From a virus, in IMG/VR virus record IMGVR_UViG_3300008117_000049, positions 1-64,000 of that record: a stretch of 64,000 bases of DNA. One strand, given 5' to 3'. How positions within the stretch are numbered: position 1 is the stretch's first letter; each line of letters begins with the position of its first letter. The position numbers and the translations under genes were made by a program. Of this stretch, positions 1 through 64,000 are shown in pieces. Below the pieces are notes generated by a model. It ran no database searches, was not told where the DNA came from, and saw only the letters and a program-made list of their open reading frames with translations.

Positions 1-2
1 AG

Positions 3-104
3 TACGCTAATGGTTCTGGAGAAGATACATACAATGTTCCTGGAAACTTGAACTATGTGTCCGACAACAATGTTGACTTTATTATCAAGTCAAACGAGGA
101 TTAA
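3..104 (+). CDS. C-terminal end of a structural protein (partial)
   Basis: An open frame runs in from the left edge and stops at the TAA at 102-104. The visible tail is about 33 residues, ends in KSNED, and is rich in Asn, Gly and Tyr. A strong terminator hairpin follows, and the next gene is a head-tail connector, so the position fits a major capsid protein or another abundant virion protein. No major tail protein gene lies between the neck genes and the chaperone genes, so this fragment could also be the major tail protein. The fragment is too short to decide. Confidence 0.6.
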   Translation, partial: YANGSGEDTYNVPGNLNYVSDNNVDFIIKSNED

Positions 105-116
105 TAGTTAGATAGA

Positions 117-161
117 AAGGCGACGCAATTGGTTAAAAACTTTTCCAATTTGCGTCGCCTT
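117..161 (+). terminator. Rho-independent-type terminator after the first structural gene
   Basis: The arms 117-132 and 145-161 pair over about 16 bp with one bulged base (AAGGCGACGCAA against TTGCGTCGCCTT at the base), around a 12-nt A/T-rich loop. It sits 12 nt after the stop codon at 104. No long T-run follows (TTACTACTACC), so it may act partly as an mRNA-stabilising 3' hairpin for the abundant upstream transcript. Confidence 0.75.
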
Positions 162-182
162 ACTACTACCAAAGGATAACAA

Positions 183-1289
183 ATGACTGCTTTGTGGATT
201 CAACCAGAAGAGTTGGGCGATTACGCTAACTCTGAATTCGCTCTAGAGGCTGCTCAAACGGCTTCGCATTTGCTTTGGGCTATGTCTGGTCGTAAATATT
301 CTGGCGAAACAATTGTTACTGAGCGTTATACTTGCGTGCTTCGCCGTTCTCGCCTTGGTGCCTCAAATAAAAACACAGACGGTGTTTTGTTTGGCGGAAC
401 TGTATATAATATTCCGTCAGGCGATTTTGATTATGATGAATATGCTTCTTTGACAATTGACGGCATATCGCCAGAATCTCGCATCAAACTTCGTGGTGGC
501 CCAGTTACCAGAATTATTACAATTAGAAATCGCACTGGTGAGTTGATTGACCCGTCTAATTATTATTTAGTTGACCACTCAACTATCCATGTAAGTCTTG
601 GTACTCCTTGGACACCTTGTAATACAGAAATTACATACGCTTACGGTCAGAACCCACCAACATCTGGAAAGATGGCGGCTAGGACTTTGGCGATTGAGTT
701 CGCCAAACTTTGGTCTGACGATGAAACTTGTGCTCTCCCGCAGCGTGTGACTTCAGTTTCTCGTCAAGGTGTGTCTTTTACTATTCTTGACCAGCAAGAT
801 TTTATTCAAGAATTACGCACTGGTCTTTATGCGGTAGACCTGTTTTTGAAAACCGTAAACCCAGACGGTGCTCGCAGAAAAACTAAAGTTTATTCAGTAG
901 ATACTCCAAGAGCCAGAAGATATACGCCTAAAAGTCTTGTCTATACAACAGGCGTAAAAGACCTAATTGTGCCACCTGGAACTGGAAATACTGGCTCAAC
1001 TACTCTTGGCTTAGCAAACATAAATGCTACTTTCCTGACTAGCCAAGCGGGTTGGACACCAGCATTGACGCTAAAAAGCCACTCTGGTGGCAGGTCGCTT
1101 ACGCTAAGTAATACATCAGCAAATGTCAATACTTCGGCTTCTACTATAACATTGACGGCTGGCTATTCAGAAACGCTAGCGACAATAGGTATGGTTGACC
1201 CAGGCAGTTGGGATTTATACGCAACTCACACTAATAACAGCGTTGTCTTGATTACATCAGGAAACTTAAAAATCAACCTAAACGGTTAG
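183..1289 (+). CDS. Head-to-tail connector (adaptor) protein with C-terminal beta extension
   Basis: 368 aa. The N-terminal part resembles siphophage head-tail adaptors: a helical start (PEELGDYANSEFALEAA), then TASHLLWAMSGRKYSGE, which is characteristic of actinophage connector proteins, followed by a beta domain with the YYLVD and YAYGQNPP segments. Adaptors form a ring under the portal and link the head to the tail. Residues from about 280 onward are Thr/Ser/Asn-rich (LTLSNTSANVNTS) and look like an appended beta-sandwich that may decorate the neck. It is the first gene after the terminator and starts at the ATG after AAAGGATAAC. Family placement rests on similarity I recognise rather than on a search. 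Confidence 0.7.
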   Translation: MTALWIQPEELGDYANSEFALEAAQTASHLLWAMSGRKYSGETIVTERYTCVLRRSRLGASNKNTDGVLFGGTVYNIPSGDFDYDEYASLTIDGISPESRIKLRGGPVTRIITIRNRTGELIDPSNYYLVDHSTIHVSLGTPWTPCNTEITYAYGQNPPTSGKMAARTLAIEFAKLWSDDETCALPQRVTSVSRQGVSFTILDQQDFIQELRTGLYAVDLFLKTVNPDGARRKTKVYSVDTPRARRYTPKSLVYTTGVKDLIVPPGTGNTGSTTLGLANINATFLTSQAGWTPALTLKSHSGGRSLTLSNTSANVNTSASTITLTAGYSETLATIGMVDPGSWDLYATHTNNSVVLITSGNLKINLNG

Positions 1290-1328
1290 TTCTACAATAG
1301 AAATAGCCCTAAAAGAAAGTAAATAAAC

Positions 1329-1523
1329 ATGGTACATATTCAGACAAATTTCACCGCAGAAGCGATGAACACAGGTAAGAAAGCAACAGTTGCTGCTCCA
1401 GTAAAGGCAAAGAAAGTAAAGCCTGAGCCAGTGATAGTTGAGACACCAGTTGTTGAAGAAGTCGTAGAAACTCCAGTTGCTGAAGAGGCTCCTGTTGTTG
1501 AAGAGGCTCCAGTAGCCGAATAG
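1329..1523 (+). CDS. Small Lys-rich / Val-Pro-Glu repeat protein
   Basis: 64 aa with two parts. The N-terminal half is basic (KKATVAAPVKAKKVKPEP). The C-terminal half consists of short V-E-E-[AT]-P-V type repeats and is very acidic, so the protein is probably disordered. It lies between the connector and a tail completion gene with short gaps, so it is probably co-expressed with virion genes. Such acidic or basic low-complexity proteins in head-tail operons may be scaffolds or minor virion components, but no function can be assigned. Confidence 0.6.
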   Translation: MVHIQTNFTAEAMNTGKKATVAAPVKAKKVKPEPVIVETPVVEEVVETPVAEEAPVVEEAPVAE

Positions 1524-1532
1524 TAGGCACTT

Positions 1533-2036
1533 ATGTCAACAGCGACAATCGCAGATGTTTCTGAAGATGCTCTCCATTTAAAAAATTTGATGGATGGCAT
1601 ACTTTCTCGTATTGAGACAGTTTTTCAATCATACAATGTGCCATTGCCGTCTCGTCGTTATTGGACTATGGGAGAAGTTGCTGTTGATTGCGAACAAGTA
1701 GTTGTCAATTTTTTACAAATGTATTTAGGAACTCCTGGCGACGAGCAATCTGCTCCACAGCGTTGCCATGTTCCAAGAACCGCTACGGTAATTATTAGTA
1801 TTTCAAGACCTGTAGCCACTGTGGGTCAAAATGGCAGACCGCCTAGTGGCGATAAAATTACCGAAAGTTCTTACACATCTGCCATTGACGCTTGGGTGTT
1901 GATGGAGTGTATTCGTGAATTTGATATGTGGGATGATTCTGGATATGGATTGGGAGTAATTGCTACTCTTGATAGTTCTGGACCTGAAGGTGGTTTTCAG
2001 ACTGTCAATATGCAACTAACGCTGGCGGTTCCATAA
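1533..2036 (+). CDS. Putative tail terminator / tail completion protein
   Basis: 167 aa. It follows the connector and precedes a gp10-like neck gene, a normal position for a tail terminator or neck protein that caps the tail tube. The N-terminal helix (EDALHLKNLMDGILSRIE) is followed by strands containing HVPRTATVIISISRPVATV and a C-terminal strand pair (GFQTVNMQLTLAVP), consistent with the small alpha/beta fold of tail terminators. It is separated from the next start by a single base. Assignment rests mainly on position. Confidence 0.55.
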   Translation: MSTATIADVSEDALHLKNLMDGILSRIETVFQSYNVPLPSRRYWTMGEVAVDCEQVVVNFLQMYLGTPGDEQSAPQRCHVPRTATVIISISRPVATVGQNGRPPSGDKITESSYTSAIDAWVLMECIREFDMWDDSGYGLGVIATLDSSGPEGGFQTVNMQLTLAVP

Positions 2037-2037
2037 A

Positions 2038-2601
2038 ATGCCTAGAGGATTGCCAGATAGTTGGTTCCTTTACGGTGCCCAGAAAATATACGGTGGATTA
2101 AAAAGAAGTTCTCGCGGGTTTAATGGCAGACCGTCTAGGGTTTCTAATCCAACTCATTACTCTTACAAATTTCAAAAATTAATTTTGTATAAACCTGTTT
2201 TAGATGCAGAACTAAGAACTTCCAAAGGAGATTTATGGAAAACTTTAGAATTCAGGGGAAAAATTGTTTTACTATTAGCGAAACAACAAGTAGGTAAAAA
2301 AACTGGTGCCTTGGCTCTTTCTATTAAAATGAGCCACAAGCCCACCAGAAACGGTCAAGAAGTAAAAATTGGCTCAGATAATAAAATTGCTTATTTACAT
2401 CATCAGGGAACTAGACCCCACCTAATTACTCCTAAAAATCACCCTCAACTTGTCTTTATGAGCAGAGGCAGGATTATTAGAACACAGTTGGTAAGGCACC
2501 CCGGCACTAAGCCAAATCGTTATCTTTCTGACCAACTTTATGTTTTTCAAGACTTAGGGGCAATATATAAAGGAAAATCTTTCCCCAAACCGCCAGTCTA
2601 A
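2038..2601 (+). CDS. HK97 gp10-like neck / tail completion protein
   Basis: 187 aa. Two motifs typical of HK97-gp10-like neck proteins are visible: HHQGTRPHLITPK around residue 122 and RHPGTKPNRYLSDQL near the C terminus. The family joins tail tube to head. The gene begins immediately after the preceding stop and is the last gene before a gap of 86 nt. That gap holds a small hairpin (2637-2653) and the leader of the tail chaperone gene. No major tail protein gene follows it, which is unusual. Confidence 0.65.
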   Translation: MPRGLPDSWFLYGAQKIYGGLKRSSRGFNGRPSRVSNPTHYSYKFQKLILYKPVLDAELRTSKGDLWKTLEFRGKIVLLLAKQQVGKKTGALALSIKMSHKPTRNGQEVKIGSDNKIAYLHHQGTRPHLITPKNHPQLVFMSRGRIIRTQLVRHPGTKPNRYLSDQLYVFQDLGAIYKGKSFPKPPV

Positions 2602-2636
2602 AAATCAACTGTTTTTTTATAAAGTAAAATAGTTGT

Positions 2637-2653
2637 AGGTTGAAACCCAACCT
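2637..2653 (+). promoter_or_regulatory. Small hairpin in the tail-chaperone leader
   Basis: AGGTTG (2637-2642) pairs with CAACCT (2648-2653) around a 5-nt loop. It lies about 35 nt before the chaperone ATG and just after an A/T-rich stretch with a TAAAAT -10-like sequence. It could be a 5' UTR stem or a weak processing/termination signal. No promoter can be proven here. Confidence 0.3.
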
Positions 2654-2687
2654 GTAATTACACATTCAAAAGAAAGACTATGTAAAT

Positions 2688-3023
2688 ATGGCCAGATTCA
2701 AAGACTTTGGTAGCGGAGAAAACTCTAAAGCCGAACCTATTTCGTTTAAACTTTGGGGCGAAGAGTTTCATTGCGTACCATCAATTCAAGGAAAATTACT
2801 TCTTGAAATTGTTTCAGATTCTTCCTCAGACGACCCAGCAAAATCAGCATTAGTTATGGACAAGTTTTTTGCCGCTGTACTAAAGCCCGAAAGCAAAGTA
2901 GCATTTGACACTATCCTTTCCGACCCTGAAAAAATCACAACTTTAGATACTTTAGGTGAAATTGTTGCTTGGTTGATGGAAGAGTATTCAACCCGCCCAA
3001 AAGAGCAGTTGACGGCCTCTTAG
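2688..3023 (+). CDS. Tail assembly chaperone, short form (gpG-like)
   Basis: 111 aa. It lies directly before the tape measure gene and overlaps a second frame, the classic gpG/gpGT arrangement. Sequence features such as FKLWGEEFHCVPSIQGKLLLE and the helical middle region resemble actinophage tail assembly chaperones. The protein is expected to bind the tape measure during tail assembly and to be absent from the virion. The 3' end carries a -1 slippery heptamer at 2996-3002, so a fraction of ribosomes makes the longer fusion. Confidence 0.85.
   Translation: MARFKDFGSGENSKAEPISFKLWGEEFHCVPSIQGKLLLEIVSDSSSDDPAKSALVMDKFFAAVLKPESKVAFDTILSDPEKITTLDTLGEIVAWLMEEYSTRPKEQLTAS
2996..3002 (+). promoter_or_regulatory. 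Programmed -1 ribosomal frameshift site CCCAAAA
   Basis: The heptamer C-CCA-AAA is in the zero frame of the short chaperone (codons CCA 2997-2999 and AAA 3000-3002). It fits the X-XXY-YYZ rule, so both tRNAs can re-pair in the -1 frame as CCC-AAA. The -1 frame then reads AGA GCA GTT GAC and is open to 3406, while the zero frame ends 21 nt later. Confidence 0.85.
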
Positions 3024-3406
3024 AGTGGGCTACTAGCCTCTGGCCTTATGTAAACGGAAAAGCATTAATGAATGGAATACATCTAGCAAGTATGGAGGCA
3101 GATGACATGCTAGATGTCATTCATTATCTTTTTGAAGAAGATTTGCGCTACTCCACTGGAGAACAGGCTCAGGCGGTAGAAAAAACTAGGGAAATTATTT
3201 ATGGGCAACTTTACGGAGTTGATTACATATTTAAAAATGTCTCTAATAAATCAAGTAAATCAAATTCATTTAATGATTTTGATAATTTACAACCATTTGA
3301 CCCAAGAAAAAAAGTGACAAAACCTTACATACCGCCAACTGAATTTGACCCTGACACTGGAATGCCTTTAAGTGGAAACGGTCTTTTAGAAGCACCGCTG
3401 AACTAG
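3002..3406 (+). CDS. Tail assembly chaperone, -1 frameshift extension (gpGT-like)
   Basis: This frame is read after the -1 slip at 2996-3002. The fusion from 2688 would be about 239 aa: 105 residues shared with the short form and about 134 new ones. The extension begins KRAVDGLLEWATSLWPYV and ends just before the strong Shine-Dalgarno of the tape measure gene. No convincing independent start codon with a ribosome site precedes it; an ATG at 2969 lies upstream of the slip site in this frame but has no such site. As in other siphophages, the T extension probably recruits tail tube subunits to the tape measure complex. Confidence 0.8.
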   Translation, partial: RAVDGLLEWATSLWPYVNGKALMNGIHLASMEADDMLDVIHYLFEEDLRYSTGEQAQAVEKTREIIYGQLYGVDYIFKNVSNKSSKSNSFNDFDNLQPFDPRKKVTKPYIPPTEFDPDTGMPLSGNGLLEAPLN

Positions 3407-3419
3407 GAGGTGAGCCAAT

Positions 3420-6400
3420 ATGCCAGTAGTTGGTGAAGCCCATATTATAGTTAGGGCTATTACTACTAATGTTGCTAAAGACATTAAAAATGGTTTTAAT
3501 GGCGTTAGTGGAGTTGGCGGTAAAAATGCCGAGCAAGCGGGTCAGAATCTTTCTTCAAGATTTATGCGCGGGTGGAGCAAAAATATGGACACCAACCCGT
3601 TTACTCAATTTGCTAATGGGTTAAAAGAAATGTACCCGCAAGCGCAAGCGGGTTATGATGCCATCAATGCTTTAGCGGTCAGTGGTTATAAATTTAGTAG
3701 CGTTGGTTATATAATTGCTGCTTCTATTGGAACACTAATTGGTGCGCTAGTTGCTTTAGTTGCTGCCGCTGCTGGCGCGGCTGCTTCATTTACAGCAATA
3801 ATTGGGTTATTTATTGCAATGAAGGCCGCCACAGCAGTGGCAAAAATGGCGTTCAACGGCGTAGGCGAAGCCGTACAAAAAGCAACTCAGCAACAAAAAG
3901 CACAAACAGAAACTTTAAAAAACCTTCGTGAAGAACTTCAACAATTAAAATTTGATGCTGAAGACGCTGCCTTGGCTCAGGAACAGGCTGCTATATCTTT
4001 AGAAAAGGCTCGTGAAGGATTAGCAAGAACCGCAGACCTGCCAGCAGATAGTAGGGCTAGAAGAGAAGCCGAACTTGCTTACAAACAAGCAGATTTAAAC
4101 TATCGTAGAGCAAAAGACAGAAGTGCTGACTTAAACGAAGAATTGCGTACAGGTGCAAAAGCCAGAGCAAAAGCAGCAGCCGACGACCCTTACGCAAATC
4201 TAACTGCCACGCAAAAAGGATTTGCTAAATTTTTAGTAACTTTACAGCCAATTCTAAAAAATCTTAGAGAAGCCGTTGCCAGTGGATTTTTACCGCTTCT
4301 TCAAAAAGGTCTTAGCAAATTAATTTCTTCTGGAACTTTTAACGATATATACAACGGAATTGCTGGAATTGGAAAAGCACTAGGTAGTGCAGTAAAAGTA
4401 ATTTTAGATTTCTTTTCCTCAGCGGAAGCGGGAAAATATCTAAGAGAAATATTTGAGTCAATTCAATATGTTGTACAACAATTTGGCCCAATTCTTACAA
4501 AATTCTTTAAAGCGTTCTTTAAAATTATGGCTGCTTCTAGCCCTATTGTTAATAGACTTGCTGATTTTATATCTAGATTGCTTGACGACTTCAATGCGTT
4601 ATTAGACAAAACTGGCGATACTGGACTACGCAAATTCTTTATTACCGCCGCGGACATGGCTGGCAAATTTGGAAAAATTGCTGGAAACATACTAAAAGCA
4701 TTTGGCTCAATTATTATGGCCAACTTTGGGCCTGGCACTGGTGGAGATTATCTGCTCAATTGGTTAATTGAAGCGACCCAAGGTTTTGGAACAATGGGTA
4801 AAACTGGTAATTCACTCAAAACTTTCTTTAATGAAATTGGTGTAAATACCAAAAAAATGCTTGGTGGTATTGGTGGTATTTTTAAGGCTCTTGTGGAGTT
4901 TGGTGCTGACCCTAGAGTTGGAGAATTCTGGGTAATTATTAAACAGGCTTCTCCTTATTTTTCTAGTATCTTAAAAAAGGCTGGTCAAGCACTACCTACA
5001 GTGGCAAAATTAGTTGTAAAAATTGTTGAGATTGTTGACAAACTTACAGACAACGCAGCAATTGATAACTTCTTTAAAACTTTACTAAAAGGTGCAGATA
5101 CTTTTTCAAAAATTATTAGCAACCCTGTTGTAAATAGTATTCAATCTTTTACTGGAAAAATTCACGCCGTCACTCTTGGTCTTATGGAACTTAAAAAGTT
5201 TGCAGAACCAGTAACTCAATTTTTATTTGAAGGATTTAGAAGAGTAAATGCTGCTGTTGGTAAAACAATAGACCTTTTTCATGGTGCAAAAACTGCGGTT
5301 CAGACGGTTGCTAGGGCAGAGCAGGGGCTCCGTGAAGGTATTAAGAAAACTATGGCAAGTTTTAGGGCTGCTGCTGAAGTTTGGCCTAAATACACTAAAG
5401 GTGTAAACCAAGCAAGGCAATACTTATCTATTTTTGGTGCTAAGGCTGGTAGCACCCTGACAAACGCAACGAAAAGAACTAGAGAATTAATTGCTAGTCA
5501 AAATATTTTAGCGCGTGGTTGGGGTAGAACTCGTTTAGCAGTGGAAGCAGCCAATTTAAGATTTAAGATATTTTCTACTTTAGCGAAACAAAACTTAGCC
5601 GAACTTACCTATAGTAATAATAAATTTGTTGCTGGTTTTGCTAGAGTAGGTTCATTTATGATGGGCCACCCTATATTAATGATAATTGGCCTAATTGCCG
5701 CAGCGTTTATTACGCTTTACACAACTAATGAAAAATTCAGAAACGCTATAAATAGCACATTTAAACCAGCCTTGGATGCTTTAGGTGAAGCATTTAGAGT
5801 AATTATGGCTGCTCTTCAACCAGTAATAAATGCTTTCCAAGTTCTTATGAAAACATTATTTGGTGGAGAAAAAGGAGACGGTCAAGGTCCATTAACTAAA
5901 TTTTTCTTACTACTTGCAACTCTTATATCAGACTTAATAGTAGTAATTGCCCCGTTAGTTGCTGAATTAATATCAAAACTTATGCCAGTTGTAACTATGT
6001 TACTTCAGGTGCTTACTCCAATTATTTCAGTAATTATGAAAATTTGGTACGCTTTACAGGGCGCAATATTTAAAGTTTTGACTGTAATTATTAAAGTTGT
6101 AGTAGAACTTGTAAAAGTCATTATAAATTTGCTAATGCCAATTATAGATGCAGTAATGGCTTATCTTGAACCGCTTTTACAATACTGGGTACTAATGGCA
6201 GAATTAGTAGAAGCATTTTTTGATGCTCTTATGACTAATGACTGGGAAACATTTGGAGAAAAGTTTAAAACAATTGGTCAGGGGATAGTCCAATCTTTGG
6301 CAGATATGTTTACTGGGCTGGTAAACCTAGTTGTAGAGTTGCTAAATCTACTTATCAAACTTATGTCATATACATTAAGACCCGTCTTTGACATTTTAAA

Positions 6401-6740
6401 ACAACTTAGCGGTGGCACCATAGACATAAATGCCTCCATTGATGCTGGACTAATTCCAAAAATGCCTCCAATTACTGTGCCTCAAATGTTTGAAAAAGGT
6501 GGAATTGTTAGCCCGTCTGCTGGCGGTACTTTAGGAATTATTGCTGAGGCTGGTAGGCCAGAGCGTATCGAGCCACTTGACCCAGACGGATTATCTAAGA
6601 GAGATAAAGCAATGATTCAAATGATGGGTGGCAGCGGTATCAATGTCACTGTAAACGGCACTCCAGATATGGATGTCAATGCTCTTGCTGCTGAAGTAAG
6701 CCGAAGACTTGCTTTCCAGATGAGAAAGGGTGCTGTCTAA
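3420..6740 (+). CDS. Tape measure protein
   Basis: 1106 aa, one of the longest genes here, directly after the chaperones and preceded by a strong AGGAGGTGA ribosome site. Residues about 97-141 form a long hydrophobic Ala/Ile stretch, about 157-257 a charged coiled coil, about 747-770 a membrane-type segment and about 824-935 a strongly hydrophobic helical block. Near residue 1027 it has GGIVSPSAGGTLGIIAEAG followed by RPERIEPL, a C-terminal signature common in actinophage tape measures. It sets tail length and may help DNA entry through the membrane. At the usual rise of about 1.5 angstroms per residue the tail would be near 165 nm. It overlaps the next start by one base. Confidence 0.92.
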   Translation: MPVVGEAHIIVRAITTNVAKDIKNGFNGVSGVGGKNAEQAGQNLSSRFMRGWSKNMDTNPFTQFANGLKEMYPQAQAGYDAINALAVSGYKFSSVGYIIAASIGTLIGALVALVAAAAGAAASFTAIIGLFIAMKAATAVAKMAFNGVGEAVQKATQQQKAQTETLKNLREELQQLKFDAEDAALAQEQAAISLEKAREGLARTADLPADSRARREAELAYKQADLNYRRAKDRSADLNEELRTGAKARAKAAADDPYANLTATQKGFAKFLVTLQPILKNLREAVASGFLPLLQKGLSKLISSGTFNDIYNGIAGIGKALGSAVKVILDFFSSAEAGKYLREIFESIQYVVQQFGPILTKFFKAFFKIMAASSPIVNRLADFISRLLDDFNALLDKTGDTGLRKFFITAADMAGKFGKIAGNILKAFGSIIMANFGPGTGGDYLLNWLIEATQGFGTMGKTGNSLKTFFNEIGVNTKKMLGGIGGIFKALVEFGADPRVGEFWVIIKQASPYFSSILKKAGQALPTVAKLVVKIVEIVDKLTDNAAIDNFFKTLLKGADTFSKIISNPVVNSIQSFTGKIHAVTLGLMELKKFAEPVTQFLFEGFRRVNAAVGKTIDLFHGAKTAVQTVARAEQGLREGIKKTMASFRAAAEVWPKYTKGVNQARQYLSIFGAKAGSTLTNATKRTRELIASQNILARGWGRTRLAVEAANLRFKIFSTLAKQNLAELTYSNNKFVAGFARVGSFMMGHPILMIIGLIAAAFITLYTTNEKFRNAINSTFKPALDALGEAFRVIMAALQPVINAFQVLMKTLFGGEKGDGQGPLTKFFLLLATLISDLIVVIAPLVAELISKLMPVVTMLLQVLTPIISVIMKIWYALQGAIFKVLTVIIKVVVELVKVIINLLMPIIDAVMAYLEPLLQYWVLMAELVEAFFDALMTNDWETFGEKFKTIGQGIVQSLADMFTGLVNLVVELLNLLIKLMSYTLRPVFDILKQLSGGTIDINASIDAGLIPKMPPITVPQMFEKGGIVSPSAGGTLGIIAEAGRPERIEPLDPDGLSKRDKAMIQMMGGSGINVTVNGTPDMDVNALAAEVSRRLAFQMRKGAV

Positions 6741-9415
6741 TGGCTACTACTACTCCAAACTTATTCACTAACCCCTCTTTTATTGCTAACTCAGATGGTT
6801 GGTCTGGCTTTACTTTATCTGGCTCTAATCCAACTATTTCTTTAGACAGTAGTGAGCCCCTTTATGGAACTGGATATTCCGCTAAAGTTGTTTTTGCTAA
6901 TTCAAGCCCAAATAGCGGATTAAAAACTCATCAAGATTATAGGGTTTCAGTAAATGCTGGAAGTTCATACACTTTTTCTGCTTATGTAAAAGTTCCTGCT
7001 GGCAAGGCAACTTCTGATTTTAGACTTCGTGCTTACTTTTATGGAAGCACAAACAGCACTATGGACTCGGTTCCAACTACTATCAGTTCATATGACGGTT
7101 GGGTTAGATTAGAGTTTTCATTTATAGTACCTGCTAGCGTTACTCAGTTTGAAGGTTTTGTTTATAGAAGTAGTTCTACCAGTGGTGATGGCTATTATTT
7201 TCTAGTCGATGCTCTGCAGTTTGAACCTGGCACGACTGCTACTTCACTAATATATAACCAAGGTCAAAAGAACAAACTTGTAGATACATCTTTATCTAAC
7301 AAATATATTGACCACCTAACTGGTATGAAACTCAAGGCCGATATACGCCTTGGTAATTTTGTGTTCAATCGTATAGACGAGTATGGTGTTGTTTGGGTTG
7401 TAGATAATGTCGAGGGCTGGTGGAATCTTCCAGAAGTAAGCATGCAAGATTTGCCTCGCGGGTGGGGCGACGGCTCATTTACAACTTTTGGAAGATTTGG
7501 TGCTAGGCAACTTACAATTACGGGAAGTTTTTTACTTCAAGATACTGATACTCAACTTGAGGCAGCCAGAGAGCGTCTTATAAAAGCCATAAATCTTGTA
7601 AAAAAAGACGCTTGGTTGATTCTAAATGAAGATACACCAAAAGCACTAAAAGTTAGACTTAGTGGCACACCTCAAATTCAAACAGTTTCTCCTAGAGGTA
7701 GGACTAATTTTTCAATAGGTCTTACCGCTGCCAATCCAATAAAATTTAAGTGGGCAGACGCTAGAGATGATGGCTATGCGTTAGAAACAATCAACACCGC
7801 TTCAATTATTAACAATGTGTCAAAAATTATTAGAAATGAAGGAAATACCCCAGTAGGAGTTATTTTTGAAATTATTGGTCCAACCACTGGTCCAACATCT
7901 TTATTCAACAAAACTTCTAGTCAGTTGCTTGATGTAATTTATAGACTTGACAAATATAAAACTTATTCTGTATATAGCACTCAAGTTTTAAACGGAGAAT
8001 TAATTTTTACAACTAATAGCGTTCCTCATGGCTATTCCGTTGGTGATTCCGTTGACATACTTAATGTTGTTGATACATTTGAAATCTCTAATGTTGTGTG
8101 TTCTGCTACAGATTATCTGGATATAAATACAAAATTAAAGCACAATTTTTCTGCTGGTCAAAAAATTTATTTGACTGGAATTAACGCTTTGGCTGGCTAT
8201 TCTGCAGTAGTAAACGGTGAGTATCCAATTACAAATGTTTATGCTACCGATGAAAATAAGTTTAGAGTTTCTGTTTCTGGCTTATCTACCGCTGCCGCTT
8301 GCTCAGCGCCTTCTACTTCAAAATTTGCGGTTTGGTCTAACAGTTCCAGCGTTAGTTATGATGAACTTACTAATAAAGCAACTGTAATTACGCAAGCGGC
8401 ACACGGTTTTTCTACTCAAGACCAAATTGTTTTATCAAATGCTGGGCCAGTATATAGCGGAACTCACGCAATAACATCTGTTCCAACTACTACCTCATTT
8501 GAAGTTTATCTTTACAACTCTCAAACTATTTCTGCTGTTACTGGTTATGAAGCAACATTGTCTCTTGCTACTATAACTATTGCGTCTGACTTAGGTGCTC
8601 AAGCCAATGATTACATAACAATTGACAGCGTAAATGAAAATTTTAATGGCACTTATAAAGTTGTGTCAGCAAACAGCACGGCAATAAGTTTTTATAAGGA
8701 ATTTTCAAATATTATATCTTTTGCTAATATTTCTTCAAGTCCGGGCACCGCTTATCTTTCTGATTTGAGTTCTAGGTCTTCTGCCTCATTTACTGACGGC
8801 AGAGTTTATTATGGAAACATTTTTAATGGCTCTTACAATGTAACAAGCATTAATCCCAGCACTCCAGACAAATTTACAGTTGTTCGGCCAGTTTATTATT
8901 CTAATGTTGGAGTATCTTATATTGGTTCTTACGATGGAGATACTGTGCCAATTATTAGGTCTTACGCCGAAACTTTGAGTATTGATACTTACAACAGAGA
9001 AATTGCTTTAAATGGTGAAATTGGTGGCTATCGTTCAAAATTAGATACCGTTATAGATTGGATTGAACTCCAACCGGGTGACAACGAAATTTCTTTTGAA
9101 GACTTAAATAAAATAAATGCGGCACGAGTTTCTTATGACCACCCAAATACAACAGCAACTATTACAACAGAAACAGAGCACGGCTATACCGCAAACACAT
9201 CTGTAAAAATTGTTGGACTACAGTCTAATGACGCAAATGTTTTTGCTAATGCTACGGTTACTGTAGTCGCGGTTCCCACTACAAAAACATTTACATTTGT
9301 TCCAGCAAGTAATAGCGGGTCAAATGTTAGCGACACATCGGTCTCCACTGGCCATGTTTATGAAGTTACTAAGGCTTCTGTAAATATTTACTATCGGTCA
9401 GGTTGGATTGGCTAG
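6740..9415 (+). CDS. Dit-like distal tail protein with carbohydrate-binding-like and repeat domains
   Basis: 891 aa. Residues about 5-175 resemble a CBM4/9-type jelly roll (TNPSFIANSDGW, DGYYFLVDALQFEPG). Residues about 190-340 look like a Dit core (LGNFVFNRIDEYGVVWVVD, GARQLTITGSFLLQD, AANPIKFKW). The end, INIYYR-type followed by SGWIG, is typical for the family. Between them about 480 residues hold at least four copies of a beta module with an H-G-[FY]-x-G-type turn, such as AAHGFSTQDQIVLSNAG and TEHGYTANTSVKIVGL. Position after the tape measure supports a hub role at the tail tip; the added domains probably contact the host surface. Confidence 0.75.
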   Translation: MATTTPNLFTNPSFIANSDGWSGFTLSGSNPTISLDSSEPLYGTGYSAKVVFANSSPNSGLKTHQDYRVSVNAGSSYTFSAYVKVPAGKATSDFRLRAYFYGSTNSTMDSVPTTISSYDGWVRLEFSFIVPASVTQFEGFVYRSSSTSGDGYYFLVDALQFEPGTTATSLIYNQGQKNKLVDTSLSNKYIDHLTGMKLKADIRLGNFVFNRIDEYGVVWVVDNVEGWWNLPEVSMQDLPRGWGDGSFTTFGRFGARQLTITGSFLLQDTDTQLEAARERLIKAINLVKKDAWLILNEDTPKALKVRLSGTPQIQTVSPRGRTNFSIGLTAANPIKFKWADARDDGYALETINTASIINNVSKIIRNEGNTPVGVIFEIIGPTTGPTSLFNKTSSQLLDVIYRLDKYKTYSVYSTQVLNGELIFTTNSVPHGYSVGDSVDILNVVDTFEISNVVCSATDYLDINTKLKHNFSAGQKIYLTGINALAGYSAVVNGEYPITNVYATDENKFRVSVSGLSTAAACSAPSTSKFAVWSNSSSVSYDELTNKATVITQAAHGFSTQDQIVLSNAGPVYSGTHAITSVPTTTSFEVYLYNSQTISAVTGYEATLSLATITIASDLGAQANDYITIDSVNENFNGTYKVVSANSTAISFYKEFSNIISFANISSSPGTAYLSDLSSRSSASFTDGRVYYGNIFNGSYNVTSINPSTPDKFTVVRPVYYSNVGVSYIGSYDGDTVPIIRSYAETLSIDTYNREIALNGEIGGYRSKLDTVIDWIELQPGDNEISFEDLNKINAARVSYDHPNTTATITTETEHGYTANTSVKIVGLQSNDANVFANATVTVVAVPTTKTFTFVPASNSGSNVSDTSVSTGHVYEVTKASVNIYYRSGWIG

Positions 9416-9455
9416 TGTATAATAATTATAAAGACAGATACAAAGTTAGGTAATT

Positions 9456-12400
9456 ATGACTGACACATCAGTAGAGTATAGATATTTCATAACAAATATT
9501 GTTACTAATCAAGTAATCGCTGAGGTTCCATTAACTGGCGTATCTTACGAAAAAGGGCTAAAAGACGCTGGTTCTTTTTCTGGAACTTTAAGTCTTTCTG
9601 TTGAAACAGATGGATTAGATGTGTACAACTCAACTTTGCCTGGAAAAAACGCTATTTATGTTCTTAGAAACGGACTATGCGTTTGGGGTGGAATAATTTG
9701 GACTAGAAGTTACGATGTTGTAGCAAAAACAGTCACTATCAATGCTAATGAATTTACAAGTTATTTCCAGCACAGAAAGATTTGGAAAACTTGGAATCTT
9801 ACTCACTCTAATACATTGGTTTATGTAGACCCCAAAAAAGATACGCAACTAATTGTTGAATTAGATACTGACACTGGGGACACTATAACAATTGAAGAAG
9901 GAGTTGCCGTAGAACTTTCTTTCCTAGACAAACGCGGATATAACCTTAGCGGTCATTTTAGAGTAAATAAAGATTTTTACAACGCAACAAAAATAACTGT
10001 TGATAAAGAGGCTCTTCAATGGAATGTTTCTGGTGTTGACCACACATTCAAGACTGCAAAAGACGGAATATTTGATGTTGTAAAAAGAGAAGTTACTGAG
10101 GGTAGTAAAGAAGTAGTCATAACAACAGACGAGCCACATATGCTGAGCGTTGGAAACGAAGTTGCCATCACTAATCTTGACAAAGATGTGCCTATTGCCC
10201 AATATAAAACTTATAAAAGTCAAGAAAAAGAATACCCAATAGCCGCTATTTCATCTACATCTGTTATTTACAGATATGCAAGCACTGGCTCAAAAAAACC
10301 TACTGTTGTTGAAGGTCAAAATATTATTACTAATATTGACACAACTGGAATTTCCGTGGGAGCAAGAATAACTCAGTTGGCGGACAAAAAAATTCCTGGT
10401 AGCGACACTGGTTCTGTGCCAACCGTGGGTTTTGATTGCCGTGTCACTAAAGTTGATGATATAAATAATACAATAACTTTTAGCGCTTTTTTAGGAGCAA
10501 ATCCAAACAACACCAGTGCCGAAAAAAGCGGACTTGTTTCATTAAAATTTGAAAATCAAAAAAATTCTTACATAGTTACATTAGATGAAACTAGGAAAAG
10601 ACTTCTTTATTCTATCCAACCTAAAGATTACAGTTGGGTTGGAAAAGTAAAAGCGGGCACTTTAATAAAAACAAACGGAATTACTGGATTTCAAACAGAC
10701 AGCAGCACTCCACCTAAGTCAGATAAAGTTTATGGTGAATTAGGTGGTAAAAAAACTAGGTATCCAATAGGCAATGGTTCAACTCAACTTCTTATTAGTG
10801 AAAATAGAATTAAATTAATTGACACTAATGAGCCATTAAATAATGTTTCTAAAATAAAACCTGGAATGCCTTTTTATTATGTTTCTGGGGCAACTGAAAG
10901 CATAAGTTATTCAATTGTAAAAGATGTTGATTATGCAAACAATATTTTTACATTAGAAAATATGCCTTGGGCTAACGCTGATTCTGGTATTACATTTGAC
11001 ATTGCCGAAGAAGACTTCCACAAGGTGTTGGGCATAAGTACGCCAAAAACTGTAAAAACTATGGCCGACTATTATTATGCAAGTTTAGACACAGATTTTG
11101 TTGGAGTGCCTTCTATTATATTTAGTAGAGCAGTTACAGATATTACAAAAACTAAAACTTTTTTGAATACATACAAATCTCCAACTGTAGATGCTACTTT
11201 TTCAATTATTAGCGTAGAAACACACGATTATCCATACACAAAAAGTAAAGCAGCCTTATGTGTAAATACTGAAACTGGAGAATATGCTCCCGTTATAAAA
11301 GTTATTGACAGCAAAACTTTTGTTGTCAATTCTTCTTGTGAAGCAAAATATACAAATTCCAGTACTAAACAAGAAACAGCAAAAATTGCTTGGAACGGTA
11401 AGTATCCCGCAACTATGTACACTCACACTGACACATATGAGCAAGTCAGGTATTTCTTAGGAAAAGTTTATGAAGACTTCGTTTCAGTAAAAAATTACAA
11501 TCCTTTCTTAAACAACTTAGAAAAAACTCAAATAAAAAGCGCTAAATTTGATGCTGAAAACGATGTTGCAACAATATATACAGGTTTTCAAAAACCAGTA
11601 TTTAGCAAAAAAATTTATTTAGATTATAACAGCGGAAGTCCAAAAATTGTAGCAAAAATAGGCCTTTTTGAAGCGTACTCTCAATTTGATATTGAGGAAG
11701 ATAAGGGCAAAGAAATAACAATTACTGGCTCAGATACATCTATAAATGGCACATTTTTTATAAGAGAAATAAGTGCTAACAAAGATTATATTTATTATAA
11801 CTTAGCAGACGCTGAACAAAATATTGATAGTTATTCGTTAAGTAGCGTAAGTGCTAATGGAAGTCAAATAACTTACACAACAACCGATAACCACAATATA
11901 AAAGTTGGTCAGTTTGTAACGGTTGGTGGCGGCAGTAATAATAATTTAAAAGTAACAAGTGCTGAAGTTGTTAGCGTAACATCAAACACCGCAGTTGTTT
12001 TAAAATCCGTCAGTGGCTCGGATAACAGCCCAAACTATTCTATTTTTACATCAGATAGATTAACTGATACCGAAACTTTACCGCTAAACTCTTCTGTAAT
12101 AACTTTTGGAAAGCATGACTTATCCGCTGGAAATAACATAGAAGTTAGCGGACTTGCTAGAGAAAATTATGACGGAACTTGGAAAGTTTCTTCTGTTCCA
12201 GACCCCGTTTCTTTTACTTATAAACCATCATTTGAAACACTTAAAATAACTGATGTTAAATTAGAGTGGCTAGTCAATAGTTATGTTGTAACAGTAAAAC
12301 TAAACAAAAAACCAAATTTTGGTAAATATGCTTATATTGAAAAACATACAAAAATAAAGGTAAGCGGTTTAGGGTCTCCTTACGATTCGGCTTCGGGAAA

Positions 12401-14162
12401 TGCTTGGAGTTTAGATAAATATACCGAATACAGTTCTAATGATGAAACCTCATATTTTTTCTCTTACAAAATAACTGGTGCTAACGGCACTAGAGAGGTT
12501 CATCCGCTAAGACCAGTAAATTATGCTGAAAGAAAGTATGGTACTTCAAAAAGCATAACTAACGCTGTTTATGTAGCAGAAACTGGCGGTACTAAAACTC
12601 AACAAAGCAAAACTGGTAGAGGCAATACAACTTACACAACTGGCACTAATCACGGCTATTCTCAGGGACAAAAAGTTGTTGTGTCTAATATTGGTGGTCA
12701 ATTTACTCAATTGACGGGAAATACAAACGCTTATTCTCAATATATAGTCACTATCTCTTCCGTTCCCACCTCTAATACTTTTGTTGTTAGCAACCAAACA
12801 AATGTAGACAACGAAAGTCTTTGGAAATTAAAAAACAATTCTGATTTAGACATTGGAAAAACAAATACCAATACCCAACCTGCCAATGCTACGGTTATTG
12901 CTTACGATGGCTCCAGTGTTAGACCAGAAGACAATTACCCAACGGTAAAAATTGATGATTTACCTGCTGTAAACAACTCATCAACTTTGACCACAACAAT
13001 AACTGGAAAAGCCTTTAACGCTAAAACAAAAACCGTTTATTTACAATTATCTTCTGACCCAGGTTTTGCCGCTGGTCAAACTATTTTTATTAAAAATGCT
13101 GACGACCTTATAGAAAATCTTTTTGACGGATACTATACAATTAGTGAATTTACTAAATGGACAGACAATAAGTATCAACTTGTTTATAAATCAACAAACA
13201 AAAAACAAAAGAAAAATATAGGCGAATTTGATAAAAAACAAAAATTTGTTGCTTACAAAAAGCAAGGCTCTACTGTTGCCACAGTAAGCGTTTATGCTCA
13301 AGTAATAGTTGGAAGTTACGGCTCATTTACAGAAAATTCTGACCCGCAAATAGAATTTTCTACTTACGAAGATTCTGGCAATTATCAAAGGGTTCCAAGT
13401 TACAGAGGGCACGAACTAAAAAATGTTGGAGAATATTTGTCTGAATACTCCGACAAATATATTGTCAAACCGGGTAGCACAAAAATTATTAGAAATGTCT
13501 ATGGTTTTGAATATCGTATTGATTGCGTTTATGACCAAATAAATTCTACTTTTAGAAGAGTATTTACTTTCTTACCTATTACATACCCTAATCCGCCTAT
13601 TCACGGTGAAGTTTCTCCGCCTAGTAGATTTGGTGCTGATAAATATGTATTTGAATATCCCGGCAATATTAGCAATGTTTCTTTAGAAGAATCTGCCGAA
13701 GATGCCTCTACAAGATTCTTTATGGTTGGTAGTGACGGTGGAACTGGAACTAGCGATGCGTCTAAATCTTATGTTGGAGTTGCTCATAAAAATCTTTTAG
13801 CGGACAACTGGCCATTGCTTGATTCAGATGAAAATAACGACAAAATAGATTTAATTTCTGAAATATCGGAAAATGCTTACAGATACTTAAACGAAACTAA
13901 ACCACCGTCTGGAACTTTTCAAATTGGAGTTGTTGGAAACTTAGACCCTGTTGTAAATACATACAAACCTGGCGATTGGTGTAGCATTATAGTAAATGAC
14001 AAGTTTATAAAAGACAGGTTGGCTAGTGATTTGGAGCCTAGAGACGATGTAATTGTAAGAAAAATTATTTCTTACAGCGTTGATGTACCAGACGCTCCGT
14101 CAATTCCAGAAAGCGTTACCATAAGTCTAATTACAGAGTGGGATGTTGATAAGCGTGGCTAG
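9456..14162 (+). CDS. Large tail-tip / minor tail protein with HG-repeat modules
   Basis: 1568 aa. The N-terminal 110 residues (LTGVSYEKGLKDAGSFSG, IYVLRNGLCVWGGIIW) resemble minor tail or tail-associated hub proteins that sit below Dit in actinophages. The C-terminal 250 residues also look hub-like (VFEYPGNISNVSLEESAEDA, NTYKPGDWCSIIVND). The middle of about 1000 residues contains at least four copies of the beta module seen in the two neighbouring genes, for example TNHGYSQGQKVVVSNIGG. A TATAAT at 9418-9423 lies just upstream and may be an internal promoter. The split hub pattern suggests that repeats were inserted into an ancestral tail hub gene. Confidence 0.75.
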   Translation: MTDTSVEYRYFITNIVTNQVIAEVPLTGVSYEKGLKDAGSFSGTLSLSVETDGLDVYNSTLPGKNAIYVLRNGLCVWGGIIWTRSYDVVAKTVTINANEFTSYFQHRKIWKTWNLTHSNTLVYVDPKKDTQLIVELDTDTGDTITIEEGVAVELSFLDKRGYNLSGHFRVNKDFYNATKITVDKEALQWNVSGVDHTFKTAKDGIFDVVKREVTEGSKEVVITTDEPHMLSVGNEVAITNLDKDVPIAQYKTYKSQEKEYPIAAISSTSVIYRYASTGSKKPTVVEGQNIITNIDTTGISVGARITQLADKKIPGSDTGSVPTVGFDCRVTKVDDINNTITFSAFLGANPNNTSAEKSGLVSLKFENQKNSYIVTLDETRKRLLYSIQPKDYSWVGKVKAGTLIKTNGITGFQTDSSTPPKSDKVYGELGGKKTRYPIGNGSTQLLISENRIKLIDTNEPLNNVSKIKPGMPFYYVSGATESISYSIVKDVDYANNIFTLENMPWANADSGITFDIAEEDFHKVLGISTPKTVKTMADYYYASLDTDFVGVPSIIFSRAVTDITKTKTFLNTYKSPTVDATFSIISVETHDYPYTKSKAALCVNTETGEYAPVIKVIDSKTFVVNSSCEAKYTNSSTKQETAKIAWNGKYPATMYTHTDTYEQVRYFLGKVYEDFVSVKNYNPFLNNLEKTQIKSAKFDAENDVATIYTGFQKPVFSKKIYLDYNSGSPKIVAKIGLFEAYSQFDIEEDKGKEITITGSDTSINGTFFIREISANKDYIYYNLADAEQNIDSYSLSSVSANGSQITYTTTDNHNIKVGQFVTVGGGSNNNLKVTSAEVVSVTSNTAVVLKSVSGSDNSPNYSIFTSDRLTDTETLPLNSSVITFGKHDLSAGNNIEVSGLARENYDGTWKVSSVPDPVSFTYKPSFETLKITDVKLEWLVNSYVVTVKLNKKPNFGKYAYIEKHTKIKVSGLGSPYDSASGNAWSLDKYTEYSSNDETSYFFSYKITGANGTREVHPLRPVNYAERKYGTSKSITNAVYVAETGGTKTQQSKTGRGNTTYTTGTNHGYSQGQKVVVSNIGGQFTQLTGNTNAYSQYIVTISSVPTSNTFVVSNQTNVDNESLWKLKNNSDLDIGKTNTNTQPANATVIAYDGSSVRPEDNYPTVKIDDLPAVNNSSTLTTTITGKAFNAKTKTVYLQLSSDPGFAAGQTIFIKNADDLIENLFDGYYTISEFTKWTDNKYQLVYKSTNKKQKKNIGEFDKKQKFVAYKKQGSTVATVSVYAQVIVGSYGSFTENSDPQIEFSTYEDSGNYQRVPSYRGHELKNVGEYLSEYSDKYIVKPGSTKIIRNVYGFEYRIDCVYDQINSTFRRVFTFLPITYPNPPIHGEVSPPSRFGADKYVFEYPGNISNVSLEESAEDASTRFFMVGSDGGTGTSDASKSYVGVAHKNLLADNWPLLDSDENNDKIDLISEISENAYRYLNETKPPSGTFQIGVVGNLDPVVNTYKPGDWCSIIVNDKFIKDRLASDLEPRDDVIVRKIISYSVDVPDAPSIPESVTISLITEWDVDKRG

Positions 14163-17100
14163 CGATAGAAGTAGAAAATTTAGGTCAATCACTGCTCGTA
14201 TTACAGAGATAGACAAAAAATTAGGTTCGGTTTCAAAAACTATTCAAACTGTTACGGATGGTTTAGGAGACGATGCTGTTTCTGAAAATTCTCTTCAAAG
14301 TGGTTCTATAACATCCGATGCTTTACAAATAGAAGCAATTACGGCAGACAAAATAGCGCCTAGCGTTTTTGAAAATGCTTCTTCTGGAATTCAAAGAGTC
14401 CCAGCATCTCTTAAATCAGTTGACTATTGGAATTCTGCTATATATGGCAATATAACTGCTTTTACCGAAGCCTATTTTGCCGATAAAGAAAATAAAAATG
14501 TTGAGGCTACAGAAAATGGAATTTTATTTAGTCCAGAATCAAACAGTTCCGTAATTATTAGTAAAGCAGAAATGCTTGAAAATGGACTAATTTTATTGAC
14601 AACTGATGTAGCGCATAACTATGAAACTTTTGACTACATAAATGTACAAAATTTAGGTTCTCCTTTTGATGGCGAGTGGGTTATAACCGATGTCCCGACT
14701 ACAACAACAATAATTTACACTCTCAATCAATTTGAAGAAACAAGCACCAATGTTGATGAAGATGTAAATGCTTACATAGTTGTTGGTGGCAGTTTTGGAG
14801 ACAGTAACGAAGCAGAAACTCCAAACTACAAACATTCAATTATTAGAAAATCTTTTGTAGATGGTGTTGTGACACTAACTCTTTTTGATGAAACCGACAC
14901 AACTGAAAACTATCAAACTCATGGTTATAAAGTTGGCTATACGGTAAATGTTATTGGTTTAGGTTCTCCTTATGACGGAGTACACAGAATAACTTATGTG
15001 CCAGAAACCGAAAACAACATTATTCAATACAGAGTTGATAACAAAACAATTGCCGAGTTTGAGCCAAAAATTGCTTTGACATCTGCTTTTGGAGATGGCG
15101 AAAAAATAACTTACCAGTCTTCTACAATTCACGAAATATCGGTAAATCAGGTTGTAAAAATAACTGGTTTTACAACTACTACTGGATATAACTTAACGGG
15201 CAGGGTTAGTGGAGTTTATGGTGGCGGTTCTACTTTTACTATAGATTCAACTGTTGTTCCAGCAACTAATTCACCAGAAACTGGTGGTACTTATGAGTGT
15301 AAAATTGCAACAGTCACGGCGGATGCCGATTCTGTCTTGTTCTTAACTGGAAAAAATCCAGTTCCAACTAGCAGAAATGTTTTAGTAAGTTGGTCTTCCA
15401 ATAAACCAATAAAAGTTTATGCCGTAGTTTGGCTTTCTAATTTACCAGACAGTAAATTTTTTACAGAAATAGACAGTCTGACAAATCCAAATGTATATGA
15501 CCTAACTGGAATAAACAATTATTTATGGGAAATTACAGAAGACATCACTAACTACGCTATATATGCTGAAGTTTTGGCTGGTGGTGAAGAAACATTATTA
15601 CAAGAATTTTATGTTTTTGAAGCAGTAGGCAATCAAGATAAAAAAATATATAAAATTATTGGGGCTTCCGTTGAGCCAGTTGCCAACAATGTAAATAAAA
15701 TAACTGTTTATACAAACGCAGTTCATCCTTATTCTGCTCAAGATTTGGTAATTCTTAGCAATATGGAAACAATTTCTAATTCTTTAAACAATAAAAAGTT
15801 TGAAATTGCGTCTGTATCTGAAGATAAAAAAAGTTTTGTAGTTGAAAATCCAACATTTACATTGTCGGTAGAAACAACAAACGGAAGTTTTTTAGTAAAC
15901 ACTTCTCCTACTAAAAGTATTTCTGACGATATTTCTATTGAACAACCTTTTACTTCTAACAACATTACTGCGTTATCAAATAGTTTTGTAACTGCTCTAG
16001 TTCCTACAATTACTACTACAAACACAAAAACTGGCTTAGTTGCTACTTTAACTGCTGGCAGTAATGCCGTAACTCTAACAACTGGGAACACAGAGGGGAT
16101 GTTTGTTGGTCAATCTTTGCTAAAAACTTCAGGCACTGGTGCTTTTGTTACAGCGGGAAGTTCTTATGTTGCCAACATTTCTAGCACTACTCAATTTACT
16201 ACTACAGCAAATCACGCGACCAGCGGAGCAATAACTTTTAACGCAGCAACAGAAACTACATCTTTTAATTCTTTTAGAGTTAGCAACGCCAGCGGGCAAA
16301 CGAACACCGTTAATTTGACTTTTTATGTACCAACAACCATTGTTGACGACCAAACTGGCTTAGTTGCTACTTTAACTGCTGGAAGTAATACCATAAATCT
16401 TACAACTGGAAACACTAACGCAATTTATGTTGGTCAATTTTTGACTAAAACTAGCGGTTCTGGCGCTTTTGGAAACTCTGGTCTTGTTTATGTTACTAGC
16501 GTAAATGCTGACAGCACCACTGAATTTACGGTTGATTATGACCACGACACTAATGGTTCTACTACATTTAAAGTTTCTTCAGTTGGAAAAGTTTCTTTAG
16601 ATGCCAGCGTTATTGGTGGCAACAAACAAGGGCAAGTAACTACATTAGGCTCCAATGGCCTTACACAAAAAAGCACTGAGGGCGGACAGTCCGTAAATCT
16701 TACTGACGACAATAATACTGACAACCATTTATCTATAAAAACTACCGAGCAAGAAGTAGTTGCTTCTATTTCTAGTACTGGTGCTGGAACTTTCAAAACT
16801 TTAGATGCCGATTCTTTGTCTGTTGATACGGACATTACTATTGGTAGTGCTAACACCGCTTTAGTCGGAACTTTTATTGATGCTAATTACAACGGTAAAT
16901 CTTATGGTGGTGCCTTACTAAATAGATTTGCTAGAGGCACAATATATCAAGCGTATTGGCTAACTCCATCAACTGTCTCAACTCAATATCTGGGGCTTGC
17001 TGCTGGAACTTTTAAACTTGATTCAAACAGGCTGTATCAAGTATTTGCTAGTGCTTCTGGTATGAGGGCAAGCGTAAATACAAATGTTGCTCTTGAACTA

Positions 17101-19020
17101 ATGGTAAGCACTACGCCAATAAGAGTTGAAGATTCTTCCGAACTTTCTCATATGTCTTACACCCACCCAAGTCAGAGATACGAAACAACATATCCATACA
17201 ATTCCAGTGGGACCGCCGACAATGTTTACACTACTACTAACAACTCTTCACATACTCATAATGTTAATATTGCTCACACTCACTATGTAGATGTTTTTAA
17301 CTCTAGTTTTTGGCGTGATTTACTAGGTCATTTCTATTCAACTAGCCCGACTCCTACTTCTGAAAATACAACCACTTTTGCTATTTCAAGTTGGTCTAGA
17401 GCCACTTCAGGCGCAAACGCAAACGCTGTATTTACGCTACCCGCTGGTGCTGGGTCTTACTTAAATTCTAATATTTCTAATGCTTCAAGAATGTTTATTG
17501 GTGTAGAAACTAAAAATTATAATCAAACCGACTACATAGACGGAACATACGAACTTCATAAAATAAGTGACACCAGTTTTAGAGTGGTAACTTCGGCAAA
17601 CACCACTATAAGCACAATTACTAGAAAAACTAATTTAGAAGCAACTTTATCTACTGGAACCTCACTTGTAACTCTAACTACTGGAAATACTTCAGGTTTG
17701 ACCGAGGGACAAAGATTTATAAAAACAGGCGGGACTGGTGAATTTGGAAATTCTGGAGAAGTATATGTAAATACTGTAGCGAATTTAACTTCTTTTTTTG
17801 TTGTAGATGCTGGCGGAGTTGATGTTGTAAACCATAGTGTTGCTGGTCCAATAACATTTGAAGCCAGTGCTGGAAGATTGACTTTAGTAGACCCAATTAT
17901 GAGCAATACTCAAGCAACTTTTACTGACTCGTCTGTAGTTGCGTCAAGTGATGGAACAAATCACACATACGCTGTCAAAAACTTATTTCAAACTGGTCAG
18001 TTAGTAGATGTTGATTCAAGTAATAATTCTTGGAACATTACTGGTGGAACTATTGTTTCAGCAGACTCTACTCATTTTGTAATCAAACCATCTGGTACAG
18101 CGCAAAATAACGGAAATACAAATACCGCTACTACCGTGACTGCGTATTGGAACGATAGACAAAGACAACTTCATAGAAATTATTTGCCAGCAAATACAGA
18201 TTTATATTATGTTTTACGATTGAGACATCAGGTAACGCCAAGTTCATATTCAATAACTCTTGCTGAAAATCCAAATAGTATGTTGGCAATTACTGATTTA
18301 GGTCAAGCAAAAGATATGACTTTTGTTGCTCAGGGTGATACAAGTGGCACTACTTGGACATCTGGGCTTCCCATTGGTTATAGCAATGTTTCTTCTACAG
18401 ACACTACAACCGTTACCGAAACTCAAACCTTGTCAGTTTCAGACAGTGCTTATTACGATAATTACGGTAAGGGCGACAGTTTAAGCATTCCTTATGCTTA
18501 CAAATATTATTTGTACCAAGGCAATCCTGGCACAGCGTCTGGAGTTAAAAAATCTGCCGTACTTTTCGCTGCTTTTAATTTTACTGGAAAAACTAACGGA
18601 CTTTCTATTAAAAAACTTGAAATCTATTTACGGAATAGACATTCTTATCTATCCACTGGCTTAACTGTTTATTTAGGTGCTCATTCTGCAACTTCTTTAG
18701 GGAGCACCGTTCCTTTAGCCCTTGACTCTTGCGTGGCAACTACATCTACTTTTACTAAAGGTCAAGGTAAATGGATAACTTTACCATCAAGTTGGCACAG
18801 CACATTTAGCAATGGTGGTGGCGGTAGAGGTATTTTGATTGGCTTGACTGATGAAAACCCAGACACTTATTACGATGGGATTGATAATTATGGATATTTT
18901 GATGGAGTAACTCAAGATGACCCGCCTAAAATTAGAATTACTTATACTTACGAAGCGCCTGTAGGCTCTAACAATAATTCTGGTGGTGGGGGCAGCGGTG
19001 GCGGATACATTCCAATCTAA
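14143..19020 (+). CDS. Very large tail fibre / receptor-interaction protein
   Basis: 1625 aa. It overlaps the end of the preceding tail gene. The ATG at 14143 gives a 20-nt overlap; a GTG at 14155 (protein beginning VASDRSRK) is an alternative. The N-terminal 60 residues are helical and should anchor the fibre. Four or five HG-type beta modules follow. Three copies of another module, VATLTAGSNAVTLTTGNT and relatives near residues 630, 745 and 1165, come next, then a Ser/Thr/Asn-rich body. The C terminus ends in a flexible Gly-rich tail, GGGGSGGGYIPI. Such composition and position fit a host-binding tail fibre. The receptor is unknown. Confidence 0.7.
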   Translation: MLISVASDRSRKFRSITARITEIDKKLGSVSKTIQTVTDGLGDDAVSENSLQSGSITSDALQIEAITADKIAPSVFENASSGIQRVPASLKSVDYWNSAIYGNITAFTEAYFADKENKNVEATENGILFSPESNSSVIISKAEMLENGLILLTTDVAHNYETFDYINVQNLGSPFDGEWVITDVPTTTTIIYTLNQFEETSTNVDEDVNAYIVVGGSFGDSNEAETPNYKHSIIRKSFVDGVVTLTLFDETDTTENYQTHGYKVGYTVNVIGLGSPYDGVHRITYVPETENNIIQYRVDNKTIAEFEPKIALTSAFGDGEKITYQSSTIHEISVNQVVKITGFTTTTGYNLTGRVSGVYGGGSTFTIDSTVVPATNSPETGGTYECKIATVTADADSVLFLTGKNPVPTSRNVLVSWSSNKPIKVYAVVWLSNLPDSKFFTEIDSLTNPNVYDLTGINNYLWEITEDITNYAIYAEVLAGGEETLLQEFYVFEAVGNQDKKIYKIIGASVEPVANNVNKITVYTNAVHPYSAQDLVILSNMETISNSLNNKKFEIASVSEDKKSFVVENPTFTLSVETTNGSFLVNTSPTKSISDDISIEQPFTSNNITALSNSFVTALVPTITTTNTKTGLVATLTAGSNAVTLTTGNTEGMFVGQSLLKTSGTGAFVTAGSSYVANISSTTQFTTTANHATSGAITFNAATETTSFNSFRVSNASGQTNTVNLTFYVPTTIVDDQTGLVATLTAGSNTINLTTGNTNAIYVGQFLTKTSGSGAFGNSGLVYVTSVNADSTTEFTVDYDHDTNGSTTFKVSSVGKVSLDASVIGGNKQGQVTTLGSNGLTQKSTEGGQSVNLTDDNNTDNHLSIKTTEQEVVASISSTGAGTFKTLDADSLSVDTDITIGSANTALVGTFIDANYNGKSYGGALLNRFARGTIYQAYWLTPSTVSTQYLGLAAGTFKLDSNRLYQVFASASGMRASVNTNVALELMVSTTPIRVEDSSELSHMSYTHPSQRYETTYPYNSSGTADNVYTTTNNSSHTHNVNIAHTHYVDVFNSSFWRDLLGHFYSTSPTPTSENTTTFAISSWSRATSGANANAVFTLPAGAGSYLNSNISNASRMFIGVETKNYNQTDYIDGTYELHKISDTSFRVVTSANTTISTITRKTNLEATLSTGTSLVTLTTGNTSGLTEGQRFIKTGGTGEFGNSGEVYVNTVANLTSFFVVDAGGVDVVNHSVAGPITFEASAGRLTLVDPIMSNTQATFTDSSVVASSDGTNHTYAVKNLFQTGQLVDVDSSNNSWNITGGTIVSADSTHFVIKPSGTAQNNGNTNTATTVTAYWNDRQRQLHRNYLPANTDLYYVLRLRHQVTPSSYSITLAENPNSMLAITDLGQAKDMTFVAQGDTSGTTWTSGLPIGYSNVSSTDTTTVTETQTLSVSDSAYYDNYGKGDSLSIPYAYKYYLYQGNPGTASGVKKSAVLFAAFNFTGKTNGLSIKKLEIYLRNRHSYLSTGLTVYLGAHSATSLGSTVPLALDSCVATTSTFTKGQGKWITLPSSWHSTFSNGGGGRGILIGLTDENPDTYYDGIDNYGYFDGVTQDDPPKIRITYTYEAPVGSNNNSGGGGSGGGYIPI

Positions 19021-19036
19021 TCAAAAATTAGTTAGG

Positions 19037-19042
19037 TATAAT
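19037..19042 (+). promoter_or_regulatory. TATAAT -10 box of a probable leaderless promoter
   Basis: A perfect TATAAT is followed by six bases and then the ATG at 19049, so transcription would start at or within a base or two of the start codon. No Shine-Dalgarno sequence is present. No convincing -35 box is visible. Confidence 0.5.
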
Positions 19043-19048
19043 TGAAAT

Positions 19049-19366
19049 ATGATTCAAGTAAATGACATAGTTATTGCCACGCTACAAGACGGGAAGTCTG
19101 TTGCTACGCAAAACTTTACCGTAACCAAAATTGACGGAACTAGATACTTAGGTGGACCACTAGAGTGCGACACCGAGGCTGGCTGGGTTGTAGAAATTCT
19201 AAAAAAGAACCTTGACAATCTAGCATTACCGCAAACTATTTCTGAAATTAGAGCAATTGACCGTAGCAATAACTCACACGATTTAGTTGGTAAAGGAATT
19301 TCTTGGAGAGATTCAAATGGAAATTTATTTGATGTCGCAAACATCATTAGTTGGTCGTTAGTTTAG
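19049..19366 (+). CDS. Hypothetical protein
   Basis: 105 aa and not recognised. It is predicted to be mostly beta strands: the N-terminal part (VNDIVIATLQDGKSVATQNF) resembles small SH3-like barrels, and the C-terminal part is GKGISWRDSNGNLFDVANI. It lies just after the tail fibre gene and starts from an apparent leaderless promoter, so it may be expressed separately from the tail genes. Confidence 0.6.
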   Translation: MIQVNDIVIATLQDGKSVATQNFTVTKIDGTRYLGGPLECDTEAGWVVEILKKNLDNLALPQTISEIRAIDRSNNSHDLVGKGISWRDSNGNLFDVANIISWSLV

Positions 19367-19408
19367 TAGTTGTGCTAATCTCTTAGAAAGACATATGAAA
19401 GAAAACAA

Positions 19409-19879
19409 ATGTATGAAGTGAAAGATGGTGCCAGAACTTTACAGTTTGATGGCTTAGTTTTAGGGAAGTCTTCATCTTGGCGTAAAGGTTCTTATCGTTG
19501 GATTGAGTTTGAACTTTACCGAACAGAAAGTGGTTCTTATGTTTTATCTAGAATTGGCGTTTCTCTTATTTACCATGGTGCTGGTTGCCCGCTTGTAAAA
19601 AAGTATGGACTAAAAGAAGCATTTGTAAAAAACCTACACAAAGACGCTATCCCCTGTGAAGAGTGCTATCCAGATGAAAGCGTGGATTTAGTATTTCCTG
19701 AAAGTTATAGATACTGGGCTCAAGTCTCAGAAGACCCAAAGGCTGTTTTAGAAGCACTATATAAATATGATGTTGGCGGTGCTAGATACCTTACTAATGT
19801 CGCTCAAAGATTATTAGAAGTGGCGGCTAAGCAAGACTCAGGTATTGATTCTATTTATAGAGTAGAAATAATCCCATAA
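19409..19879 (+). CDS. Hypothetical protein with Cys/His motifs
   Basis: 156 aa. The N-terminal half looks like a beta domain (YRWIEFELYRTESGSYVLSR). A YHGAGCPLVKKYG segment and a CEECYP motif around residues 90-95 could together bind a metal. The C-terminal half is helical. It starts a series of small genes ahead of the DNA polymerase. No family is recognised. Confidence 0.6.
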   Translation: MYEVKDGARTLQFDGLVLGKSSSWRKGSYRWIEFELYRTESGSYVLSRIGVSLIYHGAGCPLVKKYGLKEAFVKNLHKDAIPCEECYPDESVDLVFPESYRYWAQVSEDPKAVLEALYKYDVGGARYLTNVAQRLLEVAAKQDSGIDSIYRVEIIP

Positions 19880-19893
19880 GGAAAGAAGTAAAT

Positions 19894-20175
19894 ATGTCAG
19901 ACTCAGAAAATGCTCCAGTCAGCAATCAAAATCCTGAGCCGACATTTCAGCCGGGTGAAGCAGATATTTCCCATATGGCTGTAATTTCAATCCATATGAA
20001 CGAATTATATAAGCATCTTCAAAAACACGGCTTTGATAAAGAAGAGGCACTACACCTAACTGGTATGGTTTTGTCTTCTGGAATACTTTTCAAGTATGAT
20101 GCTTTTACAGACGCTACCCTAGACATAGAAGATGACCAAGATTTTGGCGATTTAGGTGGCGAAGACTTCGTATAA
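19894..20175 (+). CDS. Small acidic hypothetical protein
   Basis: 93 aa, preceded by AAGGAAAG. The N-terminal 20 residues are polar and disordered. The middle has a helix pair (IHMNELYKHLQKHGFDKEEA), and the last 20 residues are very acidic (DIEDDQDFGDLGGEDF). It lies just upstream of the polymerase. The acidic tail resembles those of DNA-mimic or SSB-type interaction tails, but no function is assigned. Confidence 0.6.
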   Translation: MSDSENAPVSNQNPEPTFQPGEADISHMAVISIHMNELYKHLQKHGFDKEEALHLTGMVLSSGILFKYDAFTDATLDIEDDQDFGDLGGEDFV

Positions 20176-20208
20176 ACGCTAAAATTTCAAAGAGACGATT
20201 GGACATAA

Positions 20209-22032
20209 ATGACAAGTGGATTGGCTAACACCAAACTTCACCTAGTAAATAGCGTAGAAAAAGCAAACGAGTTTTTGACTTGGCTAAGCCAAAGAAGACC
20301 GCATAATGCTATTGCTATTGATACCGAAACAGGCGAATTGCCTAATCGCCCACACTCAGATGCTTTGTCGCCTTGGCACGGCAGACTTCGTTTAGTTCAG
20401 GTTGGCGACGGTGAGCAGGGCTGGTCTATTCCTTGGGATGAATGGGCTGGTGTTTTCTATGAGTCAATGGAAAGATTTGACGGTCAGATTGTTTGCCATA
20501 ACATAGCCTTTGAAGCAAAGTGGTTTGAGATGCAGTCTCGCTGGTCTATCCCTTGGCATAGGGCCCACGACACAATGATTATGTCGCAGATTATTGACCC
20601 CATTGGCTCGGCTGCTCTAAAGAAACTTACATCGCAATATGTAGATTCAAAGGCTGCGGCCCTACAAACTCACTTAGAAAATTCTTTACACGAAAACGGT
20701 TGGACTTGGGGAACTGTCCCAGTCAATTTTGAACCTTACTGGTCTTACGGTGCCTTAGACACGGTGCTTACTATGAAGTTATTTGAGAAGTTCTGGGAGA
20801 AGTGTGGTCCAAATCAAATCTATTCTGTTCCTTATGAACTAGAAATGGCTACTCGCAAAATTGCTACTCGTATGGAACTCAACGGTGCTCGTGTTGATTT
20901 GGAATACTCTAAGAAAAAGTTTGACGAACTAAATGAATATGGAGAAAAAGTCCGTAAATGGGGACTAGACACTTATGGTGGCTCAATAACTAGCAACATA
21001 CAGTTAGTTCGTATCTTTGAAAAACTTGGTGCTGAAATTACTGAGACAACTCCGTCTGGTCAAAAATCTGCTTCTAAAGACCAACTCAGAATGTTAGTTC
21101 GTGATGGTTCGCCAGAAGTACAGCAACTAGCAGAAGTGGTTCTAAAACAGCGTAAGGCTGACAAACTCGCTAATACTTATTTCAAAAACTTTCTTGAGGG
21201 AAACATAAACGGTATTGTTCATCCGTCTATCAGAACTTTGGCTGCTAGAACTGGTCGTATGTCTATTACGGAGCCAGCACTTCAAACTCTTCCGTCTGGA
21301 GACGCTACTGTTCGTAGAGCGTTTATTCCTAAAGATGAAGACCACCTAATTATTTCTTCTGACCTTGACCAAGTAGAGTTTCGCCTTACAGCAAACTTTA
21401 GTAAAGACCAAGACCTAATCAACCTGTTCAATGAAGCAGACCGCACTGGCGGAGATGTTTTTACTGAGATTATGCGTCAGGTGTATCAAGACCCTAATGC
21501 TCAAAAATCTGACCCTAGAAGAAAACTAATCAAGGGTGTGGTCTATGGAAAACTTTATGGTGCTGGAGTATCAACTATGGCTCTGACTGCTGGAGTTACA
21601 GACGCACAAATGAAACCAGTTGTTGATGGATTTGATGCTAGTTATCCTGGTGTTCGTATGATGGCTCAGACTATTGAAGATGCTGGTATGCGTCGTCTGC
21701 GTTCTGAGGGAGTTGGCTATGTTCAAACTAGAACTGGTCGTCGTTTGCCTTGCGATGATGACCGTGTTTATTCACTAACCAATTATTTGATTCAGGCTTC
21801 GGCTGCCGAAGTGTTCAAGCAAAACCTAATCAAACTTGACCAAGCAGATTTGACTGACTTTTTGATTGTTCCTGTGCACGATGAAATTGTTCTAAATGTT
21901 CCAAAGAACAATGTGGAAGAGATTATGGAAACCGTAAAGCAATGTATGACCACTAGACAGGGTTGGGAAGTTCCACTGACTGCTGGAGTAGATGGACCGT
22001 TTGAAAACTGGGGAGCAAAATACGATGCCTAA
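20209..22032 (+). CDS. Family A DNA polymerase with 3'-5' exonuclease
   Basis: 607 aa replicative polymerase. The exonuclease domain has ExoI (AIAIDTETGELP, residue ~36), ExoII (CHNIAFEAKWFE, ~96) and ExoIII-type ALDTVLTMKLFEKF. The polymerase domain has motif A SDLDQVEFRLTA (~384), motif B RRKLIKGVVYGKLYGAG (~438) and motif C VPVHDEIVLNVP (~555). The O-helix Phe is replaced by Tyr (VVYGKLYG), a change linked to easier acceptance of dideoxynucleotides in family A enzymes. There is no 5'-3' exonuclease domain, as is usual in phages. Its stop overlaps the next gene, a resolvase, so the two are translationally coupled. Confidence 0.95.
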   Translation: MTSGLANTKLHLVNSVEKANEFLTWLSQRRPHNAIAIDTETGELPNRPHSDALSPWHGRLRLVQVGDGEQGWSIPWDEWAGVFYESMERFDGQIVCHNIAFEAKWFEMQSRWSIPWHRAHDTMIMSQIIDPIGSAALKKLTSQYVDSKAAALQTHLENSLHENGWTWGTVPVNFEPYWSYGALDTVLTMKLFEKFWEKCGPNQIYSVPYELEMATRKIATRMELNGARVDLEYSKKKFDELNEYGEKVRKWGLDTYGGSITSNIQLVRIFEKLGAEITETTPSGQKSASKDQLRMLVRDGSPEVQQLAEVVLKQRKADKLANTYFKNFLEGNINGIVHPSIRTLAARTGRMSITEPALQTLPSGDATVRRAFIPKDEDHLIISSDLDQVEFRLTANFSKDQDLINLFNEADRTGGDVFTEIMRQVYQDPNAQKSDPRRKLIKGVVYGKLYGAGVSTMALTAGVTDAQMKPVVDGFDASYPGVRMMAQTIEDAGMRRLRSEGVGYVQTRTGRRLPCDDDRVYSLTNYLIQASAAEVFKQNLIKLDQADLTDFLIVPVHDEIVLNVPKNNVEEIMETVKQCMTTRQGWEVPLTAGVDGPFENWGAKYDA

Positions 22033-22495
22033 GCGTCTCATACTGAGTGTAGACCCTGGAAAAGCAAGCGGTATTTGTCTTTTTCAATACGAAGATGGGC
22101 GAGAGCCAAAGTTAGTTTGGTCTGGTGAATACCAACAAGAAGAATATGCTGAGCCAATTAGAAGTGCTTTGCGTTCTTCTATTGAGTTTGCTATTCCGCT
22201 AGATATAGTCTGTGAAAGATTTACCATAAATGCTCAGACTGTCCGCAACGCACAAGCCCCCTACTCTCTAGAACAAATTGGTATATTAAAGCAAATTCTT
22301 TTAGACCACAAAATGCCAACAGAAAAGATTATTTTTCAATCCCCGGCCGACGCTAAGGCTATGTTTGACAATACCAAGTTGAAAAAACTAGGTTTTTGGC
22401 ACAAAGGTGGGGAAGGACACGCCCTTGACGCAATAAGACACGCCGTGCTACGATTGGTCAAACTTGGGTGGATACCCACTAAACTACTTGAATGA
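22025..22495 (+). CDS. RuvC-like Holliday junction resolvase
   Basis: 156 aa from the ATG at 22025, which overlaps the polymerase stop by 8 nt; a longer start at 21992 is in frame but unlikely. RNase H-fold acidic residues are visible: SVDPGKASGICLF (first Asp), VCERF (Glu), and GGEGHALDAIRHAVLRL (final Asp and basic helix). Such enzymes resolve branched DNA during phage replication and packaging. It belongs to the replication operon that begins with the polymerase. Confidence 0.8.
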   Translation: MPKRLILSVDPGKASGICLFQYEDGREPKLVWSGEYQQEEYAEPIRSALRSSIEFAIPLDIVCERFTINAQTVRNAQAPYSLEQIGILKQILLDHKMPTEKIIFQSPADAKAMFDNTKLKKLGFWHKGGEGHALDAIRHAVLRLVKLGWIPTKLLE

Positions 22496-22500
22496 CAGAG

Positions 22501-22546
22501 ATACTATCAAGAAATTTGAATAAATATCTAAAATCCGTGATAGTAT
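22501..22546. repeat. ATACTATC-N30-GATAGTAT unit upstream of the helicase gene
   Basis: ATACTATC (22501-22508) and its exact reverse complement GATAGTAT (22539-22546) are separated by exactly 30 A/T-rich bases. The right arm ends 26 nt before the helicase ATG and contains TGATAGTAT, which could be read as an extended -10. The same unit with the same spacing recurs at 63422-63611. It lies only 5 nt after the resolvase stop codon. Confidence 0.7.
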
Positions 22547-22572
22547 GTATGTAATGACGAAAGGAACCGATT

Positions 22573-24396
22573 ATGGCTATCAATGTTGAATTAGACGAAA
22601 CTGGCTTAGACATTATTATTGACGCTGATTGGCGATACAAAGAACTTTGTAAAAGCCTACCTGGAGCCACTTTTGATGGCTCAATTAGTAGATGGAAAGT
22701 ACCTGTATCTTGGTCTGCTTGCCTTGCTCTACGCTCCACTTTTAAAGATGATTTGGTGCTTGGAAATGCTCTAAAACTTTGGGCATCAAATGAGCGTGCC
22801 ACAAGAATTGACCCCGCTATGTCTCTTAGAGATTTGGAAATCTTACCTGATGGTGAAACTGGTAATGAAGACTTGTTTCCACATCAGAGAGTTGGCGTAA
22901 AGTATTTAGCAACCGCTAAGCGTGCTTTATTGGCAGACGAGCCGGGCTTGGGTAAAACTGCTCAGGCTATTCGTGGTCTAAAAGAAATCAAAGAAAACGG
23001 TGAAGATGTATTCCCTGCTTTGATTGTTTGCCCCAATACTTTGAAGAAAAACTGGAAACGAGAGTTTGCTAAGTGGTGGCCTGAAGTAAATGTTCAGATT
23101 ATTGCTGGAACTGCTACTCAAAGACGCAAGCAATTTGAAGAGCAAGCAGATGTGTATGTAATCAACTGGGAGTCACTACGCACTCACTCACGCTTAGCAC
23201 CTTATGGTGCGATTGCTCTTGCTCGTTGTAAGGCTTGTAAGGGGCACGATGACCGTGTAACCGAAAACAGGTGTGAAGTCCATGAGCGTGAACTAAACAG
23301 AATTGATTTCAAGGCTGTGGTTGCCGATGAAATGCACCGTTCTAAAGACCCTAAGTCTAAGCAGAGCCGTGCTTTATTCGCAGCGACTGGCGATGCCAAT
23401 ATTCGTTTTGCTCTTACTGGAACTCCTATGGCAAACAATGTTTTAGATATGTGGGCTATTCTTCACTGGATAAATCCTAGAGAATTTCCCACTAAAACCA
23501 AGTGGATTGACCGTATGGTGGACACAATGCTCAACGCTTTTGGTGGAATGATGGTTCTCGGTCTAAAGCCACATATGGAAGAAGAGTTTCACAAAACTGT
23601 GGACCCCCTTATGCGTCGTATGCTAAAGGCTCGTGTGCTACCTTGGCTACCTAAAATGGTTTTTGAGCGTAGAGATGTTGAGATGTCCACTAAGCAAGCA
23701 AAAGCCTATGCTCAAATGCGAGACAATATGATTGCTTTGCTAGAAAATCCATCTGGCAGTTCTGAAATGCTGACTGCTCCAAGCGTTCTAACTCAGACGC
23801 TTAGGCTTTTACAATTTGCTAGTTCTTATGCCGAACTTGTAGTTGATGAAAAGACTGGCGAACCGAGGGCTGTTTTGTCAGCCCCATCTTGTAAAGTAGA
23901 TGCTCTAATGGATGACATCAAGAGCGGAGACTTTGGCGACGACAGCGTTGCTGTATGTGCCGTATCTCGTCAGTTGTTAGAACTTCTTAGTGCTGAATTA
24001 ACTCAGGCTAAAATTCCACACGGAATGATTACAGGTGCTCAAAGCGATGATGAACGCCAAGAGGCAATTGACGATTTCCAATCTGGTCGTATCAAGTGGA
24101 TTTTATTCACGGATAAGGCTGGTGGTGTAGGTGTTACCTTGACAGCAGCACGCAGATTGATTATGCTACAAAGACCTTGGTCTCTTGTAGACCACAAACA
24201 GGCTCTAGACCGTGTTCACCGCATTGGTTCTGAAATTCACGATTCAGTGATTATTACGGACTATGTTACTGAGGGCACTATTGAAGAGCGTGTTATTCAG
24301 GTTTTGGAAACAAAGGCTGAGAACTTTGAAGAAATTGTTCGTGATAAAAGTAGGTTATTAGACTTGCTAAAAAATGATAAAGCAGGTAAGTTGTAA
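22573..24396 (+). CDS. SNF2-family superfamily 2 helicase
   Basis: 607 aa. An N-terminal region of about 80 residues (ISRWKVPVSWSACLALR) resembles the HARP-like extension of annealing helicases. Then come motif I DEPGLGKTAQA (~125), DEMH (Walker B, ~253), LTGTPMANN (motif III, ~282) and the C-terminal ALDRVHRIGS (motif VI, ~545). A Cys/His insert CKACKGHDDRVTENRCEVH near residue 220 is a probable zinc finger. Such phage proteins remodel forks or assist recombination. It has its own ribosome site (AAAGGA) and is preceded by the long-spaced inverted repeat unit at 22501-22546, so it may be separately regulated. Confidence 0.9.
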   Translation: MAINVELDETGLDIIIDADWRYKELCKSLPGATFDGSISRWKVPVSWSACLALRSTFKDDLVLGNALKLWASNERATRIDPAMSLRDLEILPDGETGNEDLFPHQRVGVKYLATAKRALLADEPGLGKTAQAIRGLKEIKENGEDVFPALIVCPNTLKKNWKREFAKWWPEVNVQIIAGTATQRRKQFEEQADVYVINWESLRTHSRLAPYGAIALARCKACKGHDDRVTENRCEVHERELNRIDFKAVVADEMHRSKDPKSKQSRALFAATGDANIRFALTGTPMANNVLDMWAILHWINPREFPTKTKWIDRMVDTMLNAFGGMMVLGLKPHMEEEFHKTVDPLMRRMLKARVLPWLPKMVFERRDVEMSTKQAKAYAQMRDNMIALLENPSGSSEMLTAPSVLTQTLRLLQFASSYAELVVDEKTGEPRAVLSAPSCKVDALMDDIKSGDFGDDSVAVCAVSRQLLELLSAELTQAKIPHGMITGAQSDDERQEAIDDFQSGRIKWILFTDKAGGVGVTLTAARRLIMLQRPWSLVDHKQALDRVHRIGSEIHDSVIITDYVTEGTIEERVIQVLETKAENFEEIVRDKSRLLDLLKNDKAGKL

Positions 24397-24399
24397 ATT

Positions 24400-25356
24400 A
24401 TGAATGAAGTAACGACAGAAAAGAAAGAACCTTATGTTCTTTCAAACTCAGAAATCCAAGTATTCAAGGATTGCCGTCGCAAGTGGTGGTTGAACTACTA
24501 CCGTCGCTTACAGCCAAAGCAAAAGCAATTTACAGGTGCTCTTGCTTTAGGTTCTCGTATTCACGAGGCTCTAGACCGTCACTACTCAACAGGTCAAGAC
24601 TTGCTTGAGGCTCACGCTGAACTTGTAAAGCGAGACATTGACGCATTAGTGGCAGAGTATAGAGATACTTATGACCTTGAAGCCGAGGCTGAACTTGGTC
24701 GCATTATGCTTGAGGGCTACCTTGAGTGGATGGCAACCGAGGGTATTGACGCTGACCTAGAACAAATCTCTACTGAAGAAGTAATTCAAATGCCATTATT
24801 TGATGGTGAAGTTGTGCTTCAGGGAAAGATTGATATGCGTGTTCGTCGCAAGAGCGACGGTGTGCGTATGTTCCGTGACTTCAAAACCGTTGGTGGGTCA
24901 TTCTCTGACTTTGCTAATCAGGCTCAGATGAACGAGCAAATCTTGACTTATATGCTTTTGGAAACTGCTCAGAACAAAAACCCAGAAGAGCGTGCCGAGG
25001 GTGGCATTTTTACTATGCTCAAAAAAGTAAAGCGTACTGCTAATGCTAGACCACCTTTCTATGAGCAAATTGAAGTCCGCCACAACCAGTTCACTATGCG
25101 TTCTTTCTGGCAAAGAATTCACGGAACTATCTCTGACCTTATGGGAGTCAAAAAGGCTCTTGATAACGGTGCAGACCCTAATTTTGTCGCTTATCCACGC
25201 CCAGGTAAAGACTGTAAGTGGAAGTGTCAGTTCTACACTATTTGCCCGCTAATCGACGACGGTTCCGCCGCCGAAGCAGCAATCAGTGAGATGTACGAGG
25301 TCGCCGACCCGTATGGTTACTACAAAACAGACGAAAAGAAAGGTAGTGAGAACTAA
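24400..25356 (+). CDS. Cas4/RecB-like PD-(D/E)XK exonuclease with Fe-S cysteines
   Basis: 318 aa. LSNSEIQVFKDCRRKWWLNY at the N terminus and GSRIHEALDRHY are typical of RecB-family nucleases. The catalytic core is LQGKIDMRV followed by MFRDFKTVGG, and QMNEQILTYMLL is motif QxxxY-like. One N-terminal Cys (C25) and three C-terminal ones (C272, C276, C282) match the 4Fe-4S staple of Cas4/AddB nucleases. The gene starts 4 nt after the helicase and ends overlapping a Sak4-like ATPase, so it probably supplies the exonuclease of a recombination module. Confidence 0.88.
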   Translation: MNEVTTEKKEPYVLSNSEIQVFKDCRRKWWLNYYRRLQPKQKQFTGALALGSRIHEALDRHYSTGQDLLEAHAELVKRDIDALVAEYRDTYDLEAEAELGRIMLEGYLEWMATEGIDADLEQISTEEVIQMPLFDGEVVLQGKIDMRVRRKSDGVRMFRDFKTVGGSFSDFANQAQMNEQILTYMLLETAQNKNPEERAEGGIFTMLKKVKRTANARPPFYEQIEVRHNQFTMRSFWQRIHGTISDLMGVKKALDNGADPNFVAYPRPGKDCKWKCQFYTICPLIDDGSAAEAAISEMYEVADPYGYYKTDEKKGSEN

Positions 25357-26114
25357 TGTCAGAAGTACATCGTTCCCTTACTATGATGGTCTATGGCGAG
25401 TCTAAGGTTGGTAAATCAACCTTTGCTGTCACAGCACCATACCCTCGCCTGATGCTAGATGTTGAGGGCGGACACCGTTTCTTGCCTATCAATGTAAAGT
25501 ATTGGGACCCAATGCGTGAAGAGCCACCTGTGGCTGACGGCACTTGGGACACAGTAGTTGTTCAGGTTCGTGACTACGATGTAGTCCTAAAAGCGTTCCA
25601 GTGGCTACAGTCTGGTAAGCACCAATTCAAGTCGCTTATCATTGACTCAATTTCAGAACTTCAAGTGAAGTGTATGGACAACATTGCTGGTACAGAGCAG
25701 ATGAAGATGCAACAGTGGGGCGAACTACTTCGCCACATGGGACATCTACTGCGTGACCTGCGTGACCTAACCTCGCACCCAACTCAGCCGCTTGAGGCTG
25801 TAGTTATGACTGCTATGGCTAGCCGTGGTCAGGACAATCGTATGCACCCTTATCTACAGGGTCAGTTGAAAGTTCAGGCTCCGTATTTCTACGATGTTCT
25901 TGGCTACATTGCCAACGAAACAATTCCAAACCCAGACCCAACTCAGTTGCCTTACAAGGCACGCCGTATGTATGTGGAGCGTACTGATGAAGTTGAGGCT
26001 GGAGAGCGTGTTCAAGGTCGTCTTGGTGCTATTGTTGAGCAACAGGACTTAGGCGTTGAAAGAATGCTTGACATGATTTTCGGTCCAAAGACCGAGAAAA
26101 AGAAGTCGGCTTAG
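25356..26114 (+). CDS. Sak4-like RecA-fold ATPase (single-strand annealing/recombination)
   Basis: 252 aa. Walker A is MVYGESKVGKSTFAV at residues ~11-25, followed by MLDVEGGHRF and the Walker B-type SLIIDSISEL near residue 92. This pattern is that of the phage Sak4/RecA-like ATPases that work with an SSB and an exonuclease in recombination. The start overlaps the nuclease stop, and an SSB-like gene follows after 49 nt. Base composition is somewhat richer in G+C than in the tail genes, as in the neighbouring SSB-like gene. Confidence 0.82.
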   Translation: MSEVHRSLTMMVYGESKVGKSTFAVTAPYPRLMLDVEGGHRFLPINVKYWDPMREEPPVADGTWDTVVVQVRDYDVVLKAFQWLQSGKHQFKSLIIDSISELQVKCMDNIAGTEQMKMQQWGELLRHMGHLLRDLRDLTSHPTQPLEAVVMTAMASRGQDNRMHPYLQGQLKVQAPYFYDVLGYIANETIPNPDPTQLPYKARRMYVERTDEVEAGERVQGRLGAIVEQQDLGVERMLDMIFGPKTEKKKSA

Positions 26115-26163
26115 GCAACTAACCGATTTACTAACCCACCTAACATAAGGAAAAGTGATTGCT

Positions 26164-26709
<546 letters not shown>

Positions 26710-26721
26710 GAATCATTAGAC

Positions 26722-26766
26722 AGGGACATTGCCTACTATAATCATTAGTGGGCGATGTCCCTTTCT
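26722..26766 (+). terminator. Terminator of the replication/recombination operon
   Basis: AGGGACATTGCC (26722-26733) pairs with GGCGATGTCCCT (26751-26762) with one G-T pair, followed by TTCT. A TATAAT at 26737-26742 sits in the loop and may be the -10 of a promoter for the next gene (with TTAGAC at 26716-26721, 15-nt spacing). Termination and initiation signals would then overlap. Confidence 0.7.
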
Positions 26767-26787
26767 ACATATACACATAAGGAAATG

Positions 26788-27801
26788 ATGTCTAAAGTTT
26801 TTTTGACTGGTATGTCTGCTCCGCAAGCATCTCCAAGTGCTAATCAAAAGTCTTTTACTTTTGCTGGACTACTAAATAAAGTTTTGACCGATGCTGGGCA
26901 CGAAGTAAATTGGGCTAGCCCAAGTGTCTATATGACAAAAGACGCTTTAGAAAAGTATGACGCTGTGTTGGTTGGAGTATCTCCACTAACTAGCGTTGGT
27001 GCTAACCGAGTTTATGGTGCTCTCAATGTAATAAATGAACTAAAAGACTCTGACAAACTGACCTTATTTATTGACACCCCAAGTCCAAGTCAAATAGAAC
27101 CTAGCCTAAAAAGCGTAATTTCTAACCCAGCAACGCTTACTAAAATTTTCTTTTCTTACAGGAAAGAATATTCAAATGTTGTGGCGGATAAAGACATTTT
27201 TAATAGAGTTTTATCTGGAATCAAATATTTATATGAAAATGATTGGGCACCGACAATCTATTCAAAACTTCCCTGGAAATCAGATATTAGGATTTGTAAA
27301 AACGCAAAAACCAATTTGATTGGGATAAATCTTGATGCTCACATAATCAAAGAATTAGGGCTAAATCCAAATAGAGCACCTAAGTGGTCTGTTGATTCTT
27401 TGTCTAGCCCTTGGGCTATTTCTGCTGTGGCAGGATTAGTTTTGCCTAACTCGTTGATGAAATGGAATAAAGGCACTACTGATGCTCAAGTAGAAGAACA
27501 GATATCTCGTTCTATTGGTGCCATTGTGTCCCCTGATAAAAAAGACGGAACATATTGGAATTACAGATACATACAAGCAATGAACACAAGAACTCCAGTT
27601 ATTACTGATTGGAAAGAAAGTGGTGTTCTTGATGAAACTTGGAACTTACTCGGCAGCAGTATTGAGTCAATGAGCCAAGAAAAAAGAGATTTGGTTGCTA
27701 CTGCTCAGCGGGAAGTTTATCTCGCTAAAATCCCTAGCAAACTAGAAGCCGTAGAAATTCTACAAAATTCAATATTTAGGAGAAACAATGCCGAAAATTA
27801 A
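26788..27801 (+). CDS. Glycosyltransferase-like protein (GT-B type)
   Basis: About 337 aa from the ATG at 26788 after TAAGGAA; an in-frame ATG at 26755 lies inside the terminator stem and is rejected. The N-terminal half has alternating strands and helices (KVFLTGMSAPQASPS, AGHEVNWASPSVY, YDAVLVGVSPL). The C-terminal half has GAIVSPDKKDGTYWNYRYIQ and a following RTPVITD, which resembles the donor-binding end of GT-B glycosyltransferases. Possible substrates include modified DNA bases or virion proteins. It begins a new set of genes after the terminator. The fold assignment is tentative. Confidence 0.5.
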   Translation: MSKVFLTGMSAPQASPSANQKSFTFAGLLNKVLTDAGHEVNWASPSVYMTKDALEKYDAVLVGVSPLTSVGANRVYGALNVINELKDSDKLTLFIDTPSPSQIEPSLKSVISNPATLTKIFFSYRKEYSNVVADKDIFNRVLSGIKYLYENDWAPTIYSKLPWKSDIRICKNAKTNLIGINLDAHIIKELGLNPNRAPKWSVDSLSSPWAISAVAGLVLPNSLMKWNKGTTDAQVEEQISRSIGAIVSPDKKDGTYWNYRYIQAMNTRTPVITDWKESGVLDETWNLLGSSIESMSQEKRDLVATAQREVYLAKIPSKLEAVEILQNSIFRRNNAEN

Positions 27802-28213
27802 TCTTGATTGGGTTACCAATCAATTTGCCAAAATAAACATTCACAAGGGGACTGGTTTAGCAATCATTGAGTTGCTAAAGGCTTGGGAAAAACTAGACAT
27901 CAAAAAGCCAGAAACCGCTAAAACTGTGCTTGATGTATTCCATGAACTTGCTCAAGGACACGCTATTGTCAAAGACGATGATTTTACTTGGGTACAGGCT
28001 CGTCGTGGAGATATCAAAGTCAGAGATGTTGTGCGTGTAAAAGCAGACGCTTACAACATAGAAGACATTGCTTACCTACACAATGGGCGAATTGGAGTAG
28101 TTATTGCTATTCGTTCTGGAGACATCATTGTTGATATTACAGACGAGCAAGAGCCAGAACTAAAAGGCGTTCATTACGCCCCAGAAAACCTAGAAAAGAG
28201 AGTGTCCCAATGA
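27788..28213 (+). CDS. Conserved hypothetical protein with SH3-like C-terminal half
   Basis: 141 aa, overlapping the previous gene by 14 nt. The N-terminal 60 residues are helical (GLAIIELLKAWEKLDIKK). The C-terminal half begins RRGDIKVRDVVRVKADAY and continues NGRIGVVIAIRSGDIIVD, the pattern of a small beta barrel with a KOW/SH3-like turn. It could bind nucleic acid, but no family is recognised. The last bases overlap the next ATG as ATGA. Confidence 0.6.
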   Translation: MPKINLDWVTNQFAKINIHKGTGLAIIELLKAWEKLDIKKPETAKTVLDVFHELAQGHAIVKDDDFTWVQARRGDIKVRDVVRVKADAYNIEDIAYLHNGRIGVVIAIRSGDIIVDITDEQEPELKGVHYAPENLEKRVSQ

Positions 28214-28419
28214 AAACTAAATTAGTTTTTACTTGTGCTGGAGAAACTAAATCTGAGATTGAAGCAAGGGCAAAAGAAAAAATTGCTGACTACTTAGAGA
28301 TAGACCAGTACGATGTTGACCAGAAATGCGACATAGAACTTAGCGTTGAAGAAAAAAGTGTCCCTCACGACGAAACAATTACCTTTTATCTAGCAACGGT
28401 TTATGTAAGAGTGAAGTAA
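28210..28419 (+). CDS. Small hypothetical protein
   Basis: 69 aa. ATGA overlap at the start and a one-base overlap with the next start indicate translational coupling. It is a predicted beta-alpha-beta fold: KTKLVFTCAGETKSEIEARA, then an acidic helix, then TFYLATVYVRVK. No function is recognised. Confidence 0.55.
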   Translation: MKTKLVFTCAGETKSEIEARAKEKIADYLEIDQYDVDQKCDIELSVEEKSVPHDETITFYLATVYVRVK

Positions 28420-28949
28420 TGGGTAATTCAGCACACGAAAATAAATCTTGGGCTGCGTCTGTTATCTATAAACTAAAGCCTAAAACTGTTTTAGACATTG
28501 GTCCTGGTGAGGGTATTTACGGAAAGATTGTTCGTAAATATTCACCTAGCACTGAAAAACTGGTTGGTGTTGAAATCTGGGCTCCATACATAGAATCTTT
28601 TAGATTGCGTGAGTTTTATGATGAAGTCTGGGTTTGTGATGCTCGTCTTTATTCAGATTTCAAATATGACTTAGTAATTCTTGGAGATGTTTTAGAGCAT
28701 ATGTCAAAGGAAGATGCTATTGCCTTATGGAATAAAATTTCAAAACAAGCAAAATACGCACTTATTTCTATACCAATAACGCATTTTCATCAAGACGCTG
28801 CTAATGGCAATCCTTATGAAACACATGTCAAGGAAGACTGGACTACCAAAGAAGTTCTTGATAGTTTTCATAGTATAATACTAAAACACGAGTTTAGTAT
28901 TACTGGAACATACTTAGCAAAGTTTGACAAACCTAAGAAAAAGAAGTAG
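28419..28949 (+). CDS. Class I SAM-dependent methyltransferase
   Basis: 176 aa. Motif I VLDIGPGEGIYGKIV (residues ~25-39) and the acidic VEIW end of strand 2 bind SAM; DLVILGDVLEHM is the typical motif IV region of small-molecule or protein methyltransferases. No NPPY or DPPY DNA-methylase motif is present, so the substrate is more likely a nucleotide sugar, protein or metabolite. It follows a glycosyltransferase-like gene in the same run, so the two could act on one modification. Confidence 0.75.
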   Translation: MGNSAHENKSWAASVIYKLKPKTVLDIGPGEGIYGKIVRKYSPSTEKLVGVEIWAPYIESFRLREFYDEVWVCDARLYSDFKYDLVILGDVLEHMSKEDAIALWNKISKQAKYALISIPITHFHQDAANGNPYETHVKEDWTTKEVLDSFHSIILKHEFSITGTYLAKFDKPKKKK

Positions 28950-28981
28950 CATACTAATACAAATGACAGAAAGACAAAACT

Positions 28982-29473
28982 ATGCAAACATTTCTACCAC
29001 TAACTAGCAACGCTGACGACATAGCCAAAGTGCTTGACAACAAGCGTCTCAACAAGCAAGCCCTTGAGGGTTGGCAGATTCTTATGACTCTGCTAGAACT
29101 AGACCCTGACGGCAATCATCGTGTCCCTAAAGGCTGGGTCAATCACCCAGCAGTCAAAATGTGGCGTGGTCACGAGATGGCTCTGTTTATGTACATCAAC
29201 GCAATGGTAAATGAGTGGCTCAACCGCGGGTTCAAATCAACCATTGGCACTAAGGCTTGGAACACTATTCAAACTGCTCTCAGCAAAAACATTATTAGCG
29301 ATGAAATAACCTCACCAGCGTGGCTTGAAAACAAGCAACTGTTTGAGCAAATTGCTTCTAGCCATCGTCTTGCTTTGCTTACCAAGGATTACGAGTGGTA
29401 TTCACAGTTTGGCTGGGCAGAAGACACTGGCTCTAAGCCTGAAACATATGAATATCTCTGGCCCGTTGCCTAA
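28982..29473 (+). CDS. Pyrimidine dimer DNA glycosylase (Pyr_excise family)
   Basis: 163 aa. The N-terminal MQTFLPLTSNADDIAKVLDN followed by KRLNKQALEGWQIL is diagnostic of the T4 DenV-like/PF03013 family, as is GWVNHPAVKMWRGHE. Such enzymes repair UV-induced cyclobutane dimers, which suits a phage of sunlit surface water. Codon choice here is more G+C-rich than in the small genes around it, hinting at a separate origin. A terminator follows. Confidence 0.85.
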   Translation: MQTFLPLTSNADDIAKVLDNKRLNKQALEGWQILMTLLELDPDGNHRVPKGWVNHPAVKMWRGHEMALFMYINAMVNEWLNRGFKSTIGTKAWNTIQTALSKNIISDEITSPAWLENKQLFEQIASSHRLALLTKDYEWYSQFGWAEDTGSKPETYEYLWPVA

Positions 29474-29491
29474 ATAATAAACGGCGTGTTG

Positions 29492-29516
29492 CCCTGTTTT
29501 ATTTTATAAAACAGGG
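29492..29516 (+). terminator. Terminator after the dimer glycosylase gene
   Basis: CCCTGTTTTA (29492-29501) and TAAAACAGGG (29507-29516) form a perfect 10-bp stem with a 5-nt loop, followed by TAATCTTTTA. Confidence 0.75.
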
Positions 29517-29540
29517 TAATCTTTTATAGAGGTAAATTAT

Positions 29541-29888
29541 ATGAAAGATTCACGCAAAGGCGAAACGCTTTGGAGCGAATGGTTCGGCATTGACTATAAA
29601 AGAAATATTCCAAACTCACTAATCTTTTATACAGAAGAGCATGTTTATCTAGATAATGAAATAGTAAAACGAGCACTTGCTTCAGCCCTACAAAGAGACG
29701 GCACAACCGACTCTCTTGGTGGGGCTTTTCGCTTATTAGACGGAGTTATCAGCGTACATCACGGGCACGCTGGCTTTGTCGGTGGCGAAGATGAACTAAC
29801 AAAATGCGACACAAACGGAATGACAATCTATGAAGATAACGCAGAGGGCGTTATCCCGATTACATGGGTTGAGATAGATGTCAATTGA
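29541..29888 (+). CDS. Hypothetical protein
   Basis: 115 aa with an AGAGG ribosome site upstream. Features include ETLWSEWFGIDYKRN at the N terminus, a Gly/His-rich VHHGHAGFVGGEDE segment, and an end PITWVEIDVN. The His cluster could bind metal. It overlaps the next gene, a WhiB-like regulator, by 11 nt, so both are probably made together. Confidence 0.6.
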   Translation: MKDSRKGETLWSEWFGIDYKRNIPNSLIFYTEEHVYLDNEIVKRALASALQRDGTTDSLGGAFRLLDGVISVHHGHAGFVGGEDELTKCDTNGMTIYEDNAEGVIPITWVEIDVN

Positions 29889-30345
29889 AAAAACCAAATG
29901 GATAAACGATTCCTTATGCTCTAAAAAAGAAAATGAAAAAATAATTGAGTATTTCTTTTCTGAGAAATTAGAAGAAAAACATATTGCTAAAAACTTATGT
30001 TTTAGTTGTCCCGTAAGAAAAGACTGTATCAAATTTGCTTTAGAAGAAAAAGAAATATGGGGAATTTGGGGTGGCAGAGATGAGCACGAAATTCGTAGGA
30101 TTTTATCCGTTGATGCCAACGGAGACGAGTGCCGTAGAGATAGATACCCGCAATGTCCTTATTGTTTTGCTAGAACCGAGAAACTAAAAACTTATATTGT
30201 TGATTTACCTGGCGGTGGCAGATGGACAACTGCTCGTATGGTTGAGTGTGTAGATTGTGGTTTTGCTTGGAAGAGCAGAACAAGTGCTAATGCGGTAAAT
30301 GCTTATCACGCAATAAAAGCAGATAAGAAGAAAAACAAAAAGTAA
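29878..30345 (+). CDS. WhiB-like Fe-S transcription regulator fused to a zinc ribbon
   Basis: 155 aa. The WhiB signature is complete: C14, then C41-x2-C44-x5-C50 for the 4Fe-4S cluster, followed by the turn GIWGGRDEHE. Residues from about 95 add a second unit, CPYC...CVDCGFAWKSR, which reads as a zinc ribbon, and a Lys-rich end. WhiB proteins are confined to Actinobacteria and their phages and bind the main sigma factor. The extra ribbon is unusual and could bind nucleic acid. It ends head to head with the next minus-strand gene with no spacer. Confidence 0.88.
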   Translation: MSIEKTKWINDSLCSKKENEKIIEYFFSEKLEEKHIAKNLCFSCPVRKDCIKFALEEKEIWGIWGGRDEHEIRRILSVDANGDECRRDRYPQCPYCFARTEKLKTYIVDLPGGGRWTTARMVECVDCGFAWKSRTSANAVNAYHAIKADKKKNKK

Positions 30346-31551
30346 TTACAGTCTTACTGGAATTACGCTGATGTTCTCTCTTGGGTCATAATCTCCACCA
30401 AAAACCAATGTCAATAGTCCGGGCTTAGATTCTAAGCCAGCCCTATCTCTAAACCAATCTGAGCCTGGGTCAGTTGTTGGACATTGAATCCAAAGACGCT
30501 CTCCAATATCCATACTTCTAAAGTTATGGTAATGACCAGATACCCAAATGTCTGCCCCGCCTAATGCGGTTTGACCTGCTGATTGCTGAGATAAATATTT
30601 CAAGACATTGTTCTGAGTTGCTTGGTGTCCGTGAAAAATTCCAAGCAGTGTTCCATTGACGGCAACTGTCAAGGTTTGATGTCCAGAAGATGGAAAACGA
30701 AACTCTACATGAGATAGTGCTGGGTTCTCGGCACAAGCGTCTTGAACAGCGGAAGCAATTTCAACATTCCAGCCGTCTGCTGGGTCGGTAGCAACTTGGC
30801 GAGACACTTCATCGTGATTTCCATTTACTACTGGCACTATCAGCCTTTCACAATATGGGGCTAATGCTTTTATTTGTGCCATAAGTAATCTACGAGCAAC
30901 TCTTACTTGCTCTGTTAGACCTAAGTCGGATGCCGATACGCTTTGTAATCTTCCGCCTTGACTTGTATTACCTTCTACATGGTCGCCAGGCAAACCTAAA
31001 ACTATTGTTCCAAGGTTCAAACCTAACTTTTGTAATCCTTTAAATCTTTCAACTGACTGCTCTGTAAGATTTAGCAATCTATCTATTGACTCTTGAGTTC
31101 CGCCAGAGCCAGTTTTCTTACCAATCTGTTGGTCGCTAGGAAAAACTCCGTAAGCACCCTCGCCAGTAAAAGTTTTAATTCCACGGCGTGGTCGCCACTT
31201 TTTTACTTCATCAATTAATTTTTCTGCGTCTAGTCGGTCTGCTTGTTCAACGCCTACTGGAAGAAGATTTACTCTTACTGACTCAAGCCACTCTCCAGAA
31301 TAAACTTGCCAACGAGAACGACGCAGTGAAGAAACTGCCCAAGCATTTGGGTCTAAACCAAAATCTTCAAGAATTGATTTTGTATCTGGCAATTGTCCTG
31401 CTGGGCTTGGTTTGGAAACAATAAAACCACCCCTAGATTCATCAACATCTAAGCGTGGTCGCCATTCTTCTGGTGTCTGTTGTATGTATCTTCTATCAGA
31501 GCCAGTAGTTCCTGGGCTGGACATATTTTCAAGTCTGTCTGAAATGGTCAT
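30346..31551 (-). CDS. Calcineurin-like metallophosphoesterase
   Basis: 401 aa. Metal-binding motifs are visible in order: LGLPGDHVEG (~187), VNGNHDE (~245), FHGHQ (~310) and SGHYHN (~340). These are the MRE11/SbcD-like phosphoesterase signatures. The N-terminal 140 residues (WQVYSGEWLESVRVNLLP) resemble an extra domain seen in actinophage versions. It may act as a nuclease or a phosphatase. It follows an HTH gene with a one-base overlap and is the last gene of a three-gene minus operon that converges with the WhiB gene. Confidence 0.8.
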   Translation of the reverse strand: MTISDRLENMSSPGTTGSDRRYIQQTPEEWRPRLDVDESRGGFIVSKPSPAGQLPDTKSILEDFGLDPNAWAVSSLRRSRWQVYSGEWLESVRVNLLPVGVEQADRLDAEKLIDEVKKWRPRRGIKTFTGEGAYGVFPSDQQIGKKTGSGGTQESIDRLLNLTEQSVERFKGLQKLGLNLGTIVLGLPGDHVEGNTSQGGRLQSVSASDLGLTEQVRVARRLLMAQIKALAPYCERLIVPVVNGNHDEVSRQVATDPADGWNVEIASAVQDACAENPALSHVEFRFPSSGHQTLTVAVNGTLLGIFHGHQATQNNVLKYLSQQSAGQTALGGADIWVSGHYHNFRSMDIGERLWIQCPTTDPGSDWFRDRAGLESKPGLLTLVFGGDYDPRENISVIPVRL

Positions 31552-31823
31552 TATTTACCTGCTACTAAATTGAAGCAACCGCAGTCTTTACGCCTATGTC
31601 TGTCAACGGTGCTTAGGCTTATGTCATATCCTTCTTCACGAAGTATTTTTGACAGGGCTACATTTGTAACTCTGCCGGGAACTCCCTCTGGAACATCAAA
31701 AGTTTCAGTGAGAGTTTTTTTATCTTTTTCTGACAACACATTTCCAGAAAGCAAAAGACCAATCTTACAAAGTTTGATATTTGATTCTTTAGATGCCGAC
31801 TGTAATTTGTCTGATAGCGACAT
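31551..31823 (-). CDS. Helix-turn-helix DNA-binding protein
   Basis: 90 aa. The segment RVTNVALSKILREEGYDISL and following STVDRHRRKDC make a clear helix-turn-helix with a basic recognition helix. The C terminus has a Cys pair (CGCF). It overlaps the phosphoesterase by one base. Similar HTH proteins precede phosphoesterases in other actinophages, so the pair may act together. It could be a regulator or a DNA-targeting partner. Confidence 0.65.
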   Translation of the reverse strand: MSLSDKLQSASKESNIKLCKIGLLLSGNVLSEKDKKTLTETFDVPEGVPGRVTNVALSKILREEGYDISLSTVDRHRRKDCGCFNLVAGK

Positions 31824-31870
31824 TTATAATCCTTTGGTCAGGTGTCATTATTTATGATACTTGATAGCGG

Positions 31871-32212
31871 CTAAGAGCGAACCCCTAAATCGCTCTTTTT
31901 TGAACGGCGTGTCTTGGCTGGTTCTACGGGCTGTGCTGGGATAAGAAAGTCTTTTATTAGTGTAAGTTCCGTCGTTGTTTTTAGTGCGTGGGCTTCAATT
32001 GTGTTTACTCTGTCAGCCAGCGATGTTCCGCCATTTTCCCAGAGTTGATGTTCTACTCTGGACAATCTGTCTGAAACAGTTCTTCCGTTTTCATCAACTC
32101 CTATGGCATCTCCAATTCGTTTTGCAACTTTATAGATGGCTAATAAAGCCCCAAAAATAACACCGACGGCAGTTATAACAGCAGCAACTGTAAAAATAAG
32201 TTCTTGTGGCAT
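31871..32212 (-). CDS. Membrane protein with coiled coil
   Basis: 113 aa. One N-terminal transmembrane segment (residues ~5-27, VAAVITAVGVIFGALLAIYK) is followed by a polar helical region (VSDRLSRVEHQLWENG) and a basic tail (KTRRSKKSD). This single-span-plus-coil topology occurs in some holins and spanin-like proteins, but it is far from the endolysin. It is the first gene of the minus operon 32212-30346. Confidence 0.55.
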   Translation of the reverse strand: MPQELIFTVAAVITAVGVIFGALLAIYKVAKRIGDAIGVDENGRTVSDRLSRVEHQLWENGGTSLADRVNTIEAHALKTTTELTLIKDFLIPAQPVEPAKTRRSKKSDLGVRS

Positions 32213-32333
32213 AGGTTAGAATATAACTCTCACTCGGTCTTCCATAGAAGATTTTTATAACAATAGTTTATCTAATAAACGGGTACTCTATTTTAAAAAA
32301 TTGGCGTTTCTAGGTGTATTTGTCTGGGTGAAG

Positions 32334-32342
32334 TGCTACTAT
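32334..32342 (+). promoter_or_regulatory. Extended -10 promoter element for the primase-helicase gene
   Basis: TGCTACTAT contains the extended -10 TGn followed by TACTAT (5 of 6 consensus). It lies in the 186-nt divergent gap 32213-32398, about 57 nt before the ATG at 32399. No good -35 box is present, as expected for extended -10 promoters. The rest of the gap shows no gene. Confidence 0.4.
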
Positions 32343-32398
32343 TTTTTAGATAAGACAAGAGAAAGAGACGGTATTTTGGAAAGGATATTTAGAGACTG

Positions 32399-35032
32399 AT
32401 GTCCTCTGACCACAAAGATAGATTGAAAAAAGCCACCCTATGGTACGCAACTCAAGGGTGGAAATTGCTTCCTTGCTACGGAATAAATGATTCTGGTCGC
32501 TGTACCTGTAATGGACAGCACGACGAACCTAAAGATGTAGGTAAGCACCCAGCCATTGGCGACTGGAATACTCGCTCTACTGACGATAAATCAACCATTG
32601 AAACTTGGTGGAATAACTCTCCAGACAACAACATCGGTGTTGTGTGCCACAAATCAGGCTTTTTTGTAATTGATATTGACCCCCGCTCTGGTGGTATTGA
32701 TTCTTGGGAAAAGTTCCAAGAACTTATGGAATATGATTTGCCTCAAACCGTTGAAGCCTATACAGGTGCTTATTCATACAACGGTAAAAATTCTCGTGGT
32801 CGCCACATCTACTACCGTGTAGCCGATAACGAAAAACTTATTGGAAATCTGAAGTCTATGAATTTGCCAGGTATAGACATAAAACATAACGGGTATGTTT
32901 TACTTGCCCCATCGCGGCACTTTTCTGGAATTCAATATGAGTGGGTAGAGGGTAAAGCACCTTGGCAAATACCTATTGCCGAAGCCAACGAAAAAATGCT
33001 TTCAGTTTTACGCAAAGGTGGTCGTAGAAACTCTGGAACTTCTCTTGGCGTTAGCGATTGGGATTCTTTTGCTGGACTTGAGTACCGTGGCGAGTCCGTA
33101 GATATTGCTAAGTTTTTTGAAGAAGGTATTGACGAAGGCTCCCGTGCTGTTGATATCTACAAACTTGCCTGTGCTTTAGCAAACAAAATGGGAGTTGAAA
33201 CCGAATACAAGCGTATGGCTATTGAAACTCTAATGATTCGTTTCAACCACGAAAAAGTTAGACCGCCTATGGAACTTGAGGGACCTAACTCTCTACTTAT
33301 GCACACTCGTCGTGCTATAGAGTTTGTGGCTTCTAATCCAGTTACCGAACAAGTTTGGCCTGGGCTTCAGGATTGGGCTATTAAAAATCAAGCACAGAAT
33401 AGTGTTGGTTATCAAGGCACCCCAGAAAGACAGAGCACATCTGACCCAGACGATGTTGAATACCTAACTACTGACCTACACGGAACCGTTGGCGGTGCGA
33501 TTGATGAAGCAGCAAGAAACGGTATGTCAATTGCTCAAGCATTTGGCTCTGGCGACATTGATATTCCAAAAGACCCTGACGCAATTACGGAAGCCGAGGG
33601 TGGAACTCCTGGCAAGCGTTCTTTGTCTGATATTGGTAATGGTCGTAGGTTAGTGGATTCTTTTGGCTCTTCTATTCGCTATACGCCGGGAATTGGTTGG
33701 TTTATTTGGAACGGTCAGTATTGGAGAGCAGACGCAGAAAATCTTGGTATGCAAGAACTTGCTAAAAAACTTGCTCCAATTATTGCTTCTGAAGTTACTC
33801 AGTATGATGACCCAGATAAAAAGAACGATGTTGTGAAATGGGCAAATCAAGCAAAAGGAAATGGTCGCCTAAACGGTGCTATTGAAAGTTCTAACTCTGA
33901 CCCAAGAGTTGTTACTCAAGTTGAGCATTGGGATAGCGATAAAAACTTGCTTGGTGTTGCTAATGGAGTTGTAGATTTGAAAACTGGCGAACTGCTAAAG
34001 GGAAAGCCAGAACTACACATTACTAAACGAGCACCTGTCGGATACACTCAGGGGCTTCGCAATGTGCGTTGGGAAGAGTTCATCAACTACGCTACTGGTG
34101 GAGATAAAGAACTTCAGGATTGGTTACAGCGTGCTGCTGGCTACACTCTTACTGGCTTAAACAATCAAGATGTTATGTTTTTAGTTTATGGTCCGCCAGG
34201 TTCAGGTAAAAACACATTTGTTGAAGCATTAGTAAAAGCATTAGGAACACAGCAATACTCTTGGCCACTTGATTCAAGTATCTTGGCTCAGGGCGATGGT
34301 ATGTCTTCAAGCACTGACCTTTATCACTGGGCTGAGTTGCGTGGTCGCCGTATGGTTTGGGTTGATGAGTTGCCAGAATCAGAAAGACTAAAAGAGAACT
34401 CGGTAAAGAAACTTACTGGTTCATCTGAAATCTCTGCTCGTTCTCCTGGTGAAAAGCCTTTTACATTTGAGTCGATGGCTAAGTTGTGGGTAACTACTAA
34501 CCACAGACCGATAATTACAGATGAAGCAATGTGGAGAAGACTTAGACCAGTTCCTTGGTCAAATGTTCCTGAGTCGCCAGACCCAGAACTAAAAGCGTAT
34601 CTGTTTGACCCTGAAGGTGCTTTGCCAGCAGTATTGGCTTGGGCTGTTGAAGGTGCCGTAAAGTATTTGAACTCTAGTGCTAGAGACCCGCTTGGTTGGT
34701 GTTCTGCGGTTAGAGAGTCTGCTGAGATGTACCAAAAGAACGAAGACCGTATCGGTATGTTCCTTGAAGAAGTGGCAAAAGAGTCTGAGGGCACTATGCT
34801 TTCTGTAAAAATTCTTTACAGTGTCTATCGTGCTTGGTCGGAAGACCGTGGTGAAAGACCACTAACTCAAATCCGTTTTCAGCGTAAGTTGTCGGATAGA
34901 GGTCTTACTATAGACGGTCAAGGCTCTAAAGCGGTAGTAAAAGATATGATGCTTTTACCTAAGCCAGTAGAGCCACAGCCAGAAATCAACTGGGCTGAAG
35001 TAGAACTGAGAAGTAGAAATCACTTGTTCTAG
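32399..35032 (+). CDS. Primase-polymerase / SF3 helicase (D5-like)
   Basis: 877 aa replicative primase-helicase. The N-terminal prim-pol domain shows GWKLLPCYGINDSGRC, VIDIDPRSGG (~91) and SRGRHIYYRV. A CTCNGQH motif near residue 38 may bind zinc. The C-terminal half has D5-type sequence (LGVANGVVDLKTGELLKGKP) and a superfamily 3 helicase with Walker A GPPGSGKNTFVEA (~597), Walker B RMVWVDELPES and the sensor VTTNHRP. It would unwind DNA and prime the family A polymerase. It is divergent from the 32212 operon and ends before a structured leader. Confidence 0.92.
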   Translation: MSSDHKDRLKKATLWYATQGWKLLPCYGINDSGRCTCNGQHDEPKDVGKHPAIGDWNTRSTDDKSTIETWWNNSPDNNIGVVCHKSGFFVIDIDPRSGGIDSWEKFQELMEYDLPQTVEAYTGAYSYNGKNSRGRHIYYRVADNEKLIGNLKSMNLPGIDIKHNGYVLLAPSRHFSGIQYEWVEGKAPWQIPIAEANEKMLSVLRKGGRRNSGTSLGVSDWDSFAGLEYRGESVDIAKFFEEGIDEGSRAVDIYKLACALANKMGVETEYKRMAIETLMIRFNHEKVRPPMELEGPNSLLMHTRRAIEFVASNPVTEQVWPGLQDWAIKNQAQNSVGYQGTPERQSTSDPDDVEYLTTDLHGTVGGAIDEAARNGMSIAQAFGSGDIDIPKDPDAITEAEGGTPGKRSLSDIGNGRRLVDSFGSSIRYTPGIGWFIWNGQYWRADAENLGMQELAKKLAPIIASEVTQYDDPDKKNDVVKWANQAKGNGRLNGAIESSNSDPRVVTQVEHWDSDKNLLGVANGVVDLKTGELLKGKPELHITKRAPVGYTQGLRNVRWEEFINYATGGDKELQDWLQRAAGYTLTGLNNQDVMFLVYGPPGSGKNTFVEALVKALGTQQYSWPLDSSILAQGDGMSSSTDLYHWAELRGRRMVWVDELPESERLKENSVKKLTGSSEISARSPGEKPFTFESMAKLWVTTNHRPIITDEAMWRRLRPVPWSNVPESPDPELKAYLFDPEGALPAVLAWAVEGAVKYLNSSARDPLGWCSAVRESAEMYQKNEDRIGMFLEEVAKESEGTMLSVKILYSVYRAWSEDRGERPLTQIRFQRKLSDRGLTIDGQGSKAVVKDMMLLPKPVEPQPEINWAEVELRSRNHLF

Positions 35033-35074
35033 TGGTGTCTAACACATTAGATTCTATAAATATGTTGTAGGATA

Positions 35075-35127
35075 AACCCGTCGAGTTGCGGGAGAGTAAC
35101 AAGACTGGGTTGGGGTCGCAAGACCCC
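35075..35127 (+). promoter_or_regulatory. Structured 5' leader (riboswitch-like) of the glycosyltransferase gene
   Basis: Two stems are visible. AACCC-GTC (35075-35082) pairs with GAC-T-GGGTT (35103-35111), enclosing a short GTT/AAC pairing. GGGGTC (35112-35117) pairs with GACCCC (35122-35127) around a GCAA tetraloop. Alternative pairings compete: CCCG 35077-35080 with CGGG 35089-35092, and GGG 35107-35109 with CCC 35129-35131. The leader ends 23 nt before the ATG at 35151. It matches no riboswitch class that I can recall. Confidence 0.45.
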
Positions 35128-35150
35128 GCCCACCTAAAAGAAAGATAAAT

Positions 35151-36002
35151 ATGAAAATCGTTATAGCGACACCAATGTATGGCGGTAACTCAAAGAGTGT
35201 GTATGTGTCTTGTCTGACACAACTTACTGGTGAATTGGCTAAGGCTGGGCACTCAGTAAATATTATGTCCATCACAAACGAAAGTTTGATTACTAGAGCA
35301 AGAAACACTCTTACTCATATGTTTTTGAAAAGCGATGCTGACGCTTTGCTTTTTATTGATGGAGACCACGGTTGGGTTTCTGAAGACATAGTAAAAATGG
35401 TTAACTCAGGTAAAGATTTGATTGGTGCTATCTACCCAATGAAATCAATAAATTGGGATAATGTTCGCAAGGCTGCTCTTGCTGGGAAACCAAATCTAGA
35501 ACTTTACTCTGGAAATTTTGCCGTGAACTTTTTACCAGAACAGCAGAACTTTAAGGCAGATGAACCTTTCAAAGTTCGTGATGTTGGTACTGGAATGATG
35601 TTTATTCGTAGAAATGTTTTGGAAGAAATTGCTAAATCAGATTTAGTAAAGAGATACCACAACAATTCTCCTAGCGTAGAAATACCTATGGGAGAAGAAA
35701 TAGTTGAATTCTTTACAACTTACATTACCCCTGAGCCAGAATCTATTTTGCTTTCTGAAGATTATGCTTTCTGCGACATCTGGCGTAAGTTGGGACACGA
35801 TGCTTGGGCTGCTCCTTGGGTAAGAATTACTCACGCTGGAGAATTTAATTTCCCAGGTTATTTCTTGAGTACTTTAGAAATTCAAGGTCAAGTAGAAGAT
35901 GACCCAGACAAAACTCCTAGTCAGCCTGTTCCTGCTGAATTGAGTCAAGAAGATTCTTTACAGTTGTTGGATACCATTGTCGCTGATTCTGAGTCGGAAT
36001 AG
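35151..36002 (+). CDS. GT-A type glycosyltransferase (family 2-like)
   Basis: 283 aa. The start MKIVIATPMYGG and the DADALLFIDGDHGWVSEDIV segment contain the DxD-type metal/nucleotide-sugar site of GT-A enzymes. VGTGMMFIRRNVLEEI and the C-terminal LSEDYAFCDIWRKLGHDAW (acceptor loop) are typical of family 2-like transferases in phages. Likely acceptors are hypermodified bases or virion proteins. It has a structured leader and its last 86 nt overlap the serine recombinase on the other strand. Confidence 0.8.
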   Translation: MKIVIATPMYGGNSKSVYVSCLTQLTGELAKAGHSVNIMSITNESLITRARNTLTHMFLKSDADALLFIDGDHGWVSEDIVKMVNSGKDLIGAIYPMKSINWDNVRKAALAGKPNLELYSGNFAVNFLPEQQNFKADEPFKVRDVGTGMMFIRRNVLEEIAKSDLVKRYHNNSPSVEIPMGEEIVEFFTTYITPEPESILLSEDYAFCDIWRKLGHDAWAAPWVRITHAGEFNFPGYFLSTLEIQGQVEDDPDKTPSQPVPAELSQEDSLQLLDTIVADSESE

Positions 36003-36588
36003 AATCTTTATTTAGACCGTCAGCAATCTTTCTAAACGAATCCCCTTTAGAACGCTCAAAAACAATTCTGTCTTTGACTTCTTGAGGGGTTTTGTTCATC
36101 GGCCCCATGTCTTTACCCCAAACTATTCCCCTAGCCCTGCGGTCTTTGTGGACATCTTTCTGACGCTCAGAAATAATTCCACGCTCCATCTCAGCCAAGG
36201 CAGACATAATTGTGACAACAAAACGACCTTGATATGAAGAAGTGTCCAAATTTAGGTCAAGCATAACTAAACGCCAACCGTTGCTATTGGCTCGGTCAAT
36301 GATGCTCAAAAAGTCCTTTGTAGAGCGTGCTAGACGGTCTATGCGGGTGACAAATAAAGCGTGTGCTTCTTTGTTATCTAGTCTTTTTAAAGCCCCTGAA
36401 AGGGCTGGGCGACCCGAAATAGACTTACCTGAGCGACCCTCTTCTCTAACTAACTCAAACTGCGTGTAGCCAGCCAACTCTGCTGCTTGCCTAAGTTGTC
36501 GCTCTTGGACATCTAGGCTTACGCCATCACTAACTTGAAGTTGTGTAGATACACGAGCATAGAGCAAGGCTAGTTCATTATTGGTCAA
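35917..36588 (-). CDS. Small serine recombinase (resolvase/invertase type)
   Basis: 223 aa. The N-terminal catalytic domain has LLYARVSTQLQ with the nucleophilic Ser, VTRIDRLARSTKDFL, and ALAEMERGIISERQ, all diagnostic of resolvase/invertase enzymes. A short C-terminal HTH of about 45 residues (SKGDSFRKIADGLNKD) should bind DNA. It lacks the large domains of serine integrases, so it is more like a resolvase or invertase. It overlaps the previous gene head to head by 86 nt and the next minus gene by 11 nt. Its target site is not evident. Confidence 0.88.
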   Translation of the reverse strand: MTNNELALLYARVSTQLQVSDGVSLDVQERQLRQAAELAGYTQFELVREEGRSGKSISGRPALSGALKRLDNKEAHALFVTRIDRLARSTKDFLSIIDRANSNGWRLVMLDLNLDTSSYQGRFVVTIMSALAEMERGIISERQKDVHKDRRARGIVWGKDMGPMNKTPQEVKDRIVFERSKGDSFRKIADGLNKDSIPTQNQRQWYPTTVKNLLDSIQQEQAD

Positions 36589-36919
36589 GGTTCTCCTGTT
36601 TGGCTTCTGCTAGTTGAGCCTTACGCTTTATCTTATACTCTTTAGCCAAATGCTCGTCTGTCTTGTTTTTAGAATGTACAGTTTTTACCTTATCCATTCC
36701 ACAACTGCGGAAGCAGTCTGAGCCAGTTAGAACATCTATCCACTCAACGCCCTTTTCAGTTTTTACATGCTTTACAAATCGGTGTCGGCCGGGCCAACCT
36801 TTTATTTTTAGTTCTGTGCCGGGTTTTACATAACGACCATTGATTTGTAGTTCCGTTGTGATTTCCCATTTATCATTTGGTCTTGGTCCAGACGGAACCG
36901 TTGCTTTTCTTTTTTTCAT
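36578..36919 (-). CDS. Conserved actinophage hypothetical protein
   Basis: 113 aa from the ATG at 36919, which has AGGAG seven bases upstream; the longer in-frame start at 36955 is not supported. The pattern KWEITTELQINGRYVKPGTE then a GWPGRHRFVKHV beta turn, a WIDVLTG strand and a FRSCGMDKVKTVH end matches a protein found widely in actinobacteriophages. It is a small beta protein and its function is unknown. The C terminus is Lys/Glu-rich. Co-oriented with the serine recombinase and overlapping it. Confidence 0.65.
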   Translation of the reverse strand: MKKRKATVPSGPRPNDKWEITTELQINGRYVKPGTELKIKGWPGRHRFVKHVKTEKGVEWIDVLTGSDCFRSCGMDKVKTVHSKNKTDEHLAKEYKIKRKAQLAEAKQENLDQ

Positions 36920-36957
36920 AGTTTTACTCCTATACCTATATGTATATAGTATCACTT

Positions 36958-38049
36958 TTATTTGTTTATGTCAATACCCAAATATTCGTGAGAATAACTC
37001 CAACGATTAGGGTCTATGCTCCAGCGTGATTTTCCATCTAGATTTTGTCCGTCTGTTCTACGCATATGATTTTTAGATGTTGGCTTCCATAGCGGTGAGT
37101 TATCACGATACCCACCCAGCCTTGGGTGGCTAGTTTTTGAGAAATATCTTTTTCCGTTGTCCAAATAATGTTGAGCAACCGCCTCAGAAAGTTTTGGTCC
37201 TAATCCAAAGCCTTGAAAGTCTGGGTGAATAACAAGTCTGTGCTCTCTGTAAGCATTTTGAACTGTTCCAGATGGATAAGCAATAGACGCTACAAAACCA
37301 ACTAGCGAGCCGTTCCAGAGTGCCAAGTAGCAGTGTGCTGATTTGTTGAGCGATTCGGAGAGATAGTGGTGCGAAGCGAAGTGGCTCCAAATTTCGTTTG
37401 AGCAAGCAAAGACTTCAAGAACCATTTCTGGTCGATGAAGATACCTTCCCGAAGCCCACTCGCCTCTGTCAGTGTCAATAATCCAATCTGGTTCTAAATA
37501 CTCAAGGATATCTCTGTGGCAGGTTGCTAAAACTATATTTTGAATATTATTCTTTTTTACATATCGAGACATTGCTGTTGAAGCAGCCTTAGCAACATTG
37601 CGGTCAATTACAGATGTAAATTCATCTATGCGGGCAAAGTCGTGAAGAGAGCGTGCTAGGTCTGCTCTAAACTGCTGACCGTTAGACAATACTGAATATG
37701 GTTTTACCCACTCTGGAACTGACATAAGACCAGCGGCAGAAAGTTTTTCTAGTGCCTCTACTGGCGTATCAAAATGAGATGCTATTGATTTATTGTTATC
37801 CCAAATTGGCTTAGATATTTCACTACCGAATTGAGATAAAAGTTTAGATTTACCTGTCCCAGATGCCCCAACAATTACTCCTATGCCCCAAGTTTTAGGT
37901 AAATCTGTTGGCAAAAGATACGGATAGAACTTTTCTTGACCATTAGATATATAATCAAACGGTTTTATAAGTTCCTGTGTAATTTCATCAAGATTTACGC
38001 TTGATGTGAGTGGCTCTTTTGAGCGTTCTAGTTTTATCCAATCGGTCAT
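36958..38049 (-). CDS. ABC-type ATPase fused to a GNAT acyltransferase domain (Mom-like candidate)
   Basis: 363 aa. The first ~200 residues are an ABC ATPase: Walker A VIVGASGTGKSKLL (~58), signature SVLSNGQQFRADLARS (~122), Walker B ARIDEFTSVIDR and the switch His in ATCHRD (~175). Residues ~215-363 are a GNAT fold: AHCYLALWNGSLVGFVASIA, then VIHPDFQGFGLGPKLSEAV with the acyl-CoA loop. No transmembrane partner gene is present, so this is not a transporter. Mom of phage Mu is a GNAT-fold DNA-modifying enzyme, and ATPase-GNAT fusions have been proposed to act on DNA or nucleotides. That role here is inference. Confidence 0.75.
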   Translation of the reverse strand: MTDWIKLERSKEPLTSSVNLDEITQELIKPFDYISNGQEKFYPYLLPTDLPKTWGIGVIVGASGTGKSKLLSQFGSEISKPIWDNNKSIASHFDTPVEALEKLSAAGLMSVPEWVKPYSVLSNGQQFRADLARSLHDFARIDEFTSVIDRNVAKAASTAMSRYVKKNNIQNIVLATCHRDILEYLEPDWIIDTDRGEWASGRYLHRPEMVLEVFACSNEIWSHFASHHYLSESLNKSAHCYLALWNGSLVGFVASIAYPSGTVQNAYREHRLVIHPDFQGFGLGPKLSEAVAQHYLDNGKRYFSKTSHPRLGGYRDNSPLWKPTSKNHMRRTDGQNLDGKSRWSIDPNRWSYSHEYLGIDINK

Positions 38050-38090
38050 AAAAATAGCCTATCAGGTTTAGTGGGATAATTTAATTACAT

Positions 38091-38228
38091 ATGGAACAAC
38101 AAAATAAAGGTCAAGACCCAAATAAATGCAAGGTCTGCGGTAAATTTTTTGTAGTTAAAGTGCTGGCTCGCTGCTGTGAAGAGAAGCACAACGGGGTAGT
38201 TTTTGTTAGAAACAAAGACAAAATGTAA
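38091..38228 (+). CDS. Small zinc-finger protein
   Basis: 45 aa. It contains CKVCGKFF (C13, C16) and RCCEEKH (C28, C29, H33), a short treble-clef-like zinc site. It is divergent from the ATPase-GNAT gene and has GATAAT 12 nt upstream as a possible -10. It ends 2 nt before the stop of the next minus gene. The function is unknown. Confidence 0.6.
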   Translation: MEQQNKGQDPNKCKVCGKFFVVKVLARCCEEKHNGVVFVRNKDKM

Positions 38229-38230
38229 AT

Positions 38231-38377
38231 TTAGTTAGATAAGGCTTGAACCTGAGCCTCTAATTCTTCTACTTTAGTAACTAAAAGCACTACTACTTCT
38301 GCCACGGTTTTTAAATCTTCTGGACTGACATATCCGTCTTGACCAAATTTTTCCAGCAATAATTTAATTTCTTCCAT
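38231..38377 (-). CDS. Small coiled-coil protein
   Basis: 48 aa with a clear AGGAG ribosome site. It begins MEEIKLLLEKFGQDGYVSPE and ends in a Leu/Val heptad helix (VVVLLVTKVEELEAQVQAL). It is the last gene of the minus-strand fibre locus and might be a fibre chaperone or connector. Confidence 0.65.
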   Translation of the reverse strand: MEEIKLLLEKFGQDGYVSPEDLKTVAEVVVLLVTKVEELEAQVQALSN

Positions 38378-38386
38378 AATTTACTC

Positions 38387-39811
38387 CTAAGCCCATCCGC
38401 CAGAAATAATTGCTGGTGCTGTTGAACCAATTTTAGTAATTTGTTGATAAGAGTTGGCAAGCATGGTAGCCGTAGAACCTCCACCAGTAGAGATTTGATA
38501 TTTAAATTCTACGGTTCCACCAGTTGTGGCATTGCTCCGAAAATATCCCTCAACAAAAATAGTTGAGTTAGAAGTAGTTGACGACAGTGTTGGTGAAACG
38601 CTTGTAGCAGTTGTGGTTAAAACCCTACTAGAAAGAACTCCACCAGAAGTTCCAGAAATAAACATAGAGTTATAATAAATGCTGACTGGTGCGTTAGCAA
38701 AAGTTGGGACTAACTGAATAGCGGCAGGTACTGACGAAAAAGAAAAGTTAACTGAAAGATTTAATTTAAAGAAATAAGTTTTACCTGCTTCTAAAGTTAA
38801 AGTTCTAGCACCTGTTGGAAATATGGACTGCGGTGTGTTAGTTGTAGCAGCAGTTGCGTTTGCATTTGAATAAGCCCACGCTGGGGCAAAAATTGTACCT
38901 TTACCAGCCGATGTTCCAGTTGTTGTAAGTGTGTAAATATCTCCGTTGTAATCTAACAACCCAGAAGCGGCTGTAGTAGTTGAATTAGCAATTAATGGAG
39001 TAGTTAGAGTTGGGCTTGTAGAAAATACAAGATTTCCAGAGCCTGTTTCATCGGAAATTGTACCTGCTAATTGAGCAGAAGTTGTAGCAGCGTAGTAAGT
39101 GTTGCTAAGAGTCGGTTGTACCCAGAACGGGGCGTTTGTGCTTGAGTTAAAGGCAAGTGTCGAGTTGTTTGTCGCGGTTCTAGCCAAGAAAGTAGTGGTG
39201 TTTGCTGCTGATTGATAAGGCAATGAGCCAGCATCACCAGCACCTATGTTTACTGAGATGCTAGTAGTGGCTGCGTTTAGGTTTGCTACTTGAGTAGTAG
39301 ATGTAACTGTAAAAGGTGATGTACCAGTAGCAACATTTGAAGTGAATGTAGGTGCCGTTACTACTTGAGTAAAGGAACCACCGCTAAGAAACTGGAACGC
39401 TGAACCAGATTGTTTTGTAATGGCTGCGTCACCTAAAGTTATACTTCCTTGACCAGCGGTGTTAGAAAAAATTTGTCCAGTTGCTCTTAAATTTCCAGTA
39501 ACATTCAAACTTGTTCCAGTAGCCACACCTATATTTGGGGTAGTGAAAGTGGGGCTAGTTGAGAATACTAAATTGCCTGTTCCTGTTTCATCTGAAATAA
39601 GTCCAGCAAATGTAGCAGAAGTCATTGTGCCGTTTAGCAGTGACACATCGGTTGAATACTTTAGGGAAGTCCAAGCGGTTGACCCGTTTCCAATTTTGAA
39701 CTCTAGAGTGTCTGTCTCAAAACCAATTTCACCTGAAGCAAGCGTAGGATTTGCGGTAGTCCAGTTTGCTGCGGTGTCTCTACGGACTTGGACTTTAGTT
39801 GATACTGGCAT
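38387..39811 (-). CDS. Tail fibre protein with Mtd-like N-terminal domain
   Basis: 474 aa. The N-terminal 45 residues (VSTKVQVRRDTAANWTT, GEIGFETDTLEFKIGNGS) match the N-terminal prism domain of phage tail fibres such as the Bordetella major tropism determinant. Copies of the strand pair ISDETGSGNLVFSTSPT follow, then a C-terminal beta domain (FFKLNLSVNFSFSSVPAA, YYNSMFISGTSGG) that may bind the receptor. The N terminus and the repeats are shared with the 644-aa neighbour, so the C-terminal ends are probably swapped between fibres. Confidence 0.75.
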   Translation of the reverse strand: MPVSTKVQVRRDTAANWTTANPTLASGEIGFETDTLEFKIGNGSTAWTSLKYSTDVSLLNGTMTSATFAGLISDETGTGNLVFSTSPTFTTPNIGVATGTSLNVTGNLRATGQIFSNTAGQGSITLGDAAITKQSGSAFQFLSGGSFTQVVTAPTFTSNVATGTSPFTVTSTTQVANLNAATTSISVNIGAGDAGSLPYQSAANTTTFLARTATNNSTLAFNSSTNAPFWVQPTLSNTYYAATTSAQLAGTISDETGSGNLVFSTSPTLTTPLIANSTTTAASGLLDYNGDIYTLTTTGTSAGKGTIFAPAWAYSNANATAATTNTPQSIFPTGARTLTLEAGKTYFFKLNLSVNFSFSSVPAAIQLVPTFANAPVSIYYNSMFISGTSGGVLSSRVLTTTATSVSPTLSSTTSNSTIFVEGYFRSNATTGGTVEFKYQISTGGGSTATMLANSYQQITKIGSTAPAIISGGWA

Positions 39812-39814
39812 TTA

Positions 39815-40048
39815 CTACCCCTTTACTGGTGGTAGTACGCTTAGTTCTTCTTGATAAGTCTGAATTACGGTCTCTATCTCTCTGATTGCCGTATCTGCTT
39901 CGGTAACTAATTCAGGCTTACCGTTTCTTTGGGCAGCAAGTCTATTTATTTTATGCTGATAACCTTCAGCAGCAAGTTGCTGAATACGCTTGGTAAGAAC
40001 TTCTCTACGCTCTTCAATTGGCAATAGAGCAGCAAAGTCAATTGTCAT
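39815..40048 (-). CDS. Small helical protein between fibre genes
   Basis: 77 aa, very helical and charged: LLPIEERREVLTKRIQQLAA and ADTAIREIETVIQTYQEEL. It sits between two fibre genes with gaps of 3 and 19 nt. It may be a fibre assembly chaperone, the usual role of small helical proteins in such positions, but this is inference. Confidence 0.6.
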   Translation of the reverse strand: MTIDFAALLPIEERREVLTKRIQQLAAEGYQHKINRLAAQRNGKPELVTEADTAIREIETVIQTYQEELSVLPPVKG

Positions 40049-40067
40049 TATTTATTCCTTATTAGGC

Positions 40068-42002
40068 TTAGGCGCTTCCACCATCAATAGTAACAGCATA
40101 CAAGGTTCCAACATTGCTTACTGAAACCATAGCCGTGCCGTTTGAATACTGAACTTCAAATGGATTGACTTGCTGAGTAGCGTGGTTCTTGACCACAAGA
40201 CCAGCGGCTGAGTTTGCTGCGTTCTGGAAAGTTTGTAGTGCAGTAAATGTTCCAGTGCTGGCAAATCGTGGAACTACTGTGGTGTCAATTGAAACTGAAC
40301 CAGTTGAGGTAATCGTGGTGAACGACATACCTGTTCCAGCAGAAACGCTAGTAACTCCTGTTGCGGTTGGTGCTGCCCAGTAAGGTGCTCCAGTTGTGTT
40401 GGCTGATAGCACATAGTTGTTTCCAGCAGGTGCTGAAAGAGTGGTAGTTGTGTTAGCAGCAGAGTTGTAGAAAATAAGGTTGGCAGCACCAGTGATGTTG
40501 TTTGCCTGAGCAACGGTAGCCGAACCGACATAAGTGGTGTTGGCAAGAGTTCCACTAGTTGGCAAAGTTACTGCTGTGTTAGCAGTGGCTGTCAGGTTGA
40601 TTGAGTACGCACCAGTTGTTGCCAGCGTTGCACCATCGGCGATGGTCAGCGTGGCTGAAGTGGTAGGTGCTGTAATTGTTACCTTGTTGACGCTTGTGGC
40701 AGTTGCTACTCCAAGAGTTGGAGTCACAAGTGTCGGGCTAGTAGCAAATACAAGAGAACCGCTACCAGTCTCGTCTGTTACAGCGGTAGCAAGGTTAGAA
40801 CTGCTTGGCGTTGCCAAAAATGTTAGAACACCTGTTCCAGCACCAGTAAGGTTTGCCAACGGGTACTGAGTACCATTTACCAAGTTGGCAAACGATGGAA
40901 CACCAATGTTTGGCGTGGTAAGTACTGGGCTTGTGCTAAATACAAGGTTTCCAGAACCAGTTTCGTCTGAAATAACTCCAGCAAGTTGGGCTGAAGTAGT
41001 TGCTCCGTAGTATGTGTTGCTTAGTGTTGGGGTTACCCAGTATGGAGCATTTGTGCCTGTGTTGTAAGCAAGAACTTGGTTGTTAGTGGTGGTTGCGGTG
41101 AGTTTAGATGTGGTATTTACACCAGACATGTAAACAATTTCACCCTTGTTTGCTGTACCGCCAGTTAGGTTAGAAGCAAGCGAAGCAACACCAGTAAGCG
41201 ATGCGGTGATTGTTCCAGCAGAGAAGTTTCCAGATGCGTCACGAGCAACAATCGCAGATGCGGTGTTGGCTGAAGCAACGCTGTACCCAAGAACCTGAGT
41301 AGATGAAAGAACGGTTGTTCCGTTGATTTCATAAACTTTTCCAGAATCAATGTTGATGTCTTCAGAAGATGTCCAAGCACTGGTGCTAGAAACCCATTGC
41401 CAAGTTTTATTTCCTCCAGTGGTGGCTAATACAGTAAGACCAGCACCATTTGCAGTTGCGTTAGTTGAACCGCTTGTGTCAAATGTAAGGCTTCCACCGC
41501 TTGCTACTGGGTTATCTAAGGTAAAAGCAGTGGCGTTTATAATGCTGACAATTGTGGTACCAGTTAGTGTTGATGTACCAGCGGTTTTTGTAATTGTTTG
41601 ACCGACAAGTAGGCCAGCGGTATTGGAACCTGTAATTGTGGCACTTGAGGTAGTTGCTGTACCAGTTCTTCCAGTTACTACTGCTACAGACGCTAACTCA
41701 ATGTTTTTATCGTCTACTTGAACTGTTGAAGAGTTCAGAGTAGTAGTGGTTCCGTTTACAGTTAGGTTTCCGCCAACGGTGACATCGCCAGATGTGGTGA
41801 CGCTAGTAACGCTGGCTGCTCCGCTAAGTAAAGAAGCGTCGCTCTGATAGAGCAACGATGTCCAAGTATTAGCACCGTCACCAATCTTAAATTTATTATT
41901 GGTAGTGTCAAAACCAATTTCACCAGCCGCTAGGGTTGGGTTGGTTGAAGTCCAGTTAGCAGCCGTATCTCTACGGAGTTGAATTTTGGTCTGAACGGCC
42001 AT
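40068..42002 (-). CDS. Tail fibre protein, repeat-rich, with Mtd-like N-terminal domain
   Basis: 644 aa. The N-terminal MAVQTKIQLRRDTAANWTS and GEIGFDTTNNKFKIGDGANT are close to the 474-aa fibre. Next is a segment with VTVGGNLTVNGTTTTLNSST, then a VTGRTGTATTSSATITGSNT beta module, and several copies of ISDETGSGNLVFSTSPVLTT. The tail (FEVQYSNGTAMVSVSNVGTL) is common at the ends of cyanophage and freshwater-phage fibres. The G+C-rich, repeat-filled codon use suggests shuffling. It likely forms a trimeric fibre. Confidence 0.75.
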   Translation of the reverse strand: MAVQTKIQLRRDTAANWTSTNPTLAAGEIGFDTTNNKFKIGDGANTWTSLLYQSDASLLSGAASVTSVTTSGDVTVGGNLTVNGTTTTLNSSTVQVDDKNIELASVAVVTGRTGTATTSSATITGSNTAGLLVGQTITKTAGTSTLTGTTIVSIINATAFTLDNPVASGGSLTFDTSGSTNATANGAGLTVLATTGGNKTWQWVSSTSAWTSSEDINIDSGKVYEINGTTVLSSTQVLGYSVASANTASAIVARDASGNFSAGTITASLTGVASLASNLTGGTANKGEIVYMSGVNTTSKLTATTTNNQVLAYNTGTNAPYWVTPTLSNTYYGATTSAQLAGVISDETGSGNLVFSTSPVLTTPNIGVPSFANLVNGTQYPLANLTGAGTGVLTFLATPSSSNLATAVTDETGSGSLVFATSPTLVTPTLGVATATSVNKVTITAPTTSATLTIADGATLATTGAYSINLTATANTAVTLPTSGTLANTTYVGSATVAQANNITGAANLIFYNSAANTTTTLSAPAGNNYVLSANTTGAPYWAAPTATGVTSVSAGTGMSFTTITSTGSVSIDTTVVPRFASTGTFTALQTFQNAANSAAGLVVKNHATQQVNPFEVQYSNGTAMVSVSNVGTLYAVTIDGGSA

Positions 42003-42052
42003 TTGTTATCCTTTTTAAAATGCTTTATAGTGGAAGTCTATATAAAAGTTTA

Positions 42053-42739
42053 TCACGCATTGCCGCCTTCAATTTTGGCAACTCCTAGCGTAGATGTGTC
42101 TTCTCCCGCTGTTGTTGGGATATTGTCTATCAAAACTACCTCTGTTCCAGAAGCACCTGCTTTGATAGCAATTTTTAGTGTCCCAGCATCAGTTCCGTCT
42201 TTTAGGAACTCAATTGAAGAATTGGCTCCTGGCGACGCTGGAGAAGTGTTTTGTTTTTGAAGCGTAAGAGAGTTTCCGCTTATGTTATTAGCGGTTAGAT
42301 TACCGCTTTGGTCGATTCCAGCGACTACAACATTGGCAGACGACATAACCTGAAGAATATTGGCAGTCCCCCCAGCACCCTTGATAATCAAAGTTGCTGC
42401 GTTTGCTGAGCCAGCAACCATAGTCTGAGTTCCAGTAAAAGTTTGAGTAGCACTGAGGAACGGAATTACAGCACTATCTACAGCCAAAGTTCCAGTAGTT
42501 GTGATGGTTCCACCAGTAAGACCAGTGCCACCAATAACGCTAGATACGGTGTTAGCCCAAGTTGTTACATAATTTGTGTTTCCAACTTTGGTAAGAACTT
42601 GACCTTGAGTCCCCCCGACAGCCACTCCTACTGGAGTTACAACAGCATCCCAAGCGGTACCTGTCCACTTCCAAGTACGCTCGCCTACGGAAAATGTATC
42701 ATTTACTGACGGTGAGTTAGGAAAATCTACGGCGGTCAC
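42053..42739 (-). CDS. Tail fibre-like protein
   Basis: 228 aa. MTAVDFPNSPSVNDTFSVGE and WKWTGTAWDAV form a short N-terminal domain typical of phage fibres (a fibre/neck-type attachment). Repeated strands with ISGTGLTGG-like turns follow (SVIGGTGLTGGTITTTG). The end contains NSSIEFLKDGTDAGTLKIAI. It overlaps the next upstream gene by one base and may join the fibre body to the attached tip protein. Confidence 0.65.
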   Translation of the reverse strand: MTAVDFPNSPSVNDTFSVGERTWKWTGTAWDAVVTPVGVAVGGTQGQVLTKVGNTNYVTTWANTVSSVIGGTGLTGGTITTTGTLAVDSAVIPFLSATQTFTGTQTMVAGSANAATLIIKGAGGTANILQVMSSANVVVAGIDQSGNLTANNISGNSLTLQKQNTSPASPGANSSIEFLKDGTDAGTLKIAIKAGASGTEVVLIDNIPTTAGEDTSTLGVAKIEGGNA

Positions 42740-43569
42740 TATGCCACCTGCTGTGCGGTAACAATAAGTGCTGCGGTGGATGGTCTGGTTGGGTTAATGT
42801 CTGATGGGTAGGACTCTAGGCTTACCGTTGTATTAGTCGCTGACCACATAATTTCTAAATACTGACCTGCTGTAAATTGAAGAAAGTAATTCCAACCGAC
42901 AATCATGTGTGCTTGTGAACCCGGACTATTGTCTTTTCTTGCTGGAATAGAGACAAATCCTGTAGAGCCAGCAACATTTGTACCATTTATACGAAGCCAA
43001 ACATAGATGTTTTCTAAAGAGTTAGATGTATTTTGGAATTGCCCAGACCACTGAATGTTGTACAACCCTGCGGTTGGAAAATAAATTCTGCTTGTGTTTG
43101 AAAAGTAGACATCTCCAGAAAAATCTATTGTGTCCCAAGGCATAGCGTAAGCGACAGTAGTGTCAGTAATTTCTTGTCTACCTAAATATTGAAACCCGCC
43201 ATATTTTCCAGCAAGCGTTCCTGTTGCCCCAGCAGGACCTGTAGCACCTGTCGCTCCAGCAGGACCCGCATAACTTGTTGAGGTCTCTACCCAATAGCCG
43301 TCATAGTAAAAGTAAAGTTGTGCCGTGTCTGAACGAAACCATAGGTCGCCTTGAACCACATTTGCCGTAGGTGCGGTCTCTGAGATTGTGTATTGGCCAG
43401 ACTCGCCTTGAGGTCCAGCAGGTCCTTGAGGTCCAGTGGGACCTGTTGCTCCTTGAGGTCCCCAGCCAGTAATTTTTACTTGATTATTGACTTCTTGAAC
43501 AATAACTTTGTTATTGTCTCTGGCGTTTATCTTTACTAAGGGTCTCTCGTCGTTGATTTCAACTGCCAT
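42739..43569 (-). CDS. Collagen-like fibre protein with C1q-like head
   Basis: 276 aa. After about 35 residues there are Gly-x-y collagen triplets (GPQGATGPTGPQGPAGPQG), a spacer, then a second shorter run (GPAGATGATGPAGATG). The C-terminal ~150 residues form a C1q/TNF-like jelly roll (YFPTAGLYNIQWSGQFQN, NYFLQFTAGQYLEIMWSA). Such proteins trimerise and bind surface ligands. One-base overlaps with both neighbours place it in the fibre operon. Confidence 0.8.
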   Translation of the reverse strand: MAVEINDERPLVKINARDNNKVIVQEVNNQVKITGWGPQGATGPTGPQGPAGPQGESGQYTISETAPTANVVQGDLWFRSDTAQLYFYYDGYWVETSTSYAGPAGATGATGPAGATGTLAGKYGGFQYLGRQEITDTTVAYAMPWDTIDFSGDVYFSNTSRIYFPTAGLYNIQWSGQFQNTSNSLENIYVWLRINGTNVAGSTGFVSIPARKDNSPGSQAHMIVGWNYFLQFTAGQYLEIMWSATNTTVSLESYPSDINPTRPSTAALIVTAQQVA

Positions 43570-43937
43570 TAGCGAGTCACCTCGGCTGAAACCTTGAAGT
43601 TGCCTTCAAGTAATCTAGTTACCACTCCACCGCCAGACACCAACTCTAGGTCGTAGACATACTGACCTGCGGTTAGGGCCGCTGTGTTAGTGGCTGAAAT
43701 TAGTAAATCTACTGTCCCTGCGGTTCCACCTAAAGTAATAGTCCCAGTATTACCAGCGGTGGTGGATAGGGTGGCAATTATGGTGTTGGAAGTTACATCT
43801 GACCTGACTTGCATACGGGCTGTATAGCCAGTCAAGTTATACGCGTCTCTTGCTGAGTCAGTCCAAGTAACTTGACGCTGAAAGGTAGCACCTTGCTGGC
43901 AGGTGATGTTGTAAAGTCCAGCAATTCCACAGGTCAT
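43569..43937 (-). CDS. BppU-like baseplate/fibre attachment protein
   Basis: 122 aa. ITCQQGATFQRQVTW, LTGYTARMQVRSD and QYVYDLELVSGGGVVTRLLE follow the pattern of the N-terminal domain of baseplate upper proteins, which anchors fibres to the tail tip. It is the first gene of the minus fibre operon. A TAAAAT -10-like box reads on the minus strand about 35 nt upstream of the ATG. Confidence 0.6.
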   Translation of the reverse strand: MTCGIAGLYNITCQQGATFQRQVTWTDSARDAYNLTGYTARMQVRSDVTSNTIIATLSTTAGNTGTITLGGTAGTVDLLISATNTAALTAGQYVYDLELVSGGGVVTRLLEGNFKVSAEVTR

Positions 43938-44016
43938 AGAAGCCTCAATCGGGAGAATGTAGTCCTTATTATTTTACAATAAAACGAATTGTATGACTTT
44001 TAGACAAGACCAAATC

Positions 44017-44033
44017 AACCAACGGGGTTGGTT
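44017..44033 (-). terminator. Hairpin after the DUF7455-like gene
   Basis: AACCAAC (44017-44023) and GTTGGTT (44027-44033) form a 7-bp stem with a GGG loop in the gap between the minus gene ending at 44050 and the fibre operon. The T-run on the minus strand is short (GATTTGG), so termination may be weak. Confidence 0.4.
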
Positions 44034-44049
44034 TATTTGGCTTTATTGG

Positions 44050-44253
44050 TTAGCGAAGTAGCAGTTTGGCACTTTCGTCAATAACTTCGGTGGCAGAAGG
44101 CTCTATGGCACTTCTGTTTTCGTTCCAATGGTGGAAACAAAATAGCAGGTCACCAGACTCCAAAGCGACATAAACATATGCTTGCGCTCCGCAAGCATCG
44201 CAGCGGTCTTCCGTTGTTATTACATAGTCGGGAACTTCTACTTTTGTGTCCAT
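44050..44253 (-). CDS. DUF7455-like Cys/His zinc protein
   Basis: 67 aa from the ATG at 44253; a longer frame to 44334 is not supported. The motif DRCDACGAQAYVYVALESG followed by LLFCFHHWNEN is the pattern of a small metal-binding protein widespread in Actinobacteria and their phages, often next to sigma factors or DUF3039 genes. A TATAAT six bases upstream suggests a leaderless message. Here too a DUF3039-like gene lies right next to it, in divergent orientation. Confidence 0.75.
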   Translation of the reverse strand: MDTKVEVPDYVITTEDRCDACGAQAYVYVALESGDLLFCFHHWNENRSAIEPSATEVIDESAKLLLR

Positions 44254-44259
44254 AATGAA

Positions 44260-44274
44260 ATTATAAGGTAAAAT
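44260..44274. promoter_or_regulatory. Back-to-back leaderless -10 boxes
   Basis: On the minus strand TATAAT (44265-44260) is six bases from the ATG at 44253. On the plus strand TAAAAT (44269-44274) is five bases from the ATG at 44280. Both genes would be transcribed without a leader from a shared 26-nt gap. Neither -35 region is close to consensus. Confidence 0.45.
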
Positions 44275-44279
44275 AAAAT

Positions 44280-44507
44280 ATGCTTGATTTACTAGAAACC
44301 CCCGAAACCCAAGAAACCGACAACAGCGACTCAAATCACTTTGCTCACTATGCCGAGAAAGTTTCTGTTACAGAGGGCTATGTTTTAGGAACTCCAGTAA
44401 TGGCAATTTGCGGAAAAACCTTTGTGCCGTCAAGGGACCCGGAAAAGTTTCCAGTGTGTCCAGTCTGCAAAGAAATTATGGATTCGCTATTCTTGCCAAA
44501 TGACTAA
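44280..44507 (+). CDS. DUF3039-like zinc protein
   Basis: 75 aa. HFAHYAEKVSVTEGYVLGTP, then MAICGKTFVPSRDPEKFPVC and PVCKEIMDSL match the actinobacterial DUF3039 family, with a C...CxxC metal site. The family is small and conserved in Actinobacteria, and its function is unknown. It lies immediately before the RNR gene. Confidence 0.8.
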   Translation: MLDLLETPETQETDNSDSNHFAHYAEKVSVTEGYVLGTPVMAICGKTFVPSRDPEKFPVCPVCKEIMDSLFLPND

Positions 44508-44573
44508 AACTAGCAAAAACCAGTTCAAGTTATACTTTTAAATCCAACCCCCAACTCTCCCGACAGGTGAATA

Positions 44574-46622
44574 ATGTCTATTTTTTCGTTTCGACTCAGT
44601 GAAGATTTTGTAGAAGAATACCGCTCAAAGCCATCTCCTTTCGGCTACAAAGATGCCGCTGGCAACTCTGTGGGCGAAATTACATTTCTTAGAACATACT
44701 CTCGTCTAAAAGAAAACGGAACCAAGGAAACTTGGACCGATGTGTGTGAGCGTGTTATCAACGGTATGTATTCACTACAAAAGGACTACTGTAAAACTGA
44801 GCGGTTGCCTTGGGATGGTGTAAAGGCTCAGTCGTCTGCTCGTGAAGCATTTGACAGATTGTTCCAATTGAAATGGACACCGCCTGGCCGTGGTCTATGG
44901 GTTATGGGAACTGAGATTGTAAATGGTCAGAAAAACTCCGCTGCCTTACAGAACTGTGCTTTTGTTTCTACTTTAGAAATGACCAAACAGAATCCAGGCA
45001 AGCCATTTGCTTTCTTGATGGAAGCCTCAATGCTAGGCGTGGGCGTGGGCTTTGATGACAAGGGTGCGGACAAGGGATTTGATATTCACGAACCTATTGG
45101 AAAATCTGAAACATACCTTATTCCAGACACCCGTGAGGGTTGGCAGGAAAGTACCGTTGCTCTAATCAACTCATACCTAAAGCCAGAGCAGAGTGCTTTG
45201 GAGTTTGATTACAGCGAGATTAGACCTTACGGAACTCCTATCAAGACTTTTGGTGGTACCGCTTCTGGTCCAGACCCGCTACTAAAACTTCACTCTGGTA
45301 TTCGTAGATTGTTTGATGGTCGTGCTGGTGAAAAACTAACTCGTGTAGATATTGCTGACATTGGAAATATGATTGGCGTTTGTGTAGTTTCTGGAAATGT
45401 TCGTCGTTCTGCTGAACTTCTTATTGGTCGCATTGATGACGACAATTTCTTGAACCTCAAGAACTCTGAGCGTTTCCCCGAAAGAAACTCTTATGACCCT
45501 GAAAATCCAGGCTGGGCTTGGATGTCAAACAACTCAGTTGCCGTTGAAGTTGGAACAGACTTTGACCCAATTGTTGAGGGTATTGCTAGAAATGGTGAGC
45601 CTGGTGTTATCTGGATGGATGTATCTCGTAAATATGGTCGCTTGATTGACCCAATCAATAACAAGGATGCCAAGATTATGGGCTACAACCCTTGTGCTGA
45701 GCAGAGCCTTGAGTCTTATGAAATGTGTACTTTGGTTGAGACCTATCTGAACCGCCACACTGACATTGAAGATTACAAGAGAACTTTGAAGTTTGCGTAT
45801 CTTTATGCCAAGACCGTAACCCTATTGCCAACGCACTGGGAAGAAACCAACGCCATTATGAAGAGAAACAAGCGTATTGGAACTTCTATGTCTGGTATCG
45901 CTAACTTTGCTGACAACCGTGGGTTGCCAACTCTAAAAACTTGGATGAACGATGGCTATTTGACTATTCAGCGTTATGACGAAATTTATTCAGACTGGTT
46001 AGGTGTTCGTGAGTCAATCAAGACAACAACCGTAAAACCATCTGGAACTGTTTCTATTTTGGCTGGAGAAAGTCCCGGCGTTCACTGGACACCGGGCGGT
46101 GAGTATTTCTTGCGTGCTATTCGCTTTGGAAACAATGACCCAATGTTGCCTCTATTCAAGATGGCCAACTACCGCATTGAACCTGCCTCTGAAAGCCCAG
46201 ACACTACTTCGGTTGTGTTTTTCCCAATCAAGTCTGGTGCTAAGCGTGCTGAGCGAGATGTGTCTATTTTTGAAAAGATGAACTTGGCTGTGACTGCTCA
46301 GCGTTATTGGTCAGACAACTCTGTATCAGTAACCGTCTCTTTTGACCCTGAAACTGAAGCAGACAAGATTGGAACTGTGCTTCACATGCACGATGGACAA
46401 TTGAAGACTGTATCGTTCTTGCCTAGTGGAAACTTTGTTTATCCTCAGATGCCGTACACCCAAATTACCAAAGAAGAGTATGAAGAAGCAGTTGGAAACT
46501 TATTCCCAATTGACTTTGCTGGTGTCTATGCTGGTATGGCTTCGGATGCCATTGGCGACGCTTATTGTACGACAGACGCTTGTGAGATAAAACTTATTAC
46601 TGAAAACCTAAAGGATAAGTAA
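44574..46622 (+). CDS. nrdJ: Adenosylcobalamin-dependent ribonucleotide reductase (class II)
   Basis: 682 aa, similar in length to monomeric class II enzymes of the Lactobacillus leichmannii type. Active-site cysteines are C128 (LQNCAFVS), C374 (YNPCAEQSLESYEMC, thiyl/Glu loop) and C385. The C terminus has CTTDACEIKL, a cysteine pair for re-reduction. Because it needs B12, it works with or without oxygen, and a host supply of cobalamin is implied. It converts ribonucleotides to dNTP precursors for phage DNA. Its stop overlaps NrdH by one base, so the redox partner is co-translated. Confidence 0.95.
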   Translation: MSIFSFRLSEDFVEEYRSKPSPFGYKDAAGNSVGEITFLRTYSRLKENGTKETWTDVCERVINGMYSLQKDYCKTERLPWDGVKAQSSAREAFDRLFQLKWTPPGRGLWVMGTEIVNGQKNSAALQNCAFVSTLEMTKQNPGKPFAFLMEASMLGVGVGFDDKGADKGFDIHEPIGKSETYLIPDTREGWQESTVALINSYLKPEQSALEFDYSEIRPYGTPIKTFGGTASGPDPLLKLHSGIRRLFDGRAGEKLTRVDIADIGNMIGVCVVSGNVRRSAELLIGRIDDDNFLNLKNSERFPERNSYDPENPGWAWMSNNSVAVEVGTDFDPIVEGIARNGEPGVIWMDVSRKYGRLIDPINNKDAKIMGYNPCAEQSLESYEMCTLVETYLNRHTDIEDYKRTLKFAYLYAKTVTLLPTHWEETNAIMKRNKRIGTSMSGIANFADNRGLPTLKTWMNDGYLTIQRYDEIYSDWLGVRESIKTTTVKPSGTVSILAGESPGVHWTPGGEYFLRAIRFGNNDPMLPLFKMANYRIEPASESPDTTSVVFFPIKSGAKRAERDVSIFEKMNLAVTAQRYWSDNSVSVTVSFDPETEADKIGTVLHMHDGQLKTVSFLPSGNFVYPQMPYTQITKEEYEEAVGNLFPIDFAGVYAGMASDAIGDAYCTTDACEIKLITENLKDK

Positions 46623-46846
46623 TGGCAAAAGTAATTGTTTACAGCAACCCAAACTGCACTGCTTGTGAGCAGACAAAAAGATTTCTTACTGTAAAGAACA
46701 TTCCTTTTGAGTCAAAGATGATTTCAGATAGCCCTGAAGTTTTTTCTTTGATTGATGAAAAAGGATACAAGTCTGCTCCAGTAGTAGTTGCTGGGGAAAA
46801 CAGTTGGTCTGGGTTTAGATTAGATAAGTTGAGTGAGTTGCTCTAA
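46622..46846 (+). CDS. nrdH: NrdH-type glutaredoxin-like redoxin
   Basis: 74 aa. The CxxC site is NCTACEQTKRF (residues ~11-21), and YKSAPVVV is the cis-Pro loop typical of thioredoxin folds. The WSGFRLDKL end resembles NrdH. It would reduce the C-terminal cysteines of the RNR. It overlaps the RNR stop and the following zinc-ribbon gene. Confidence 0.88.
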   Translation: MAKVIVYSNPNCTACEQTKRFLTVKNIPFESKMISDSPEVFSLIDEKGYKSAPVVVAGENSWSGFRLDKLSELL

Positions 46847-47028
46847 TGCCAACTTATGAATATTTTTGCCCTGAGTGTGGGTTAGATTATTCTGAAGAAA
46901 GACCTATTACGGCAGAAGAAAAAGAATTGACTTGCGCTGCTGAAGGTTGCGGTGCTAAACTCAGTAGAAAGTTTGCAACACCACCTATTGTTTTCAAAGG
47001 CACTGGCTTTAGTTCCAATAGGGGATAA
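46846..47028 (+). CDS. FmdB-like zinc ribbon protein
   Basis: 60 aa. MPTYEYFCPECGLDYSE has the first Cys pair, and a second pair is in CAAEGCGAKLSRKF; the TPPIVFKGTGFSSNRG tail is typical of the FmdB/putative regulatory zinc ribbon family. It is coupled to NrdH by a TAATG overlap. Function in RNR operons is unknown; it may regulate transcription. Confidence 0.85.
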   Translation: MPTYEYFCPECGLDYSEERPITAEEKELTCAAEGCGAKLSRKFATPPIVFKGTGFSSNRG

Positions 47029-47035
47029 GGAAAAT

Positions 47036-47347
47036 ATGTCGGAATTTGATTTTGGACTCCCGTTTCTTTCTGAAGAAAAAGGTGCTCCACCTTGTTCCGA
47101 AACTGACCCTGAAGCCTTTTTTCCGCAAGACATAGAAGGAAAAATAACTGCTATTTATTACAACGAGCGCGGGGCTAAGCAGGTTTGTAGTACTTGTGTA
47201 TATAAAATCGATTGTATGATTTTTGCCATAAAAAATGGAGAAGTCGGTATATGGGGCGGTACTACTGACGGACAAAGAAGAAACATTAAAAGAGCGGCTA
47301 AATACAACAAAAAATCTATTGAAGAAATAGCCCTAGAACAAAAGTAG
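47036..47347 (+). CDS. WhiB-like Fe-S transcription regulator
   Basis: 103 aa from the ATG at 47036 with AAGGA upstream; an in-frame start at 46952 lies inside the zinc-ribbon gene and is rejected. Cluster cysteines are C20, C51, C54 and C60 (CSTCVYKIDC), followed by GEVGIWGGTT and a basic C-terminal helix. It is the second WhiB protein in the window. It could tune transcription of host or phage genes through the housekeeping sigma factor. Confidence 0.9.
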   Translation: MSEFDFGLPFLSEEKGAPPCSETDPEAFFPQDIEGKITAIYYNERGAKQVCSTCVYKIDCMIFAIKNGEVGIWGGTTDGQRRNIKRAAKYNKKSIEEIALEQK

Positions 47348-47361
47348 TAAAATAGTAATAG

Positions 47362-47400
47362 CCCTTGGGAGAGAGGCAAGTAATCGTATCTACCCAAGGG
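47362..47400 (+). promoter_or_regulatory. Hairpin overlapping the ribosome binding region of the holin-like gene
   Basis: CCCTTGGG (47362-47369) pairs perfectly with CCCAAGGG (47393-47400) over a 23-nt loop. The right arm contains the GGG of GGGAGA, the ribosome site for the GTG at 47408. Pairing would hide the ribosome site and delay or dampen translation. Confidence 0.5.
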
Positions 47401-47407
47401 AGAAAAT

Positions 47408-47677
47408 GTGAAAGTCGCATCAATCATCTTCAAGAGAACTATCGCTCTTGTAATTTTAAAAGTCAGTGCTGTTTTAGCCGCTGGTTCTATCGGTGGCGTT
47501 GAACTCTGGCAGTCAGCCCTAATCGCCGCTTTTGTTGGAATTATGGAAGTTGCTGAAAGTCTGGCTCGTGCCTATGTCGTTGATGGAAAACTAGACGAAG
47601 ACGAAATAAATGTCGCCTTTGCTAGTTCAGCCGAGGCAGCGTTGGCTGAAACAAAGAAAAGCAAAATTAGCGAGTAG
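47408..47677 (+). CDS. Holin-like small membrane protein
   Basis: 89 aa from GTG. Two hydrophobic stretches (TIALVILKVSAVLAAGSIGG and WQSALIAAFVGIMEVAES) are followed by a polar tail with GKLDEDEINVAF. The 98-aa protein at 60193-60489 (minus strand, near the endolysin) has the same two-span layout and an equivalent GKLTKDEINAAF, so the two are paralogues. This copy is far from the lysis genes. It has a hairpin over its ribosome site. Confidence 0.65.
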   Translation: MKVASIIFKRTIALVILKVSAVLAAGSIGGVELWQSALIAAFVGIMEVAESLARAYVVDGKLDEDEINVAFASSAEAALAETKKSKISE

Positions 47678-47736
47678 TTTGTCTTTGCATTTTTACAAAT
47701 GCTTGCTAAACTATTTGCGTCGCAACCGCGACAAAC
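47677..47736 (+). other. Three-way-junction-like RNA fold downstream of the holin-like gene
   Basis: GTTTGTC (47677-47683) pairs with GACAAAC (47730-47736). Inside are GCATTT/AAATGC (47687-47692 with 47697-47702) and TTGC/GCAA (47715-47718 with 47722-47725). No T-run follows. It may be a 3' UTR stabiliser or a small RNA. Confidence 0.3.
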
Positions 47737-47797
47737 ATCTAAGTATAAATAACTTAATATTGTTCACAACAACTGCTTAGGTGTACGACCAAAAAAA

Positions 47798-47831
47798 TTC
47801 TCCCCGTCAAGTTAGCGCCTGGCGGGGAGAA
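47798..47831. terminator. Bidirectional terminator
   Basis: TTCTCCCCG (47798-47806) pairs with CGGGGAGAA (47823-47831). An A-run (47791-47797) lies on one side and GTTTTTAAT on the other. It sits between the plus operon ending at 47677 and the minus gene ending at 47847, and can serve both. Confidence 0.85.
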
Positions 47832-47846
47832 GTTTTTAATTGGTGT

Positions 47847-48317
47847 TTAGTTTTTGATTTTGGTTCTAGCAACTCCGTAATATAGCGGATTTGAGGAACT
47901 TAGACCCAGTGCCTTAGCAATCTTGGTCAGGGAAACTCCGTTGTCTTCATACTCGTGGCGAAGAGCCTCGTGGTAATCTTCAACGCTTTTATCCTTAGCG
48001 GCCTTGATACGCTCTACTGCTTCGGCTAACTGCTCTGGAGTAGCCTTGCTACGAGAACGCTTTGTTGATGGTGCTACATCTGCCGTAGTAACACGACGAC
48101 GGACACCAGCGTAGGTAACGCCAACTGCTTGGGCAATTGCGATAAGCGAGCCACCCTTGTTGTAATACTCAACAAGTAGGCGTGTGTATTCACGACTTGC
48201 GTCGTGCTGTGGCGACTTAGTGTTGCGAGAACCATAAGCCTGTCTTGCCAAAGGCAAGAGTTCAATAAGGCGTGGGGCGTAAGCCTCTACCAGTTCGTTG
48301 TTTCTCATATATACCAT
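47847..48317 (-). CDS. DNA-binding protein with two helix-turn-helix motifs
   Basis: 156 aa. Two similar HTH units are visible: YYNKGGSLIAIAQAVGVTYA with GVRRRV, and YEDNGVSLTKIAKALGLSSS. A basic linker (STKRSRSKA) lies between them. It is a lone minus-strand gene between plus-strand blocks, divergent from the lipoprotein/tmRNA block. That layout suits a regulator or repressor. Codon use is G+C-richer than neighbours. Confidence 0.7.
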   Translation of the reverse strand: MVYMRNNELVEAYAPRLIELLPLARQAYGSRNTKSPQHDASREYTRLLVEYYNKGGSLIAIAQAVGVTYAGVRRRVTTADVAPSTKRSRSKATPEQLAEAVERIKAAKDKSVEDYHEALRHEYEDNGVSLTKIAKALGLSSSNPLYYGVARTKIKN

Positions 48318-48453
48318 CTTCTTTCTATATCTGGGCTTGAAAAACCTTTATACCTGATTATAGACACGCCGTTTATTAGAAAGCAAATTAATACAATAAG
48401 CCCACGGCGAACATGTATGATAGTTTCTATACAAGAAATTACATAAGGAAGTT

Positions 48454-48594
48454 ATGGGAAAAGCAAAGAAATCGGCTCCTTCAACCCCTGCTAAAAAGGG
48501 CGACAATAATGACCGCAACAACGGCAAGGCGTGGAAGAAACGCCCCAAGGTGTTTGACAAAATCAAACGCAAATTAGTAACTAAGGAAAAGTAA
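48454..48594 (+). CDS. Small Lys-rich basic protein
   Basis: 46 aa, preceded by AAGGAAGTT. It begins MGKAKKSAPSTPAKKGDNND and ends KVFDKIKRKLVTKEK. More than a third of the residues are Lys or Arg, so it probably binds nucleic acid and is disordered. Its stop abuts the TTG start of the lipoprotein gene. Confidence 0.6.
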   Translation: MGKAKKSAPSTPAKKGDNNDRNNGKAWKKRPKVFDKIKRKLVTKEK

Positions 48595-48960
48595 TTGAAA
48601 AAATCAATCGCAATCGCAGGTATAGCCCTGCTTATGGTTGGACTAACTGGATGTGCAGGTAAGTTTGAATTGTTTCAAAAAGCCTACGAAACATGTGGTT
48701 CCCCCGCTGGAATTAGAGTATCCGATGAAGGAAAATCCATCACCATTGATGGCTATGGAGAAGATGACTACTCTGGAGCAGACCTCTACGACACCGTTTG
48801 TGTCCTAGACGCAATCAAGACTCCTGAGTATGTAATCTCAAACATGGAAACTACAAACTCGTTGATGGGTAGACAAAGTGCTACATTTGGTGATAATATA
48901 GATGTATCTTGGTCTTACCACCCAGATAACGGATTAGACATCGTAATCCATAAAAACTAA
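48595..48960 (+). CDS. Lipoprotein
   Basis: 121 aa from a TTG start directly after the preceding stop, with AAGGAAAAG upstream. The signal peptide KKSIAIAGIALLMVGLTGCA carries a lipobox (LTGC), so the mature protein would be anchored at the outside of the host membrane. The mature part has two further cysteines (TCGSP and VCVLDA) and a C-terminal beta region. Phage lipoproteins often block superinfection; that role is inference. Confidence 0.75.
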   Translation: MKKSIAIAGIALLMVGLTGCAGKFELFQKAYETCGSPAGIRVSDEGKSITIDGYGEDDYSGADLYDTVCVLDAIKTPEYVISNMETTNSLMGRQSATFGDNIDVSWSYHPDNGLDIVIHKN

Positions 48961-48971
48961 ATAAAGCACTA

Positions 48972-49310
48972 GGGGATGACAGGTTTCGACTGGCATCTGA
49001 CATTTGGTGAAGCACGCAGAGACCGCCACGCACTCTTGAAGTGTGGCAAAAACAATAAATGCTGAATCTCGTTCCGCATTCGCTTTAGTAGCGTAAAGAC
49101 TACTTAAGCCCCTAGAAAAGCAGTAGTTCTCGCTGGGCATCTAGGTTTCAAATAAAGAGGACAAACAGCACCACGGTAACAACTCAAACCGTAATTGAGT
49201 TTGACTCAGCGTCTGGTAGGTCAATCGCTGGGAAAACAAGGAAACTACCTAAGCGTGTAGAAGAACAAATTGAATATGTTAGGACAGGGGTTCAATTCCC
49301 CTCATCTCCA
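48972..49310 (+). ncRNA. ssrA: Transfer-messenger RNA (tmRNA)
   Basis: The acceptor stem GGGGATG (48972-48978) pairs with CATCTCC (49303-49309) with one G-T pair; A at 49310 is the discriminator and CCA is not encoded. The T-arm is AGGGG-TTCAATT-CCCCT (ending at 49302). The 5' part GACAGGTTTCGACTGG is the conserved tmRNA start. A tag frame from the GCA at 49046 reads AKTINAESRSAFALVA and stops at TAA (49094-49096). The A-rich interior after the tag has room for pseudoknots. It rescues stalled ribosomes and marks unfinished proteins for proteolysis. Confidence 0.93.
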
Positions 49311-49363
49311 CGCTTGCAGACAAAGGAGCGTAAAGCGGTCTGCCCTGTAAAGGAATTCTCCAA

Positions 49364-49428
49364 GGACTGGCGTAGCCAAGGGCTACGAGTCAACTCTTGA
49401 AGTTGGTAGTGCGAATCTACACAGTCCA
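49364..49428 (+). tRNA. Degenerate tRNA-like element
   Basis: The ends GGACTG and CAGTCC (followed by A) form an acceptor-like stem. Near the 3' end, GTAG-TGCGAAT-CTAC is close to a T-arm (loop TGCGAAT against TTCGAAT). In the middle CAAC-TCTTGAA-GTTG is an anticodon-like arm (TTG in place, with C instead of the usual U at position 33). The D-arm has TAGCCAAG but its loop is very short. At 65 nt it is shorter than a normal tRNA, so it may be a decayed tRNA-Gln or another tRNA mimic. Confidence 0.35.
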
Positions 49429-49450
49429 CAAAAATATTTGTGTGTTGCTA

Positions 49451-49478
49451 TTGACACGATTTCCATTTTGTGTATAAG
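49451..49478 (+). promoter_or_regulatory. Near-consensus sigma70-type promoter of the orphan ncRNA
   Basis: TTGACA (49451-49456) is the exact -35 consensus. After 16 bases comes TATAAG (49473-49478), five of six for the -10. TSS would be near 49485. It is one of the strongest promoter-like sequences in the window. Confidence 0.8.
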
Positions 49479-49514
49479 ATACTAATAACAAGTTCTCGAC
49501 GGAGAACTTGGAGT

Positions 49515-49646
49515 ATGGCTGAACAACTCCAATCTTCAGATGGGGGAGTAAGGCACTATCGGATACTAGCGTATCGCCTTAGCGGGCAAACGGTAGGTGT
49601 GCTGAAAAGCGGGCTAAGAACCGAACTGAATTGGCACTGGTGGTAA
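49515..49646 (+). CDS. Possible 43-aa peptide inside the orphan RNA
   Basis: ATG at 49515 is preceded by GGAGA at 49501-49505 (9-nt spacing) and opens a frame starting MAEQLQSSDGGVRHYRIL and ending LNWHWW. Codons such as AGG, CGG, ATA and GGG are unlike this phage's genes, and the frame runs through all the stems of the RNA. It is more likely incidental, but a dual-function RNA cannot be excluded. Confidence 0.2.
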   Translation: MAEQLQSSDGGVRHYRILAYRLSGQTVGVLKSGLRTELNWHWW

Positions 49647-49669
49647 AACGCAATCCACTTACTCACTAC

Positions 49670-49706
49670 AAAAACCCTTTGGGCACCTCTCGCTCAAGGG
49701 GTTTTT
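49670..49706 (+). terminator. Strong terminator of the orphan RNA
   Basis: AAAAACCCTTTGGGC (49670-49684) pairs with GCTCAAGGGGTTTTT (49692-49706) with two G-T pairs and a 7-nt loop. The A-tract before it and T-tract within the right arm make it effective on both strands. Confidence 0.9.
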
Positions 49707-49823
49707 GACTACTAAGATGGTTAGATAAGATGTTGGCGTATAAATTTGTGTTTAGATTTATACGAGCCAAGTGTCCAAAAAACGATACATTATTATATAA
49801 CTTTTGAAGAAAGACTTAGATAA

Positions 49824-50210
49824 ATGACGGATAACTACCAACCACATTTTGATACTGACTTAGAGCGTGGCAAGGTTGGCGAGAACTTACTCAACACCTT
49901 TCTGGCTGATTTGGCTGGAAATAAGTTTGAGGTGAAGACTGACTATCGTGCTTGGGAAACTGGCAACTTTAGACAGCCAGACGCAATTGACAAAAAACAA
50001 TCTGGAATCAATATCACGGAGGCTGAATACTGGTGCTTTGCTGGGCCTAATGGCAACGGCTTTGTAATGATAAAAACTGATGCTTTGAAAGAAATGCTTA
50101 GAGCAACTGACTATCGTGAAGTACACCAACCAATCTCAACACTTGACACAAACGCCAGTATTGGTAGGCTGGTTCCAGTTTTAGATGTATTGAGAAAGAT
50201 AGGGTTGTGA
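49824..50210 (+). CDS. PD-(D/E)XK nuclease-like protein
   Basis: 128 aa. ERGKVGENLLNTFLADL is a helix like the first one of resolvase/restriction-type nucleases. NKFEVKTDYRAWETGN contains an E-x-K segment, and INITEAEYWCFAGPNG with FVMIKTDALKEM continues the fold. It may resolve or trim DNA. It overlaps the methyltransferase gene as TGATG, so both are coupled, which recalls nuclease-methylase pairs. The assignment is moderate. Confidence 0.5.
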   Translation: MTDNYQPHFDTDLERGKVGENLLNTFLADLAGNKFEVKTDYRAWETGNFRQPDAIDKKQSGINITEAEYWCFAGPNGNGFVMIKTDALKEMLRATDYREVHQPISTLDTNASIGRLVPVLDVLRKIGL

Positions 50211-50803
50211 TGAAAACACTAAAGGGCTACGCTCTGGCTGGTAAAAGCGAGAGCAGAGAGCGTGTAGAAAATGATTTCTATGCAAGAGACCCAAAAGCAC
50301 TAGATATGCTTTTTGCCGCGGAGCCTTTCGGCGACGGCGATTATTTAGAGCCTTGTGCTGGTCAGGGGCACTTGACTAAACGCATCAAAGAACTTGTTCC
50401 AAACGCAAAGGTAGACAGTATTGACATCGTTGATAGGGGGCTTAGTGGGGTTATTGTTGCTGACTTCTTAGAATATGAAACTGAGAAAAGGTATGACTAC
50501 CTAATCACCAATCCGCCTTATTCGCTTGGCAAGGAGTTTGTAGAAAAAGGCCTAACGCTACTAAAAGACGGTGGCAAGATGGCTATGTTTTTAAAGATAC
50601 AGTTTCTAGAGGGCGACAAGCGTAGAGAATTATATAAACAAAATCCGCCCAAATACATCTATGTTTTTACCAAGCGTATGGCTACTTTTAATAATGGAAG
50701 TGAAGTAGATGAAAATGGCAAACGCTGGGCAACCACGATGTGCCACGCTTGGTTTGTGTGGGAAAAGGGATTTACTGGGGAGCCTGTGGTCAGATGGATA
50801 TAG
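50210..50803 (+). CDS. N6-adenine-type DNA methyltransferase
   Basis: 197 aa from the ATG at 50210 overlapping the previous TGA. SAM-binding motif I is LEPCAGQGHLTKRI (~45), and motif IV is YLITNPPYSLGKEF (~98), the NPPY signature of amino-methyltransferases. FLKIQFLEGDKRRELYKQNP and a C-terminal CHAWFVWEKG recall small phage methylases of this kind. There is no target-recognition domain, so it may be non-specific or act on single-stranded or short motifs. A membrane protein gene starts inside its last codons. Confidence 0.8.
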   Translation: MKTLKGYALAGKSESRERVENDFYARDPKALDMLFAAEPFGDGDYLEPCAGQGHLTKRIKELVPNAKVDSIDIVDRGLSGVIVADFLEYETEKRYDYLITNPPYSLGKEFVEKGLTLLKDGGKMAMFLKIQFLEGDKRRELYKQNPPKYIYVFTKRMATFNNGSEVDENGKRWATTMCHAWFVWEKGFTGEPVVRWI

Positions 50804-50937
50804 TCGGTTGGGTGTTGCTTACTTACTTTTTGCTCATTGTATTAGTAAACTTATTCAATATTATTTACATAAAAACCTGTGTTGCCCCAACGCAGAAATC
50901 TATCGATAGAAAGATAAAAAGAAATGCAAGAAGATAG
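50794..50937 (+). CDS. Small single-span membrane protein
   Basis: 47 aa from the ATG at 50794, 10 nt inside the methyltransferase end. Residues ~4-27 (VGWVLLTYFLLIVLVNLFNI) form one transmembrane helix. The C-terminal part is short and very basic (DRKIKRNARR), pointing to the cytoplasm. It overlaps the next gene by 14 nt. Function unknown. Confidence 0.55.
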   Translation: MDIVGWVLLTYFLLIVLVNLFNIIYIKTCVAPTQKSIDRKIKRNARR

Positions 50938-51265
50938 TTTTATTGAAAAGTTTAGGGCTAGTTTGGGCGATAAAGCCGCTACTTTTGGAGCAAGCCTTGA
51001 GAAAGTATTTTCGGCGGAAGAAGAGAAATCTGAAATCATCAACGCCCCTAAAGTAATAGAAACTGAAAAAATTAAAATAGACAAAGAAGACTATGAGATT
51101 TTGGCTGTGAGTTGGAAAGAGTTGGGTGCTAGCCAAGAGCGTGAAGAAATTCGTAGCATTCTTATTCAAGCCCGACGAATAGGAAATCAGCATTCAGATA
51201 AGAAGTTTGTAGATGGAATAAACTTTGTTCTAAATGAACTAGACGAAAGAGACAAAAATAAATAG
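50924..51265 (+). CDS. Hypothetical helical protein
   Basis: 113 aa, overlapping the membrane protein gene. It is charged and helical throughout (EKFRASLGDKAATFGASLEK, SQEREEIRSILIQARRIG). The end FVDGINFVLNELDERDKNK is also helical. It precedes the large methyltransferases with a one-base overlap, so it may be a partner subunit or a regulator. Not recognised. Confidence 0.6.
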   Translation: MQEDSFIEKFRASLGDKAATFGASLEKVFSAEEEKSEIINAPKVIETEKIKIDKEDYEILAVSWKELGASQEREEIRSILIQARRIGNQHSDKKFVDGINFVLNELDERDKNK

Positions 51266-52548
51266 TGAGTAAGTACTATGAAAACGCAGACGCTGTTGTC
51301 TATCACGGGAACTGCCTAGATGAACTAAAGAATTTAGAAGATAACTCCATTGACGCTGTTGTCACCGACCCACCTTATGAACTCGGTTTTATGGGCAAAA
51401 AGTGGGACAACACTGGGATTGCTTACAATGTTGATGTTTGGCGTGAGTGTCTTAGGGTATTGAAACCTGGTGGGCATTTACTAGCCTTTGGTGGCACTAG
51501 GACTTGGCATAGGTTGGCTGTTGCTATTGAGGATGCTGGTTTTGAAGTCAGGGACAGTATTGCTTGGATTTATGGTTCTGGTTTTCCAAAGTCGCACAAC
51601 ATTAGTAAGGCGATAGATAAGTTGCAGGGCGGACAAGTAAAAGTAGGCAAGGCTTTCAAGGTCGCTGGTGAATATGGCGATAGGAATTTGCCTAATCCAA
51701 AAGGTGATAAAGATGATATGCGACATGTGGCAGATACTGATGATGCTAAGAAGTGGGATGGTTGGGGGACAGCGTTAAAACCTGCACATGAACCTATTGT
51801 TGTTGCCCGCAAACCCTTGATTGGGACTGTGGCTGAGAATGTTTTGACTTACGAAACAGGTGGGTTGAACATAGATGCAAGTCGTATAGGAACAGAAACT
51901 ATTAGTGTTCATAATGCGCCTAAAGGCAGTTTTGCTGGTGGTGAACCTGATAGGGGAAGTGATACTGAGAGTTATAGAGAACATGTTGGGCGGTGGCCTG
52001 CAAACATAATCCTAGACGAAACAACAGCCGAACTATTAGATAAACAAAGCGGAGATAGAAAAGGGATGGCTACTCAAAAAAGTTCTGCATTGAAAATTTA
52101 TGGTGGAAATTCGCTGAATGAATCTAAAACAACTTTTCCTGAAATAAGACAAGGTTTCAATGATTCTGGTGGGGCGAGCAGGTTCTTTTATGTTGCTAAA
52201 GCAAATAAGAAAGACCGAAATGAAGGTCTAGATGCACTGCCTGACCATGACTGGAGTGGAGATGGCGCTGCTATTCCTGAAAGAGCAAACAGACCTTTTA
52301 TTCCAAGCAAGAACCACCACCCGACAGTAAAACCTACTTCGCTTATGACATACCTAATCAAGTTAGTGACTCCACCTAACGGAATTGTGCTTGACCCCTT
52401 TACTGGTTCTGGTTCAACAGGTAAGGCTGCGATTAGAAACGGGTTTAGATTTGTTGGAATTGAATTGACGGAAGAATATCTGCCAATCATTACAACCAGA
52501 CTTGACCATGAAATAAAGCAAAAGACCGAGGATTTGTTTAGTGAGTAA
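51265..52548 (+). CDS. Site-specific DNA methyltransferase (beta class, DPPY)
   Basis: 427 aa from GTG. Motif IV is AVVTDPPYELGFMGKKWDN near residue 35, before motif I LDPFTGSGSTGKAAI near residue 383, so motif order is that of beta-class N4-cytosine/N6-adenine enzymes. Between them a target recognition region runs to about 330 and contains one GRWPANIILDE...GGASRFFYVAKANKK block (242-308). It shares the start MSKYYENADAVVYHGNCLDE with the next gene, so the two are tandem paralogues. Confidence 0.9.
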   Translation: MSKYYENADAVVYHGNCLDELKNLEDNSIDAVVTDPPYELGFMGKKWDNTGIAYNVDVWRECLRVLKPGGHLLAFGGTRTWHRLAVAIEDAGFEVRDSIAWIYGSGFPKSHNISKAIDKLQGGQVKVGKAFKVAGEYGDRNLPNPKGDKDDMRHVADTDDAKKWDGWGTALKPAHEPIVVARKPLIGTVAENVLTYETGGLNIDASRIGTETISVHNAPKGSFAGGEPDRGSDTESYREHVGRWPANIILDETTAELLDKQSGDRKGMATQKSSALKIYGGNSLNESKTTFPEIRQGFNDSGGASRFFYVAKANKKDRNEGLDALPDHDWSGDGAAIPERANRPFIPSKNHHPTVKPTSLMTYLIKLVTPPNGIVLDPFTGSGSTGKAAIRNGFRFVGIELTEEYLPIITTRLDHEIKQKTEDLFSE

Positions 52549-54496
52549 ATATTTTGAAGAACCTGAAGCAACTATCTATCACGGAAATTGTCTTGAAGAA
52601 CTAAAAAATTTAGCGGACAACTCGGTTGATGCGATTGTGACTGACCCACCCTATGGGTTGGGAGACTCTGACCCGGACTATATCTTAAACGCCCTTAAGA
52701 TGTGGATTGGCGGAGACAGAGAACACATTCCTGCTGGTAAAGGTTTTATGGGAAAGCAGTGGGATGCTTTTGTTCCACCACCCGCTGTGTGGGATGAGTG
52801 TTTCCGTGTGCTAAAGCCAGGCGGACATATCTTGGTGTTTGCTGGAACAAGAACGCAAGACCTTATGGGATTGTCTGTTCGTATGGCTGGCTTTGAAATT
52901 AGAGATAGCATTGCCTGGATTTATGGTCAGGGCTTTCCTAAGTCGCTAGACATCTCTAAGCAGTTAGACAAGATGGCTGGGGCTGAGCGTGAAGTTATTG
53001 GCTCTGCTGGAAATGCTCCAGATTTACGAGATGTAGGTGCTAAGTCTAAAGAAGCCATTGGCATTGATAAATTGAGTTTTGGTCAAGTTCAAGATGCTGA
53101 ACGCACTGAAATCTTAATTACTGCTCCATCGACAGACGATGCTAAGAAATGGTCTGGCTGGGGAACTGCTTTGAAGCCAGCACTTGAGCCAATCATCGTT
53201 GGTCGTAAGCCGTTGTCTGAAAAGAATGTAGCAAGCAATGTTTTGAAGTGGGGAACTGGTGGTATTAACATTGACGGTTCTCGTATTGGAACCGAGCAAA
53301 GAACTGACACCATTACTGAAAATGGTTTTGGTAACAACTTTATGGATGATGGCTGGGTTCCATCTGGCAAGACTTATGAAAAAACTGTCACTGGTCGTTT
53401 TCCAAGCAATGTAATTCTTCAACACTCAGATGGCTGTACGCCAACTGGACAAGTCATAACTGGGAAAACTTCTGCTGGTAATCGCACTGCTACTTTTGGA
53501 ACGCAAGAGACAGTTTCAGGTGGAGATGGTTCGGGGGGATTTGATGGATACGAGTACAAAATTGAAGTTTACCAATGTGTAGATGGTTGCCCAATCAAAG
53601 AACTCAATGAGCAGAGTGGCGTAACTAAGTCTGGTCAGCCTAGAGAAGACAGGGGAACTGGTGGCATTTGGAGCGAGGGAAATGGAGTTCCTGTTGGTCA
53701 GCAGTATGGAGATGCTGGTGGAGCAAGTCGTTTCTTCCATCAAACAACTCCAGATGAAGAACCTATTGGTCGTTTTCCATCTAATGTTATCTTTGGACAT
53801 ACTGAAGAGTGCGTTGAAGTCGGTGTAGTAGAAGAAAAATACTCAATCAACAAAACAGAAGACTGGACTGGCTTTGGTCAAACAGAGCGACCAGACTATG
53901 TTGGTGAAGATAAAGTTGTAAGCACTTCAGTTTGGGAATGTGCTGATGGTTGTCCTATCAAAGAACTTGATGAACAAACCCAAGGAAAAATTACTCAAGG
54001 TCATTGGGCTCAGACTAAAGTCAGTGGGTATGGTGAGTTTGGTAGTGGCTCTGCTGAATACCTTGGAGTTGGTCGTAAAGCAGAAGAAAAGAGTGGTGGA
54101 GCATCACGCTTTTTCTATCAAGCAAAAGCCAATAAAAAAGACCGAAACGAGGGCCTTGGTGAAGACTTGCCTGAAAAGGGTAAGGTTTATAATGGAAAGT
54201 CTGCTGATAGTGCTGGCAACGCACCGGGTTCAGTAGAAGACAAATTCACTACTCAGCCAGCAAAGAACTTCCACCCAACCGTGAAACCAACGGCTCTTAT
54301 GGAATATCTTGTCAAGTTAGTAACTCCAAAAGGCGGAATTGTGTTAGACCCGTTTTCTGGAAGTGGTTCTACTGGCAAGGCCGCTGTGCGAAATGGCTTC
54401 AAGTTTATTGGAGTGGAAATTACTGAAGAGTATTTGCCTATCTTAAAAGCCAGAGTTGAGTTTGAAATCAACGATAAAAGAAGTAGCCTATTTTAG
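52541..54496 (+). CDS. Site-specific DNA methyltransferase, longer paralogue with duplicated recognition module
   Basis: 651 aa from GTG, overlapping the paralogue by 8 nt. Motif IV is AIVTDPPYGLGDSD (~30) and motif I LDPFSGSGSTGKAAV (~606). The middle differs: two copies of the block that starts GRFPSNVI and ends GGASRFF are present (285-399 and 410-525), each with a D/EGCPIKEL element (VDGCPIKELNEQ and ADGCPIKELDEQ). The paralogue has only one such block. Because the region between the motifs decides target choice, the duplicated module may give a bipartite or dual specificity. Confidence 0.9.
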   Translation: MSKYFEEPEATIYHGNCLEELKNLADNSVDAIVTDPPYGLGDSDPDYILNALKMWIGGDREHIPAGKGFMGKQWDAFVPPPAVWDECFRVLKPGGHILVFAGTRTQDLMGLSVRMAGFEIRDSIAWIYGQGFPKSLDISKQLDKMAGAEREVIGSAGNAPDLRDVGAKSKEAIGIDKLSFGQVQDAERTEILITAPSTDDAKKWSGWGTALKPALEPIIVGRKPLSEKNVASNVLKWGTGGINIDGSRIGTEQRTDTITENGFGNNFMDDGWVPSGKTYEKTVTGRFPSNVILQHSDGCTPTGQVITGKTSAGNRTATFGTQETVSGGDGSGGFDGYEYKIEVYQCVDGCPIKELNEQSGVTKSGQPREDRGTGGIWSEGNGVPVGQQYGDAGGASRFFHQTTPDEEPIGRFPSNVIFGHTEECVEVGVVEEKYSINKTEDWTGFGQTERPDYVGEDKVVSTSVWECADGCPIKELDEQTQGKITQGHWAQTKVSGYGEFGSGSAEYLGVGRKAEEKSGGASRFFYQAKANKKDRNEGLGEDLPEKGKVYNGKSADSAGNAPGSVEDKFTTQPAKNFHPTVKPTALMEYLVKLVTPKGGIVLDPFSGSGSTGKAAVRNGFKFIGVEITEEYLPILKARVEFEINDKRSSLF

Positions 54497-54538
54497 ACAA
54501 ACCTGATACTGTATTACTAATAAAACGAAAGGACATTT

Positions 54539-55810
54539 ATGACAACAATGATGCCACCCGAAAGAAAACTATTTACATCTGAATCTGTTACATCTGGACA
54601 TCCAGACAAGATTTGCGACGCTATCTCAGACGCAATTCTTGATGCTTATTTAGCAGAAGACCCTGAGAGCAGGGTTGCTGTTGAAACTGCTGTCACGACT
54701 GGAGTTGTGTTTGTGTTTGGCGAAGTTTCAAGCCACGCTAGTCCAGACATTCGCCAGATTGTTAGAGACACTATTCGCAAGATTGGCTACACATCTTCGG
54801 ACATTGGCTTTGACGCTGACACCTGTGCTGTCTTTCTAAGCGTTGGTCAGCAATCTTCAGACATCGCTGATGGAGTGAAAATGTCTGTTGAAGCACGCTC
54901 AGGTTCGCACTTGGCAGACGACCAGCAAGGTGCTGGAGACCAAGGAATTATGTTTGGTTATGCTACAGATGAGACAGATGAGATGCTGCCTATGCCAATT
55001 TACTTGGCACACAAGATTGCTCGCATTTTAGAAAAGGCTAGAACTAGCGGGTTTCTACCTTATCTAAGACCTGACGGTAAAACTCAAGTAACTGTGGGTT
55101 ATGACGGCGACATCCCTAAGTCAATTGAAACCATAGTTGTCTCTACACAACACGAGCCAAACATTAGCCAAGATGATATTGAGGAAGACATCATTATGCT
55201 TGTGCTTCCTATTCTCAAGAAAACTGAGTTGGCAATAAACAATCTAAAAATTCTGGTAAATCCAAGTGGTCAATTTATTATTGGTGGTCCAAATGGAGAT
55301 GCTGGGCTTACTGGTCGCAAAATTATTGTTGATACCTATGGTGGTATGGCTAGACACGGTGGTGGAGCCTTTTCTGGTAAAGACCCATCAAAAGTAGATA
55401 GGTCTGCTGCCTATGCTTTGCGTTGGATTGCTAAGAACATAGTTGCTGCGAAACTTGCTCGCAGAGTTGAAATTCAGGTCGCTTATGCGATTGGTAAGGC
55501 TAATCCAGTCGGTCTATACATCAACACTTTTGGAACTGGTGTAGTGAGTGATGACAGATTACTTAGTGCCATTGATAAAGTATTTGACCTTAGACCGTCT
55601 GCTATCATAGACGCTCTCCACCTAAAAGAACCTATTTACAGTAGAACTTCTGCTTACGGACATTTTGGCGACCCAGAACTTCCTTGGGAGAAACTAAATA
55701 GAGTGGTAGAACTAACTGACGCAGTAAAAGAACCTACTCAATCTAATTCTTTCAACTGGGAAGAATTTAGAGAGTGGCTTTATGGTTATGGAAAGGATAA
55801 CAATGACTAA
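54539..55810 (+). CDS. metK: S-adenosylmethionine synthetase
   Basis: 423 aa, similar in length to cellular Met[21 protein letters not shown] contains the ATP/Mg site (GHPDK), followed by [12 protein letters not shown] and the phosphate loop [19 protein letters not shown]. It makes SAM from methionine and ATP. It is located directly after three SAM-using DNA methyltransferases, which suggests it fuels them or replaces SAM lost by host shutdown. A SAM synthetase is a rare auxiliary metabolic gene in phages. It overlaps the next small gene by 8 nt. Confidence 0.95.
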
Positions 55811-56075
55811 TACAACCGAAACAACATTCAAAAAGAAGTGCCAGATACTTTCTGATTTGTGGGTGCTTCACAGGGAAAACGAAAAATACAAAGAATTGTT
55901 TTACTTTAGCGACTTAGGTTATCCGCTTGCTTACTGTATAGCGGAAAAACTAATTGTAGGAGTTGGCCCTGAAGCAAAGAAAATTATTGAAGAAACTTTT
56001 GATTGGTTGCTAGATGCTCTCAAAAAAGAAGATATCGGATACGACAACCTAAAGAGTTTGATAGATGAGGTGTAG
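55803..56075 (+). CDS. Small hypothetical protein
   Basis: 90 aa from the ATG at 55803 with AAGGA upstream. It overlaps the SAM synthetase end. It is mostly helical ([37 protein letters not shown]) and acidic. The pattern of alternating helices with [16 protein letters not shown] recalls small phage proteins of unknown role. It is the first of a chain of overlapping micro-genes. Confidence 0.55.
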
Positions 56076-56082
56076 AAAGTTT

Positions 56083-56202
56083 ATGTATGAAACTATCTGC
56101 GAACACGACCTACTTCATGTGTTTGAACGCCACGAGTGTGACGGCTGTTGTGCCCAAGTAATTCTTACAGAAAAAGAGAAAGAAAAAGAAAATGCACAGT
56201 GA
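56083..56202 (+). CDS. Micro-protein with Cys/His cluster
   Basis: 39 aa. ICEHDLLHVFERHECDGCC holds four Cys and three His residues, a probable zinc site, followed by a Lys/Glu-rich helix. It starts 8 nt after the previous stop and its last 11 nt overlap the next micro-gene. Not in any family I recognise. Confidence 0.5.
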   Translation: MYETICEHDLLHVFERHECDGCCAQVILTEKEKEKENAQ

Positions 56203-56338
56203 TTTTGAGATTGTTAGTGCCATATTCCTAACAACGCTGATTGTTGGGTTGATATCTGGTCTTATTGGAACTATTGCTTCTAGAGAAAGACTTGCTAAAG
56301 AACTAGAAAAAGAAAGAAAGAAAAACTCAAATGAGTGA
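56192..56338 (+). CDS. Micro-protein with one transmembrane helix
   Basis: 48 aa. A central hydrophobic segment (VSAIFLTTLIVGLISGLIGT) is followed by a charged helix (RERLAKELEKERKKN). It overlaps both neighbours. The topology suits a small membrane effector. Confidence 0.5.
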   Translation: MHSDFEIVSAIFLTTLIVGLISGLIGTIASRERLAKELEKERKKNSNE

Positions 56339-56543
56339 GTACATAGTTGTTAGAAAGATAGATTGCTTTATAGTATCTACTATTATATTGATTTTCATAG
56401 GCTTTCTTGTCTATGGCTTTTCAATGCTAAAGCAAAATCAAACTCCAACTCCAAGTCCGTCAACTTCTGGTGAAATGTCAGAAGAGTGTAAAAAGATTTG
56501 GTTAGAGCAGGGTGAGGCGGTTGCTGAACAAAATGGATGCTAA
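56331..56543 (+). CDS. Small membrane protein
   Basis: 70 aa. One transmembrane helix (FIVSTIILIFIGFLVYGFSM, residues ~13-32) is followed by a Pro/Thr/Ser linker (QTPTPSPSTSGE) and a polar end with two Cys residues (SEECKKIW and NGC). The two Cys could form a disulphide outside the cell. It overlaps micro-genes on both sides (8 nt before, 11 nt after). Confidence 0.55.
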   Translation: MSEYIVVRKIDCFIVSTIILIFIGFLVYGFSMLKQNQTPTPSPSTSGEMSEECKKIWLEQGEAVAEQNGC

Positions 56544-56676
56544 AGAACTGGGCGTTGCCATCGACGCTCTTGATGAAAGAGTTGAGTTGCTGGGTGTGGA
56601 GATTGAAGTTATTGGAGAGCACATCAAGGCTCTTGGTATGAAAATACAACGAGTACAAGAAGAAATGACAGAGTGA
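56533..56676 (+). CDS. Coiled-coil micro-protein
   Basis: 47 aa. Almost the whole protein is one amphipathic helix (ALDERVELLGVEIEVIGEHI, KALGMKIQRVQEEM). Its final TGA overlaps the GTG start of the next gene by 4 nt, so translation is coupled. It resembles short coiled-coil proteins in other phage operons, but no role is known. Confidence 0.5.
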   Translation: MDAKELGVAIDALDERVELLGVEIEVIGEHIKALGMKIQRVQEEMTE

Positions 56677-57560
56677 AAATTTATATCGCTGGTCCAATGA
56701 GCAAAGTGAAAGACTTCAACTTTCCTTTGTTTTTTGAGACGGAAAACAAACTAAAAGAACTTGGTTATGAAGTTATCAATCCCGCACATAACGATGGCAA
56801 AACTTTAGAAGAGGCTTTGAAAAATGCTGGTAGTCCTGAAAAACCTAGTAAATCTTGGAGTTCTTATATGCGTAGGGATTTGCCTAGCGTTTTGGCTGTT
56901 GATGCTATTTGCGTTTTACCCGATTGGCAAAAGTCTAAAGGTGCTTCGCTTGAAGTTCATGTCGCAGAAGCGTTAGGGCTACCTGTATATGTTCTCAAAG
57001 ACGGAAGACTAATTCCTAGAGTAACTGTTATTGGTATTGCTGGCTGGGCTAGAAGTGGCAAAGACACTATTGCTGATTACTTAGTAAAGAATAAAGGCTA
57101 CACAAAAGTCTCTTTCTCAACGCCAATGAAAGAAGCGATGTATCGCTTGAACCCACGCATAACGGTAAATGAAGTTGTGAACACTCCTTTACGAGTTGGC
57201 GTAGATGTTTATGGTTGGGAAGGTCTGAAAGAACGCAGTCCAGATGTTCGTGGATTACTACAACGCTTTGGAACTGAAGTTGGTCGTGAAATGTTTGATG
57301 AAGATTTCTGGGTTGATTATGCTTTGAACTCTATTCCAGATGGTGGAAAAGTAGTGATAGCAGATGTTAGATATCCAAACGAAGCAGACGCAATAAAAGC
57401 GTTGGGTGGAAAAGTGTTTAGAGTGCTAAGAACTGGTGTTGGACCTGCTAATGAACACGCTTCTGAACACGCTTTAAATGACTACAAGTTTGACGGTGAG
57501 TTCTCTAATGACAGGACAATAGATAATCTTTATTATATCATTGACGAGAACATAAGTTAG
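56673..57560 (+). CDS. Fusion of deoxyribosyltransferase-like (DUF4406) and dNMP kinase domains
   Basis: 295 aa. Residues 1-110 resemble nucleoside 2-deoxyribosyltransferase-like proteins (KIYIAGPMSKVKDFNFPLFF, MRRDLPSVLAVDAICVLPDW). From residue ~118 a P-loop kinase starts with VTVIGIAGWARSGKDTIADY, followed by LLQRFGTEVGREMFDEDFWV, VVIADVRYPNEADAI and a C-terminal lid region, like phage deoxynucleoside monophosphate kinases. It would salvage or phosphorylate nucleotides for DNA synthesis alongside the RNR. Fusion of both in one polypeptide suggests substrate channelling, or a preference for modified dNMPs. Confidence 0.85.
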   Translation: MKIYIAGPMSKVKDFNFPLFFETENKLKELGYEVINPAHNDGKTLEEALKNAGSPEKPSKSWSSYMRRDLPSVLAVDAICVLPDWQKSKGASLEVHVAEALGLPVYVLKDGRLIPRVTVIGIAGWARSGKDTIADYLVKNKGYTKVSFSTPMKEAMYRLNPRITVNEVVNTPLRVGVDVYGWEGLKERSPDVRGLLQRFGTEVGREMFDEDFWVDYALNSIPDGGKVVIADVRYPNEADAIKALGGKVFRVLRTGVGPANEHASEHALNDYKFDGEFSNDRTIDNLYYIIDENIS

Positions 57561-57580
57561 TCGCTGTTTTTAGTCGGGGG

Positions 57581-57586
57581 TAAAAT
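57581..57586 (+). promoter_or_regulatory. TAAAAT -10 box of a probable leaderless promoter
   Basis: TAAAAT is followed by six bases (TACATT) and the GTG at 57593, the same geometry as at 19037 and 44260. No ribosome site is present. The upstream GTCGGGGG run is not a -35 box. Confidence 0.4.
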
Positions 57587-57592
57587 TACATT

Positions 57593-57937
57593 GTGAGTAA
57601 TATGCCAAGCAAAGTAATTGTAGGAACGCAGGTGTTCCAAGTAGTTTTACGCACTCGTCAAAATGACGGAATGCTCAACGACAATACTTTTGGCTACACG
57701 CTTGATACTGAAAATCTCATTGTCATAGACGCTAGCCTTGCTGTGAGCAGACAGAAAACAACTTTATTTCACGAAGTTCTACACGCTGTTCGTATGGTGT
57801 TTGATACATCTATAAAGCCTAAGAAAACAGACGACTTTGAAGTTTGGGAGCATTACTTTATTGGTCTTTATGAAGAGGGATTGCTTTTGGTTCTAAGAAA
57901 CAATCCAGACCTTATGAAATATTTATTAGAAGATTAG
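57593..57937 (+). CDS. Putative zinc metallopeptidase-like protein
   Basis: 114 aa from GTG at 57593 (an ATG at 57602 is also possible). The HExxH motif is in TLFHEVLHAVRMVF (residues ~61-74), typical of small zincin-like phage proteins, followed by a downstream Glu-rich region (WEHYFIGLYEEGL) that could supply the third ligand. The target is unknown. It is the last plus-strand gene before the lysis region. Confidence 0.7.
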   Translation: MSNMPSKVIVGTQVFQVVLRTRQNDGMLNDNTFGYTLDTENLIVIDASLAVSRQKTTLFHEVLHAVRMVFDTSIKPKKTDDFEVWEHYFIGLYEEGLLLVLRNNPDLMKYLLED

Positions 57938-58009
57938 TATATAAATCTATATAAAGACATGCCCACAGAGAACATTTATTTTTTCCTAATAGATAATTAG
58001 ATTTTGTGT

Positions 58010-58120
58010 TAGCATTATCAAGCAAAGGACTTATCACCCTTTGTGTCGAGTGGTTGTTCATAGTACTCGTCTCCTTTCGGTGAAGCCCCTCGGACTTTTA
58101 GTTCGGGGGGTTTCATTTTT
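58010..58120 (+). ncRNA. Possible small RNA or 3' UTR before the terminators
   Basis: After TTTTGTGTTAGCATT (58002-58016, with an extended -10-like TGTTAGCAT) there is no gene up to 58120. AAAGG/CCTTT and CGAGT/ACTCG pairs are visible at 58025-58045 and 58049-58073. The terminator at 58082-58114 ends the segment. A start like TTTTGTGATAGCATT also occurs at 63758-63772, upstream of another gene. The segment 57938-58010 holds nothing clear. Confidence 0.35.
58082..58114 (+). terminator. Terminator of the plus-strand block
   Basis: GAAGCCCCTCGGAC (58082-58095) and GTTCGGGGGGTTTC (58101-58114) form a 14-bp stem with some G-T pairs and a TTTTA loop, followed by ATTTTT. Confidence 0.85.
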
Positions 58121-58125
58121 AAAAG

Positions 58126-58154
58126 AAAAACCCCTGCCAAAGCAGGGGCTTTTT
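58126..58154. terminator. Bidirectional terminator at the convergence with the lysis operon
   Basis: CCCCTGC (58131-58137) and GCAGGGG (58142-58148) form a 7-bp stem with a CAAA loop, flanked by AAAAA and TTTTTT. It is 15 nt from the end of the minus-strand endolysin gene and serves both strands. Confidence 0.88.
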
Positions 58155-58169
58155 TATTCCTTGTCGGGA

Positions 58170-58661
58170 CTAAGCCTTTTTAGTAGGAACAACTTTCTTG
58201 ACGGCTGCTGCTGCCTTAGCAACAACACCCTTCTTAGGTGCTCCATCAAATACTGCAAACAAATCACGCAAGTCTTCAATACCAGCGGTAATAAGGTTCT
58301 TCTTTACACCGTAAGTGACATGCAAATGATTTCCAGTTGAGGCGGTGCCAGTCGTTCCAACAAGACCGACGATGGTCTTTCCAGCCTCTACCTTGTCACC
58401 CTGCTTTAGAGTTGATGGTACTTGGAAGTGTGCGTAAAGAATGAAATGACCGTCGTAAGTAGACTGGATTAAGTAGTTACCTAGAACCTTAGTCTCTCCA
58501 ACTTCCATAACGGTTCCACCAGTAATAGCCTTAATCTTGCTACCACCAGGGACTGACCAGTCAACGCCACGGTGTGGGTTGGTTCTGTAAGAGGCGAAGT
58601 TCTTAAACTCGTCGCCACGCTTTGCCTTTGGAAAAGGCTCTACATAAATTGCTTCAGGCAT
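58170..58661 (-). CDS. M23-family metallopeptidase endolysin
   Basis: 163 aa. The zinc site is present: HRGVDWSVPGG (H30, D34) and GNHLHVTYG (H112, H114), with LYAHFQVPSTLKQGDKVEAG between them. This is the LytM/M23 fold that cuts peptide cross-links of peptidoglycan. There is no cell-wall-binding domain apart from a Lys/Ala-rich C-terminal tail (KKGVVAKAAAAVKKV). It is the last gene of a minus operon that includes small membrane proteins, so it is the most likely lysin. Confidence 0.9.
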   Translation of the reverse strand: MPEAIYVEPFPKAKRGDEFKNFASYRTNPHRGVDWSVPGGSKIKAITGGTVMEVGETKVLGNYLIQSTYDGHFILYAHFQVPSTLKQGDKVEAGKTIVGLVGTTGTASTGNHLHVTYGVKKNLITAGIEDLRDLFAVFDGAPKKGVVAKAAAAVKKVVPTKKA

Positions 58662-58683
58662 TTATTTTTCCTTAATTAGTTAG

Positions 58684-59754
58684 TTATTTTTCTTCTGTGA
58701 TAGGCCCGCCAACAACCCAAGCAGAACAAGTTCTTGAAGCGGCGCACTTGAAATCAAATGCTTCGCAATAACCTAGTTCTGCTGTGTCAATAGCATCCCA
58801 CGCGTTTTGCTGACCAGAATCGCCAGCAGAAATTCCACCCTCGATACAGTCCAACATCTTTGGTGTGCGAATAAACATTACGCAGTTTCCGCACACACTC
58901 TTTTTTGCTTCAGCAACTGGAACATTCCAACGCTGTGCTTTTTCTATCCAGAACCCACTATTTGGTTCTTTAGGATTTAGTGGTCCATACCCAGCAGTCT
59001 TGATTGCTTTTTCTCTATTCTCTAGATTGATAGCAATATCTTGTGTTGCTGGTGGGCAGGAATCGTCGTCTAGGGCTGCTACCATCGACGCTAGTAATGG
59101 ACTAAGAGTTGATGCCTCTGAGTGCCTTGGGTGAAGTTTAGGAAGTAAGTCATTGTCTTGGACATACTTAGGATTGTTTGGCTTACCTGAACGAACAAGT
59201 TTTAGGAACGCATTTACACGAGCCATAGCCCACGAGTTGCGATTTTGGTCTGGGCGGTGTGAAGTTGAAAACGCACCTGCTCCACGACGATAGACGGCTT
59301 TTAGTTTTGCTAGCGTAACCTTGCGACCATTCTTTGCTTTGGCATTGTGGTCAGCAACTTTCTTTTCAAGAGCCTTAGTAATCTCGGCAGTAAAAGTAAC
59401 GCCTTTACCTGTGGAAGCAGAACCTTTTTTATTTTTGTCTGAGCCTTTTATTCTGTCTTTAGGTGGGGCTGGCTTAGAACCTGCTGTTGCTGTTATAACT
59501 ACTCCATCAGGGATTACTGCAAATCGGCACTTTCCGTCTGGTTCAACTTCAGCGTCAATAATGGCACACTCAGAGCCACCTCTGTAAAGAACGCAATTGG
59601 AACACTTTACTCCAATGGCAGCGACTTCGTTTGCTTCGGCAGATTCATAGCCAGCCCAAATGCCAGTCTCATCCTCGTTGAACTTGCCATACTTTTCAGC
59701 GAGTAGCAATAACGCATTGGCAAGGTCGCGTTCTTCTGGATTTAGATTGGGCAT
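58684..59754 (-). CDS. Cys-rich phage protein with duplicated CxxCV motifs
   Basis: About 356 aa from the ATG at 59754; longer frames to 59922 overlap the next gene and are rejected. There are two Cys clusters: VKCSNCVLYRGGSECAI (~44) and SVCGNCVMFIRTPKMLDC (~290), both of form CxxCV[LM][YF]. Between them is VYRRGAGAFSTSHRPDQN, a segment that I recall from other actinophage virion-associated proteins. The clusters may bind zinc or an Fe-S centre. It lies between the lysin and holin-like genes. Confidence 0.55.
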   Translation of the reverse strand: MPNLNPEERDLANALLLLAEKYGKFNEDETGIWAGYESAEANEVAAIGVKCSNCVLYRGGSECAIIDAEVEPDGKCRFAVIPDGVVITATAGSKPAPPKDRIKGSDKNKKGSASTGKGVTFTAEITKALEKKVADHNAKAKNGRKVTLAKLKAVYRRGAGAFSTSHRPDQNRNSWAMARVNAFLKLVRSGKPNNPKYVQDNDLLPKLHPRHSEASTLSPLLASMVAALDDDSCPPATQDIAINLENREKAIKTAGYGPLNPKEPNSGFWIEKAQRWNVPVAEAKKSVCGNCVMFIRTPKMLDCIEGGISAGDSGQQNAWDAIDTAELGYCEAFDFKCAASRTCSAWVVGGPITEEK

Positions 59755-59783
59755 ACTTTTATTGTAAGACTTTTTGAAAACGG

Positions 59784-59978
59784 CTATTCGTCGTCTTTCT
59801 CCCGACGGATAGGAAAGGTTAGTACCCAAATAAGCAGGGTTACACCAATTAACTTGCCTACAATGTCTCTCGCTGAGCCTTCTAGAAGCACCCAACCGAG
59901 AGCAAGACCTAGTAGAGTCCACGCTTGGTCAAGTAGGTCTTTGAATAGTTCGCCGAGGAATTTAGTTAGTTTTTTCAT
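59784..59978 (-). CDS. Small membrane protein
   Basis: 64 aa. The N-terminal helix (LTKFLGELFKDLLDQAW) is amphipathic. Two hydrophobic segments follow (TLLGLALGWVLLEG and KLIGVTLLIWVLTFPI), then a charged tail (RREKDDE). A small two-span membrane protein next to a lysin suits a holin component. One-base overlap with the upstream gene. Confidence 0.6.
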   Translation of the reverse strand: MKKLTKFLGELFKDLLDQAWTLLGLALGWVLLEGSARDIVGKLIGVTLLIWVLTFPIRREKDDE

Positions 59979-60193
59979 TATTTATCTTCTTTCTTGCCAG
60001 CGAAGTACCCACCGATAATTCCGATAAGTCCAACGAGTGCGTTTTGTACCAGAGCAATTGCGTCTGGGTTGGTTCCTACTGCTTCGCCAGTTACCTGCTG
60101 GGCAGTCAGCATGGCTATATACTCACCAATTACAACTATGCCAATAAACACAAGTATGCCTAGGGTGATGATTAACATGAGTTTGTCTCTCAT
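59978..60193 (-). CDS. Small membrane protein (holin-like)
   Basis: 71 aa. Two transmembrane segments (LMLIITLGILVFIGIVVIGE and ALVGLIGIIGGYFAGK) are connected by a polar loop (TGEAVGTNPDAIALVQN), and a short basic end follows. Such proteins form holin pores. One-base overlaps with both neighbours indicate coupled expression. Confidence 0.65.
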   Translation of the reverse strand: MRDKLMLIITLGILVFIGIVVIGEYIAMLTAQQVTGEAVGTNPDAIALVQNALVGLIGIIGGYFAGKKEDK

Positions 60194-60489
60194 TATTCTT
60201 TTTCTTTCTTCTTGGTTGGGATTACTTCGTCTGTGTCTTTTAGTTTGGTGGTCTGGCGGAAAGCAGCGTTGATTTCATCCTTAGTTAGTTTTCCGTCTTC
60301 TAGGAACGCTAGGGATAGAAGTTCTACAACCTTTGCAACCGCCATAATTCCACCCATGATTGCGCTAAACCAGATAGGAATTTCCACTCCGCTTACTGAG
60401 CCAGCAACTGAGCCAGCACCAATAACTCCTAGAGCAGAAGCAACGAATGTGGCTATTACTCTAAGAATTACATTTCCAAAGAGTTTCAT
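60193..60489 (-). CDS. Holin-like membrane protein, paralogue of the 47.4-kb gene
   Basis: 98 aa. Two hydrophobic segments (VILRVIATFVASALGVIGAG and IPIWFSAIMGGIMAVAKVVE) are followed by LEDGKLTKDEINAAF and a Lys-rich tail. The 89-aa protein at 47408-47677 has the same plan and GKLDEDEINVAF. The lysis cassette position (just upstream of two other membrane proteins and the lysin) makes this the stronger holin candidate of the two. Confidence 0.65.
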   Translation of the reverse strand: MKLFGNVILRVIATFVASALGVIGAGSVAGSVSGVEIPIWFSAIMGGIMAVAKVVELLSLAFLEDGKLTKDEINAAFRQTTKLKDTDEVIPTKKKEKE

Positions 60490-63056
60490 TATTTTCTCCT
60501 ATAACTAGAACTTGAAGCCGCGGCTGTTGCCATAGCGGCTGTCTGGGCGATTTGTCCGACAACAAGTGTCGTTACAACTAATGTCTGAGCCTTTTCGCGA
60601 GCCTTTGGCGAGATGTCGGCTCCAACATTGCCAACAAGGTTGAATACAGCAACTACTGCCGCGGCTGCTTGTCCAACACCTGGGATATCGGCAATTGACT
60701 CGTCAAGAACAATGTCGTCTTGCTGGGCAGCAACTGCTAGGGCTTCTAGAGCCTGTTGATACTCTGGTGAGCCCTCAGTGGCTGTCTCAAAGGTTTCTAG
60801 GGCTGCCTCTACAAGTTGCTCTGCTTGTTCTGGGGTCAGGTCAGTTGGGACAACTTTGTCTAGTTCAACATCCATAAGGTCTTCAATAACTTCTGGAATA
60901 TTGGGGTCGCCCTCTGGCTCTGGTTCTGGCTCTGGTTCTGGAGTGTCTGCTATTACCTGCGCTTCTGACATAGCCTTGTTGAAATCATAAGAACTTGCTT
61001 CAACGGCTGATGCTTGAGAAACTTTTAGGTTTGTTTCTGCTGTCGTGGCCGAGGCTTCCATCTGTGACTTAGTGGCTAATGCTATAGATTCTTGGCCCTG
61101 GAAAGTTTGTAGATTTTGCTGTTCTGTGGCTAGTTCTGAGTTGGCTGTGTCCAATGCTGATTGAGCAGAGGTAAGGTCTGATTGCTTGTTATCTAGGGCT
61201 TCTTGTGCGTTATTGCGTAAAGTTATAGCATAAGACAACTCATCTTCAGCGTTATTCTTTAGTATAACTCGCCTTCCCTTCTCGTCAAGTTCTATCGCAT
61301 AAGCATCTGCTTTAATTTGCGCGAATGTCAGTGCTTCGTTGTAAGATAACTGCGCTTCTTGTAGTGGGGGAAGCAAAGCAGGGTCATTGATAAGTGGGGC
61401 TGTTGGTTGACCTAAGTAAGTAAGAGTTCCAACAATGTGCTTATACCAACCGCCACAAGGGTCGCCCCAAACGCCATTACTGGCAGAAATGGTTATTGAG
61501 TTGCCTTGTAGGTTTGGAACTATATTTATTCCGCACTCAGGGCGGTCTTTGGCTTCGTAGCGTAGAGAACTAGAAATAAATACTGCTCCGTCAGGGGCTG
61601 TGTAAGTTTTAGTCTGTCCCTCGTTGATAGCGACATCTAAGGTTCCCTCTACAAGAACTGGCTCTGTGGTGTAGTAGGTTTCATAGCGGTAGATTGTTTC
61701 TTCTCTGTAAGTAATTGTGGTGGTAGTGGTAGTGGCAGAAAGAGTTGGGTTCTTCATTTCTGGACCGTAGGTTCCATACCAATACCCGCCATCAAGTCCT
61801 GTAAGAATAACCTTGTAAGAATAGACAGTTGAATTTGGATTTACAGAAACGCTTCTGGTTGTCCAGTCGTGCCAGCCCTGTGGTGAGTTGTAAGACGCTC
61901 TACCGTTTTCTATTCCGTAAAGGTCATAAGTTATAACCTCTATCTTGTAGGTGTCCTGAATACCCCTGTTAGCATCTTGGTTCTTTACATCTACTGAAAG
62001 AGTAAGAGTGCCTGTAAGAGTTTCTTGCTTAGTGTAGGAAACGCTTTGGCTCATATACGAGAACTTGACAACGCCTTGGTTGATAGTTGGCTGTGAGCCT
62101 TGAGCACCTGTCCCAGCACCAGACCAAGTCGTGTGGTCTAGGGGTGGAAGAATGTTTTCGCTTTGTTGAGTGGTTGTAGTTACTTCTTCAACAATTATGG
62201 TTTCTGGAATTACTCGTATGTGTTCTTTTTGGTAAGTAGGTGCTGTCCAACTAGGGTCAGGAATAAGCAGAGTGTCATAGTTTTGCTGTGCTTCTAATAG
62301 TGCTTGTGCTTTATTGCTGGTGTTGATTTGGGCTGTGCTGAGTTCGCTGAAAGCATTGTTGGTGATGTTTATTTGATTAGTCAGTAAAGCGTCAGCAGAC
62401 GAGAGAGCCTGTTCTTTTGCTTGGACATCTGCCTTGACGACATTGAGATTAGTCAGTGAAGCGTCAGCAAGGGCTTTTGCTTGGTCTAAGTTGGTTTGTG
62501 CTGTGTCCCTTGTTGCTGTTTTATTATATACAGACTGCTGGGCTTCTTTGGCTAAAGACTGCTTGGCAAGATAGTCCTGAGTGGCTTTAGAAAGATTGAC
62601 TTGTGCTGTTTGATAGACGGCTAAGTCTGATTTGGCTTTGGCTATCTTGGCTTCTAGGTCTGCTATTTTGGCTTTGATATTGGCTAAGGCTGTGTCTAGG
62701 CTTGCTTGTAAGGCTGGGTCTGTGGCTTCGGTGGAGAGAGTTGCTAGTTTTGCCTTGTATTGTGATAGTGTGGTTTCAAGAGCAGAAATGTCTGACTCTG
62801 TAATGATTGGAGTTGCTAATGCAAATCGTGTTTGATTCTTTTGATTGGGGTAGTTATATAGTAGGTGTCCTGACACCTTTTGGTATTGCCCTTGTTGTGG
62901 CTGTAATTCAGACGCTATTCCAAAAGAAGAAGTAGCCGCCTGAGCCATACAAACTGGCGTAGAAAGAAATAGCACTGTCAGAGCAATCTGTGGTGCTTTT
63001 CTTTTTTTCTTGTTTTTTGAGTGCTCTCCCTCACCCCTGTTTTTCGGGGTAAGCAC
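60489..63056 (-). CDS. Large exported coiled-coil protein
   Basis: 855 aa from a GTG at 63056 with AGGA upstream. Residues ~15-42 form a signal peptide (basic KKKRK then IALTVLFLSTPVCMAQAA). A long coiled coil follows (residues ~65-260, with SDLAVYQTAQVNLSKATQDY), then a beta domain (~300-560) with two Cys pairs, a second coiled coil (~575-690), an acidic PEPEPEPEG linker, and a hydrophobic C terminus (~790-845). No virion-protein signature, sortase motif or enzyme motif is seen. A protein of this kind sent outside the cell is unusual in a phage. Confidence 0.65.
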   Translation of the reverse strand: MLTPKNRGEGEHSKNKKKRKAPQIALTVLFLSTPVCMAQAATSSFGIASELQPQQGQYQKVSGHLLYNYPNQKNQTRFALATPIITESDISALETTLSQYKAKLATLSTEATDPALQASLDTALANIKAKIADLEAKIAKAKSDLAVYQTAQVNLSKATQDYLAKQSLAKEAQQSVYNKTATRDTAQTNLDQAKALADASLTNLNVVKADVQAKEQALSSADALLTNQINITNNAFSELSTAQINTSNKAQALLEAQQNYDTLLIPDPSWTAPTYQKEHIRVIPETIIVEEVTTTTQQSENILPPLDHTTWSGAGTGAQGSQPTINQGVVKFSYMSQSVSYTKQETLTGTLTLSVDVKNQDANRGIQDTYKIEVITYDLYGIENGRASYNSPQGWHDWTTRSVSVNPNSTVYSYKVILTGLDGGYWYGTYGPEMKNPTLSATTTTTTITYREETIYRYETYYTTEPVLVEGTLDVAINEGQTKTYTAPDGAVFISSSLRYEAKDRPECGINIVPNLQGNSITISASNGVWGDPCGGWYKHIVGTLTYLGQPTAPLINDPALLPPLQEAQLSYNEALTFAQIKADAYAIELDEKGRRVILKNNAEDELSYAITLRNNAQEALDNKQSDLTSAQSALDTANSELATEQQNLQTFQGQESIALATKSQMEASATTAETNLKVSQASAVEASSYDFNKAMSEAQVIADTPEPEPEPEPEGDPNIPEVIEDLMDVELDKVVPTDLTPEQAEQLVEAALETFETATEGSPEYQQALEALAVAAQQDDIVLDESIADIPGVGQAAAAVVAVFNLVGNVGADISPKAREKAQTLVVTTLVVGQIAQTAAMATAAASSSSYRRK

Positions 63057-63064
63057 AAAAATTC

Positions 63065-63301
63065 CTAACTACCGGGCGACGGCTGTCCGTGTTGATTAGA
63101 CCAAACAACTTCACGAACATCTTCCAAAAGATTGAAAGACGCTTCTACCAATGCTTCGGTTTGAAGTAGTAGGTCTGCTTTAGAGTGTGGATAAAGTGGG
63201 TCAAGAAGTTGGTTATGAACCTCATTTATGACAGAAGTGGCTAATCTTATGCGACGCAAATTTGCTTCTACAAGAAGTTGATATTCGTCTAAGCCAGCCA
63301 T
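63065..63301 (-). CDS. Small helical hypothetical protein
   Basis: 78 aa. It is mostly helical (YQLLVEANLRRIRLATSVIN, LLQTEALVEASFNLLEDVRE). It ends 8 nt before the start of the large exported protein, so the two are probably one transcript. It is the first gene of the minus operon after the repeat region. No family is recognised. Confidence 0.55.
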   Translation of the reverse strand: MAGLDEYQLLVEANLRRIRLATSVINEVHNQLLDPLYPHSKADLLLQTEALVEASFNLLEDVREVVWSNQHGQPSPGS

Positions 63302-63337
63302 AAATCAATTTTACCTTAGATTTTGTAAGCGATTTTT

Positions 63338-63385
63338 ACTATACACATTTGGCTGACTTGTATAGTTTTTTGAGAAAACTATACA
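63338..63385. promoter_or_regulatory. Palindromic operator-like cluster
   Basis: TGTATAGTTTT (63359-63369) pairs with AAAACTATACA (63375-63385), a perfect 11-bp inverted repeat with a 5-bp centre. A further copy of ACTATACA lies at 63338-63345. Three copies of the same 8-mer (two direct, one inverted) are thus packed in 48 bp, 37 bp upstream of the minus-strand gene at 63301. Confidence 0.6.
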
Positions 63386-63421
63386 GGTTTTGTGGTCTTA
63401 TATTATAGAAAAAATGGTGAG

Positions 63422-63611
63422 ATACTGTGAGAAAAAATAGAAAAATAAAAAAGATTTGGGATAGTATCTAATGTATCTTTATTTTGGCCTATGTCCTAAT
63501 ACTATCGGGATATTTATATTTCTAAAAAAGATTTGCGATAGTATCCGAAAAGTGCTTTTTTCGGGATACTATTGGGTTTCACTAATTTATAAAAATGTTT
63601 TGCGATAGTAT
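63422..63611. repeat. Array of three ATACTATC-N30-GATAGTAT units
   Basis: Unit A: ATACTGTG (63422-63429, degenerate arm) and GATAGTAT (63460-63467). Unit B: ATACTATC (63499-63506) and GATAGTAT (63537-63544). Unit C: ATACTATT (63566-63573) and GATAGTAT (63604-63611). The gap is exactly 30 nt in each. The spacers also agree near their right ends: an A-run followed by GATTTGG or GATTTGC in A and B, and by TGTTTTGC in C. The same unit occurs at 22501-22546. The right arm of B and left arm of C additionally form a 14- to 15-bp hairpin (63538-63572). Confidence 0.85.
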
Positions 63612-63616
63612 GTGCG

Positions 63617-63753
63617 ACCTATCTATACCTAAAAACCTAACTGATTGTTAATCCTATACGCGCATGCATGTGTGCATGGGGGTGGCGGGAAACACAGTCA
63701 GATAGATAATTAGATAGGATAGGTTTTTTAGGTGTGTTTAGGTAAGATAGGTT
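63617..63753. repeat. Imperfect long inverted repeat with AGGTTTTT-type arms
   Basis: ACCTATCTATACCTAAAAACCTAA (63617-63640) is the inverse of sequences at 63715-63735 (GATAGGATAGGTTTTTTAGG) and again partly at 63739-63753 (TAGGTAAGATAGGTT). Between the arms lies GCGCATGCATGTGTGCATG. The structure continues the unusual character of the gene-free region. Confidence 0.45.
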
Positions 63754-63805
63754 TTGTTTTTGTGATAGCATTTTTTCAAAGCCGATTAGATAGAAAAGAG
63801 TTCAA

Positions 63806-64000
63806 ATGAGTTTTCAAGGTTTAGACATTTCAGAAGAGCAAGCGTTCAAAGATTATATAAACATCAAGCGAGCAAATAACCGTGATGGCAGGATTTGTAT
63901 TTGTGGTCATGGTATGGGATTTCACACTTTCATAGATGCTCGTGGAATTCATAAGTGTAATGCTCAAAAACAGAGTTGCCCTTGTAAGTCTCCAAGACCA
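63806..64000 (+). CDS. Small Cys/His protein (partial)
   Basis: At least 65 aa from the ATG at 63806 and open to the right edge. The motif RICICGHGMGFHTFIDARGI and a later KCNAQKQSCPCKS give Cys and His residues in a C-x-C-GH...H...C...C-x-C order, like small zinc proteins common in actinobacteriophages. A TGATAGCAT element at 63763-63771 could be its extended -10. It is the first plus-strand gene after the repeat region. Confidence 0.65.
   Translation, partial: MSFQGLDISEEQAFKDYINIKRANNRDGRICICGHGMGFHTFIDARGIHKCNAQKQSCPCKSPRP

Follow-up and report, generated by a model that had tools for sequence, protein, structure and literature searches.

In 2010, Weinberg et al. (PMC2864571) reported the manA RNA as a candidate riboswitch, found in marine metagenomes, in T4-like cyanophages, and in two gamma-proteobacteria. 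Rfam files the family as cis-regulatory, and the literature that we found names no ligand for it. A transcriptome analysis of the Bifidobacterium megaplasmid pMP7017 identified manA together with a highly transcribed tmRNA (PMC10832533). GOLLD and ROOL are structured RNAs of phages and prophages, often located near tRNA islands and of unknown function (PMC12286853); GOLLD is often longer than 800 nt, and both form RNA cages (PMC12286853).

Here we analyze a structured RNA encoded in 64,000 nucleotides of viral DNA (the window), which is part of a virus record of 135,336 bp (IMGVR_UViG_3300008117_000049). The DNA polymerase of this virus is closest to that of Actinomycetia phage DSL-LC01 (67.8% identity) and to those of large Microbacterium phages, and an actinobacterial host is therefore likely.

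A manA RNA in the form of a separate gene

A preliminary description, made from the sequence alone, had presented this RNA as an orphan and possibly as a new class. A search against Rfam instead returned a significant match to a known family, the outcome that the description itself had named as refuting it: manA (RF01745) matched over the full length of the model, with a score above the gathering score, and the consensus helices are backed by covariation among close relatives. With E values up to 1, the search of positions 49300 to 49850 returned manA and no further family, which bears out the statement that the RNA matches neither tmRNA, 6S RNA, RNase P RNA, nor a known riboswitch. The 5' untranslated region (5'UTR) placement annotated for manA is not what we observed here, as this copy has its own promoter and terminator and its relatives lie between tRNAs. 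Since placement is an annotation outside the covariance model, it does not affect family membership. The window copy is thus a manA RNA by family, and the label "cis-regulator" does not fit it or its close relatives. It shows a known family in a form that has received little description, namely, a separate RNA gene linked to tRNA and tmRNA neighborhoods on mobile elements, and is not categorically new. The features of the locus are as follows.

48972-49313, + strand: tmRNA gene with tag AESRSAFALVA (RF00023, 133.4 bits; ARAGORN)
49364-49429, + strand: tRNA-like cloverleaf between tmRNA and manA (fold of -26.2 kcal/mol)
49451-49456, + strand: -35 hexamer TTGACA (sequence, scan, and promoter comparison with relatives)
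49475-49480, + strand: -10 hexamer TAAGAT, spacer of 18 (matches the TAnnnT position in promoter-bearing relatives)
49487-49707, + strand: predicted transcript, manA RNA plus terminator, its start placed from the promoter spacing of relatives and the fold
49489-49510, + strand: P1, 5' hairpin of 9 bp with loop GACG (two-sided compensatory changes in 7 of 9 pairs)
49492-49669, + strand: manA RNA, RF01745, model positions 1 to 192 of 192 (64.9 bits; gathering score, 55.2; E value, 3e-14)
49511-49664, + strand: domain closed by near-invariant GAGUA (49511-49515) and UACUC (49660-49664) (98.3% of cells paired in 24 relatives)
49518-49554, + strand: P2 arm with invariant internal loop GCUGAA.AA/UAAGGC (alignment)
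49556-49596, + strand: P3, three-way arm with two hairpins (two-sided changes in 6 of 6 pairs of the outer helix)
49599-49637, + strand: P4 arm (two-sided changes in 4 of 7 outer pairs)
49639-49659, + strand: P5 hairpin GGUGG-UAAAACGCAAU-CCACU, the family signature GGUA...AAUCC (Rfam match, alignment)
49669-49707, + strand: intrinsic terminator hairpin of 16 bp with a loop of 7 (scan, fold)

Promoters, terminators, and open reading frames (ORFs) were called by simple consensus rules. On the + strand between 49451 and 49707, TTGACA is followed by an 18-nt spacer, TAAGAT, a folded RNA of about 180 nt, and the terminator hairpin, whose U-run pairs with an A-run. From these signals, 49487 to 49707 (+) is predicted to be a discrete transcription unit. 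The promoter claimed in the preliminary description was recovered with its TTGACA in place, but the -10 element proposed there (TATAAG after 16 nt) gives way to TAAGAT, which lies 2 bases downstream and is shared by relatives. Relatives with a promoter carry a TAnnnT hexamer 5 to 6 nt 5' of a conserved AAC that opens the RNA, and this spacing places the start at about 49487. The strong terminator also held, with 16 bp rather than 15 bp, as did the deviating base composition (GC content of 48%, compared to 41% for the window).

Fold and covariation

The 225-nt RNA folds at -84.6 kcal/mol, compared to -58.4 ± 4.5 kcal/mol for shuffled sequences (z = -5.8), and none of 200 shuffles reached an equally low energy. 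The many-stemmed RNA proposed earlier is thus supported both by a fold 5.8 standard deviations below shuffles and by helices that covary in relatives. Two structural details did not survive: only five pairs of the supposed 7-bp closing helix are conserved, and the suggested two or more competing pairings are not evident, as the minimum-free-energy (MFE) structure equals the centroid and both keep the RNA and the terminator together.

Among 24 aligned relatives of the window's type (type A, defined below), 89.7% of the cells were paired, compared to 78.4% after shuffling and 33 to 44% when the pairing was slid; a slide of a single column halved the number of paired cells. Two-sided changes were found in 25 of 58 pairs, and cells with such changes numbered 155, compared to 48 in shuffled alignments. 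The covariation and its contrast with the slid and shuffled controls therefore indicate that the manA RNA has been selected as RNA.

Relatives of the window copy

We distinguish three types of manA, namely, type A (that of the window), type B (marine), and type C (small pelagic). Pattern scans of viral contigs yielded 42 stretches in one scan and at least 120 in another. In the set of 42, 33 viral records matched manA at an E value of <0.001, as did Rhodococcus phage Francesca. The manA cutoff of the covariance model was passed by 24 of 46 records, and four pattern matches (L004, L019, L026, and L042) were rejected as manA by the model. The window copy scores much lower than the marine copies tested (65 versus 150 to 197 bits), and the Rfam model appears to have been trained mainly on the marine type. 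Clear manA RNAs were also observed at 41 to 56 bits, mostly under 55.2 (L010, L012, L035, L039, L044, and L192).

Type A loci were collected by a conserved-core pattern, and those of related phages are not independent. Flanks were classed by eye on printed sequences; the 3' side was also read in this way because the terminator script overlooks hairpins with internal loops. In the 26 nonredundant loci (window included), the RNA opens 5 to 6 nt past a -10 element (15 loci) or immediately past a tRNA or tRNA-like element (11 loci). On the 3' side, a hairpin or a tRNA lies within about 12 nt in all 26; the hairpin varies in sequence between loci, and in five a tRNA takes its place. The RNA body of one relative (L007) is 96% identical to that of the window, with flanks at background level. 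Divergent copies found via the polymerase gene (L279 to L281) have the same gene anatomy. At 23 type A loci, the ORFs that follow the RNA, called heuristically, group into 17 clusters.

Two relatives lie in tRNA arrays of named elements. In phage Francesca, manA occupies an unannotated gap 4 nt past tRNA-Met and 1 nt before tRNA-Lys. In pMP7017, manA lies 18 nt past tRNA-Phe with a terminator behind it, and the surrounding tRNA array also includes a tmRNA; six Bifidobacterium megaplasmids of this kind carry manA. This plasmid copy was reached through its published accession, and BLASTN with the window RNA matched no plasmid. As a check for a cellular origin, a DNA pattern specific to type A was run and matched only 5 of 84,980 species' genomes; the covariance model found manA in none of the three whole genomes tested among these matches, and two further matches are in Pseudomonas.

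tRNA and tmRNA neighborhood

The reported proximity to tmRNA was confirmed by both Rfam and ARAGORN. The tag of this tmRNA ends in ALVA, while those of most relatives here end in ALAA. The cloverleaf between tmRNA and manA has an anticodon loop of 5 nt and a D stem that is overlong (7 bp, with a loop of 3 nt), and it was called by neither ARAGORN (default settings) nor Rfam. Three relatives (L007, L029, and L036) have, just 5' of manA and ending at its start, a reduced tRNA-like element with an acceptor stem, a single hairpin, a T arm, and little else, again with no call by ARAGORN (default settings) or Rfam. Such elements upstream of manA are possibly processing signals or decoys.

In type A, 16 of 26 loci have a tRNA no more than 60 nt from manA, compared to 1.6 expected under random placement (maximum of 7 in 2,000 simulations); in type B, 8 of 100 do, compared to 0.4 expected. 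tmRNA is present in 12 type A records and lies within 1.3 kb of manA in 11 of them. Among relatives chosen through their polymerase and no shorter than 70 kb, four have both manA and tmRNA, one has manA alone, one has tmRNA alone, and ten have neither (Fisher P value = 0.013, from a small count and with kinship ignored). The two genes are 40 to 44 kb apart in two of the four records with both. DSL-LC01, the closest named polymerase relative, and the Microbacterium and Arthrobacter relatives tested contain neither manA nor tmRNA.

Farther downstream in the window (50207 to 55810), several DNA methyltransferase-like genes adjoin an S-adenosylmethionine synthetase gene (54539 to 55810), which suggests a phage DNA modification block with its own cofactor supply.

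Marine and pelagic copies

Promoters with at least 10 of 12 consensus bases were found directly 5' of 58 of 95 type B copies, compared to 3 of 475 shuffled sequences. On the 3' side of 99 type B copies, we observed a coding sequence (CDS) within 70 nt and without a terminator or tRNA in 42, a recurrent U-run hairpin in 23, other terminators in 16, tRNAs in 6, and none of these in 12. The downstream CDSs form 24 clusters and include purL (P-SSM2), gp32 (P-HM2), and the transaldolase gene (P-RSM6). In P-TIM68, the next annotated gene after manA is on the opposite strand, and three cyanophage copies (L121, L064, and L088) abut the next tRNA. Our literature search turned up no mapping of cyanophage transcript ends.

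The recurrent hairpin, conserved and of the form GACCTAAGATGCAACTC...GGGCAGATGGTC with a U-run, lies 9 to 17 nt past manA in L059, L101, L114, L130, and 19 other marine loci. It was seen only after manA in these loci, where it precedes several different genes, and no Rfam family reached its gathering score on it in the loci tested. Annotated hypothetical proteins overlie manA in P-HM2, S-SSM5, and P-SSM4 (L173, 1558 to 1732; L174, 1505 to 1711; L177, 1541 to 1714); they are probably not real genes.

In pelagic type C, a start codon directly follows manA in six of seven copies. A divergent manA type (L008, L013, L014, L024, L031, and L040), to which the Rfam model gives low scores or no match, sits immediately 5' of the start codon of a frame of 80 to 95 amino acids and is likely a leader form. 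A cis role is therefore possible for part of type B and for type C.

A proposed free RNA in phage infection

We propose, with a probability of roughly 0.6, that this manA family RNA gene produces a free RNA with a trans-acting role in infection, most likely as part of a translation support set. The family assignment, the structure, the separate gene boundaries, and the tRNA/tmRNA neighborhood are well supported by the sequence comparisons, whereas stable accumulation, action in trans, and translation as the target are inferred. The window copy would be transcribed from its sigma-70-type promoter into an RNA of about 220 nt that stops at the intrinsic terminator. In tRNA arrays, manA would be released from the array transcript by the abutting tRNA ends, presumably through RNase P at the downstream tRNA and tRNA 3'-end processing upstream. 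Either route would yield a free, compact RNA working in trans, most likely alongside tmRNA and tRNAs in support of phage translation, a role suggested by the tRNA/tmRNA neighborhood. This closeness to tRNAs may merely reflect a common noncoding island. The leader-like type B (42 of 99) and type C (6 of 7) copies and the lack of both manA and tmRNA in DSL-LC01 count against a free RNA. The preliminary description is supported in that this is a structured noncoding RNA with its own promoter and terminator, near the tmRNA, and a plausible trans-acting phage RNA. More tentatively, manA as a whole may be an RNA of mobile elements rather than a riboswitch, one that cooperates in trans with tmRNA and phage-encoded tRNAs to sustain translation in the infected cell; under this view, cyanophage copies that look like leaders would represent this free RNA borrowing the transcript of a neighboring gene.

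If the RNA instead acts in trans on something besides translation, for example by sequestering a host RNA-binding protein or RNA polymerase as a decoy, its gene anatomy would be identical, and the near-consensus promoters of cyanophage copies suggest high output; proximity to tRNAs would arise only because phages keep RNA genes there. However, nothing found speaks positively for such a partner, and the co-occurrence with tmRNA at 40 to 44 kb would be unexplained, albeit with n = 2; we regard this reading as unlikely. For antisense action on genes of the window, the longest complementarity was 12 nt, compared to 10 to 15 nt for shuffled sequences, and so did not exceed chance.

It also seems distinctly unlikely that the RNA is a cis-acting, terminator-type riboswitch that senses a metabolite and gates read-through into the genes from 49824. 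The Rfam filing and the original proposal (PMC2864571) favor such a role, as do the terminator followed by same-strand genes (encoding an unknown protein and a DNA methyltransferase) and the close position of a CDS behind about half of the cyanophage copies. However, the loci do not share a common 3' hairpin sequence, and five have a tRNA in its place; the downstream ORFs are diverse in both type A and cyanophage loci; and, for copies that sit between tRNAs, there is no mRNA on which to act. Moreover, the MFE and centroid structures both keep manA and its terminator together. In these static folds, no aptamer strand pairs alternatively with the terminator. The riboswitch idea is weakened for type A.

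A passive structural spacer or 5' stabilizer, protecting adjacent tRNAs and mRNAs or aiding their processing, would fit the positions beside tRNAs in arrays and ahead of many different genes. It is nonetheless improbable, since the conserved unpaired core (GCUGAA.AA, UAAGGC, and the P5 loop) exceeds the needs of a spacer and copies flanked by a promoter and a terminator of their own shield nothing downstream.

A small protein gene at 49515 to 49646 was rejected and has a negligible probability: its 43 codons are open in the window and its ATG is invariant across the 24 aligned relatives, yet most of these stop at once (ATG GCT GAA TAA), L279 and L280 have GTG or a displaced start, and the U/C change by which the stop arises or disappears covaries with an A/G partner (columns 40/65) and is therefore a helix change rather than a codon change. 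The frame shows no codon-level conservation in relatives, in agreement with the earlier view of the region as noncoding.

Comparison with known systems

If manA is a free RNA beside tmRNA and tRNAs on phages and megaplasmids, screens for a manA ligand target the wrong mechanism, and expression, deletion, and partner pulldown would be the fitting experiments. The type A anatomy argues that manA deserves testing as a trans-acting RNA, for which isolated cyanophages, Rhodococcus phage Francesca, and the Bifidobacterium megaplasmid offer host systems.

Compared to manA as originally described (PMC2864571), the window copy has a full-length model match and shares the helices and the GGUA...AAUCC P5 hairpin, but the former is a 5'UTR element and the latter a self-contained gene beside tmRNA, in a phage whose closest relatives have Actinomycetes as hosts. 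The pMP7017 copy resembles that of the window in family, tRNA/tmRNA neighborhood, and possession of its own terminator; it differs in being plasmid borne, in scoring 41.5 bits (below the Rfam cutoff), and in being preceded by tRNA-Phe rather than a promoter, and it was read as a riboswitch in its paper (PMC10832533). tmRNA (RF00023) is a neighbor here and a frequent companion in related phages, but it is a separate gene, and manA has neither a tRNA-like domain nor a tag reading frame. Finally, manA resembles GOLLD and ROOL in setting but differs from them in fold and has no sequence or Rfam relation to them; as a free RNA, it would join them near phage tRNA islands and yet be small enough for routine genetics.

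Follow-up and report, generated by a model that had tools for sequence, protein, structure and literature searches.

We found that a pair of short inverted arms, held about 30 nt apart, is a conserved operator-like element at two unlinked loci, one directly upstream of a helicase gene and the other in a divergent intergenic region, in phages of an abundant and almost uncultured freshwater (lake-water) actinophage lineage. The window analysed here comprises the first 64 kb of a 135,336 bp virus record that is related to Actinomycetia phage DSL-LC01; Microbacterium phages, e.g. Pumpernickel, are more distant relatives. Based on the comparison of the units among relatives, the best reading is that they are probably the sites of a regulator. 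Each unit would be an operator in which two inverted half-sites, with the consensus TGNTAGTAT for most relatives, have approximately three turns of A/T-rich DNA between them and are held by the two subunits of a dimeric protein acting in trans. We propose that this protein would serve exactly two loci, the promoter of a helicase/nuclease/RecA replication-recombination operon and the divergent control region; one reader at both loci would place the replication genes and the main control region under one regulator.

A sequence-only reading of the window had claimed four units, and all four are present (Table 1): two are exact, one carries a single mismatch and one carries two. The same reading held that the fixed spacing is unlikely to be random. 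Indeed, the exact pattern is matched twice versus 0 times in 100 dinucleotide shuffles, and at up to three mismatches there are 5 matches versus 0.3 expected, the fifth of which (position 2908, 3 mismatches) looks like a chance match. The search of the rest of the genome that it had suggested returned these four units and no others over the whole record at up to two mismatches, and a control with the reversed pattern over the whole record gave 0 matches. Single half-sites are not enriched (47 matches with one mismatch versus 43 expected); since the half-site alone occurs at chance frequency, the signal lies in the pairing at a fixed spacing. Unit 1 is located between a gene for a RuvC-like resolvase, which ends at 22495, and the helicase gene. 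The tandem units 2 to 4 lie in a gene-free gap, the length of which was correctly given as 504 bp (63302-63805), flanked by a leftward gene and a rightward gene for a 148-aa zinc-ribbon-like protein. Between the leftward gene and the units there is also a local inverted repeat, TTGTATAGTTTT-TTGAG-AAAACTATACAG, at 63346-63387 of the window, and a similar one is found in the relative G001.

Table 1. Window positions of the paired units and of the genes and elements considered with them
Feature	Position	Strand	Remarks
Unit 1	22501..22546	+	exact ATACTATC-N30-GATAGTAT; counterpart upstream of the helicase gene in about 60 relatives
SNF2-type DNA helicase gene	22573..24396	+	PHROG 62 DNA helicase, E 8e-117; annotation of DSL-LC01 homologues
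Candidate reader, 90-aa HTH-like protein	31551..31823	-	adjoins SbcD-like exonuclease; fits the phylogenetic profile
Alternative candidate reader, 223-aa serine recombinase	35917..36588	-	Pfam Resolvase, E 4e-33
Unit 2	63422..63467	+	two mismatches; left arm ATACTGTG, degenerate; upstream end of the tandem set
Unit 3	63499..63544	+	both arms exact
Unit 4	63566..63611	+	one mismatch, in the left arm; final unit ahead of the hairpin; homologous last unit in relatives
Conserved 125-nt hairpin	63611..63735	.	near-invariant TATACGCG loop motif; abuts unit 4
Putative extended -10 (GTGATAGCAT) of the first rightward gene	63762..63771	+	predicted from TGNTANNNT in relatives
Rightward gene start	63806..64000	+	148 aa, ends at 64252; cysteine-rich zinc-ribbon-like protein

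Is the paired unit a common motif upstream of the helicase gene? A scan of relatives with the helicase protein gave 80 loci, and about 60 of these (39 distinct) carry a unit directly upstream of the gene, with spacers of 28-31 nt, the single 28 being ambiguous. The arms vary between phages, with TACTATC/GATAGTA, TACTAGC/GCTAGTA, TACTAAC/GTTAGTA, TACTAAG/CTTAGTA and TATTAGC/GCTAATA among the pairs and TACTTAG-N31-CTAAGTA in DSL-LC01; the arm core TANTA is nearly invariant and the variation falls at arm positions 4, 6, 7 and 8. The left arm of the helicase unit is degenerate in a G027-type clade, and the unit is absent at this locus in L073, L074 and L077. Downstream of the helicase gene follow genes for a PD-(D/E)XK nuclease, a RecA-like and an SSB-like protein. 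The helicase/RecA cluster also holds the gene of a conserved 337-aa protein (window 26788-27801, + strand) with no Pumpernickel counterpart; having no PHROG match and looking glycosyltransferase-like by eye, it was dropped as a reader of the units.

The second locus shows the same architecture. Homologous intergenic regions were located via the 148-aa gene, with a profile from a narrow alignment, and most of the resulting 58 loci have one to three units (N29-32) within the 200-430 nt before this gene; the position of unit 2 is also occupied in the relatives L318 and L319, with arms TACTAGC/GATAGTA. In full records, the arms at the divergent locus match those at the helicase gene of the same phage: TACTAGC in G001, TACTAT[TC] in G008 and G009, TA[CT]TAGC in G017, TATTAGC in G042 and TACTTAG in DSL-LC01, where all four arms carry TACTTAG and its relatives have TACTAAG. 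Over ten phages, the mean arm mismatch was 0.68 for matched loci versus 1.94 for all pairings, and 0 of 200,000 permutations were as good (p<5e-6) in a test that has no phylogeny correction and in which some degenerate arms were chosen by hand. Units built from the phage's own arms (up to one mismatch, N29-32) were found at these two loci only in 25 records, with G011 as the sole exception. There (L263, 13330-13373) TACTACG-N30-CGTAGTA carries that phage's helicase left-arm word and overlaps the end of its 156-aa HTH gene; the second match in the scan of G011 corresponds to the helicase site, which the gene call had counted as coding sequence.

That the arms drift between phages and yet agree across two unlinked loci suggests a reader acting in trans, and one dimeric DNA-binding protein probably reads the half-sites at both. 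The agreement and the restriction to two loci thus point, if indirectly, to inverted half-sites recognized in trans at more than one locus, as for a dimer-bound long-spaced transcriptional operator. Paired half-sites for a dimeric or looping regulator had been the first option of the sequence-only reading. With relatives compared, the paired half-sites hold up, as a spacing of 29-32 is retained while the arms drift and the arms agree across loci; looping between the loci need not be invoked, since binding inside a single unit would account for the observations.

The hairpin beside the tandem units is itself conserved. In 8 close relatives, 19 of its 38 pairs show compensatory double changes, a level of covariation reached by 0 of 500 shuffles, and 19 of 23 relatives gave folding z-scores of -2 or below. 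A covariance model recovered it at the corresponding position of more distant relatives and gave no second site in this phage, and an Rfam search of the surrounding region gave no match. Both strands fold about equally well, so that it may function as RNA or as DNA (cruciform); we regard it as a candidate for a new phage structured RNA or a cruciform origin element. The centre-to-centre distances of the tandem units cluster at 56-58.5, 67-68.5 and 77-77.5 bp, i.e. in steps of about one helical turn (Rayleigh p 3e-4). This helical phasing is suggestive only, because a few of the pairs are probably false, the independent lineages are few, and other periods between 9.5 and 11.5 score as well. Inside a unit the phasing is not strict, since the spacer length varies by 2-3 bp. 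Under the operator reading, the divergent region would thus offer one to three helically phased units beside the hairpin, upstream of the rightward operon.

The main rival to a regulator site is a replication origin, which the sequence-only reading had favoured for this gap alongside a master control region: the tandem units and the hairpin would form the origin, a phage initiator would bind the units, and the helicase unit would be the initiator's regulatory site. We consider this rather unlikely, although an origin would suit the tandem arrangement, phasing and A/T-richness of the units and their place next to a long conserved hairpin that carries an TATACGCG motif, the second locus heads a replication/recombination operon, and in RepE/RepA-type plasmids iterons and operators share half-sites. 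The GC skew that was to be checked has an inflection at the region in none of eight genomes, DSL-LC01, G010 and others have a single unit, and searches of seven phages for a Rep_3 initiator (PF01051) and a ParB family protein (PF02195) found neither. In the systems of RepE-type initiators, whose iterons are direct repeats, one recognition word is repeated tandemly at one locus and forms an inverted pair at a second. The phage units resemble them in this double use of a single word, but every copy here is an inverted pair, with 1-3 per locus. In P1 parS, inverted boxes flank an IHF bend of about 30 bp, and here too inverted boxes stand on either side of approximately 30 bp of bendable DNA; the difference is that the phage units occupy two loci, one of them in a putative promoter, and that no ParB family protein was found in the phages searched.

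At the helicase locus, the unit overlaps a promoter-like sequence. Joined to the T in front of it, the right arm of unit 1 gives TGATAGTAT, which is an extended -10, and a TG stands before the right arm in 32 of the 39 distinct helicase units versus 14 of 39 for the left arm. At the divergent locus the two sides are similar (right 19/30, left 17/30). Since the right-side bias is confined to the helicase locus, the half-site itself mostly reads TGNTAGTAT, with a rightward constraint added at the helicase that is consistent with a promoter. The right arm as an extended -10 (TGNTAGTAT) suggests an operator overlapping a promoter; binding to the right half-site would then block or gate RNA polymerase, and we infer repression rather than activation. 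At the divergent locus, TGNTANNNT lies about 15-60 nt ahead of the annotated start of the first rightward gene in most relatives, and neither rightward sigma-70 consensus promoters nor intrinsic terminators were found above chance in 63250-63850.

Could the arms be promoters altogether? The sequence-only reading had listed divergent pairs of -10 boxes. The arms would then be back-to-back extended -10 promoters (TGNTAGTAT) firing outwards, with the spacing set by the packing of RNA polymerase. It is true that the right arm at the helicase fits an extended -10 well and is plausibly spaced from the start codon and that TGNTANNNT is used by other genes of these phages. However, arms that are not -10-like (CTTAGTAC, CTAAGTAC) persist in DSL-LC01, L051, L064 and L067, where the -10 is a distinct sequence further downstream; the helicase arm of the DSL-LC01 clade reads CTTAGTAY or CTAAGTAC, with TGATACAGT or TGGTACAGT as the -10 no more than a few nucleotides behind it. 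The arms are thus not merely -10 boxes. Furthermore, the two arms agree at the free N of the -10 more than phylogeny accounts for, and the other promoters of the phage do not have the arm sequence as units. Together with the restriction of the TG bias to the helicase locus, this makes the promoter pair improbable as a full account.

Within a unit, the two arms are coupled most clearly at position 7, where 23 of 35 distinct units pair at the tips versus 11.6 expected and left and right agree in 28 of 40 versus 14.5 expected in a phylogeny-aware simulation (p=0.002). Agreement at the other arm positions is not kept in this simulation, and changes of both arms on the same branch are not enriched over chance (1/10 at position 7). 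As the two arms share branches of change no more often than chance predicts, mismatched intermediates are tolerated and the coupling within units is statistical. A protein with identical subunits explains the agreement both within units and between loci, whereas an RNA stem explains only the former. It is therefore very doubtful that each unit forms a stem-loop in the transcript, as a processing or attenuation site: the complementary arms and their correlated change would fit, but the pairing stops at the 8-bp arms (complementarity past them was tested and none was found), which leaves a 30-nt loop, many units carry mismatches, and the arm agreement across loci is not expected of an RNA stem.

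Among described systems, the nearest match in architecture is the AimR (arbitrium) operator of the SPbeta/phi3T phages (PMC6458997, PMC9232636). AimR dimers bind 6-bp inverted boxes 25 bp apart, and the boxes differ between SPbeta and phi3T, ATCACT and ATGTTC (PMC6458997). The phage units share the short perfect inverted boxes, the unusually long A/T-rich spacer tolerated within a few bp, the tie to phage control genes and the use of different boxes in one architecture by different phages. They differ in their 8-bp arms and spacers of 28-32 as well as in the tandem arrangement, the hairpin and the second copy at the replication operon, and profiles of the AimR/RRNPP receptor (NF038310 and PF18768, RNPP_C) gave no match in 7 phages. 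The units would thus work like an AimR-type long-spaced operator without being, on present evidence, a member of that group. The BirA operator (bioO), which serves host biotin regulation and is bound by a homodimer at a promoter, has 12-bp arms and a 16-bp spacer; it likewise presents widely spaced inverted half-sites at a promoter, and it differs in arm and spacer lengths and in its role. NrdR boxes were dropped as an explanation, the arms not being palindromes in other phages.

A literature search found no described operator of this kind in actinophages, and the units would add a second case in phages to the long-spaced operators, which until now have been described for AimR. Tentatively, they may even be the sites of an undescribed class of phage regulator that spans approximately 46 bp without an AimR-like scaffold and couples a replication operon to a conserved structured element (a novel phage RNA or a cruciform origin) in one two-locus switch. 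An operator that co-changes at two loci offers a direct handle on a master regulator, and the natural series of half-site variants is useful for working out recognition.

Which protein could be the reader? Pumpernickel has the helicase and the 148-aa gene, with units at neither locus. The 90-aa HTH protein with its neighbouring exonuclease and the serine recombinase are common to the unit-bearing phages and have no detectable Pumpernickel homologue; homologues were found there for a 156-aa HTH protein, a 210-aa double-HTH protein and WhiB. Of the two HTH proteins put forward by the sequence-only reading, the 90-aa one thus fits the phylogenetic profile, while 47847-48317 has a homologue in the unit-less Pumpernickel and is the weaker candidate. 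The 90-aa protein stands beside the exonuclease in every unit-bearing record covering that region. Its AF2 model is of low confidence (pLDDT 66) and a fold search against the PDB gave no match. The phages in which its recognition helix diverges most, DSL-LC01 and G010, have unusual arms as well, which is an anecdotal observation. In DSL-LC01 the counterpart of this protein carries the annotation terminase small subunit, probably in error. The reader may also be host-encoded.

The serine recombinase is found in all complete unit-bearing relatives, including DSL-LC01, which has been called lysogenic (PMC10611076). Its divergence shows a partial correlation of 0.53 with arm divergence; the correlation of protein with arm divergence picks out no single reader and is dominated by the DSL-LC01 outlier. 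That the units are binding or crossover sites of this enzyme, as its absence from unit-less Pumpernickel might suggest, is nevertheless highly improbable: with direct-repeat sites at a distance of 41 kb, deletion would be a risk, the protein stays 68-85% identical though the arms change, and small serine recombinases use 25-34-bp sites with 12-bp arms, which the 46-bp unit is too unlike. Elsewhere in the window, the phage encodes an S-adenosylmethionine synthetase (54539-55810, + strand) next to a DNA methylase gene (51265-52548).
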